From Bacteroidota bacterium (GTDB lineage Bacteria; Bacteroidota; Ignavibacteria; UBA10030; SZUA-254): DNA of 39,140 bases. The translations under genes and the position numbers were made by a program. The notes under the pieces were generated by a model. That model saw nothing but the letters and a program-made list of their open reading frames with translations, searched no databases and was not told the origin of the DNA. The stretch spans positions 1 to 39,140 of the forward strand of contig JAGVIE010000024.1 of the NCBI GenBank assembly GCA_020056225.1, read 5' to 3'. Below are positions 1-39,140 of the stretch, one piece after another (position 1 is the stretch's first letter; the number at the start of each line of letters is the position of its first letter).

Positions 1-603
1 AACGCCAATCACTTTGGTTTTCGGTGAAAGATGCTTTGCCACAATCGCACAGCCGGATATCAGTCCGCCGCCGCCGATGGGAACAAACAGGTAATCGAGG
101 TCTTTTATCTCCCGAAAAATTTCAAGTCCAACCGTTCCCTGTCCGGCGATAAGTTTCTCATCATTGTAGGGATGAACGAGTGTGTAGCCGTGTTTATCAA
201 TAAGTTCTTGTGTCGTTTTCTCCCGATCATCGGTTGATAATCCGCAGAAGACAACCTCTGCTCCGTAGCACCTTGTCGCCTCAACTTTACTTTTCACAGA
301 GTTTTGCGGCATGACTACAACCGATTTGATATCGAAGATCTTGCTTGCTAAAGCAACGCCCTGGCCGTGGTTGCCCGATGAATGGGCGATGACACCGCGT
401 TTTCGTTCTTCGTCTGTAAGGGATGAAATTTTATTATATGCCCCGCGAAACTTGAACGCGCCTATGCGCTGAAAGTTTTCCGCTTTGAAATAAACCTCGT
501 TACCGGTCATCTCATTGAATGTTCGTGATGAGAGGAGCGGTGTTTTGTGAACAACTGGCTGAAGAATTTTATATGCGGTTTGTATGCTTTCTATATTTAT
601 CAT
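1..603 (-). CDS. Threonine dehydratase/serine racemase-like PLP enzyme, partial (C-terminus beyond left edge)
   Basis: The minus-strand frame opens at ATG 603-601 and stays open to base 1, giving the first 201 residues of a fold-type II PLP enzyme. Visible motifs are the PLP-lysine segment IGAFKFRGA (Lys51), the substrate/cofactor loop SSGNHGQG (about residues 75-82) and the glycine-rich phosphate-binding loop IGGGGLISG (about residue 181). These are characteristic of the threonine ammonia-lyase/serine racemase family, which deaminates L-threonine or L-serine or racemises serine. The C-terminal half is outside the window, so it cannot be seen whether a regulatory ACT domain follows; catabolic and biosynthetic (IlvA) forms cannot be separated. 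The start is 43 bp after the upstream two-helix gene and may belong to the same minus-strand transcript. No strong ribosome binding site is visible. Confidence 0.85.
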   Translation of the reverse strand, partial: MINIESIQTAYKILQPVVHKTPLLSSRTFNEMTGNEVYFKAENFQRIGAFKFRGAYNKISSLTDEERKRGVIAHSSGNHGQGVALASKIFDIKSVVVMPQNSVKSKVEATRCYGAEVVFCGLSTDDREKTTQELIDKHGYTLVHPYNDEKLIAGQGTVGLEIFREIKDLDYLFVPIGGGGLISGCAIVAKHLSPKTKVIGV

Positions 604-646
604 GATGAATTAATCTTAAATTCGATTGATATTATCAGCTACCCTT

Positions 647-1000
647 TTAAGAATCAGAATCCGTAATATCCAAATGAAACTTATGCAGGAAACGATGAAA
701 TATCGGCGCGATCAACAATCCAGCAGCGACCAGTAAAATTAATCCGCAATAAAGAGCATATATGCCTGCGAATATTTTTCCGCTTTCTGTATGCAATTCA
801 TTTACTTCACCCATACCACCCATAATCATTGCGGCGTTCAAGAATGCGTCTGTAAATGAGAGGTTTTCAAAGTAATGATAACCGAGAATTCCCATTACCA
901 GTGAAAAGAGAAGCAATCCAAACGAGCCACATGTGTACATAAGCATGCGCCGATAAAATGCAGAACGCGGTATTAGCGGTTTTCTTCGGTGCTCAAACAT
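647..1000 (-). CDS. Small two-helix membrane protein with K+-channel-like topology
   Basis: This 117-residue protein has two hydrophobic helices (about residues 22-42 and 78-100). Between them is an amphipathic stretch, FTDAFLNAAMIMGGMGEV, placed where a pore helix and selectivity filter would sit in a TM1-P-TM2 ion channel (Ion_trans_2 type). The canonical TVGYG filter is absent; MGGMGEV occupies that position. The N-terminus is basic (EHRRKPLIPR) and would face the cytoplasm by the positive-inside rule. I do not know a characterised function. It follows the VOC gene by 40 bp and precedes the PLP enzyme by 43 bp on the same strand. It could be a degenerate channel, a regulatory subunit, or an unrelated membrane protein. 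Confidence 0.7.
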   Translation of the reverse strand: MFEHRRKPLIPRSAFYRRMLMYTCGSFGLLLFSLVMGILGYHYFENLSFTDAFLNAAMIMGGMGEVNELHTESGKIFAGIYALYCGLILLVAAGLLIAPIFHRFLHKFHLDITDSDS

Positions 1001-1040
1001 GCTGTTTTAATTGATTAATTAATTGATAGATAATTGAACC

Positions 1041-1391
1041 CTAATCTTTTCGTTGCCATAAACAAAGATGGCAGCCATCTGGTGTGGAAAACATGCCGAA
1101 CCAGCCCATGTTGAGAACCTTAGATTTTTTGATGATAATAACCCCGCCAGCTTTCTGAACTTTTTTAAGGGTTGCATTAATGTCTTTCACTTCGATGTAA
1201 ACGTTTATCTGATTGCTCTTCGGCATTTTCTTAACCTCGAAAAAACCGCCGTTTGGTTTCATTCCCGCTCGAAATAAAACATATTCGATTTTCGGGACAT
1301 CCTGGAATTTCCAGCCGAATACATATCCGAAAAATGTTTTTGCGATTTCAAAGTTCGTAGTCGGGATTTCTATATGTCCGAAATGATTCAT
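1041..1391 (-). CDS. VOC-superfamily (glyoxalase/bleomycin-resistance fold) protein
   Basis: At 116 residues this is the length of a single two-repeat VOC domain. It opens MNHFGHIEIPTTNFEIAKTF (His at residue 6, the usual first metal-ligand region) and ends with a second repeat containing FGMFSTPDGCHLCLWQ. VOC proteins bind a divalent metal and act as glyoxalases, dioxygenases or resistance proteins; the substrate cannot be told from sequence. The start ATG is supported by an AAGGA site just upstream, and the gene begins 10 bp after the bacterioferritin stop, so the two are very likely co-transcribed. Confidence 0.8.
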   Translation of the reverse strand: MNHFGHIEIPTTNFEIAKTFFGYVFGWKFQDVPKIEYVLFRAGMKPNGGFFEVKKMPKSNQINVYIEVKDINATLKKVQKAGGVIIIKKSKVLNMGWFGMFSTPDGCHLCLWQRKD

Positions 1392-1401
1392 GATATTTCC
1401 T

Positions 1402-1875
1402 TTATACTTTTTCGATTTGTTGTGATAAATAATTTTGAATCCCTATCTGCTTAATTTGATCGAGTTGTGATTCTAACCAGTCGATATGATTTTCTTCATC
1501 GACAAGGATCGCTTCGAGCATCTCGCGTGTTCCATTATCGCCAACCGAAACTGCAAGTTTTATATCGTCGTTGTAATCTTTTATGGCGTCGCTTTCTGCA
1601 TTCCAATCGTTTTTGAACTGCTGTTCTACATTTGCACCAATAGACATTTTATTGAGTTTACTAACAACCGGCGTTCCTTCTAAGAATAAAAGACGAGCGA
1701 TAAGCTTCTCGGCGTGCTTCATTTCCTCGATAGCACGCTTTTCTATAGTGTGATGCAGTTTTTCGTATCCCCAGTTAGCGCACATCTCCGAATGCACGAT
1801 ATATTGATTGATTGCCGTTAACTCATCCGCAAGCCGGTCGTTGAGGATGTTAATGATTTTTGTATTTCCCTTCAT
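1402..1875 (-). CDS. bfr: Bacterioferritin
   Basis: This 157-residue four-helix ferritin-like protein stores iron as a ferric mineral in a 24-subunit shell, with haem bound between subunits. All dinuclear iron ligands are at the same numbers as in the E. coli protein: Glu18, Glu51, His54, Glu94, Glu127 and His130. The haem-ligating Met52 is also present (EMKH, residues 51-54), so both ferroxidase and haem sites look intact. The start is fixed by a good AGGAG site 7 nt upstream. It lies 18 bp after an MDR dehydrogenase and 10 bp before a VOC protein. No Fur-type operator was recognised. Confidence 0.95.
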   Translation of the reverse strand: MKGNTKIINILNDRLADELTAINQYIVHSEMCANWGYEKLHHTIEKRAIEEMKHAEKLIARLLFLEGTPVVSKLNKMSIGANVEQQFKNDWNAESDAIKDYNDDIKLAVSVGDNGTREMLEAILVDEENHIDWLESQLDQIKQIGIQNYLSQQIEKV

Positions 1876-1893
1876 GACGATTCTCCTTTATTG

Positions 1894-2934
1894 TTAGATT
1901 GATAAAACTATTTTCCCAAAATTCTTTCTCTCTTCTATTCTCTTGTGTGCGTCAGACGCTTTCTCTAATGGATATACCGAATCTACAACCGGCTGCAATT
2001 GAACAGTCCCTTCCCCCCTTTTGAAAAACTTCAACACTTCTATCATCTCACGCTTCGTTCCCATAAAAGAACCAAAAAGTGTAAGATGTTTCGCGTACAC
2101 ATATCGTAAATCAATTTTGCCGACATAATCCGCAGTTGCACCGCAAGTAACTAAACGTCCACCCTTTGCAAGGGCAGGAATGCTCTTCTCGAACACTTCA
2201 CCGCCGTTATGTTCGAACACAACATCAACTCCACGTTTATCGGTTAAGCGTTTTACTTCTTCCACAAATTCTTTTTCTTTATAGTTTATGACTTCATCGG
2301 CTCCAAGTGATTTTGCTTTTACCAACTTTTCTTCGGAACCGGAAGTCGTAATAACATGAGCGCCCAAAAGTTTCGCAATTTGAATTCCGGCAGACCCGAC
2401 TCCACTGCCGGCGGCATGCACTAAAACTGTTTCACCGGGCTTTATTTTTGTCAAGCCAACAAGCATATGCCACGCTGTCAAAAAAACAAGCGGGATAGCC
2501 GCGGCTTGATTGAAATCTAAACTATCCGGTATCGGAAGAACATTAGTTGCCGGAAGTTTTACAAACTCTGCATAGGTTCCATCTTCCTTTGTTCCAAGCA
2601 CATGATAGGTACGGCAAAGATTATCGGTTCCACCCAAACACATTTCGCAATGACAGCAAGAAATTCCCGGAGAGATTAATACTTTATCTCCAGCTTTCAA
2701 GAAATCAACCGCGCTTCCTACATCGGCAATAACTCCCGCACCGTCCGATCCGGGTATGTGAGGAAGAGGAATGTTTTTTTCTCTGTCGCCGCTTCGGACC
2801 CAAAGATCAAGATGATTTAATGCAGCCGCTTTCACTTGGAGGAGAACATCGTTAGCTCCAATAGTTGGCTTTGGTGCTTCCTCGAATGTTAAAACATCAG
2901 CAGTTCCGAAATTGTGGAAACGGATTGCTTTCAT
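1894..2934 (-). CDS. Zinc-containing MDR-family alcohol dehydrogenase/quinone oxidoreductase
   Basis: The protein has 346 residues when started at ATG 2934 (MKAIRFHNFG), which has an AAGGAAA ribosome site just upstream; the frame also extends upstream to 3009, but those residues look like leader. An N-terminal GroES-like domain carries four structural-zinc cysteines, Cys93, Cys96, Cys99 and Cys107 (C-x2-C-x2-C-x7-C). The NAD(P)-binding Rossmann motif is AAGSGVGSAG. In the catalytic-zinc region the usual GHE is PGSDGAG, so the catalytic metal site is not classical. Family members reduce or oxidise alcohols, aldehydes or enones with NAD(P)H; the substrate is not predictable. It is the first gene of the minus-strand run and diverges from the MFS transporter. 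Confidence 0.88.
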   Translation of the reverse strand: MKAIRFHNFGTADVLTFEEAPKPTIGANDVLLQVKAAALNHLDLWVRSGDREKNIPLPHIPGSDGAGVIADVGSAVDFLKAGDKVLISPGISCCHCEMCLGGTDNLCRTYHVLGTKEDGTYAEFVKLPATNVLPIPDSLDFNQAAAIPLVFLTAWHMLVGLTKIKPGETVLVHAAGSGVGSAGIQIAKLLGAHVITTSGSEEKLVKAKSLGADEVINYKEKEFVEEVKRLTDKRGVDVVFEHNGGEVFEKSIPALAKGGRLVTCGATADYVGKIDLRYVYAKHLTLFGSFMGTKREMIEVLKFFKRGEGTVQLQPVVDSVYPLEKASDAHKRIEERKNFGKIVLSI

Positions 2935-3036
2935 AATCTTTCCTTCGGTTAAATTATCAATCTGAAAGATAACGAAAAGGAACCTCATCTTCAATCCATC
3001 AGCATTCAACTCTCATCGCTCTGTGCTTGGAGTTTA

Positions 3037-3053
3037 TCCCGCTGCAAGCGGGA
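3037..3053. repeat. REP-like hairpin in divergent intergenic region
   Basis: TCCCGCT (3037-3043) and AGCGGGA (3047-3053) form a perfect 7-bp stem with a 3-nt loop. It lies between the divergent dehydrogenase (start 2934) and transporter (start 3157). No T-tract follows, so it looks more like a dispersed palindromic repeat than a terminator. Confidence 0.5.
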
Positions 3054-3156
3054 CTCTTGGCTTTTAGCTCTTGGTTTGCATCTCACTCACCATTTCACTA
3101 ATTTCACATAATCTGTTTATTGTCTTAAATATCCTCATGAACCAACAGGAGAATCC

Positions 3157-4434
3157 ATGGCATTCAAAAAAGGTTTAGAAAAATTGAAAACCGGTTTTCA
3201 TCCGACTTTCTGGGTTGCAAACGGCATGGAACTGTTTGAGCGGCTCGCTCTTTACGGTCAGCAAATTATTATGGGCATTTACTTCCGAAATAAACTTGGG
3301 TTCAGCGAAACAGAGGCGGGCGGACTTTCAGGACTTTTCGGCGGCTTGATTTATCTGCTTCCGATTCTCGGTGGAACACTTGCGGATAAATTTGGTTTCC
3401 GGCGCGCGTTCATGATTGCATTCTCTATGCTGGCAGTCGGTTACTTTTTGATTGGTTCTGTTGGTATGACAATTTTCTCCGGAATTTACGGCGGCTTGCC
3501 GCTCTATCCTGTATTGATTGTGTTTCTTGTGTTCACGGCTATCGGCGGTTCTTTTATCAAACCATCGGTCCTTGGAACCATCGCGGTCACTTCATCCAAA
3601 GAAACAAAATCTCTCGGCTATGCAATTTATTATTGGCTTGTGAATATCGGCGCGGCTATTGGTCCTACGATTGCATACTTCGTGAGAGATTCAATCGGTA
3701 TCGAGTATGTTTACCTTGTTTCTGCAATCAGTTGTGCGGCTATGCTGGTTGTGAATTTTTTCTTTTATAAAGAAGTGAAGAGTGCTTCGACGGAAGTTGT
3801 TGAAACGCTCGGAACGAAGATGAAGAATCTCGTTATTGTTCTTGGTAACGTAAAGTTTATGATTTTCCTTCTCATCTTCTCGTTGTTCTGGATTATGTTC
3901 TGGCAAGAGTTTGTTATCATACCGTATTATCTTGTTGACTTTGTAGATAAAGATGCGCCTTTCGAGCTTATACAATCGTGGTCGGGAGCCGGTGCGATTA
4001 TCGTACTGCAGCTTGTTGTGAACCGGTTGACGAAAAATATTCCGACCCGGACAGCGATAGTTATGGGATTTGGTGTCTCAAGTTTCTGTTGGTTAATTAT
4101 TGGATTGAGTCCCAGTATTCCAACAATTGCCGCGGGCATAGTTGTTTTCGCCATTGGCGAGATGGCACAAGCGCCGCGATATTATGAGTATATTTCTGAA
4201 TTGGCGCCGCCCGGTCAACAGGGTTTGTTTCAAGGATATGCATTTCTTCCGATCGCCATTGCATGGTTTGTCGGCGGACCTTTTGGCGGATGGATGTACG
4301 AGAACGCAAAACGCACGGGCGAGCCGGGAATTATTTGGTTCGTGCTGTTTGGTATTGGAATTCTTGCAACTGTTTTGATGGCGCTCTACAATTATGTTGT
4401 GGGTCGCCAGGAAGCAAAGCAGCGAACAGCATGA
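3157..4434 (+). CDS. MFS transporter, POT/oligopeptide-transporter-like
   Basis: This 425-residue polytopic protein has about 12 hydrophobic segments. The N-terminus FWVANGMELFERLALYG matches the position and pattern of the E-x-x-E-R motif (Glu25, Glu28, Arg29) of proton-coupled oligopeptide transporters, and the loop LADKFGFRRAF is the MFS motif between TM2 and TM3. POT proteins import di- and tripeptides with protons; this one is shorter than typical POTs (about 450-500), so the substrate is uncertain. The start has an AGGAG site at 3147-3151, 5 nt before the ATG. carA follows after 48 bp on the same strand, so co-transcription is possible though no functional link is obvious. Confidence 0.82.
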   Translation: MAFKKGLEKLKTGFHPTFWVANGMELFERLALYGQQIIMGIYFRNKLGFSETEAGGLSGLFGGLIYLLPILGGTLADKFGFRRAFMIAFSMLAVGYFLIGSVGMTIFSGIYGGLPLYPVLIVFLVFTAIGGSFIKPSVLGTIAVTSSKETKSLGYAIYYWLVNIGAAIGPTIAYFVRDSIGIEYVYLVSAISCAAMLVVNFFFYKEVKSASTEVVETLGTKMKNLVIVLGNVKFMIFLLIFSLFWIMFWQEFVIIPYYLVDFVDKDAPFELIQSWSGAGAIIVLQLVVNRLTKNIPTRTAIVMGFGVSSFCWLIIGLSPSIPTIAAGIVVFAIGEMAQAPRYYEYISELAPPGQQGLFQGYAFLPIAIAWFVGGPFGGWMYENAKRTGEPGIIWFVLFGIGILATVLMALYNYVVGRQEAKQRTA

Positions 4435-4482
4435 TTATTTTAAAACAGATGTTCATCGTTATTGATGGGTAAACATTAAAGG

Positions 4483-5556
4483 ATGTTGACGAAACATAAG
4501 GCGGCTCTTGTTCTTGAAGATGGTTCAGAGTTTCAAGGGTATTCGTTCGGTGCGCGGAGGAATACAAGCGGCGAGGTAGTCTTTAACACGGGAATGGTAG
4601 GATATCCCGAAACCCTCACCGATCCTTCTTATGGCGGACAAATTCTTGTTTTTACATATCCGTTAATTGGCAATTATGGAGTTCCGGGAGAAGAAAGAGA
4701 AAACGCACTTCTAAAAAATTTTGAATCGGAAAAAATACATGTTCAGGGTTTAATCATCTCTGATTACTCTGAGAACTATTCTCATTGGAACGCCAAGAAG
4801 TCTCTTTCCGATTGGATGAAAGAGCACAACGTCCCGGGAATTTACGGCATCGATACAAGACAACTTGCCAAAAAATTACGTCATCAGGGAACAATGCTTG
4901 GAAAAATAGTTGTTGATGATTCGAAAGATATTCCGTTCGAAGATCCGAATAAACGGGATTTAGTTTCGGAAGTTGCGGTGACATCCACGGTTCGATACCA
5001 TAAGCCGGGAAAGAGAATTGCCCTTGTTGATTGCGGCGTGAAGAACAGCATAATTCAAGCATTCCTTAGAAGAAATATAGCAGTCATCAGAGTACCTTAC
5101 GATCACGATTTTCTTTTAGAAGATGTTGAGGGTGTTGTAATCTCAAATGGTCCCGGTGATCCGAAGATGTGCAAAGTAACGATAGAGCACACCCGACAGG
5201 CATTACGATCCAACCTGCCAATTCTTGGAATATGCTTGGGCGGTCAGATTCTTGCGCTGGCTGCAGGCGCAGATACATATAAACTGAAATACGGTCACCG
5301 CGGACAAAACCAGCCATGCAATGAATCGGGAACTAAGAGGTGTTATATCACTTCACAAAATCACGGCTACGCAGTAAACGCAGAAACACTCCCTGAGGAT
5401 TGGCGCGAATGGTTTCAGAACGACAACGACGGAACGAACGAGGGAATTATCCATATCTCGAAACCGTTCTTCGGCGCCCAGTTTCATCCTGAAGCGTCTC
5501 CCGGACCGGATGATACAGAATTCATATTCGATATGTTCGTGAGGGCGTTGAAATGA
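4483..5556 (+). CDS. carA: Carbamoyl-phosphate synthase small subunit (glutaminase)
   Basis: The 357 residues match the usual length of the glutamine-hydrolysing subunit that feeds ammonia to CarB for carbamoyl phosphate, used in pyrimidine and arginine synthesis. The N-terminal CPSase domain opens KAALVLEDGSEFQGYSFGA. The C-terminal class I amidotransferase has the nucleophile in LGICLGGQ (Cys251) and the His/Glu pair in FHPEASPGP (His335, Glu337), so the triad is complete. The stop codon overlaps the carB start by 4 bp (ATGA), implying translational coupling. No upstream pyrimidine-attenuation structure was recognised. Confidence 0.97.
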   Translation: MLTKHKAALVLEDGSEFQGYSFGARRNTSGEVVFNTGMVGYPETLTDPSYGGQILVFTYPLIGNYGVPGEERENALLKNFESEKIHVQGLIISDYSENYSHWNAKKSLSDWMKEHNVPGIYGIDTRQLAKKLRHQGTMLGKIVVDDSKDIPFEDPNKRDLVSEVAVTSTVRYHKPGKRIALVDCGVKNSIIQAFLRRNIAVIRVPYDHDFLLEDVEGVVISNGPGDPKMCKVTIEHTRQALRSNLPILGICLGGQILALAAGADTYKLKYGHRGQNQPCNESGTKRCYITSQNHGYAVNAETLPEDWREWFQNDNDGTNEGIIHISKPFFGAQFHPEASPGPDDTEFIFDMFVRALK

Positions 5557-8500
5557 TTCGGAAAGGAAAGCCGGAAAAAGTTCTCATTCTCGGTTCAGGC
5601 GCACTGCAAATCGGACAGGCAGGTGAGTTCGATTACTCGGGAAGCCAGGCAATTAAAGCGCTCAAAGAAGACGGCATAGAGACCGTTCTCATCAATCCCA
5701 ATATAGCGACCATACAAACTTCCGAACATCTCGCAGATAAAGTTTATTTCCTTCCGGTAAATGTGGGATTTGTTGAGAGGGTCATCGAGAAAGAAAAACC
5801 GGATTCAATTCTGCTCGGCTTCGGAGGTCAAACAGCGCTAAATGTTGGTGTCCAGCTTTTTAAAAAAGGAATACTTGAAAAGTTCAGCGTAAAAGTTCTA
5901 GGCACGCCTGTAGAATCAATCATAAACACAGAAGATCGATTGTTGTTCAACCAAAGAGTAACTGAAATCGGCTTGAAGGTTCCAACAAGCAAAACAACAA
6001 CCTCGATTGAAGAAGCTATTCAGGCGGCAACGGAAATCGGTTATCCGGTCATGTGCAGAATTGCGTATGCGCTTGGCGGACTCGGTTCCGGAATCGTTAA
6101 CAATCAAAAGGAGTTGGTGGAAAAAGCTAAAAGGGCATTTTCCTTTACGAATCAAATTTTAGTGGAAGAATCTCTCTACGGATGGAAAGAAGTTGAATAC
6201 GAAATTGTTCGGGATAAATTCAACAACTGCATCACCGTCTGCTCGATGGAAAATGTCGACCCAATGGGAATTCACACAGGGGATAGTATCGTGGTTGCGC
6301 CGGTTCAAACACTTTCAGCGATTGAAAATTTCAAGCTTCGCTCAATTGGCATCAAGCTTATCAGACATCTTGGTGTAATTGGTGAGTGCAACATCCAGTA
6401 TGCACTCGATCCGAACTCGGACGATTATCGAATCATTGAGGTCAATGCACGTCTCAGTCGAAGCTCTGCGCTTGCATCGAAGGCGACCGGCTACCCGCTT
6501 GCATTCATTGCGACAAAGTTGACGATTGGTTATGCACTTCACGAAATTGTGAATAGTGTAACGCAAGAAACTTCCGCTTGCTTTGAACCTGCGCTCGATT
6601 ACATCGCGCTTAAAATGCCGCGGTGGGATTTACAGAAATTCAAACAGGTTAGTGCATTGCTCGGTTCAGAGATGAAGTCTGTCGGCGAAGTGATGTCGCT
6701 TGGCAGAAGCTTCGAGGAAGTTTTACAGAAAGCAATCCGCATGCTCGACCTTGGACTGAATGGTTTTGTTTGTAATAAGATTGAATTTGAAAATCTCGAT
6801 CATGCCCTTCAGGAGCCGACCGATAGACGAATCTTTGCCGTTGCACAAGCGATGAAGGAAGGATATTCGATAGAAAGAATTCACGAGCTATCGAAAATTG
6901 ATTGTTGGTTTCTCCATAAGCTGAGGATTATCATCGACACAGAGAATAAGATTGCACAGTACAAATTAGATACGCTGCCAAAAGAAGTATTGAAAGAAGC
7001 GAAAGAAAAAGGATTCTCAGACAAGCAGATCGGTTTTTTAACGAACGCTACTGAAAATGAGGCTCGTGTTAAAAGAAAAATTTTGGGAATTATTCCTGTC
7101 GTTAAACAAATCGATACGATGGCTGCCGAGTTTCCCACAAAGACAAATTATTTATACATGACGTACAATGGAGAAGAAAATGATGTCGACGCCGGGGAAG
7201 AGAATCAGGTTATTGTTCTCGGCTCAGGAACATATCGCATTGGTTCTTCTGTCGAATTCGATTGGTGCTGTGTTAATACCGTGCTTACGCTGAACAATCT
7301 GAAGCACAGCACGATTATGATCAATTATAATCCCGAGACTGTCAGCACAGATTATGATATCTGCGATAGACTTTACTTTGAGGAGTTAAGCTTCGAGAGA
7401 GTGATGGATATTTATGAAAGGGAAAATCCTCTCGGCGTCATCGTCTCGATGGGCGGACAAATTCCGAACAATCTCGCACTGAAACTGCATAATGCAGGAG
7501 TGAAAATTCTCGGAACTTCCCCCGAGCAAATTGATAGAGCTGAAAACAGACATAAATTCTCGGAAATATTAGACAAACTTGAAATCGACCAGCCGCAGTG
7601 GAGTGAATTAACCGACTTAACCGAAGCAAAAAAGTTTGCCGCGCGTGTCGGTTATCCTGTTCTCATAAGGCCGAGTTATGTTTTAAGCGGCGCCGCGATG
7701 AGCATCGTCCTTTCGGAAAATGAGCTTGAAACATATCTAAAGAAAGCTTCCTATATTAGCAGAGAACATCCGGTTGTGATAAGTAAGTTCATCACCGGCG
7801 CTCGTGAAATTGAAGTTGATGCAGTTGCTCAGAATGGAAATTTATTTTGTTATGCCATCTCGGAGCATGTGGAAAACGCAGGAGTTCATTCAGGCGACGC
7901 TACAATTGTTTTTCCGGCACAACGCACATATCTTGAAACGATCAGAAGAATTAAGCGAATTACAAAACAGATTGCTCATGAATTGAAGATCACCGGACCA
8001 TTCAATATCCAATTTATAGCTAGAGACAACGCGGTGAAAGTTATCGAATGCAATCTGCGGGCGTCGAGAAGCTTCCCGTTTGTTTCAAAAATACTTAAGA
8101 TCAACTTCATCGATATCGCCGCAAAACTTATCGCGGGCGCCGATGTTCCTGTATTCAGAAGCTCGGCATTCGATCTGGATTATGTCGGCGTGAAGGCGCC
8201 GCAATTTTCGTTCACGCGGTTGAAAGGTTCAGACCCTGTTCTTGGTGTCGAGATGGCGTCGACAGGTGAGGTTGCCTGTCTTGGCGACGATTTTGATGAA
8301 GCGTTTCTAAAAAGTTTGATTTCAACTGGAGTGAATATATCGCCGAAATCGGTTTTATTGTCGACCGGATCGCTCAAGAACAAGACAGACTTTTTAAGTG
8401 AAGCGCGATTGTTGGCCGGGATGGGAATTCAGTTATACGCTACCGAAGGTACGGCAAACTTCTTCAAAGAGAATAATATCACTGTTGAGTCGGTACAATG

Positions 8501-8747
8501 GCAGCTCAAGGGTGATGTCCCAGAAGTAATTTCAGTGCTTAACGATCGAAAGGTTGATCTTGTCATCAATATTCCAAAGGATGCAGAAGCGCAATCGTTG
8601 GAGAATGATTATAATGTCCGGAGGAAAGCTGTTGACCTCAACATATCTTTGATAACCAACATTGAGTTTGCAAAACGATATGTAAGGGCGATTCATAAAT
8701 ATTCTTCCGATATACTGACAGTAAAAAGTTGGGATGAATATAATTAA
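5553..8747 (+). CDS. carB: Carbamoyl-phosphate synthase large subunit
   Basis: At 1064 residues this is a full-length ATP-grasp synthetase. It has the expected duplicated structure: a first carboxyphosphate half opening with KVLILGSGALQIGQAGEFDYSG and a second carbamate-kinase half opening with IVLGSGTYRIGSSVEFDW. A C-terminal MGS-type allosteric domain begins after about residue 930 (ARLLAGMGIQLYATEGTA). It uses ammonia tunnelled from CarA, bicarbonate and two ATP. The start overlaps the carA stop by 4 bp. No frameshift or missing segment is visible. Confidence 0.97.
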   Translation: MIRKGKPEKVLILGSGALQIGQAGEFDYSGSQAIKALKEDGIETVLINPNIATIQTSEHLADKVYFLPVNVGFVERVIEKEKPDSILLGFGGQTALNVGVQLFKKGILEKFSVKVLGTPVESIINTEDRLLFNQRVTEIGLKVPTSKTTTSIEEAIQAATEIGYPVMCRIAYALGGLGSGIVNNQKELVEKAKRAFSFTNQILVEESLYGWKEVEYEIVRDKFNNCITVCSMENVDPMGIHTGDSIVVAPVQTLSAIENFKLRSIGIKLIRHLGVIGECNIQYALDPNSDDYRIIEVNARLSRSSALASKATGYPLAFIATKLTIGYALHEIVNSVTQETSACFEPALDYIALKMPRWDLQKFKQVSALLGSEMKSVGEVMSLGRSFEEVLQKAIRMLDLGLNGFVCNKIEFENLDHALQEPTDRRIFAVAQAMKEGYSIERIHELSKIDCWFLHKLRIIIDTENKIAQYKLDTLPKEVLKEAKEKGFSDKQIGFLTNATENEARVKRKILGIIPVVKQIDTMAAEFPTKTNYLYMTYNGEENDVDAGEENQVIVLGSGTYRIGSSVEFDWCCVNTVLTLNNLKHSTIMINYNPETVSTDYDICDRLYFEELSFERVMDIYERENPLGVIVSMGGQIPNNLALKLHNAGVKILGTSPEQIDRAENRHKFSEILDKLEIDQPQWSELTDLTEAKKFAARVGYPVLIRPSYVLSGAAMSIVLSENELETYLKKASYISREHPVVISKFITGAREIEVDAVAQNGNLFCYAISEHVENAGVHSGDATIVFPAQRTYLETIRRIKRITKQIAHELKITGPFNIQFIARDNAVKVIECNLRASRSFPFVSKILKINFIDIAAKLIAGADVPVFRSSAFDLDYVGVKAPQFSFTRLKGSDPVLGVEMASTGEVACLGDDFDEAFLKSLISTGVNISPKSVLLSTGSLKNKTDFLSEARLLAGMGIQLYATEGTANFFKENNITVESVQWQLKGDVPEVISVLNDRKVDLVINIPKDAEAQSLENDYNVRRKAVDLNISLITNIEFAKRYVRAIHKYSSDILTVKSWDEYN

Positions 8748-8957
8748 GTAATTATGAAAGCCCTCCGATTCCTAAATCTGATTATTCACTCCTTTAATAC
8801 GACAGAACTCAAATTGAAGTCATTCTCCTCACAGTAGCAAACCAAGAACTTCAGCTCTTGAAAGGAAGTTAGATTCAAGGTGCTGTAATGTTGAAGTTAT
8901 AAATAGTTTTGTAGCCTCCCATAAAATATTTGCTCCTTAGCCTGCAACTTCTTATAT

Positions 8958-8987
8958 TGGAAACCGTAGAAACCTATTGGGTTTCCA
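8958..8987. promoter_or_regulatory. Probable operator for the adjacent TetR regulator
   Basis: A perfect inverted repeat, TGGAAACC (8958-8965) and GGTTTCCA (8980-8987), is separated by 14 bp, and a further GAAACC copy sits inside at 8969-8974. It lies 41 bp before the TetR start and its right arm overlaps a candidate -35 hexamer. TetR-family repressors commonly bind such palindromes in their own promoter. The assignment is inferred from position and symmetry only. Confidence 0.5.
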
Positions 8988-9010
8988 TAAATCCTTAAAT
9001 TATGTACAAT
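8982..9010 (+). promoter_or_regulatory. Candidate sigma70-like promoter for the TetR-efflux operon
   Basis: TTTCCA (8982-8987, 4 of 6 matches to the -35 consensus) is separated by 17 bp from TACAAT (9005-9010, 5 of 6 matches to -10). Transcription would begin near 9017, about 12 nt before the TetR start. The -35 lies within the right arm of the palindrome, which fits repression by occlusion. Confidence 0.4.
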
Positions 9011-9028
9011 TATGGTAAAAAATAGCTA

Positions 9029-9649
9029 ATGCTGGAAAACGATATTGAAATTAAGAAGAGAATCTTAGAAACCGCACGGGATCAATTCTTCAGTCATGGC
9101 TTCACTAAAGTAACGGTTGATGAGATAGCTACGCGCATAGGAATGAGTAAAAAAACGATCTACAAGTTTTATCCAAGCAAAGATGATTTAGTGCGGGCAG
9201 TAATTGATTCGACGTTATCCGATGTTCACGCATGCTGCAATAATATTATAGAAAATAACAAGCTCGATTCTGTGGAAAAGTTAAGACAGATGATGACAAC
9301 AGCGGCGCTTCATATATCAAAGATGGGTAAGCCGCTCATCGAAGATCTGGAGAGGAATGCGCCGCATGTTTGGAAAGAGATTTCCGAATTCCGCAACAGA
9401 CGCATCTATGAAGATTTCGGAAAACTTCTTCACGAAGGAAGGCAGCAGGGAATTTTTAGAAATGATGTAGACGAACAACTTATTTTGCTCATCTATGCCA
9501 ATGTCATTAGAAACGTTATCAGTCCCGAAATTCTAATGCAGCTTCCTTTTACCGCAGTGCAAGTGTATGAAGCGATTGTGAAAGTTATTTTTGAGGGCAT
9601 TCTCACAGAAGCAGGCAGGAAATATCACCTGTCGCCAATCAAGAACTGA
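9029..9649 (+). CDS. TetR/AcrR-family transcriptional regulator
   Basis: This 206-residue protein has a typical N-terminal TetR helix-turn-helix: an ILETARDQFFSHGF helix, then TVDEIATRIGMSKKTIYKFYPSKDDL (about residues 10-55). The C-terminal ligand-binding and dimerisation domain has no recognisable signature. It is the first gene before a TolC-HlyD-RND trio on the same strand, 23 bp from the TolC start. The usual role in such clusters is to repress the pump until a substrate binds. A palindrome 41 bp upstream is the probable operator. Confidence 0.92.
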   Translation: MLENDIEIKKRILETARDQFFSHGFTKVTVDEIATRIGMSKKTIYKFYPSKDDLVRAVIDSTLSDVHACCNNIIENNKLDSVEKLRQMMTTAALHISKMGKPLIEDLERNAPHVWKEISEFRNRRIYEDFGKLLHEGRQQGIFRNDVDEQLILLIYANVIRNVISPEILMQLPFTAVQVYEAIVKVIFEGILTEAGRKYHLSPIKN

Positions 9650-9672
9650 ATTTAATAACTTACGAGGTGTTT

Positions 9673-11010
9673 ATGAAATATTATAGATTACTTATTATCA
9701 CGTTAATAACATTAATTCTCTTTGGCGACTTGGCGTTTACTCAAGAGACTCTGGAGATAACAATCGAGCAGGCAATTGCTTTCGGGTTAGAGAACAGTAA
9801 ATCGCTCCACTCTTCGTTGATGAAAGTAGAATACTCTGATGCGAAGTCTAGCGAAACCAACACCCTGCTTTACCCGTCATTGAAATTTGGCGGATCGTAC
9901 ACGAGGTTAAGCGAAGTACCATCATTTCAAATAGGACCATTCGGACAGCTCATGCCCGAGAAAGTTACGGTATCTCAAGCAGTGTTTGATAACTACAACA
10001 TGCGGCTTACGCTTCAACAACCGTTGTTTACCGGGCTACGGCTTATCAACAGCTCGAAAGCGGCGAGCTATTCGGCAGAGGCGAGTGGGCAGGATTATCA
10101 AAAAGATAAGACAGATCTCATCTATAATGTCACCAATGCCTATTGGAGTCTATTCAAGGCGAATGAATTCAAAAAAGTTGTCGATGAGAATGTTGAACAG
10201 GTCAAAGCTCATCTCAAGGATGTACAAAATTTCTTTAATCAGGGAATTGTCACAAAAAATGAAGTTCTGAAGGTAGAAGTACAGCTATCCAATGTTCAAG
10301 TTCTTCAGATCGATGCTCAGAATAACGTTCAACTTGCAACAATAGGATTGAATAGTTTGATAGGGCTTCCTTTAGAAACGAAGCTTGACCTCTCATCGAA
10401 GGCAGAACAAACGGATAAACAGTATGATAATGTGAACACGCTCGTTCAAAAAGCAATCGATAATCGACCGGATATAAAATCCATGGAGCTTCGAGTGAAA
10501 GCGGGCGAAGCCGGCGTTTCAATAGCTCGTGCAGGTTGGTTCCCTCAAATTTATCTTGTAGGGAATTATATTTATGCCCGACCGAATCAGCGGATATTCC
10601 CAACGCAGGATAAGTTTAAAGACACATGGGATGTTTCGATCTCTGCGTCGCTTGATATTTGGAACTGGGGCACAACAATCTATCAAACTGATGAAGCACA
10701 AGCGCAGCTTGCTCAAGCAAAAGACGGTCTTGGACTTCTCAAGGATGGTATCACGCTTGAAGTAACTCAATGTTATTTGAATTTCAATCAATCGAAAGAG
10801 CGAATTGCAGTTGCAGAGAAAGGTGTCGGTCAGGCTGAGGAGAATTATCGCATCACGGATGAAAAATTCAAAGCCGGCTTGGCGCTGAATTCAGATTTGC
10901 TGGATGCGGAAGCCGCACTTATGCAGGTGAAGTTTAATTACATCCAGTCGCTGGTTGATTTTGAACTTGCTAATGCCCGTTTGCTGAAGGCACTTGGACA
11001 GGGTAAGTAG
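9673..11010 (+). CDS. TolC-family outer-membrane efflux protein
   Basis: The protein has about 445 residues when started at ATG 9673, which has GAGGTG just upstream; the open frame also has GTG at 9667, but that would overlap the ribosome site. An N-terminal signal peptide (KYYRLLIITLITLILFGDLAFTQ) precedes two OEP repeats rich in long alpha-helical, coiled-coil-forming segments. TolC proteins form the trimeric outer-membrane channel of tripartite pumps. It sits between the TetR gene and the HlyD-type adaptor, so it is probably the dedicated exit duct for the RND pump downstream. Confidence 0.92.
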   Translation: MKYYRLLIITLITLILFGDLAFTQETLEITIEQAIAFGLENSKSLHSSLMKVEYSDAKSSETNTLLYPSLKFGGSYTRLSEVPSFQIGPFGQLMPEKVTVSQAVFDNYNMRLTLQQPLFTGLRLINSSKAASYSAEASGQDYQKDKTDLIYNVTNAYWSLFKANEFKKVVDENVEQVKAHLKDVQNFFNQGIVTKNEVLKVEVQLSNVQVLQIDAQNNVQLATIGLNSLIGLPLETKLDLSSKAEQTDKQYDNVNTLVQKAIDNRPDIKSMELRVKAGEAGVSIARAGWFPQIYLVGNYIYARPNQRIFPTQDKFKDTWDVSISASLDIWNWGTTIYQTDEAQAQLAQAKDGLGLLKDGITLEVTQCYLNFNQSKERIAVAEKGVGQAEENYRITDEKFKAGLALNSDLLDAEAALMQVKFNYIQSLVDFELANARLLKALGQGK

Positions 11011-11060
11011 AATTTACGATTTATAATAAAAAACATTTTTCTTAACAAGGAACAGTATCC

Positions 11061-12125
11061 ATGAGAAAAAAAAGAGTTATTATCGTGTCGGTTATAATTA
11101 TAGCTGCGATTATTGCAATCTTATTTTATAACAAATCTCGCAGCACTTTAAAATCGAAAAGTGAAATACTCACCTCGATATCGGTTTCGGTGACGAAAGT
11201 TGAAAAACAAAAACTAGTCACAACACGTATGATGGTAGGAACGATTGCCGCATACAACGATGTCGCAATAATTTCAGAGACATCCGGAAAAGTTATCGCT
11301 GTGTACGCGGAAGTCGGACAACATGTATCAGCAAGCGCACCGATTGTTCAGGTTGACGATGAGCTAAAGAAAGCAGCATACATTTCAGCGGAAACGAACT
11401 ACGAGAAAGCTAAGAAGGACTTAGAACGGTTTGAATCATTGTACAAGCAAAATGCAGCAACCGATCAACAAATCGAGGGCGCGCGGCTTGCGGTAAAAGC
11501 AGCAGAGGCACAATACATCTCTGCGCGCAGGCAGTACAACGATACAAAAATCAGCACGCCTATTGCTGGAATCGTAACCTCTCGAAACGTAGATGTGGGG
11601 ACTTTTGTCTCAAACAATATGCTTGTGGCGAACGTTGTCGATATCTCGCGCCTCAAGGCAAAGATAAATGTTTCCGAAAGTGATGCATTTAGTTTGAAAG
11701 TTGGCGATAAAGTAGATATAACGACGGATGTCTATCCGAGTGTAAAGTATGCCGGTAAAATCAAATCAATCAGTTCAAAAGCCGATGAAGCACACACGTA
11801 TTCCGTTGAGGTTACGCTCGATAATTCCAAACAATATCCTCTCAAGGCAGGAATGTTCGGACGCATTTCATTTACAGCAAAAATGGACGGTAAAGTTCTT
11901 GCAATTCCACGTGAAGCCCTTGTCGGCAGCATTAAAACACCGCAGGTGTATATTGTAGATGGAGGTGTTGCCCGTCTCCGGAGTATTGTTGTCGGTTCGG
12001 AGATTGGAACAGCCATATCGGTTCTTGGCGGTTTGAACGAGGGAGACACCGTGGTTACAAACGGACAAAATAATCTTAAAGACAGCGTGGCCGTCACAAT
12101 CATGAAGGAGGATTTTGCAAAGTGA
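11061..12125 (+). CDS. HlyD/AcrA-type periplasmic adaptor of RND efflux pump
   Basis: This 354-residue protein has an N-terminal membrane anchor (about residues 4-23) after a basic MRKKR start, then a lipoyl-like half (SGKVIAVYAEVGQHVSASAPIVQVDD), a helical hairpin (about residues 105-160) and the second lipoyl half plus beta-barrel (DTKISTPIAGIVTSRNVDVG). This is the standard membrane-fusion-protein order. The C-terminal GLNEGDTVVTNGQNNLKDS is the usual membrane-proximal domain. There is no lipobox cysteine, so it is held by the transmembrane helix. An AAGGAA site supports the start. It joins the RND pump to the TolC channel. Confidence 0.93.
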   Translation: MRKKRVIIVSVIIIAAIIAILFYNKSRSTLKSKSEILTSISVSVTKVEKQKLVTTRMMVGTIAAYNDVAIISETSGKVIAVYAEVGQHVSASAPIVQVDDELKKAAYISAETNYEKAKKDLERFESLYKQNAATDQQIEGARLAVKAAEAQYISARRQYNDTKISTPIAGIVTSRNVDVGTFVSNNMLVANVVDISRLKAKINVSESDAFSLKVGDKVDITTDVYPSVKYAGKIKSISSKADEAHTYSVEVTLDNSKQYPLKAGMFGRISFTAKMDGKVLAIPREALVGSIKTPQVYIVDGGVARLRSIVVGSEIGTAISVLGGLNEGDTVVTNGQNNLKDSVAVTIMKEDFAK

Positions 12126-12164
12126 AACGGCATTTCACTATGCACGAATAACGGAGAAACAAAT

Positions 12165-15100
12165 ATGACTATAACTGAATTATCAATAAAACGTCCAACA
12201 CTCGTCATCGTTGTATTTACTATCTTAGGCGTTCTGGGCTTGTTCAGCTACAACCAGTTGAAGTATGAACTGTTGCCCAAAATCACGCCTCCTTTTCTGG
12301 TGATCATCACAGTCTATCCGGGCGCATCACCGCAAGAGGTTGAAACTTCGGTAACTAAGGTGCTTGAAGACGCTGTTTCAGGAATCGATAAGATAGCAAC
12401 TGTATATGCTACATCGCAGGAAGGCGTTTCCATAGTATCATTGGAATTTTCAATGAAGGCAAGTATAAGTATTGCGCTTCAGGATGTGCAGAGGAAAGTG
12501 AACGAAGTTTCCGCCCAACTTCCAGCCGGATCAAAAACACCGTCGATAACAAAATTTGCGTTAGATGAACTTCCGGTTCTTCGGATGGGTGTAACTGCGA
12601 GTATGCCGTCGAGAGATTTCTATCAATTACTCGATGACCGGATTCAGCCGAGGCTTGCAAAACTTGCCGGGGTCGGGCAAATTACACTCGTAGGCGGCGA
12701 TGAGCGCGAGATTAAAGTAAATGTCGATCCGCAAAAACTCCGCTCGTATGGATTATCTCTTCTGCAGGTTACGCAGTTGGTTAAATCATCGAATATGGAT
12801 TTTCCGACAGGGAAGTTGAAAGACGGCGATTATCAATATATTATCCGGCTTGCAGGAAAATATAATTCAATCGAGGAATTAAGACGATTAGTCGTCGGGC
12901 AATCGAAGCAGGGAGGAGATATTCGTCTTAGCGATATCGCTGAAGTTGAAGATGGACGAAAGGATTACTCGACACTTAGCAGAATCAACGGTAAAACATC
13001 TATCGGCATACTGGTTCAAAAACAAGGTGAGGCAAACTCGGTGGAAGTCAGCCGGATTGTTAGAGCGGAACTCACAAAACTTGAAAAAGATTATTCCAAC
13101 ATCGGGCTAAAGTTTAACATAGCCCAGGATGGTTCTCTCTTTACAACCGAAGCGGCTGATGCGGTGAAACATGACCTTATGTTAGCGATCATTTTTGTTG
13201 CCGTAGTGATGCTTGCATTCCTTCACAGTATCCGGAATTCGATTATTGTGATGATTGCTATTCCAACATCGCTTGTTACAACATTCATTGCCGTCTATGC
13301 GTTCGGATTCACACTAAACCTGATGGTGCTTCTTGGTTTATCGCTTGTGATAGGTATTCTTGTAGATGATTCGATAGTCGTTCTCGAAAACATTTACCGT
13401 TATCTCGAAAAGGGAGATGAAAGGAAGAAAGCATCTCTCCGCGGACGAAACGAAATCGGTTTCGCAGCATTATCGATAACATTGGTTGATGTGGTTGTGT
13501 TCGTGCCGCTCACCTTAGTATCAGGCATAGTCGGCAATATCTTGCGCGAGTTTGCAATGGTCGTTGTTTTTTCAACGTTGACTTCACTGTTTGTTTCATT
13601 CACCATCACGCCGATGCTTGCTTCACGTTTTGCAAAATTAGAAAGGCAAACCCGTAAAACACTTATCGGCACATTTGCCGTTTGGTTCGAGTCACAGTAC
13701 CACAAGCTTGCGGCAGAATATCAAAAGATTCTTAAATGGAGTTTAATTCATCGCGGTAAAGTCGCGCTTCTCGCTCTCAGTTTATTCATCGCAACCATCG
13801 CGCTAGTGCCCCTTGGGTTCATCGGAACAGAATTTATGACGCCCGTTGATCGCGGTGAATTCACCGTAACGATGGAACTTCCGCCCGGTGCAACGCTCGA
13901 CTATACAAACTCCGTTGCACAACAGGCGGAAAAAATTGTATCGGCAATACCCGAAGTCCAAAAAATCTTCGTCAACATTGGTGCATCTACAGAAGGATTG
14001 ATTGGGCAGTCATCGAATAATGTCGCTGAAGTTAATGTTTCCATATTGCCGAAAGAAGAACGTGCACGTTCTACCGATGACATTAGCGGTGAGATTCGCA
14101 GTAAGATTTATAAAATTCCGGGTGTTAAAGTTCGTGTCAGCCCGATAGGAATTTTTGGTACGGCAAACCAATCACCGATTCAAATTGTTGTAAGCGGCAC
14201 TAATTACGATGAAGTTCGTGTTGCCGCGGGACAGTTATCCGAGATGGTCAAAGGAGTTCGAGGTACGGCAGACGTTCGTCTATCTTCGGAAGAAGGGAAA
14301 CCGGAAACACGCATCGATATTGACCGTGAGAAAATGGCAGACCTTGGCTTGACGCTCGCGGAGGTCGGGGCGGGATTGCGTACGGCGTTTAACGGTGACG
14401 ACGATTCGAAATTCAGGGATGGCGCCAATGAATATCCGATCAGGATTATTCTCGATCAATTCGACAGAACCAAAACGAGCGACATCGAGAATCTCACATT
14501 CGTGAACAAAAAAGGACAAATAATTGAATTGAAACAGTTTGCTCGCATGGCGGTCACCACCGGTCCTACAAAACTTCAACGGCAAGATCGCAATTACTCC
14601 GTTACCGTATTCTCGCAAGTCATCGGCAGGCCCTCAGGCGACGTTGCCGGAGACATCAAAAAGGAAGTCGCAAAGAATAGTTTACCTCCGGGCACAATCG
14701 TGACGTATCTTGGCGATGAAAAAAACCGCTCGGAGGGCTTTGGTGATTTGGGACTTGCGTTGATGGCGGCAATCTTGTTCGTCTATCTGATCATGGTCGC
14801 GCTTTTCGATTCATTTGTTTATCCGTTCATCGTATTATTCTCGATTCCGGTAGCGATGATAGGCGCCTTGCTGGCACTTGCGCTTACAGGTAAAGCGCTT
14901 AGTATCTTCACGATTCTCGGTATTATCATGCTTGTAGGACTTGTAAGCAAAAATGCAATATTACTTGTTGACCGCACTAACCAGATGCGTGCCGAACAGA
15001 AACTTTCCGTTCACGATGCATTGCTTGAAGCAGGCAACACACGATTGCGCCCGATTCTTATGACAACAGCATCTATGATTGTTGCCATGTTCCCGATAGC

Positions 15101-15341
15101 AACGAGTTTAAGCTCGGGTTCGGAGTGGAAGTCAGGTCTCGCGTGGGGATTGATCGGCGGATTGACAAGCTCGCTTCTCTTAACGCTTGTTCTTGTTCCG
15201 GTTGTTTATACTAAAGTTGATGAGTGGAAAGAAACCGTACCTGCATTCGTCATGAAGCTGTTACGAAGACCTATAAAGAAAAAAATTGAAGAACCGGTAC
15301 CGGACGATGTTGTTGGTGCTGTGGAGTTTGAGGGGAAATAA
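12165..15341 (+). CDS. RND-family efflux transporter permease (AcrB/HAE1-like)
   Basis: At 1058 residues this has full RND length, with 12 predicted membrane helices and two large periplasmic loops after TM1 and TM7. Proton-relay residues are conserved: the paired aspartates in TM4 (GILVDDSIVVLENIYR) and the TM10 lysine (GLVSKNAILLVDRTNQ), equivalent to Asp407/Asp408 and Lys940 of AcrB. It exchanges protons for substrates and is energised by proton-motive force. Substrates cannot be predicted, but the pattern is HAE1 (drug/hydrophobe) rather than heavy-metal type. It ends the efflux operon, and a hairpin with a T-tract follows. Confidence 0.95.
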   Translation: MTITELSIKRPTLVIVVFTILGVLGLFSYNQLKYELLPKITPPFLVIITVYPGASPQEVETSVTKVLEDAVSGIDKIATVYATSQEGVSIVSLEFSMKASISIALQDVQRKVNEVSAQLPAGSKTPSITKFALDELPVLRMGVTASMPSRDFYQLLDDRIQPRLAKLAGVGQITLVGGDEREIKVNVDPQKLRSYGLSLLQVTQLVKSSNMDFPTGKLKDGDYQYIIRLAGKYNSIEELRRLVVGQSKQGGDIRLSDIAEVEDGRKDYSTLSRINGKTSIGILVQKQGEANSVEVSRIVRAELTKLEKDYSNIGLKFNIAQDGSLFTTEAADAVKHDLMLAIIFVAVVMLAFLHSIRNSIIVMIAIPTSLVTTFIAVYAFGFTLNLMVLLGLSLVIGILVDDSIVVLENIYRYLEKGDERKKASLRGRNEIGFAALSITLVDVVVFVPLTLVSGIVGNILREFAMVVVFSTLTSLFVSFTITPMLASRFAKLERQTRKTLIGTFAVWFESQYHKLAAEYQKILKWSLIHRGKVALLALSLFIATIALVPLGFIGTEFMTPVDRGEFTVTMELPPGATLDYTNSVAQQAEKIVSAIPEVQKIFVNIGASTEGLIGQSSNNVAEVNVSILPKEERARSTDDISGEIRSKIYKIPGVKVRVSPIGIFGTANQSPIQIVVSGTNYDEVRVAAGQLSEMVKGVRGTADVRLSSEEGKPETRIDIDREKMADLGLTLAEVGAGLRTAFNGDDDSKFRDGANEYPIRIILDQFDRTKTSDIENLTFVNKKGQIIELKQFARMAVTTGPTKLQRQDRNYSVTVFSQVIGRPSGDVAGDIKKEVAKNSLPPGTIVTYLGDEKNRSEGFGDLGLALMAAILFVYLIMVALFDSFVYPFIVLFSIPVAMIGALLALALTGKALSIFTILGIIMLVGLVSKNAILLVDRTNQMRAEQKLSVHDALLEAGNTRLRPILMTTASMIVAMFPIATSLSSGSEWKSGLAWGLIGGLTSSLLLTLVLVPVVYTKVDEWKETVPAFVMKLLRRPIKKKIEEPVPDDVVGAVEFEGK

Positions 15342-15348
15342 AACCACG

Positions 15349-15375
15349 TCGTCCTGAGCAAAGTTGAAGGACGAT
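15349..15375. repeat. Intergenic palindromic repeat
   Basis: TCGTCCT (15349-15355) pairs perfectly with AGGACGA (15369-15375) across a 13-nt loop reading gagcaaagttga-like sequence. The pattern resembles the widespread CTGAGC-nn-GTCGAAGG intergenic repeat seen in many bacterial genomes. Part of a similar element is at 20386-20475. Confidence 0.55.
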
Positions 15376-15392
15376 GGATATTTTTAACATCA

Positions 15393-15428
15393 AAACCTTC
15401 AGGGTTTCTAAAACTTTGGAGGTTTTTT
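15393..15428 (+). terminator. Probable Rho-independent terminator after the efflux operon
   Basis: AAAACCT and AGGTTTT arms flank an inner AAACC...GGTTT hairpin, and the outer arm runs into a tract of seven T. It lies about 50 bp after the RND stop codon, where the plus-strand operon should end before the convergent minus-strand gene. Arm limits are approximate to about one base. Confidence 0.5.
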
Positions 15429-15466
15429 TGTAATACGGTCAGACAACGTGATTTGTAAAAAAGACG

Positions 15467-15515
15467 TCCCGCTTGCGACTTATAATAGATGCATTATTTT
15501 ATGGAGCACGCGGGA
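15467..15515. repeat. Split TCCCGC/GCGGGA inverted repeat
   Basis: TCCCGC (15467-15472) and GCGGGA (15510-15515) are inverted copies separated by 37 bp in the gap between the efflux operon and the GHKL-ATPase gene. The arms match those of the tight hairpin at 3037-3053, suggesting a related repeat interrupted by AT-rich sequence. Confidence 0.3.
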
Positions 15516-15589
15516 TGTAATGAGCACTACTGTTCATAAGATAAATCGAATGACTTTTTTACAATTGTTAGCTACAGTTGTGGCTCTGA

Positions 15590-18500
15590 TTAATTCTGTT
15601 CTGATTGCAAGACAAAGGACACAAACTCATCTATAGATTTTGCGGTACTCCAAACTGGTTCCTTAATCCGATAGCGTATTTTTGCTTCAGTCATATCTAT
15701 TTCGACGTCACCAGCCACCGAAACAGTATCTGATGTTAATTCCTGAAGTGATGATACTTCACTAACTTTCACTCTGAGCAGTTCACCTATGTTCGTGACA
15801 AAACGGGCTTTTGACCTGATAGTTTCATCTGTCGGTTCTGCATCATCAAGGGGAACCACGCACAAAGCAAATGATGCTTGATTGTTAACAGCGGTCTCTC
15901 CCTGTTTGCTCGTCATAGTCACGAAGGGTTTAAGAGTCGATTTGATTTCGACCAATATTTTCTTTGTGCCACCCTGAATCTTTATCAATTGCTCTTGGTT
16001 GTCATGGATAAAGTCGTTCTCGATTTCGTAGTCGCTGCCAATACCAGTGCGTGATATATCGAAACCTAACTGTTGGTATTGGTCGCTTCGAAAAATAGCC
16101 TCAAATATCTTCTCAACTTTGGAGCCCATCTCTTGATTGGCCTTGACCCGTAGACGGTCTCTTTTATGCTTCTCAAATATCAGGAGCAAATCTGTTGATG
16201 GCATTCCGCTTGTGAGCATCGCAATAACTGCTTTATCCAACTCCTGTCTGGTATTTTCATCACCCTTTGCAAGAATATTTCTTAGCAAATCTCCAGCGCT
16301 AACTCCCAATCGACTTAGTAATAAAGCAGGTTTGTCCTCATTGAGCTTTGAAATTAAATCCGGCTCGCTTTCAAAAAGGGACGCAAGATTGATGGATGAA
16401 GGTTTATCAGCTTTATTTTTTGAAACATAAATCCATGAATTCTTTTTGAGATACAGTAGCCAATGCGATGGATAGACACGGTGGGTAGATCCGCATCCAC
16501 AAGTTACGTCGATAGGTTGCGACCAACTAGAATCAACTTCAACGACGCAGTTAAGAAGAAACTTGAGAAATTCCACGGTCCTCGATTTCGTTTTTCTAAC
16601 TCTCTCATAGATCCCTTTGCCTTCCAAATCGAGGTAAGCAATTCGCATCAGATGAATGTTCTCTACAAGATGTTCTTTCTCTTCAGATTGAGAAATCTCG
16701 TTTGTTACTTTCAAAGGCTCGACAAGTAAATACTCAAGTTCGTCACCCGATAACTTTGTTTGTTGAGCAAAAATTGGATTGGAGTATATTAACCCATTCT
16801 CTGCTAAGTACTGCCAATTCTCAGAGCTAATGCTTTGACTGTAAATCAACGAGAAAATGAAATCTTTTGGGAAAACATTCGAAAAAGATTCAGGCACATT
16901 TTGCCATAAACATATAGGCAGCAACAGTTTCTGGTGTTCTGACAAACGAGCGATTGCTACACGTTCTTTCTCATCGGCCTTGTGGCAAACGATAGGAAAG
17001 TCTTTTAATAAGTCAGCTCGCTTGTGCATGACTAACCAAGAAAAAAGAGAAATGCTCGTTTCTTGAATGTTACTTCTCTCAAAATCAGTTTCACTCCAAT
17101 TCTTGACCATTGGCACAATATCCCTTAACAAATCTTCTTGTTTCTTGATGTTTAAGAGTGAGGGATCGAGTGAGATGTCTCGGCGCACAAGCCTTTCTCT
17201 GAAATCTATACCAACTTGAATACCTATATCCTTGAGTGATTCTTCAATGTTAGCATCAAGATACAAGTTGTTAGATTTATTTTGGAGAATTCCGTTTTGA
17301 TTAGGAATGAGAGCATGATCAGCCAGCAATGTCATTTGATTCTGCGATACAATATACCCGAGGAGATTATTGAGCCAAGAAATAGAATCAACAACTCCCG
17401 TTGCCGACGATTTGTTCAGAGTCACCGTCAAGGCGTCAAGATTCCGCAAAGCAGAAACGTGTTTGCAGAGTTTTAGTAACGTAAGTGAGCTTTCCAGATT
17501 TTCGAGTTTGGTATCCAATAAGTCAGCCCACATTTTGCTAGCCGATAACCAGTGATCTGTGTGAGTCTTTGCAGAGATTTCATCGGGAAATACTTGGAAT
17601 GATAGATCCCAAAAAATTTCAATGGGTAAGTCAACCGGGAAAAGAGATTTTCTTGGTGAGTTGATGTCGCCGCTTTGGTTTTCGACGAGACTGATGTCTA
17701 ACAATTGTTGCAAAAGTATTCGTAGGATTCCATTATACCAATTAGCGTCCAGGCCTTTCTGGCTTGTCTTTCCAATTTGAGTTAGATTGAAGAGATTTTT
17801 CCATTTCAGTTCTGAACAGCGGCGAACAAGCGACAAATAAAGATTGCTGGCTTGCTCGATGATCCTCTTATTTGCCTTGATGTCGTCAGTCGTATCTTCG
17901 CCAAGAAAAAGTCCATCTCGTTCTGGCTTTGGCTTGAAGTCACAACTATTTATGATTGCAGGAAAAGAAAAGTCCTCGGTTCCGAAAAGAGGAAAGTCGA
18001 AAAAGAGGCGAGGTATGTCGCTTTGAAGTGCCTTAATTTCGTACTTGTTTTCCGTAATCTCAACAATTTCAACTGCAACTGATGTCCGTCCATCAGTCCC
18101 AACAGCGATTGTCATTCTACTCGGTTTATGATGATCTCTAAGATGCTCTACGGAAATGATGCGAATCAGTCCATCTTCGTTCTCCGGTACTGCTAACTTC
18201 TTGAACGAGTGAGAAATCCCATTTGTCTTAAGAGTGATTGAATCAAATTTGCGATTGAAGCACAAAACAAACGGAATCAGTCTCGGTAAGTCCTCGACAC
18301 CTTTATTTGCTATAACAATGGCTTGTGCATCGAGAGGATAGCGATATTGTGTTGTAAAGCCATCAGCTACGTGATAGTCGTTTGCTTGGCTCCTCAAGAA
18401 TTCTTTCGAAGAGGACTCCATTGCAGTCTCAATCTGGTCTACTGTTTTGCCACTCCTATCCAAGGTGAATTGAAAGTGCTTCTGATTGTTCAGGAGACTT

Positions 18501-18865
18501 GAGATAATCACCTGCTTCGATAGGAGGTGTGTCGCAAGAAATCCAGTACCAAACTTACCAGTCTTGTCAGACAACCCCTTCTTTGTTGAACCGTGATAAA
18601 TGAGATGGATTATTTCTTCGTCCGTAAACGCTATCCCGTTATGTCTGAACATTAGTGCTTCATTTGTAAATTCGATCTCAACAGAGACCCTCTTGCTATC
18701 GGGAACAGAGTCCTTTGCATTTTGGAGCAACTCCCAAAGCCAACGCCTTTCATGTTCACCACGCTCGTTAAACAGTTTATCTAATTCATCGAAGACTGTT
18801 TGGGCATTATTCTCTCGGAATACTATAAGTCTCTTTTCTTCAAATATTTTTTCGTATTCGTTCAT
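15590..18865 (-). CDS. Sacsin/Hsp90-like GHKL ATPase with C-terminal nuclease-like (NOV_C/DUF3883-type) region; candidate defence protein
   Basis: This 1091-residue protein starts with a GHKL ATPase domain of the sacsin N-terminal type: N-box WELLQNAKDS (residues 44-53; Glu45, Asn49), G1 box FRHNGIAFTDEEI (73-85, with His in place of the usual Asp), GSTKKG (92-97) and GKFGTGF (103-109). The middle (about 200-900) is long and mostly helical without motifs I know. Near the C-terminus, GSDYEIE (from 943; Asp945), KKILVEIKST (Glu973, Lys975) and TMTSKQGETAV form a D...E-x-K pattern like PD-(D/E)xK nucleases and DUF3883/NOV_C domains. Proteins pairing such ATPases with nuclease domains are common in defence loci; the role here is inferred. 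It stands alone, with AT-rich DNA and a TATAAT-like box upstream (18914-18919). No signal peptide is present. Confidence 0.75.
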   Translation of the reverse strand: MNEYEKIFEEKRLIVFRENNAQTVFDELDKLFNERGEHERRWLWELLQNAKDSVPDSKRVSVEIEFTNEALMFRHNGIAFTDEEIIHLIYHGSTKKGLSDKTGKFGTGFLATHLLSKQVIISSLLNNQKHFQFTLDRSGKTVDQIETAMESSSKEFLRSQANDYHVADGFTTQYRYPLDAQAIVIANKGVEDLPRLIPFVLCFNRKFDSITLKTNGISHSFKKLAVPENEDGLIRIISVEHLRDHHKPSRMTIAVGTDGRTSVAVEIVEITENKYEIKALQSDIPRLFFDFPLFGTEDFSFPAIINSCDFKPKPERDGLFLGEDTTDDIKANKRIIEQASNLYLSLVRRCSELKWKNLFNLTQIGKTSQKGLDANWYNGILRILLQQLLDISLVENQSGDINSPRKSLFPVDLPIEIFWDLSFQVFPDEISAKTHTDHWLSASKMWADLLDTKLENLESSLTLLKLCKHVSALRNLDALTVTLNKSSATGVVDSISWLNNLLGYIVSQNQMTLLADHALIPNQNGILQNKSNNLYLDANIEESLKDIGIQVGIDFRERLVRRDISLDPSLLNIKKQEDLLRDIVPMVKNWSETDFERSNIQETSISLFSWLVMHKRADLLKDFPIVCHKADEKERVAIARLSEHQKLLLPICLWQNVPESFSNVFPKDFIFSLIYSQSISSENWQYLAENGLIYSNPIFAQQTKLSGDELEYLLVEPLKVTNEISQSEEKEHLVENIHLMRIAYLDLEGKGIYERVRKTKSRTVEFLKFLLNCVVEVDSSWSQPIDVTCGCGSTHRVYPSHWLLYLKKNSWIYVSKNKADKPSSINLASLFESEPDLISKLNEDKPALLLSRLGVSAGDLLRNILAKGDENTRQELDKAVIAMLTSGMPSTDLLLIFEKHKRDRLRVKANQEMGSKVEKIFEAIFRSDQYQQLGFDISRTGIGSDYEIENDFIHDNQEQLIKIQGGTKKILVEIKSTLKPFVTMTSKQGETAVNNQASFALCVVPLDDAEPTDETIRSKARFVTNIGELLRVKVSEVSSLQELTSDTVSVAGDVEIDMTEAKIRYRIKEPVWSTAKSIDEFVSFVLQSEQN

Positions 18866-18985
18866 TCTAATTTCTTAGTGTAATTTCGGAGCCACAATTG
18901 CGCATACTTCGTAATTATATATTGCATTATTACTCTTTTTAATAAATCAAATATAAATCTTGTTCCTTCCAAAATCAACACAAAC

Positions 18986-20308
18986 TCACACTTGCTTCAC
19001 CGCATGCCGCAGCCGGTACAAGTGAAACAGTAAGACCACCGCACCGAAGAGCAAATATGACTGGATGAAATTAAAATATGTTGCCGCCGTCTTATCGGTG
19101 AACTGGAAAAAATTGCTCGAAAGAAAAAATGTAATGGCAAGTAAAATTATCCCGCGCTTCCTGAGATCGTAAACCCCGAGCGTTGCAGGTAAAGCAACCG
19201 CAAATATGGGAAGCAGTATGCCGTAATGGTGTTCCCAAGCCACAGGTGATGCAATGGTGAAGCTAAGTACAGCAAGAGATAGATCGAATACATCGGCGTT
19301 TTTGTATTCTCTTCGCCGCCAGATCAATGCAAATCCAATTAGTGCAATGGAAGTCAAGAGTGTTCCCCAATAAACTATCGGATTGTATGGTGGAAAACTC
19401 CGCGCAACCCACTCAAGGTTGTTTCCGTTGAACAGCATCCGGTTCAGCAATCCGTTCATAGATTGGTTCGGAAAGTACGATTCACCATGTTGTGCGATGA
19501 ATGTGACAGCATTGAAGTAATCGAGATTGTTTTCCAATCCGTACGCGGCAACCGAGATCGCGGCAAATACAACAACGGCAATAACCAAGGCGAGAACAAA
19601 CTTCTTTTGCTTTCGTAAAAGTCCCCAGAGCAGCAGCAGTATAAGCTGCGGCTTAATGATACAAATTAATCCTGCAAGAAAACCGGAAAGTTTTTTTCTA
19701 TGTGTCAACCATGCGAGCGCCATGCCGGTGAAAAGAACATCGATCCACACCTGCACCTGTCCGAGCACGTACGCTTTGAGCAAAGGATAGAACGTCAGCG
19801 TAAATGCCGTGCACAAAAAAAGGAGGATAATTTTTTCAGCCGGACTTGTAATATCGAGCTTTGAGTACCGGCTTATACTCATGGTAAGAATTCGCCAAAG
19901 CAAAAGTGCCATCAGAAGTATTCCAACCCACGAGATAGTGTTAAGAAGATCGTCGTGTATAAAGCCGTCGGGTGAAAGCTCTCTCAATGGCTCAAGAAGT
20001 AAAAGACTTGTGAGCGGGTATTGAAATTTTACTTTCTGGTCGAAGAAGAGAACGGTATAAAGCGGCTTATCATTGAACAGATGACGGAGATCGGGGGTGT
20101 GGAGATATTGCAATGCCTGCCGCATAGGCGCCCATGAATCGTTGTATGCCTCACGTTCAAAAAAAGCGCGGGTGTAATGTAAAGTTGTCGTGTCGCTGCT
20201 GCCGAGCAGAATCGGAAGATTGATCGCCGCACCGTTGAGGATCGCGAAAAGAATCAGGTACCGCGTGAATGAACTCCATCGTTGTAATATTTTCTGAAAC
20301 GCTGCCAT
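18986..20308 (-). CDS. GT87-like (DUF2029) polyprenol-phosphate-sugar membrane glycosyltransferase
   Basis: This 440-residue protein has about ten hydrophobic helices. The first extracytoplasmic loop carries NDSWAPMRQALQYLH...PLYTVLFFDQKVKFQYPLTSLLLLEPL, the pattern of GT87/PimE-type enzymes, where an acidic residue in this loop is catalytic. Such enzymes use lipid-linked sugars on the outer face of the inner membrane. Sugar and acceptor are unknown. No other polysaccharide genes are adjacent; neighbours are the GHKL gene upstream by strand and the divergent mqnD. The N-terminus (MAAFQKILQRWSSFTRY) is basic and cytoplasmic. Confidence 0.75.
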   Translation of the reverse strand: MAAFQKILQRWSSFTRYLILFAILNGAAINLPILLGSSDTTTLHYTRAFFEREAYNDSWAPMRQALQYLHTPDLRHLFNDKPLYTVLFFDQKVKFQYPLTSLLLLEPLRELSPDGFIHDDLLNTISWVGILLMALLLWRILTMSISRYSKLDITSPAEKIILLFLCTAFTLTFYPLLKAYVLGQVQVWIDVLFTGMALAWLTHRKKLSGFLAGLICIIKPQLILLLLWGLLRKQKKFVLALVIAVVVFAAISVAAYGLENNLDYFNAVTFIAQHGESYFPNQSMNGLLNRMLFNGNNLEWVARSFPPYNPIVYWGTLLTSIALIGFALIWRRREYKNADVFDLSLAVLSFTIASPVAWEHHYGILLPIFAVALPATLGVYDLRKRGIILLAITFFLSSNFFQFTDKTAATYFNFIQSYLLFGAVVLLFHLYRLRHAVKQV

Positions 20309-20385
20309 TTTCTGAATGTACTAATTATCATTTCCACTAACAAATAAAAACCTTTGAAAAATTGTTTTATACTACTAAAGACTGT

Positions 20386-20475
20386 CACGCTGAGACTTCG
20401 GCGTGAGCTCAGTCGAACGCTTGTCGAAGCGTGGAACTATAGTGATATGTCATGGTTCTACAGGCTCACCATGAC
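20386..20475. repeat. Cluster of three intergenic hairpin repeats
   Basis: Three hairpins occur in a row: CACGC/GCGTG (20386-20390 with 20401-20405), ACGCTT-gtcg-AAGCGT (20417-20432) and GTCATGGT/ACCATGAC (20449-20456 with 20468-20475, a perfect 8-bp stem). The words CTTGTCGAAG and ACAGGCTCACCATGAC resemble abundant intergenic repeats of many bacteria. The cluster fills the gap between the divergent glycosyltransferase and mqnD genes. Confidence 0.6.
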
Positions 20476-20534
20476 TACAATTTTATTTTTAAGTCGATGA
20501 GAATTTCGTTATCTTTTGTTCAACAAATCATGGA

Positions 20535-21401
20535 ATGAAAAATATGCAGGACAGAATTATACACGTTGGTCACAGTCCAGATCCGGACGATGCGTTCATG
20601 TTTTACGGACTTGCCTCCGGTAAGGTGAAGTTGGAAGGAATCCGCATCGAGCATTTTCTTGAAGATATACAATCGCTGAATGAAAGGGCAATGCAGGTAG
20701 GGGCGTATCAGGATACGCCCTTGTTGGAAGTAACGGCTATCTCGGCTCATGCTTTTCCATTCGTTGCCGATAAATATTGGATAATGCGAACCGGCGCGAG
20801 CATGGGCGAAGGGTATGGCCCGGTTATCGTTTCCAGAAAATATAAATCGCTCGATGAACTGAAAGGAAAAGTCGTCGGCACACCCGGTCTGCTCACAACG
20901 GCGACACTTCTGTTCAAAATTTTTACAGAAGGAATCAATAACATTGACTTGCCATTTGATAAAATCATGGATGCAATAGATGATGGCAAGATAGATGCGG
21001 GCTTACTGATTCATGAAGGACAAATCACGTACCAATCGCTTGGCTATAATAAAATTTTAGATTTTGGTGAGTTGTGGGAAAAAGAAGCAAACGGACTTCC
21101 GCTTCCGCTCGGTCTCGATGTTGTGCGAAAAGATTTAGGCGAAAACATGGCTCGAAAACTTTCACACGGATTGAAAGAAAGCATAAAATACGGCTACGAT
21201 CATCAGGATGAAGCAATTCCCTACGCGATGAAGTGGGGGCGCGGTATCGATTACAAGCTTGGGGAAAAATTTGTGAAAATGTATGTCAGCGAACTGACAA
21301 TTGATATGGGTGAGCAAGGCAGGAAAGCGTTGGAGTTGTTGTTCCAAAAAGGATTTGAAAAAGGTTTGATACCCAAAATTCCGGAAATCAACCTTTATTG
21401 A
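20535..21401 (+). CDS. mqnD: 1,4-dihydroxy-6-naphthoate synthase (futalosine pathway)
   Basis: This 288-residue protein is of the periplasmic-binding-protein fold used by MqnD. The N-terminal HVGHSPDPDDAFMFYGLASGK and the central LLIHEGQITY (His160, the likely catalytic histidine) are diagnostic. MqnD converts cyclic dehypoxanthine futalosine to 1,4-dihydroxy-6-naphthoate. It lacks a signal peptide, as expected for a cytoplasmic enzyme. ATG 20535 is chosen; ATG 20544 is also possible. It is on the opposite strand from the other mqn genes, separated from mqnC by a convergent methyltransferase. Confidence 0.95.
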   Translation: MKNMQDRIIHVGHSPDPDDAFMFYGLASGKVKLEGIRIEHFLEDIQSLNERAMQVGAYQDTPLLEVTAISAHAFPFVADKYWIMRTGASMGEGYGPVIVSRKYKSLDELKGKVVGTPGLLTTATLLFKIFTEGINNIDLPFDKIMDAIDDGKIDAGLLIHEGQITYQSLGYNKILDFGELWEKEANGLPLPLGLDVVRKDLGENMARKLSHGLKESIKYGYDHQDEAIPYAMKWGRGIDYKLGEKFVKMYVSELTIDMGEQGRKALELLFQKGFEKGLIPKIPEINLY

Positions 21402-21434
21402 GATGCACGAGTTCTTCATGTCTCTCTATACCAA

Positions 21435-22058
21435 ATGACTATCAAACAAGCATATACCGATTGGTCATCAAGCTACGATTCAGATCGGAACCTCACGCGC
21501 GATTTAGATGAGCGGGTCACGAGAGACACATTAATGAATTTGCGTTGTAAATCAATTGTTGAAATCGGATGCGGGACCGGCAAGAATACTTCCTTCCTTT
21601 CACAAATCGGTGAGAAGGTTCATGCCATCGATTTTTCAGAAGGCATGATCAATAAAGCGAAAGGTAAGATACAGTTACACAATGTTACTTTCTCTATAGC
21701 CGACATCACAAAACAATGGCACATTAAAGATGAGTCTGCCAATTTGATTGCCTGCAACCTCGTGTTAGAGCATGTTGAAAATCTTCCCTTCATATTTTCT
21801 GAAGCGTCTCGTACTTTAGTTAAGAACGGACGCTTCTTTGTTTGCGAGCTTCATCCATTTCGACAATACGAGGGCACAAAAGCACACTTTCAACGAGATC
21901 AAAATACCACCGAGATTCAAGCGTTTGTACATCATATCTCAGATTTCATAGAGGCAGGAAAAAATAACGGATTAACACCTGAGAGTTTCAAAGAGTGGTG
22001 GCATGAAGAAGATCAAAACAAACCGCCAAGGCTTGCATCGTTTATGTTTGTGAAATGA
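21435..22058 (+). CDS. Class I SAM-dependent methyltransferase
   Basis: This 207-residue Rossmann methyltransferase has SAM motif I in VEIGCGTGKNTSFL (about residues 41-54), an acidic residue ending the next strand (HAIDFSEGMINKAK) and a post-motif LIACNLVLEHVENLPFIFSEASRTLVKNG, as in UbiE/BioC-like enzymes. It starts 33 bp after mqnD on the same strand, so the two are probably co-transcribed. That raises the possibility of a quinone-pathway role, but the family is broad and its short length and sequence do not show MenG identity. It converges with mqnC, with only 30 bp between stops. Confidence 0.85.
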   Translation: MTIKQAYTDWSSSYDSDRNLTRDLDERVTRDTLMNLRCKSIVEIGCGTGKNTSFLSQIGEKVHAIDFSEGMINKAKGKIQLHNVTFSIADITKQWHIKDESANLIACNLVLEHVENLPFIFSEASRTLVKNGRFFVCELHPFRQYEGTKAHFQRDQNTTEIQAFVHHISDFIEAGKNNGLTPESFKEWWHEEDQNKPPRLASFMFVK

Positions 22059-22088
22059 ATCTAATTGAACATTACTAAGAGCCGTTCC

Positions 22089-23183
22089 TTACATTGCTTC
22101 TGCTTTTTCAAATATCTTCAAAGTATTATAGAGTGTATCTCTCTGAACCGGCGTGAATCCGGAATCCTGAATTAGTTGAATCACTTCAGCCACCGTTGTC
22201 TTGTTTACGAAGTCGGCTTCAGCGTGAACGTTTTCTTCGTAGAGCGTCCCGCCGAAATCATCAGCGCCGAAGTGAAGCGCAACCTGTCCGATCTTTTTTC
22301 CTTCAGAAAACCACGATGCCTGTATATGATCGAAGTTATCGAGATAAATTCTTGAGAGTGCGAGAATCTGCAAGTAACGTGTTGATGATGCGTATGTAGG
22401 AATGATTTTATGAAGCGGTGTATTCCCCGGCTTGAAACTCCATGGTATGAACGCCGTGAAGCCGTGATATTCATCCTGAAGCTGTCGAATTACTTCGAGA
22501 TGCTCGATGATATCTTCATCTGTTTCAAGATGGCCGTACATCATTGTTGCCGTCGTCTTGTATCCGATCTTGTGTGCTTCCAGCATGACGTTCAGCCAAT
22601 CGTCGGATGTACCTTTAAGGTGACTGATTTTTTTCTTCACGCGATCTGATAAAATCTCCGCACCACCACCGGGGATTGTTCTCAACCCGGCATCCCACAA
22701 CTTCCGCAAAACTTCTTGAATCGTAAACTCCGATGCTTGCGACATTCCGATGATTTCTGAAGTTGAAAAGAAATGCGGATGAACTTCCGGCACCTCTTCT
22801 ATTGTCCGCTTGACTAGTTCAAGATAATAATCGAACGGGAGAGCGGGGTTAACACCACCTTGAAGCAGCACGGTAGTAACACCGTTAGCCGCCGCTGTTT
22901 TAAAATTTCGAATCATCTCATCGACAGAATAAGTATACTCACCTGCTTCACCGGGGTGACGGTAGAATGCACAAAAGATGCAGTCGATGTTGCAAATATT
23001 AGTATAGTTTGGATTTGTATCGACAACAAATGTAACTTGCTGCTTGGGATTTTTGCGATAACGAATCTCGTTCGCAAGCTCACCGAAATCGAGAAGCTCT
23101 ACTTTTTGAAGAAGCGATAATCCTTCCTCTCTATTAATTCTTTTCCCTATTTTAACCTCTTCGATTATATCCAATAATTTCAT
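22089..23183 (-). CDS. mqnC: Cyclic dehypoxanthine futalosine synthase (radical SAM)
   Basis: MqnC is a radical SAM enzyme that cyclises dehypoxanthine futalosine. Starting at ATG 23183 it has 364 residues, the family length. The [4Fe-4S] motif is NICNIDCIFCAFYR (Cys64, Cys68, Cys71; C-x3-C-x2-C), preceded by VTFVVDTNPNYTN, and the GLRTIPGGGAEIL segment is typical. Two ATGs are adjacent (23186, 23183); the second has better spacing from AAAGGAAA. The frame runs further upstream to 23228, but those residues come from an intergenic repeat and are not typical of the family. It is the last gene of the minus-strand menaquinone cluster. Confidence 0.95.
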   Translation of the reverse strand: MKLLDIIEEVKIGKRINREEGLSLLQKVELLDFGELANEIRYRKNPKQQVTFVVDTNPNYTNICNIDCIFCAFYRHPGEAGEYTYSVDEMIRNFKTAAANGVTTVLLQGGVNPALPFDYYLELVKRTIEEVPEVHPHFFSTSEIIGMSQASEFTIQEVLRKLWDAGLRTIPGGGAEILSDRVKKKISHLKGTSDDWLNVMLEAHKIGYKTTATMMYGHLETDEDIIEHLEVIRQLQDEYHGFTAFIPWSFKPGNTPLHKIIPTYASSTRYLQILALSRIYLDNFDHIQASWFSEGKKIGQVALHFGADDFGGTLYEENVHAEADFVNKTTVAEVIQLIQDSGFTPVQRDTLYNTLKIFEKAEAM

Positions 23184-23189
23184 CATTTT

Positions 23190-23244
23190 CCTTTGCGATC
23201 TTCGCGACCTTTGCGAGAAACATGTCACGCAAAGCCCGCAAAGG
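23190..23244. repeat. Nested CTTTGCG/CGCAAAG repeat between mqnE-mqnA and mqnC
   Basis: CCTTTGCG occurs at 23190-23197 and CTTTGCG at 23209-23215, with inverted CGCAAAG at 23228-23234 and CCGCAAAGG at 23236-23244. The 23209-23234 pair forms a 7-bp stem with a 12-nt loop. It fills the 75-bp gap upstream of mqnC and supplies its purine-rich ribosome site on the minus strand. Confidence 0.6.
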
Positions 23245-23258
23245 ACGCAACGTTTGCT

Positions 23259-25154
23259 TTATATTTTTATCTCTTTCTGTTCTAATAATTTTCTGAATTG
23301 CATCATGGCTTTTCGCTCCTGCTCGCCAAGCCGGTAGTTGAAGCCCTCAAGATATTCCTTCGTCTCGTTCTTCGTTAAACCGATTTTCTTTCCGTGTGAA
23401 TAACCAATAATACCAAGATTAACTTCAGACTTCTCGAGTGATGTTGAAATCATTTCTTTCAATTCTTCTCTACGCTCTCCGCTCAATGCTTTTCTACACG
23501 CCCAAACAGCGAATACAAACGGCAGCTTTTGCCAATCGTACCACTCTTTCGCAAGATCGAAGACAAGTTCAAATCCATTCAATCCTATCTTATTATGTTT
23601 CAGCGCTTCATCGCCGATCAATAGCACAGCGTCAAACATCGAATAATCATTCACCCCCGGATGTAATCTTTCTGGTATAACCTGCACCCTATATTTATTT
23701 TCCAATAAGACGCTCAACAGTTGTACCGACGTTGCCGTCTCATCCGTGATTCCGATTTTCTTGCCGTTCAATCCAGCCCAACCCTCTTTCGAAAACAGCA
23801 TCACGCTCTTTACCTGATCACGCGTGGCAATGCACCAAGGAAGTAATTCCAGACTTTCTTCCTGTTCAAAATAATCCATCAGCGAGAATAATCCTGCATC
23901 GAGTTGTCCCTGTTTGCTCAACATGCCCATGCGCCGCGGTGCGACGGGAAGAATCTTGAATCCGCCTGCGGCGGACTTTTCCCGATTATGATAGAACGGT
24001 ACAGAATTTAGATATGGAATTTTTCCGATTACATTTTCAGAATAAACATTCAGCGGATTGTAAAACGCATCCCGCTCAACGGGAATCTTCCCGGCATCTT
24101 TTATAATCTTAATGATTTGATCTTTTGCGAGCTTCATCGGACTAACGGCGCCGGCATCGTGGGCAATGCGTTCCTGTCCGACAGTCCCATCGATGTCATC
24201 CGCACCGAAGTTGAGTGCAACCGAAGCGACTTCTTCAGTCAGCATCACCCAATATGCTTTGATGTGGGAAATGTTATCGAGCATAAGTCGTGATACTGCA
24301 ATAGTTTTCAGATCATCTATAGCTGATGTGAATTGCCTATGAGATTTTCCGCCAGAGGCGGATCCGTCTCCGACGGAGATTCCCGTATCACCCGGCTGGA
24401 ATGCAAGCGGTATGAACGAAAGAAATCCGCCTGTTTCGTCCTGTGCTTCTCGGAGTTTTATCATGTGTATGAGACGCTCTTCAAGCGTTTCAATATGTCC
24501 ATAAAGCATTGTGCAGTTTGTTGGAATGCCGAGCTTGTGCGCTGTTTTATGAACTTCGAGATAACCTTTGGCTCCAATTTTTTGAGGGAATAGAAGTTTT
24601 CGCACTCGCTCAGTGAAAATCTCAGCACCGCCACCGGGCATTGTTCGCAATCCGGCTGACTGTAATTGTTTTAAAACTTCTTCGATAGATAGCTTGAATT
24701 TCTTGTGGAAGAAATCTATCTCAACCGCCGTGTAAGCCTTAACGTCTGCTTCGGGAAATTTTTCGTGAATTTTTCTAACGATGTCGAGGTAACGTTCCCA
24801 TTTCCAATCGGGGGGCATACCGCCGGTGATGTGGACTTCTCGAATCTCAGGAGTAATGTGTGCAAGTATATTCTCGGTTGTCATCTCATAAGCATCCGGC
24901 TCACCTTTTTTCTTGGCGAAGTCGCAGAACTTGCACGAGAGAACACAAACATTTGTATGCTCGATTTTCTGATTGAGCACGAAGTACACAGCATAGCCGC
25001 TTTTTTGCTGCTGGACAAAGTTTGCCATCTTGCCAAGCGCGATGATGTCGTTTGTCTTGAAGAGAACAAGTCCGTCTTCCAGCGAGAGACGTTCACCGTG
25101 CTGGAGTTTTCGCCAGATTGGAATTAATTGTTTATCACGAAAGCTAAATGTCAT
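23259..25154 (-). CDS. mqnE-mqnA: Aminofutalosine synthase (MqnE) fused to chorismate dehydratase (MqnA)
   Basis: The 631 residues hold two Mqn enzymes. Residues 1 to about 365 are a radical SAM aminofutalosine synthase with HTNVCVLSCKFCDFAKKKG (Cys70, Cys74, Cys77), GLRTMPGGGAEIF and DDLKTIAVSRLMLDN. From about residue 372 (IGKIPYLNSVPFYHN) to the end is a chorismate dehydratase of the MqnA binding-protein fold, including DAGLFSLMDYF and GKKIGITDETATSVQLLSVLL. MqnA makes 3-enolpyruvylbenzoate from chorismate and MqnE joins it to SAM-derived adenosyl, so the fusion links successive steps. Three 15-bp palindromes are inserted in frame (residues 260-269 and 394-398). No stop or frameshift separates the halves. 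Confidence 0.93.
   Translation of the reverse strand: MTFSFRDKQLIPIWRKLQHGERLSLEDGLVLFKTNDIIALGKMANFVQQQKSGYAVYFVLNQKIEHTNVCVLSCKFCDFAKKKGEPDAYEMTTENILAHITPEIREVHITGGMPPDWKWERYLDIVRKIHEKFPEADVKAYTAVEIDFFHKKFKLSIEEVLKQLQSAGLRTMPGGGAEIFTERVRKLLFPQKIGAKGYLEVHKTAHKLGIPTNCTMLYGHIETLEERLIHMIKLREAQDETGGFLSFIPLAFQPGDTGISVGDGSASGGKSHRQFTSAIDDLKTIAVSRLMLDNISHIKAYWVMLTEEVASVALNFGADDIDGTVGQERIAHDAGAVSPMKLAKDQIIKIIKDAGKIPVERDAFYNPLNVYSENVIGKIPYLNSVPFYHNREKSAAGGFKILPVAPRRMGMLSKQGQLDAGLFSLMDYFEQEESLELLPWCIATRDQVKSVMLFSKEGWAGLNGKKIGITDETATSVQLLSVLLENKYRVQVIPERLHPGVNDYSMFDAVLLIGDEALKHNKIGLNGFELVFDLAKEWYDWQKLPFVFAVWACRKALSGERREELKEMISTSLEKSEVNLGIIGYSHGKKIGLTKNETKEYLEGFNYRLGEQERKAMMQFRKLLEQKEIKI
23961..23975. 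repeat. 15-bp palindromic unit inside the MqnA half
   Basis: TCCGCC-TGC-GGCGGA is a perfect 6-bp stem with a 3-nt loop. On the coding strand it is read as TCC-GCC-GCA-GGC-GGA, giving SAAGG at residues 394-398. It lies in a loop soon after the start of the MqnA domain and keeps the frame because it is 15 bp long. Confidence 0.75.
24348..24377. repeat. Two tandem 15-bp palindromic units inside the MqnE half
   Basis: TCCGCC-AGA-GGCGGA (24348-24362) is directly followed by TCCGTC-TCC-GACGGA (24363-24377). On the coding strand they read SVGDG then SASGG, residues 260-269, in the loop after FQPGDTG of the radical SAM domain. Both have the same codon phase as the unit at 23961-23975. Confidence 0.78.
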
Positions 25155-25278
25155 TTACTTATCGATATTTATTATAAAATTTAACCACAGATTTTACAGA
25201 AAAAACACAGATTGAAAAGGATAAAAAGAACCGATGAGAATCAGTGTCATTTCCGTGTTAATCGGCGGTAAACAAGCG
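25155..25278. other. Non-coding gap with repeat-like sequence between mqnL and mqnE-mqnA
   Basis: This 124-bp spacer has no reading frame of its own. It contains short direct words (ACAGATT, ACAGA, CACAGATT near 25193-25213) and a stretch resembling the common intergenic ATCAGTGTCAT...GTGTTAATCGGCGG repeat (about 25240-25270). No clear promoter or terminator was seen, so the operon may read through. Confidence 0.4.
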
Positions 25279-27093
25279 TCACTTCCAAATCTTTCCCCAC
25301 TTTTCATCGACTCGTTTCACAATCTCTTCATTCATTACCAACGGTTCCGGGTAACCCGGTTTCCACGTGGCGTCAATTCCCATAACGCCTCTATAAATTG
25401 GGGAAATTCCGGCGAGTTTCTGCTCAGAGAACACAACATCGCGCTCGCAATCGAAGCGTGTAAACACTCCCCAAATATAATTCTCTTTGTCTTGAATATT
25501 CACGTCCTCACTGACAGCGGCAATGATTTTGAGAGATGAAAGTTCAGAAAGTGCCACAAGCCTTTCAACTATTTCTTTGCTAGTCGAATTTGAACCGGAA
25601 TGGTTTAATGGCGATTCAACTTTAACAAGCAGAAGCGTATCATCAACTAGATTGACATCGATTATTCTTCTATCGCTTGATTTGAGATTTGAGATTAGGG
25701 ATTTGAGCTTCGATTCTTGACTTGAATCTTGAATCTTGAATCTTAAATCTCTCCCCGGCTTTTTTGTGGCGTCGATAATCATCTTACTTCCAAGGTTCAT
25801 CTTATAGCTCGTGAAATCAAGCGTATCGAGCGGGACTTTCGGAATCATAATGAAATCGTAATGCGGATCGAAGTTGTCTCTGATTTCTCTCAGCACCGCA
25901 TGCCAATCTTTTACATCCACGCCCGCCGAAACGAGAATCATACACTTTGTCAGCGAAAGTTGATCCGTTCCCATCATGCCAAGTGCGGCTTTGATAGCTT
26001 CCTTCTGGTAGCGTTGCTCTATGGCAGCTACGAGAAGATTATGAAATCCGGCTTCGTAGTACGCCCAGATATCAGTTACTTCTTTATGAATAAGTTTTAT
26101 GAGCGGACCAAGCATCTGCTGAGTTGCATTGCCTAGAAATTTATCTTCCATCGGCGGCTTGCCTACAACTGTTGCTGGGTAAATCGGATTACGTCGGTGT
26201 GTAATTGCTTTCAGATGAAAAACCGGAAATTCAGATGCTGCAGAATAATGTCCGAAGTGATCACCGAATGGTCCTTCCATTCTTCTTTCTTTTGGCGGTA
26301 CTATTCCCTCTAAAATAAATTCAGCTTGTGCTGGAATATTAATAGAAATTGATTTTCCTTTTGTAAACTCAATTCGTTTGTTCTGAAGGAAGCCTGCAAA
26401 CATCGCTTCATCAATTCCTTCCGGAAGCGCGGCGACAGTTGCGAAAGTTAATGCGGGTGAAGTACCAAGTGCTACGGCAAGCTCAAACTCTTTTCCCAAT
26501 TTCTCGGCATAATAATAGTGAAAGCCGCCGCCTTTTTGTATTTGCCAGTGCATTCCGGTCGTTGCTTTATCGAACACATGCATGCGATAAACACCGATGT
26601 TCCTTCTTCCGGTAACCGGATGATAGGTAATTACCTGTCCATAAGTTATAAACCTGCCACCGTCTCCCTGCCAACAAACTTGGATAGGAAGAGCATCAAG
26701 GTCGGGGGTCCCAACAATTTCTTGTGAGAAACCGGAAGCAACTTGTTTCGTTCGAGCTTTGAGAAATTGTTTAATGGTGGATTTGTTATCTAACACTGCC
26801 TTTAGTGTCGGCGGGAAAACCTGTTCGAGAAAATGAATCAACTCTCTCCCGATTTGTTCAGGATGCTTACCTAACGCAAGCTCGATTCGTTTTTCACTTG
26901 CATAGTGGTTGATCACAAGCGGATAAGATGATCCTTTCGGATGCTCAACGAGAAGCGCGGGTTTACCTTCTTTGATTGCACGACGGGCAATTTCAGTCAT
27001 TTCAAGCGCGGGATCGATTTCGACTTGTGTGCGGTGGAGTTCACCTGCCGATTCAAGAGCGCGCAGGTATGATTGGAAATCATAAAACGGCAT
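25279..27093 (-). CDS. mqnL: UbiD-family decarboxylase of the futalosine menaquinone pathway
   Basis: This 604-residue UbiD-type enzyme uses prenylated FMN made by the adjacent UbiX homologue to decarboxylate the prenylated dihydroxynaphthoate ring. The family core is visible: IGVYRMHVFDKATTGMHWQ, RRMEGPFGDHFGHYS (with the conserved acidic active-site region) and KPPMEDKFLGNATQQMLGPL. It starts 3 bp after mqnM. An unusual segment, GRDLRFKIQDSSQESKLKS through NLKSSDRR (about residues 445-472), is encoded by 7-bp repeats and looks inserted into a surface loop before IIDVNLVDD. Otherwise the length fits the menaquinone branch of UbiD. Confidence 0.92.
   Translation of the reverse strand: MPFYDFQSYLRALESAGELHRTQVEIDPALEMTEIARRAIKEGKPALLVEHPKGSSYPLVINHYASEKRIELALGKHPEQIGRELIHFLEQVFPPTLKAVLDNKSTIKQFLKARTKQVASGFSQEIVGTPDLDALPIQVCWQGDGGRFITYGQVITYHPVTGRRNIGVYRMHVFDKATTGMHWQIQKGGGFHYYYAEKLGKEFELAVALGTSPALTFATVAALPEGIDEAMFAGFLQNKRIEFTKGKSISINIPAQAEFILEGIVPPKERRMEGPFGDHFGHYSAASEFPVFHLKAITHRRNPIYPATVVGKPPMEDKFLGNATQQMLGPLIKLIHKEVTDIWAYYEAGFHNLLVAAIEQRYQKEAIKAALGMMGTDQLSLTKCMILVSAGVDVKDWHAVLREIRDNFDPHYDFIMIPKVPLDTLDFTSYKMNLGSKMIIDATKKPGRDLRFKIQDSSQESKLKSLISNLKSSDRRIIDVNLVDDTLLLVKVESPLNHSGSNSTSKEIVERLVALSELSSLKIIAAVSEDVNIQDKENYIWGVFTRFDCERDVVFSEQKLAGISPIYRGVMGIDATWKPGYPEPLVMNEEIVKRVDEKWGKIWK
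25678..25750. repeat. Heptamer-repeat insertion inside mqnL
   Basis: On the plus strand this region has GAATCTT three times in tandem (about 25725-25744) and GATTTGA-type heptamers (about 25678-25706). It is translated in frame as the lysine/serine-rich loop at about residues 447-472 of the UbiD protein. Heptamer minisatellites of this kind are usually intergenic, so a coding location is notable. Confidence 0.6.
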
Positions 27094-27096
27094 GAA

Positions 27097-27648
27097 TTAT
27101 TCCAATTCCTCCGACCGCCAGCCTTTTGCGGTACCGAGGTTTAATGCATGGAGAAGTTTTTCTGTAAATGCCCGGACGTATTCATCTGCAGTCTTCGGAA
27201 TAAAATAAAGCGGCGGCGAGATCGGCATGATGATGACACCGTTGAGTGAAAGTTTTGCGCATTGTTCCAACGTGATTGTTGAAAGCGGCGTCTCCCGCAC
27301 GCAAAGAATAAGTTTGTACCGTTCCTTCAATGCTACCTGCGCAGTACGCGTTATGAGTGTATCTCCAATTCCCGAGGCAATCTTTCCGAGCGTAGACGTT
27401 GAACAAGGAAGTATCACAAATGCATCGAACTTATTTGAGCCGGAAGCAGTTGGCGCTGTAAGATCGTCATTTGAAAATTCCCGCTTGACGTATTGCTGCA
27501 AATCTTTCTCAGCCATTTTCATCTCATCGTTCAACAACACTTTTCCCCATTTACTGACGATGAGAAATTTATCTGCATGGCATTGTTTTAAAAAATCTAC
27601 CGCATATACAGCGCCGGACGAACCGGTTATTCCGACAATAATTTTCAT
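27097..27648 (-). CDS. mqnM: UbiX-family flavin prenyltransferase of the menaquinone pathway
   Basis: At 183 residues it matches UbiX, which attaches a dimethylallyl group to FMN to form the prFMN cofactor of UbiD enzymes. The FMN-binding start MKIIVGITGSSGAVYAVDFL, the ILPCSTSTLGKIASGIGDTLITRTAQVALKER core and the LILCVRETPLS motif are all present. The start codon overlaps the end of mqnP by 4 bp and the stop is 3 bp before mqnL, so the three genes are translationally close and clearly one operon. Confidence 0.94.
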   Translation of the reverse strand: MKIIVGITGSSGAVYAVDFLKQCHADKFLIVSKWGKVLLNDEMKMAEKDLQQYVKREFSNDDLTAPTASGSNKFDAFVILPCSTSTLGKIASGIGDTLITRTAQVALKERYKLILCVRETPLSTITLEQCAKLSLNGVIIMPISPPLYFIPKTADEYVRAFTEKLLHALNLGTAKGWRSEELE

Positions 27649-28493
27649 TTCAGAATCGCTCCAACGATTATCATACCGAAAACCGTAAATCCGAGCCAGG
27701 CATTAATTTTAAAAAAAGCAAGATCAACATTTGCCGCCTTAATCCGTTCAATCCACAGTAATACACCAGCAATAAGAAGAAAGGGGAGTGCGTACCATGT
27801 ATGAATCGAGACAAAAAAGAGTGACGCGAGAGCGATAAAACCGATCAGATGAAAAAGGGCGGAATACCGGAGCGCTTTGTTTCTCCCGAACCTCGAAACG
27901 AACGAGTACAAGTTTTCCTTCCGGTCAAATTCTTCGTCGAGTGTAGCGTAAATAATATCGAAGCCGGCACCCCACATAATTGTGAACAAGCATAGAAGCA
28001 CGGCAGGAAGAAGATTCCCGAAGGATGGAGATACGGCAAACCACCCGCCGAGCGGCGCCATCGACATTCCAAGACCTACACCAAAGTGGGCAAGGACAGT
28101 AAACCGCTTCATGTAAGGATAGACAATGAAAATGATAAGAGGAATTGGAGATAGCAACAAACAGAATGCAGATAAGAAAACGGCAGAGCTGAAATATAAC
28201 ATGCATCCTGCAATAAGAACAAATACTGCTTCACGCAGATTCATTCTTCCGCTTGGAAGTTCACGCTGGGCGGTTCGGGGATTCCGGAAATCGATCTCAC
28301 GATCTATTATTCGGTTCAATGCAAAGGCAATTGTACGCGCGCCGACAGCGGCGGTAAAAACCAAAACTAATAACTCAACCGATGGCGTTTGACGCAGACC
28401 TAAAAAAACGCCGCCATAAATTAACGGAAGAGTAAAAAGAGTATGTTCAATTTTAACAAAACGAAGAAATTTTCGCAAGAACGGGCTTTCCAA
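27645..28493 (-). CDS. mqnP: UbiA-family prenyltransferase of the menaquinone pathway
   Basis: This 282-residue membrane protein has about eight helices and both aspartate-rich motifs of UbiA enzymes, NRIIDREIDFRNPRT (Asn60, Asp64, Asp68) and ATLDEEFDRKENLYS (about residues 178-192). It prenylates 1,4-dihydroxy-6-naphthoate or its precursor at the membrane. The frame begins at TTG 28493, immediately after an in-frame TAA, and no in-frame ATG exists in the N-terminal region, so TTG is the likely start. It is the first gene of the minus-strand cluster, divergent from the PpiC operon. Confidence 0.92.
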   Translation of the reverse strand: MESPFLRKFLRFVKIEHTLFTLPLIYGGVFLGLRQTPSVELLVLVFTAAVGARTIAFALNRIIDREIDFRNPRTAQRELPSGRMNLREAVFVLIAGCMLYFSSAVFLSAFCLLLSPIPLIIFIVYPYMKRFTVLAHFGVGLGMSMAPLGGWFAVSPSFGNLLPAVLLCLFTIMWGAGFDIIYATLDEEFDRKENLYSFVSRFGRNKALRYSALFHLIGFIALASLFFVSIHTWYALPFLLIAGVLLWIERIKAANVDLAFFKINAWLGFTVFGMIIVGAILK

Positions 28494-28511
28494 TTATGTT
28501 TTTGGTTAAAA

Positions 28512-28540
28512 AATATAGACAAAAATAGAATTTGAAGCAA
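28512..28540 (-). promoter_or_regulatory. Candidate promoter for the mqnP-M-L-EA-C operon
   Basis: Read on the minus strand, TTGCTT (28540-28535) is followed after 17 bp by TATATT (28517-28512), a 5-of-6 match to the -10 box. Transcription would start about 12 nt before the TTG start of mqnP. The -35 match is weak. Confidence 0.35.
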
Positions 28541-28572
28541 GGCACGGTTCTATTCTACAGAGTTCGTATCTT

Positions 28573-28601
28573 TTGATTATTTCCCAAAATTTGGTTATAA
28601 T
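28573..28601 (+). promoter_or_regulatory. Candidate sigma70-like promoter for the PpiC-MoxR operon
   Basis: TTGATT (28573-28578) and a perfect TATAAT (28596-28601) are separated by exactly 17 bp. The predicted start near 28608 gives a leader of about 50 nt before the ATG at 28660. This is the best promoter-like match noticed in the window. Confidence 0.5.
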
Positions 28602-28659
28602 TCAAGTTCAAAATCTCAATAAACCCAACCGTAATACTGCAAACGAAAGGATTATTCAC

Positions 28660-30681
28660 ATGAAAGCTGTACTCGGGACCGTATTATCCCTATCAATCAT
28701 CGCTTTATTTATTGGGGGATGCTCTCCTAAAGCGAGCGATATTATCGTACTTGAAGTTGGACCTGCTAAAGTCAGTCTTGCCGATTATGAGAATTTCTAT
28801 ACGCGCAATAGCGGCAACTGGGAAACAGCGCGGAATACTTCTATGGAAGAAAGAGAACATTTTTTAGATTTACTGACAAACTATAAGTTAAAATTGCAGG
28901 ATGCTGTTGACCGTAATTTGGCTAATGATTCTGATGTCGTTAAGGAAATAGCCGAGTACCGGGCGAGCCTTGCTTCTACTTACATGATAGAAAAAGATGT
29001 TACAGAAGCAGGCATCCAGGATTTATACGATCACAGAAAAGAGGAATTTCGCGCCCAGCATATATTATTGAAATTATCTCCGACAGCATCGCCGGAAGAA
29101 ACATTAAAAGCTTACACAAAAGCTATGGATATTATACGCCGGGCGAAAGCCGGCGAAAATTATGATTCGCTTGCAGTTCAAAACTCCGATGATCCTTCAG
29201 CAAAAGTAAATTATGGAGATATATACTTTTTTACCGGCGGGCAAATGGTGCCACAGTTTGAAGTCGCGGCGTTTGAATTAATGAAGGGTGAGGTTAGCCC
29301 GGTTCCCGCAAAGTCGACTTTCGGATATCATATCATTAAAATAACAGACCGTCAACCTGCACGAGGTTCTATAAAAGTCAGCCATATTATGGCGCGCTTT
29401 AAAAACCCAACTCCGGATTCTGCAGATACAGCAGCCGCGCTTTTACGCATCAAGGGAATTCAGGATAGCCTGAAGAGCGGTGTGGAATTTCATAAACTTG
29501 CCGTAAAACTCTCTGAAGATGGCGGAAGCGCACCGCAGGGCGGCGATCTTGGCTGGTTCGAGCGAAGACGGTTCGTTCAGCCTTTTGACGAAGCCGCATT
29601 CAAATTGAAGGTTGGAGAGGTTTCAGGTATTATCCGCACTCCGTATGGATATCATTTAATATTCTGCGACAGCATCAAACCATTTCCACCCATCTCGGAT
29701 TCTAAATATCGCGATGAGTTGAAAAAAGTATATTCACAACACAAATACAACGAAGACTACGACGCATATATTGTAAAACTAAAGGCGGATTATAAGTATT
29801 CATTCAATGAAAAAACCTTCGAGGAATTTGTCGCAAATCTTGATTCATCGAAATCGACTTATGACAGCGCTTGGTCAAGTTCAGTGCCGCCGGAGATTCT
29901 GCAACAACCGCTTATAATAATCAACAACCGGCAATTTTCAGTCGATACAATCGTTGTTGTTCTTGGAAGCCGCCCCGAATATCAGAATACGCCTTTAAGA
30001 TTAAGCGAGTTAAGAAAACGAGCAGATCAAATCGCAAACGCATTCCTGCTCGATGTCAAATCGGTTGGATTGGAACAGCGCTCTCCCGAATTCGCAGCTT
30101 TAATGAAGGAGTATACCGATGGAATCATACTATATAAAGCAGAGCAGTTGGAGGTTTGGGGAAAAACCACAGTTTCAGATAGTGCGCTGAAAGAATTCCA
30201 TAATCAGAATACGGGGAAATTTGTTTTCCCGGATCGTGTGAATATCGGTGTTCTCGTTTTTGACACAGATACACTCGCCGCGCTCGTTTACGATTCTCTG
30301 CAGCACGGCGCCGATTTTGCGGAATTGATAACACGATATAAAGAAATGCCACCACCGAAATCAAAAGATGGATCTCGCGGTCTTCAGCCAGTAAATACCG
30401 ATACCCTGACTAAGGCAGCGTGGACGCTATCTATCGGTCAGATATCCGATCCTATCCGTACCGAGGAAGGAATGTCGGCAATTGTTAAACTTACCGCAAA
30501 AGAATCCGCACGCCAGAAGACTTTTGAAGAAGCAGGAGCTGAGATATCGAATGCATATCAGGACTATACTTCAAAGTTACTCGAACATCAATGGCTTGAA
30601 CGTATAAAACAAACTCATCCTGTTAAACAATACAGGGAAATGCTTTCGAAGGCGTTTGCTTCGCCTCCGCCGAATAAATGA
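28660..30681 (+). CDS. Lipoprotein with three parvulin (PpiC/SurA-type) PPIase repeats
   Basis: Started at ATG 28660, the protein has 673 residues and a lipoprotein signal, MKAVLGTVLSLSIIALFIGGC, with Cys21 as the lipidation site; the longer open frame upstream would bury this signal. Parvulin domains are visible at about 128-225 (FRAQHILLKLS...FGYHIIKI) and 238-335 (KVSHIMARF...YGYHLIF), and a weaker third at about 524-620. The family catalyses prolyl isomerisation and acts as chaperone for outer-membrane proteins in the periplasm. It is the first of three consecutive PPIase-type genes and overlaps the next by 4 bp. Confidence 0.88.
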   Translation: MKAVLGTVLSLSIIALFIGGCSPKASDIIVLEVGPAKVSLADYENFYTRNSGNWETARNTSMEEREHFLDLLTNYKLKLQDAVDRNLANDSDVVKEIAEYRASLASTYMIEKDVTEAGIQDLYDHRKEEFRAQHILLKLSPTASPEETLKAYTKAMDIIRRAKAGENYDSLAVQNSDDPSAKVNYGDIYFFTGGQMVPQFEVAAFELMKGEVSPVPAKSTFGYHIIKITDRQPARGSIKVSHIMARFKNPTPDSADTAAALLRIKGIQDSLKSGVEFHKLAVKLSEDGGSAPQGGDLGWFERRRFVQPFDEAAFKLKVGEVSGIIRTPYGYHLIFCDSIKPFPPISDSKYRDELKKVYSQHKYNEDYDAYIVKLKADYKYSFNEKTFEEFVANLDSSKSTYDSAWSSSVPPEILQQPLIIINNRQFSVDTIVVVLGSRPEYQNTPLRLSELRKRADQIANAFLLDVKSVGLEQRSPEFAALMKEYTDGIILYKAEQLEVWGKTTVSDSALKEFHNQNTGKFVFPDRVNIGVLVFDTDTLAALVYDSLQHGADFAELITRYKEMPPPKSKDGSRGLQPVNTDTLTKAAWTLSIGQISDPIRTEEGMSAIVKLTAKESARQKTFEEAGAEISNAYQDYTSKLLEHQWLERIKQTHPVKQYREMLSKAFASPPPNK

Positions 30682-31499
30682 AAAACATAATTCTTATTTT
30701 AACATTCTTATTTTCGGTGTTGCTGGCAGGCGGTTGCCGGAAGCACCCGGACGGGAAAATAATTGCCAGAGTCGGCGAGACTACCCTGACATTTGAAGAT
30801 GCCTTGGCGCACATTGATACTTCCCGAAAGCCGGTTGACGATCAGGTTAAAAGATACATCGCGCAGTGGGTGAACGACGAACTGATTAATCAGGAAGCCG
30901 CGCGGAAAGGAATTGAGAGTGATCAGCAATTTCAAATTCGCGTCAGGGAGGCAAGCAGAATTCTTGCTAACCAGTACTTTCTCGAACAGTATATCTATTC
31001 CGACACAACCGGTATCGATGAAAAATTGATGCAGGATTATTTTAGAATCCACCGGGAAGAATTTATTGTTCAGGAAGATGTAATCAAGATGAATGTAATT
31101 ACATTTACCACGCGTGAGAAAGCGAGTTTGTTTGCCGCGTCGGTTTTGCGGGGGACTCTGTGGTCTAACGCTGTAAACTCTTTTCTGGAGGATACATCGA
31201 CCGGAGTTGTTTCAAATTCCTCCGGTAAGTATACTACCCAACGCACTCTCTTCCCGTCGGAACTTTGGAAGGTTGCATCAACTTTGAGCGTAAAAGAAGT
31301 CTCGTTTCCGATAAAGACCTCAATGGGATATACAGTTATTCAAGCACTATCCAACATTAAAAAGGGCGATCCGGCGGAATATTCGCTAGTTCAGGATATG
31401 GTGCGTCAGCGCTATATCATTGAACAACGGCGATCGCGTTATAATGAACTTTTAGAAAATTTGCATAAAAGATATAAAGTTGAAATATTATATAATTAG
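30678..31499 (+). CDS. SurA/PpiC-like lipoprotein with degenerate parvulin domain
   Basis: This 273-residue protein begins with a lipoprotein signal (LFSVLLAGGC, Cys20). A SurA-type N-terminal helical segment follows (VGETTLTFEDALAHI, then VNDELINQEAARKG), and a parvulin-like fold is suggested at about 134-235 (VIKMNVITF...MGYTVIQAL). The usual catalytic-pocket sequence HILLK is replaced by MNVITF, so it may be a chaperone without isomerase activity. It overlaps the preceding gene by 4 bp (ATGA), so the two are translationally coupled. Confidence 0.78.
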   Translation: MKNIILILTFLFSVLLAGGCRKHPDGKIIARVGETTLTFEDALAHIDTSRKPVDDQVKRYIAQWVNDELINQEAARKGIESDQQFQIRVREASRILANQYFLEQYIYSDTTGIDEKLMQDYFRIHREEFIVQEDVIKMNVITFTTREKASLFAASVLRGTLWSNAVNSFLEDTSTGVVSNSSGKYTTQRTLFPSELWKVASTLSVKEVSFPIKTSMGYTVIQALSNIKKGDPAEYSLVQDMVRQRYIIEQRRSRYNELLENLHKRYKVEILYN

Positions 31500-31524
31500 A
31501 CTATGATCTCAAATAGAAATTTAA

Positions 31525-32817
31525 ATGGCTGCCATGAAAAACAATAAAACGCTCTTATTTCTTTTATTCCTTATTTGTTATGCGCCACGGCTTATTGCGC
31601 AACAACAGATTGTCGACGGTATCGTTGCGGTTGTAGGCAAAGAACCAATACTTCTTTCAGACCTCAACGCACAAGTAGAGTTGTATACTTTTACAAACCG
31701 CGCCGACCCGAATACACCGGGATTAAAAAAACAAGTTCTCGATGCACTGATAAACGAGAAGCTGATCCTTTCAAAAGCACTTGAGGATACCACTATCACC
31801 GTATCGGAAGACGAGGTGAACAGCGAATTAGACGCGCAAATTGCGCAACGCATTCAGCAGCTTGGCTCCGAGAAACGTGTCGAGGAAGCTTTCGGTATGC
31901 CGATCAGCAAATTAAGACGGGAATATCGGGACGGAATGCGAAAACAAATACTTGCGGCTAAATGGTGGGAAGCGAAAAAAATCCTGATTAATGTCTCTCG
32001 CCGTGAAGTTGAAGATTTTTTTGATCAATTTAAAGATAGTCTTCCCCGCGTTCCCGAAGAATTAGAATTATACCATATATTCATTATTCCGAAGACGAGC
32101 GGAATTGCAAAGACACAGCTCAAAGAGCAAGCCCAAAAAATATTAGACTCAATTAAAGCCGGAGGTGATTTCGCCGATTTCGCCAGAAGGTATTCGGACG
32201 ATATCGGGACAAAAACTTCGGACGGCGATTTGGGATTTGTCAGACGAGGCGAATTTTTTGCCGAATTCGAAGAAGCGGTTTTTTCTCTCAAAGAAAAACA
32301 ACTATCCGAAGCCGTAGAAACACCGCTGGGATATCATCTCATCCAATTGATTGAACGCCGCGGTGAGCAGGTTCATCCACGTCATATTCTTTTCAGATTT
32401 AAGCGCGATGTATCAGAGACTGACTCTGCGATTGCGTTTCTCAAGATTTTAAAGGACAGCGCATCCCAGGGCACCAATTTTTCTGATCTTGCCAAAAGAC
32501 ATTCTGAAGATAAAGAATCGGCATTACTCGGCGGTTTTTTGGGGCAACTTCCCGTTACACAGTTCGAGAAAAATGTTCTTGATGCAATCAAAGATTTGAA
32601 GAACGGAGAAATAAGTAACCCCATGGAAATTACTGCCGGAAAAAACAAAGGCTATCAAATTATTTATCTCAAGAAGAGAATCCCCGAACATTCTATGAGC
32701 CTTTCCGACGACTGGAACCGGATGGGACAGCTTGCGGCTTCTTTTAAGAGGAATAATGAATATCAAAATTGGATGAAACGGCTGCGCTCAGAAATTTATT
32801 GGGATGTACGATTATAA
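31525..32817 (+). CDS. SurA-like periplasmic peptidyl-prolyl isomerase/chaperone
   Basis: This 430-residue protein has a signal peptide ending near LIAQQQ (about residue 26), the SurA N-terminal domain IVDGIVAVVGKEPILLSDLNAQ and two parvulin domains starting at about 179 (LELYHIFIIPK...LGYHLIQLIE) and 282 (VHPRHILFRFK...). This is the layout of SurA, which escorts beta-barrel proteins to the BAM machinery. There is no lipobox, so it should be soluble, unlike its two upstream neighbours. ATG 31525 is given; ATG 31534 (MKNNKTLL) is equally plausible. It starts 25 bp after the previous gene. Confidence 0.9.
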   Translation: MAAMKNNKTLLFLLFLICYAPRLIAQQQIVDGIVAVVGKEPILLSDLNAQVELYTFTNRADPNTPGLKKQVLDALINEKLILSKALEDTTITVSEDEVNSELDAQIAQRIQQLGSEKRVEEAFGMPISKLRREYRDGMRKQILAAKWWEAKKILINVSRREVEDFFDQFKDSLPRVPEELELYHIFIIPKTSGIAKTQLKEQAQKILDSIKAGGDFADFARRYSDDIGTKTSDGDLGFVRRGEFFAEFEEAVFSLKEKQLSEAVETPLGYHLIQLIERRGEQVHPRHILFRFKRDVSETDSAIAFLKILKDSASQGTNFSDLAKRHSEDKESALLGGFLGQLPVTQFEKNVLDAIKDLKNGEISNPMEITAGKNKGYQIIYLKKRIPEHSMSLSDDWNRMGQLAASFKRNNEYQNWMKRLRSEIYWDVRL

Positions 32818-32832
32818 ACACAGGAATCTAAC

Positions 32833-33837
32833 GTGGAAAATATACTGAATATAAAAAACTTAAACGATGTTGATGCCGTAAAATCTCTTCAGGCGAACTT
32901 CGCCGCCATCAAATCCGAGATCGCCAAAGTTATTATCGGTCAGGATGAGATAGTAGAGCAATTGTTAATTTCTCTTCTCGCGCGCGGGCATTGCCTGCTT
33001 ATCGGCGTGCCGGGACTGGCAAAAACTCTCCTAATTAAAACGCTCGCGGAAGTGTTGGATTTAAAATTCAGCCGCATCCAGTTTACGCCGGATTTAATGC
33101 CCAGCGACATCACGGGAACGGAAATAATTGAAGACAATCGTATAACCGGCAGTAAATCGTTTAAATTTATTCATGGTCCTGTCTTTGCCAATATTCTTCT
33201 TGCCGATGAAATCAACAGGACCCCGCCCAAAACTCAAGCCGCGCTTCTCGAAGCGATGCAGGAACACCATGTAACTGCCGCAGGTCAAAAATACATACTT
33301 GAAGAACCATTCTTCGTTCTTGCGACTCAAAACCCGATCGAACAGGAAGGAACATACCCGCTTCCCGAAGCTCAATTAGACCGTTTCATGTTTAATCTCT
33401 GGCTCGAGTATCCATCCGAGAAAGAAGAATTGGAAATCGTGAAATCCACTACAAGCATGTATGTTGCTTCACTGAACCGTATTCTGGGAAAAGAAGAAAT
33501 ACTTTTTTATCAGGATTTGGTACGTCGCGTGCCCGTTGCAGATAATGTTATTTCTTTTGCCGTCAATCTGGTGACCAGAACAAGACCAAAATTTGCAAGT
33601 TCCCCGCAATTCATTAAAGATTGGTTAAGCTGGGGCGCCGGACCGCGCGCTTCACAATATTTGATTTTAGGAGCGAAAACACGCGCAGTACTGGAAGGAC
33701 GGCATTCCCCCGATATAGACGACGTTCGGAAAGTAGTCGGACCCGTATTACGGCATCGCATAGTTCCCAATTTCAACGCTGAAGCTGATGGGGTAAGTAC
33801 AATTCAAATCGTCGAGAAACTTCTCGCAACCATATAA
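32833..33837 (+). CDS. MoxR-family AAA+ ATPase
   Basis: This 334-residue cytoplasmic ATPase has Walker A GVPGLAKT (residues 58-65), Walker B LLADEINRTPPKTQ (Asp125, Glu126) and ATQNPIEQEGTYPLPEAQLDRF, the MoxR sensor-1/arginine region. MoxR ATPases act as chaperones for metal or cofactor insertion and usually partner with VWA proteins. The start is GTG at 32833, 15 bp after the PPIase stop; no in-frame ATG precedes the conserved N-terminal helix. A VWA protein lies two genes downstream, with a subtilase between them. Confidence 0.93.
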   Translation: MENILNIKNLNDVDAVKSLQANFAAIKSEIAKVIIGQDEIVEQLLISLLARGHCLLIGVPGLAKTLLIKTLAEVLDLKFSRIQFTPDLMPSDITGTEIIEDNRITGSKSFKFIHGPVFANILLADEINRTPPKTQAALLEAMQEHHVTAAGQKYILEEPFFVLATQNPIEQEGTYPLPEAQLDRFMFNLWLEYPSEKEELEIVKSTTSMYVASLNRILGKEEILFYQDLVRRVPVADNVISFAVNLVTRTRPKFASSPQFIKDWLSWGAGPRASQYLILGAKTRAVLEGRHSPDIDDVRKVVGPVLRHRIVPNFNAEADGVSTIQIVEKLLATI

Positions 33838-33853
33838 ACGAATTAATATTATC

Positions 33854-35965
33854 ATGAAGACAACCAGGAATATTATCTGTTTGATATTATTTTTGTTGAA
33901 CTCTTCAGTACAGCTTTCATATTCACAATCTGTAAAAAAATACTGGGTCTTCTTTACAGATAAAGGTTCTCCTCTCCCGTCTTCGGGATTATTACCTAAG
34001 AACAGTATCCATTATGAAGAAGCGCTGAAGTATGTCGGTTCGCGTGCACTCGAACGGCGGGCGAAGATTCGTTCAGCCGATGACCTGATAGACGCCGCCG
34101 ATCTTCCGGTAAACGAATCGTATATACTGCAAATTCAAAATCTTGGGGGAATCCTCGTTCAGCGAAGCCGATGGATGAATGCGGCTAGTTTTTATATCCA
34201 ACCGGATTTTATTTCTGCCGTTGATAAGTTGAGGTTTGTAAAAAACATACAGCCGGTAATAAATTTTAGAGACAAGAGAAAAACTGAAATATCTTTTTCT
34301 TCTATTCAATCATTCAGCAAGTTAGGAGTTTTTGATTATGGTCAGTCTCTCGCGCAGTTGCAGATGATTAACATTCCCGTGCTTCACAATTTAGGGATTA
34401 CCGGAAAAGGCGTTCTGATCGGGATGCTTGATTCAGGTTTCCGGTGGAAGGAACACGAAGCGCTTCAAACCCGGAGTATTCTTGCAGAACATGATTTCAT
34501 CTTCAACGATGATGTAACCGCGAATCAGGTTAATGATTCCAAGAATCAGGATTCGCATGGAACACTCACCTTCTCGGTTATCGGTGGTTATGAACCCGGT
34601 AAACTGATCGGTGCGGCATTTAATGCGGATTATATACTCGGCAAGACGGAATATATTCCATCTGAAACCCAACAGGAAGAAGATAACTGGGTTGCGGCAA
34701 TCGAATGGATGGAAAGTTACGGCGTCGATGTTGTTAGCAGTTCGCTGGGGTATAACGATTTTGATCCGCAGGGTCCGAGCATAGGGGATTATACATGGGA
34801 AAACGGCGACTTCGACGGGAAAACAACGATAACGGCAAAAGCGGCGGCGCGTGCGGCACGTCTTGGTGTTGTTGTATGCACTGCAATGGGAAATGAGGGC
34901 AACGATGATGGCGTCGCAGGCACGCTGTTAACGCCGGCAGATACCGATAGTATTATTTCAGTTGGGGCGGCTGCATTTAACCGTACACTCTGGTATCGCA
35001 GTTCTAAGGGTCCAACGAACGACGGCAGAACAAAACCCGATGTCGTTGCTCCGGGTGTCGGCGTTTATCATGCTACCGTTCCCGGTCCAAGTACATACGG
35101 TGCATCGTCGGGAACATCGCTTGCTACACCGCTAACGGCTGGCGTCGCAGCGCTTTTACTCTCTGCCCGTCCCGAACTAACACCTATTCAAATTCGAGAT
35201 GCATTACGCTCATCTGCCGACACAATTGATTCCTTCACGTATCCAAATCGCCCAAATAATTTTATCGGTTGGGGATTAGTAAACTCTCTCAATGCGGCAT
35301 TATCGTTTGGTCCGATATTAAGTAACGAACCGACAATAACCGTTGTATCCAATCTAAGTATTGTTTCTATTAATGTTATATCTAAGTTTGGCATTCAACC
35401 CGACAGTGTAATCCTTTTCTATGAAGTGGGATCGGAAAACACATTTTCCAGAATTCCAATGACGCTTAATGTCCCGGATATTTTTTCAACATCGGGGATA
35501 TATCGAGCCGTTATTCCTCAGCAGGAATTCGGTACCCCGATCCGGTGTCACATAGAAGCGAACGATAGCGCCGGATATACATATCAAAGCCCCGCTTCAA
35601 TTCTTGGGACACAATGGAATTTTATCTACGGCGTTCCCGGTTTAACGGATCACAAAGCCGGCCCGGCAACCCACGTACTTAATCAAAATTATCCCAATCC
35701 GTTTCATGCCTCAGCGAGCTTGCCATCCGGTCTTCTGCCGGGTTCGTTTACGATAATATCTTTTGATCTTATAAGAACGGAACATGTAATTCTCAAGGTA
35801 TACAATTTATTCGGAGAAGAGCTTGCAACATTAGCAAACGATGTCTATCCAAAAGGTTCTTATACAAGAGTTTGGGATGCCTCACATTATCCCAGCGGAG
35901 TTTATTTTTATCGGCTCCTGACACCATCATTCTCGGAAACGAGAAAAATGTTATATATCCGGTGA
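33854..35965 (+). CDS. Secreted subtilisin-like (S8) protease with T9SS sorting domain
   Basis: This 703-residue protein has a signal peptide (about residues 1-25), a propeptide-like region to about 160 and an S8 catalytic domain with Asp193 (GMLDSGF), His235 (DSHGT), oxyanion Asn347 (MGNEGN) and Ser422 (SSGTSLATP), so the site is complete. After a beta-rich region, the last 80 or so residues form a type A sorting domain for T9SS: NQNYPNPF...VILKVYNLFGEE...WDASHYPSGVYFYRL. It should cross the outer membrane by T9SS and stay attached or be released. It lies 16 bp after moxR and 4 bp before the VWA gene. Confidence 0.95.
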   Translation: MKTTRNIICLILFLLNSSVQLSYSQSVKKYWVFFTDKGSPLPSSGLLPKNSIHYEEALKYVGSRALERRAKIRSADDLIDAADLPVNESYILQIQNLGGILVQRSRWMNAASFYIQPDFISAVDKLRFVKNIQPVINFRDKRKTEISFSSIQSFSKLGVFDYGQSLAQLQMINIPVLHNLGITGKGVLIGMLDSGFRWKEHEALQTRSILAEHDFIFNDDVTANQVNDSKNQDSHGTLTFSVIGGYEPGKLIGAAFNADYILGKTEYIPSETQQEEDNWVAAIEWMESYGVDVVSSSLGYNDFDPQGPSIGDYTWENGDFDGKTTITAKAAARAARLGVVVCTAMGNEGNDDGVAGTLLTPADTDSIISVGAAAFNRTLWYRSSKGPTNDGRTKPDVVAPGVGVYHATVPGPSTYGASSGTSLATPLTAGVAALLLSARPELTPIQIRDALRSSADTIDSFTYPNRPNNFIGWGLVNSLNAALSFGPILSNEPTITVVSNLSIVSINVISKFGIQPDSVILFYEVGSENTFSRIPMTLNVPDIFSTSGIYRAVIPQQEFGTPIRCHIEANDSAGYTYQSPASILGTQWNFIYGVPGLTDHKAGPATHVLNQNYPNPFHASASLPSGLLPGSFTIISFDLIRTEHVILKVYNLFGEELATLANDVYPKGSYTRVWDASHYPSGVYFYRLLTPSFSETRKMLYIR

Positions 35966-35969
35966 AGCC

Positions 35970-38141
35970 ATGCTTACTGCGAGTATGGATATAACGTTAG
36001 GCGGAAGCCTTCTTGTCCTAATCCTTTCGCTCATTATTGCAGTTGGGGCGGCGTTGCTTTTTTATCGGTACACGCTTCCACCTCTTCCCGCAAGACTCAA
36101 AATTATTTTATCTTCTCTACGGTCACTCTCGCTGGTATTGATTATTCTGATCTTGTTCGAGCCTGTGCTTCGTTTTGTCAATCACAACGAGCAGACGCCG
36201 GTAGTTGCCGTTCTTATCGATGATTCTCAAAGCATGACGATCAAAGAGGGAACGGAAAACAGGGCGGAAGCTGTTAAACGATTTTTAAAGGGGAAATATT
36301 TAGGGAATGTATCGCCGGACATCAAAATTCATTATTACGCGGCATCATCGAAGTTGAATGAACACTATACAACCCTCCCGGATTCTCTGATGTTTAAAGG
36401 TGAAACGACTGATCTTTCAAACGTTTTTTCAGAATTAAAGGAACAAATGCAACGGGATAACATTCAGTCCGTCGTACTCATTACCGATGGAGAATATAAT
36501 ATCGGAAAGAACCCGCTCTACGAGGCAGAAGCTTTGGGAATTCCCGTTTATACCATCGGTGTCGGTGATACGAGTGAACAGAAGGATATTCTTGTTAAAA
36601 AGATTATAACCAACAATCTTGCCTATGCCGGAACACGCGTTCCAGTTGATGTTGCGGTTAAAACCTCAGGTTATAACAATGCTAATGTTGAAGTAATCCT
36701 CAGTGAGAATGAGACAACAATAGATCGGAAAGTTGTACAGGTTACCGGAGGAACACACGAGTATCCTGTTCGATTATTTCTGGATTCAAAGGAAGAAGGA
36801 ACAAAAAAATACACGGTGAGTGTATCGAAACTTCCGGAAGAATTGACCGACAGAAATAACGCGCGTACTTTTTTCTTGAAAGTCCTTCGAAGCAAAATTA
36901 AAGCGCTTCTTATCGCCGGCGCCCCCAGCCCGGATGTATCTTCGGTGAGACAAGCCCTCGTCGAGGAAGAGCATTTTTCAGTCCAATCGCTTGTGCAAAA
37001 AGATGGAAATGGTTTTTATGAGGGCGGCTTCACAAGCTCTACAGCCGATAGTGTGGATTGTTTTGTGTTTGTCGGATTCCCTTCGATGATGACTGATGAA
37101 GGAATTATCCGGCGGCTTCAGGAAATCGTCGAGCAGAAAAAGATCCCCGTATTGTTTGTCAACAGTAAGACAATAAGTTATGACAAGTTAAGAACTTTCG
37201 AATCGATTCTGCCCTTTACCTGGACGAATACCAGCACGGATGAAATTTTTGTCTTTCCCTCTGTCGCCGAGAAACAAAAAACACATCCGCTGGTTACGCT
37301 GGAAGGAAATATGACGCCGGAAATCTGGCACCAATTGCCGCCGATATATAAGACACAAACTCTTTTCAAAATTAAACCTGAAGCCGATATAATTGCTGCT
37401 GTGAAAATGCAGAATGTAGTTCTTTCCGAGCCGCTTGTAGCTATTAGAACAATCAACCGGCAAAAATCGTTTGCGATAACCGGATATGGTATATGGCGAT
37501 GGCGGCTTCTCGCACACAGCAACCCGGAAACTGAAAAATTTCTCCCGTTTCTTATCTCCAACGCTGTTCGCTGGCTGACGACAAAAGAAGATGAGAAGAA
37601 CGTGCGGGTCGTACCAGTCAAGGAAACATTTACCACGGCAGAGCCGATTGAATTCACGGGGCAGGTATATGATGAACAATTAAAACCTGTGAGTGATGCA
37701 GAAGTTACGGTCGAGCTGGTTCACGGCAGCGAAAAAATTCCACTTGTTCTACGCGCAATCGGAGACGGGCGTTATGAAGGATCTCTCGATGGTGCAGGTG
37801 AGGGCGATTATCTTTTTACGGCAAAGGCATCCGGTGATGGAAGAATGATTGGAGTGGATAAGGGCAGATTTTCTGTCGGTCAAATGAATGTCGAGTTTCT
37901 TGAAACTAAGATGAATAAATCTCTGCTTGAACAAATCGCATATCGGACCGGTGGAAAATATTACGATATCGGTAAAGTTGATGTCCTCGGCGCGGATATC
38001 GGGAGAGATGTAAAATTCACGCCGAAAGAAATTGTTCGCACGAGTGAAATTGAACTTTGGAATTGGAAATATATTGCCGCTATAATCGTTCTTCTTCTTG
38101 GCATTGAATGGTTTTTACGGAAAAGGAGCGGAATGTTATGA
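35970..38141 (+). CDS. Membrane-anchored VWA-domain protein
   Basis: This 723-residue protein has two N-terminal helices (about 11-32 and 46-66), a VWA domain from about 77 with MIDAS motif DDSQSMT (Asp84, Ser86, Ser88) and VLITDGEYN (second acidic site), then a long domain with a Rossmann/glutamine-amidotransferase-like fold (KALLIAGAPSPDVSSVRQAL, VDCFVFVGFPSMM), beta-sandwich segments and a C-terminal helix (IAAIIVLLLGIEWFL). VWA proteins of this shape occur with MoxR ATPases and BatA/BatB-type systems. It starts 4 bp after the subtilase; ATG 35985 is an alternative start. Its ligand is unknown. Confidence 0.88.
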   Translation: MLTASMDITLGGSLLVLILSLIIAVGAALLFYRYTLPPLPARLKIILSSLRSLSLVLIILILFEPVLRFVNHNEQTPVVAVLIDDSQSMTIKEGTENRAEAVKRFLKGKYLGNVSPDIKIHYYAASSKLNEHYTTLPDSLMFKGETTDLSNVFSELKEQMQRDNIQSVVLITDGEYNIGKNPLYEAEALGIPVYTIGVGDTSEQKDILVKKIITNNLAYAGTRVPVDVAVKTSGYNNANVEVILSENETTIDRKVVQVTGGTHEYPVRLFLDSKEEGTKKYTVSVSKLPEELTDRNNARTFFLKVLRSKIKALLIAGAPSPDVSSVRQALVEEEHFSVQSLVQKDGNGFYEGGFTSSTADSVDCFVFVGFPSMMTDEGIIRRLQEIVEQKKIPVLFVNSKTISYDKLRTFESILPFTWTNTSTDEIFVFPSVAEKQKTHPLVTLEGNMTPEIWHQLPPIYKTQTLFKIKPEADIIAAVKMQNVVLSEPLVAIRTINRQKSFAITGYGIWRWRLLAHSNPETEKFLPFLISNAVRWLTTKEDEKNVRVVPVKETFTTAEPIEFTGQVYDEQLKPVSDAEVTVELVHGSEKIPLVLRAIGDGRYEGSLDGAGEGDYLFTAKASGDGRMIGVDKGRFSVGQMNVEFLETKMNKSLLEQIAYRTGGKYYDIGKVDVLGADIGRDVKFTPKEIVRTSEIELWNWKYIAAIIVLLLGIEWFLRKRSGML

Positions 38142-38328
38142 TATTTCGGATGGTAGTCAACGCACATTCCTTTGTTGATATTGATAGTTAAAGAAAATAA
38201 ATACAGTTTTGCTGGAATATTTTTAAAACTTACCGATTAGCATAGCACTTTGTGACCGGCATAGAACGCACGACGGGTTTTCCCGGGCATCAATCATATT
38301 TTTGGATTTACGAGATGAAAGCAGTATT
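38142..38328. other. Non-coding gap after the VWA gene
   Basis: No gene is supported here. A small CGGG-TTTT-CCCG hairpin (38274-38285) lies near the next gene but has no clear T-tract, so terminator status is doubtful. No promoter was recognised. Confidence 0.4.
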
Positions 38329-38949
38329 ATGAAATATCAAATTATTAAGGAAGCAATGGAACATCTACTAAGGAAACATCATCTATCTCATATCTCCGAA
38401 TTGAAAGTCGGAGAAAACCTTTTTAAGCATCGGTTCTCAACCGGTTGCTCTATGTCAAATTGTAACGGTGTCTGCTGTAAGCTTGGTGTGTATGCGGATG
38501 TTAGAGAGCGGGATAAAATTTTATCTCATGTCGATTTAATACACAAGTATATGGAACCTCATCAGGAGCACAATCCGGAACGATGGTTTGACGCTGATGA
38601 ATCAGATGACAAAGATTTTCCATCCGGCAGAGCGATAGGCACGATAGCGATGGATTATGGATGTGTGTTTTTAGACAGCGCGGGGCGCTGTATCCTGCAA
38701 AAAGCTTGTACTGCCGAGGGAATGCCTCCATATTTTCTTAAACCGTTCTATTGCGTAGCTTTCCCGGTTACAGTAGATCATGGTTTTCTTATTGTAGATG
38801 ATGTCGAGTTGGAAAATCGTCCCCCGTGCTGTATCATCGATCCGAAAGGTTCGTTGAATGTATTCGATGTGTGCCCAACCGAGCTTGAATATGTTTTAGG
38901 GAGAGAGGGCGCAGAGGAGCTTCGTACACTTTTCAACTCTGCAAAGTAA
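38329..38949 (+). CDS. Cys-rich DUF3109/YkgJ-like protein
   Basis: Started at ATG 38329 the protein has 206 residues; a longer frame begins at TTG 38302. Cysteines are arranged as STGCSMSNCNGVCCKLG, YGCVF...RCILQKAC, FYCVAFPV, PPCC and DVCPTELEY. This layout (a C-x4-C-x3-CC cluster near the N-terminus with single cysteines later) resembles DUF3109 and YkgJ metal or iron-sulfur proteins of unknown role. It has no signal peptide or membrane helix. No operon partner is visible; an IS3-type element lies about 95 bp downstream. Confidence 0.7.
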   Translation: MKYQIIKEAMEHLLRKHHLSHISELKVGENLFKHRFSTGCSMSNCNGVCCKLGVYADVRERDKILSHVDLIHKYMEPHQEHNPERWFDADESDDKDFPSGRAIGTIAMDYGCVFLDSAGRCILQKACTAEGMPPYFLKPFYCVAFPVTVDHGFLIVDDVELENRPPCCIIDPKGSLNVFDVCPTELEYVLGREGAEELRTLFNSAK

Positions 38950-39043
38950 TTATACGAATACAGGTTGTTACGTAAATGAAACCGGAGATCAATAATACCG
39001 GTAGGTATGTAATTCACCCTTCGGAAAATTGCAAACATTAATC

Positions 39044-39140
39044 TGATCTTGTCCCGATTTTCTGGACAACAAGTTAAGACAAAAAATTATTTAATTCAAA
39101 TTGCACCGGTGATTGATAACCGATAGCAGAATGTCTCCGC
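39044..39140 (-). mobile_element. Right-edge fragment of an IS3-family insertion sequence
   Basis: The end of an insertion sequence appears to start at TGATCTTGTCCCG (39044), of the TGATCT-type seen at IS3-family ends, and continues beyond base 140 of the last line, so only one end is visible. The transposase C-terminus lies inside it on the minus strand. Target-site duplication cannot be checked because the other end is outside the window. Confidence 0.6.
39074..39140 (-). CDS. IS3-family transposase (OrfB), C-terminal fragment
   Basis: Read on the minus strand from the edge, the last codons before TAA (39076-39074) give RRHSAIGYQSPVQFE then LNNFLS. The RRHSA-GY-SPV-FE pattern is the well-known C-terminus of IS3-family OrfB integrases (rve domain). 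The rest of the gene is off the window. Confidence 0.8.
   Translation of the reverse strand, partial: RRHSAIGYQSPVQFELNNFLS

Follow-up and report, generated by a model that had tools for sequence, protein, structure and literature searches.

A Tiamat (TmtA) family protein with a GHKL ATPase and a predicted C-terminal PD-(D/E)xK nuclease domain, a candidate single-gene defence system in a Bacteroidota bacterium

The open reading frame (ORF) at positions 15590..18865, on the reverse strand of the 39,140-nucleotide stretch of DNA analysed here (the window), encodes a protein of 1091 amino acids, which by a full-length profile match belongs to the Tiamat (TmtA) family. The match to the TmtA profile of PADLOC, PDLC03967 (E=3.4e-204, 679 bits), aligns residues 1-1085 of the protein with positions 1-1056 of the 1063 in the profile. 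We take this TmtA to be the single-gene Tiamat anti-phage system of Millman et al. 2022. Tiamat is counted among the defence systems of unknown mechanism (PMC12926258; PMC10482375), and is almost always chromosomal in Actinobacteria (PMC10482375). The ORF, which has an ATG start and no internal stop codon, is real, and the original prediction, a lone GHKL ATPase with a C-terminal nuclease-like region that might be a single-gene defence system, is confirmed in its observations, largely as they were made, and supported in its interpretation. An ATPase with a predicted C-terminal PD-(D/E)xK nuclease and a candidate role in single-gene defence are supported by the TmtA profile, the fold, the catalytic set, the distribution and the defence neighbours of relatives, with the amendment that, judged from the profile, the tmtA-like gene is an additional and itself ordinary member of a known family and not a new system.

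The protein resembles Tiamat in being the product of a single gene and in matching the profile over its full length, including the C-terminal nuclease part; it differs in its identity of only about 20-34% to the relatives retrieved and in that the sampled members of its lineage are otherwise without the gene. The same profile was also matched by all 31 nuclease-type relatives. In keeping with membership of Tiamat, the gene is single and has no obligate partner, as seen from the genes of the window and the neighbours of 16 relatives, and it encodes an ATPase domain with intact catalytic motifs, as seen from 69 relatives and the predicted fold. A close parallel in architecture is VcSduA, a Shedu protein that acts alone and has an N-terminal GHKL ATPase, a clamp-like middle and a C-terminal PD-(D/E)xK nuclease, with a gating role proposed (PMC12137116). 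The ATPase, middle and nuclease stand in the same order in the present protein, but the nuclease of VcSduA is DUF4263, whereas the tail found here is NOV_C/Hjc-like. Membership of Shedu (SduA) itself is ruled out, since no DUF4263 was seen in Pfam scans with a threshold of E<=0.1 and the Shedu models in PADLOC gave no match to the protein at E<=1.

The N-terminal half of the protein is predicted to form a complete GHKL ATPase followed by a transducer. A sacsin-type GHKL domain had been proposed from the letters of the sequence, and the NCBIfam model P_loop_sacsin (NF047352) indeed matched residues 40-121 with 69.4 bits against a cut-off of 50, the Pfam HATPase_c match being sub-threshold. From this match, the conserved motifs and a fold match beginning at residue 17-20, the ATPase domain (sacsin/Hsp90-type) was placed at residues about 18-205 (18252..18814, reverse strand). 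Its motifs are an N-box (W44-E45-L46-x-Q48-N49-A50-x-D52), H75-N-G77 and G103-K-F-G106-T-G108, and the residues W44, E45, N49, D52, G103, G106, G108, H113 and R137 are identical in all 69 relatives. In GHKL enzymes with the pattern E-x3-N, the glutamate is the catalytic base and the asparagine a magnesium ligand; E45 and N49 should therefore, by this pattern, serve in these two roles. The presence of RHNG instead of the usual D-x-G motif, pointed out previously, was borne out (FRHNG at residues 73-77, RHNG at 74-77); it proved to be no oddity, as H75 is kept in 67 of the 69 relatives, and comparison of the sequences indicates that H-N-G is a hallmark of the family, its normal form rather than a sign of decay. 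With the remaining motif residues intact as well, a degenerate ATPase is ruled out. The similarity to the sacsin N-terminal (SRR/Hsp90-like) family NF047352 lies in an ATP-binding domain above the curated cut-off, while the present protein differs in having H-N-G for D-x-G, a transducer and a nuclease tail; HEPN and DnaJ domains were not found in it.

An AlphaFold2 model of the whole protein, built with 31 sequences (pLDDT 83.9, pTM 0.61), was compared with known folds by VIA-align, which matched topo VI-B with Z 15.6 over 276 residues (model residues 20-354), Hsp90 with Z about 15 and MORC3 with Z 13.8, as well as GyrB. These folds delimit a transducer (S5-like) domain at residues about 205-355 (17801..18252, reverse strand), which holds the near-invariant R316 (68 of 69 relatives). 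As S5 domains usually supply a basic finger (PMC2292703), R316 could be a candidate arginine or basic finger; a search among the relatives for HtpG, for aligning R316 with the catalytic arginine of Hsp90, found only one. The GHKL plus S5/transducer module is also that of the MORC/paraMORC ATPases of restriction-modification (R-M) loci (PMC2292703), from which the present gene differs in having no adjoining methyltransferase or other R-M partner. The long middle that had been described as free of recognised motifs thus begins with the transducer recognised through structure comparison, which leaves residues about 356-916 (16118..17800, reverse strand) as the middle region proper. This region is mainly helical and confidently modelled over most of its length, and is a candidate sensor or linker. 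A conserved stretch, CxCxxxHxxxPxxWL in the alignment consensus, lies at about residues 787-805.

The C-terminus is predicted to adopt a PD-(D/E)xK nuclease fold with an intact active site, at residues about 916-1091 (15590..16121, reverse strand), with E918, D945, E973-x-K975 and Q988 as its characteristic residues. The last 213 residues, folded alone by AlphaFold2 with 26 sequences (pLDDT 84.7), matched archaeal Hjc Holliday-junction resolvases best in Foldseek (1gef, E=1.1e-4), and VIA-align superimposed the model on the Hjc structure 2eo0 with Z 11.3 over 118 residues at an rmsd of 2.9; SPARDA nuclease subunits, RecU and restriction enzymes ranked behind Hjc. The core alpha-beta fold of the class is thus present in the predicted model, and the acidic and ExK residues are conserved. 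The nuclease-like region foreseen by the original prediction, for which the lack of any nuclease fold was to be the refuting outcome, has accordingly been given a fold, and the D945 and E973-x-K975 that it singled out are present. N49, D52, G103, G106, G108, D945, E973 and K975 are all invariant in 31 aligned homologues that are only 19-29% identical to the query, so that neither the ATPase nor the nuclease motifs can be put down to chance. In a wider set of 38 nuclease-tailed relatives, G914, E973, K975 and Q988 are kept in all, and E918 and D945 in 37. Likeness to archaeal Hjc comprises the predicted fold and the acidic/ExK active-site set, the differences being a sequence identity of about 20% and the fusion to an ATPase. 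NOV_C (PF13020, DUF3883) reached 17.3 bits against a gathering cut-off of 22.1 on the protein itself, while the C-termini of relatives matched NOV_C in 23 of 26 cases at E<=0.1 and Mrr_cat in three. When a C-terminal profile was searched against the sequences of solved structures, most of the matches were helix artefacts from designed proteins, and Hjc/ST1444 was matched weakly.

The tails of the family are not all alike. When the tails of 73 proteins were classed with profile models built in this analysis, 38 were of the nuclease type, 24 were a short domain marked by 'VVRPSDxGEVIIYY', five were canonical NOV_C and six were none of these. One of the six (L002) shares the ExK motif, as judged by eye and from the alignment, and the C-terminal end of another protein (L070) is NOV_C-like; the two were given these labels for a tree calculated from the N-terminal 580 residues. 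On that tree at least six tail changes are needed, against 24 for shuffled labels, and two or three changes per tail label follow from the starred branches alone; as a quick tree with long branches, it leaves the exact number of changes uncertain. Tails have thus been exchanged among relatives that share the same ATPase core. Among the proteins scanned, the match to the TmtA model runs through to the model's end in the nuclease-tailed ones and is partial in those with other tails. The short C-terminal domain, of the form 'VVRPSDxGEVIIYYxSEKDTLD...ELWVDNG', takes the place of the nuclease in L006-L008, L051, L054, L060, L066, L074, L076 and L089.

Homologues of the gene are not confined to housekeeping contexts. 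None was found in 59 other genomes of the same family or order, and the TmtA model matched in 24 of 395 genomes of the phylum, about nine of the matches being strong. Among 84,980 species genomes scanned, relatives of full length turned up in Planctomycetota, Chloroflexota, Gemmatimonadota, Poribacteria, Bacteroidota and Pseudomonadota, and phyla are mixed on the tree. Five relatives' loci hold known or candidate defence genes within a few genes, namely Septu PtuB in Pedobacter (L042), SspC in Chryseobacterium (L036), a type IIG R-M enzyme (L047), a DrmD-like helicase (L049) and a candidate PDC-M68B (L034). The argument from neighbourhoods relies on these five loci only and not on the pooled count, in which 114 neighbours hit 289 PADLOC models and 114 control ORFs hit 45, as the models overlap and the control was not taxon-matched. 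No Pfam family recurs in more than three of the 114 neighbours of 16 relatives, and hence no obligate partner is required by tmtA. Carriage by phages or viruses is ruled out, with no match among 50,697 phage records and none by a viral-contig scan; plasmid matches cover the N-terminal half of the protein only. In a genome of the same phylum (L005:1489-4572), a tmtA homologue beside a UvrD-like helicase gene is broken by TAG and TAA into three frames, an apparent decay of the system as read from its sequence.

In the window, the tmtA-like gene lies between an RND efflux set (outer-membrane protein, 9667-11010; membrane fusion protein, 11061-12125; AcrB-like protein, 12165-15341) and a GT87 glycosyltransferase (18986-20308), beyond which menaquinone (mqn) genes follow from 20535 onward. 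It therefore stands alone, as had been claimed, and these neighbours do not make up a defence island, which counts against a defence reading. No methyltransferase or R-M operon adjoins it in the window, the small methyltransferase at 21435-22058 being of a generic class I type and lying beyond mqnA, so that a paraMORC R-M unit is not formed here. The same genome has, elsewhere (L125:254-2973; contig C60 near 66753), a probable paraMORC-type restriction-modification unit, in which a DNA adenine methyltransferase-like ORF is followed directly by the gene of another GHKL protein, 520 amino acids long and with a canonical DNGNG box. The stretch 20535-25154 holds three genes with two VitK2_biosynth and two radical-SAM CofH/MqnC-type domains; one of them (23259-25154) fuses a radical-SAM with a VitK2_biosynth domain, an unusual fusion among futalosine-type menaquinone genes.

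Between the efflux gene and mqnA (15341-20535), gene content varies among the related genomes L110, L108 and L111, and genes may turn over at this site. In L110 both ends are retained, the efflux gene at 74% identity and mqnA at 80%, but in place of tmtA and GT87 unrelated genes stand between them; together with the patchy distribution of tmtA, this fits horizontal spread. The GC content of tmtA (40.8%, against 41-46% in the other genes of the window) and its codon use are ordinary, and foreign codon usage as a strong signal of recent transfer is thereby dismissed. The AT-rich flanks reported earlier are real (38% and 27.5% GC, against 43% across the window), whereas the accompanying inverted repeat (15575-15589/18886-18900, 13 of 15 positions matching) was equalled in six of 60 shuffles of both flanks and is within chance. 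Nor does its sequence recur in the genome, as the end of a repeated mobile element would, and mobile-element ends flanking tmtA are ruled out on these two grounds. A consensus scan predicted a terminator-like stem of 16 pairs between the efflux operon and tmtA (15392..15426, forward strand), and a sigma-70-like promoter match (10 of 12 positions) was predicted upstream of tmtA (18914..18942, reverse strand), a region in which the count of promoter-like sites is about the shuffled mean.

In our judgement, the protein is quite probably a one-gene anti-phage protein of the Tiamat type, in which ATP-driven closure of a clamp would pair the C-terminal nuclease and license it on DNA upon a trigger sensed in phage infection. 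The GHKL domain would bind ATP and dimerise, and the transducer would relay the closure of the clamp to the remaining chain; a trigger of phage infection would be sensed, probably via the middle region, upon which two Hjc-like PD-(D/E)xK domains would pair and cut DNA, whether that of the phage or, if the mode were abortive, that of the cell itself. Because no methyltransferase accompanies the gene, control over self and non-self would be expected from the trigger or from DNA structure and not from DNA marking. An ATP-gated nuclease working alone, in analogy to the proposal for VcSduA, is the best reading; the relatives with non-nuclease tails count against it, since they imply other modes of action of the ATPase core besides DNA cleavage. 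It is possible, if rather less than probable, that the nuclease is an abortive-infection effector, activated by a phage protein to degrade DNA indiscriminately and kill the cell instead of restricting phage DNA selectively. Such a role would suit the lack of a modification gene or self-marking partner beside tmtA or its relatives, as well as the swapping of tails on a constant ATPase core that is typical of sensor-effector suicide systems, but the Hjc-like fold suggests a preference for DNA structure and hence a possible selectivity. We hold it unlikely, though worth stating, that Tiamat is a sensor-effector platform joining an Hsp90/topo VI-like ATP clamp to interchangeable tails (Hjc-like nuclease, canonical NOV_C or short non-nuclease), with the nuclease form aimed at branched DNA of phage replication; if true, the targeting of branched DNA would explain how a lone nuclease spares its host without methylation.

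Two readings outside defence may be set against the ATP-gated anti-phage nuclease. The strong Hsp90/sacsin likeness of the N-terminal half and the existence of relatives with non-nuclease tails would suit a chaperone or scaffold whose C-terminal fold binds nucleic acid without cutting it; this we consider distinctly improbable, for retention of the full PD-(D/E)xK site across the nuclease-tailed relatives, at about 20-30% identity, argues for catalysis. Hjc-like folds also serve housekeeping resolvases, which counts against assuming a defence substrate, and a housekeeping or stress enzyme of DNA repair or recombination, i.e. an Hjc-like resolvase gated by the GHKL clamp, would agree both with Holliday-junction resolvases as the nearest nuclease folds and with neighbours in the window that are not defence genes. 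It is nevertheless highly improbable in view of the absence of the gene from all 59 family and order relatives, the scattered phyla intermixed on the tree, the variable gene content at the site, the defence neighbours of relatives and the anti-phage family to which the matched profile belongs.

The joining of an Hsp90-like ATP clamp to a predicted DNA-cutting domain suggests how a defence made of one protein could work. For Tiamat, a system that has been named and left unexplained, a nuclease fold with an invariant site, a GHKL-transducer clamp and exchangeable tails together offer a concrete and testable mechanism.
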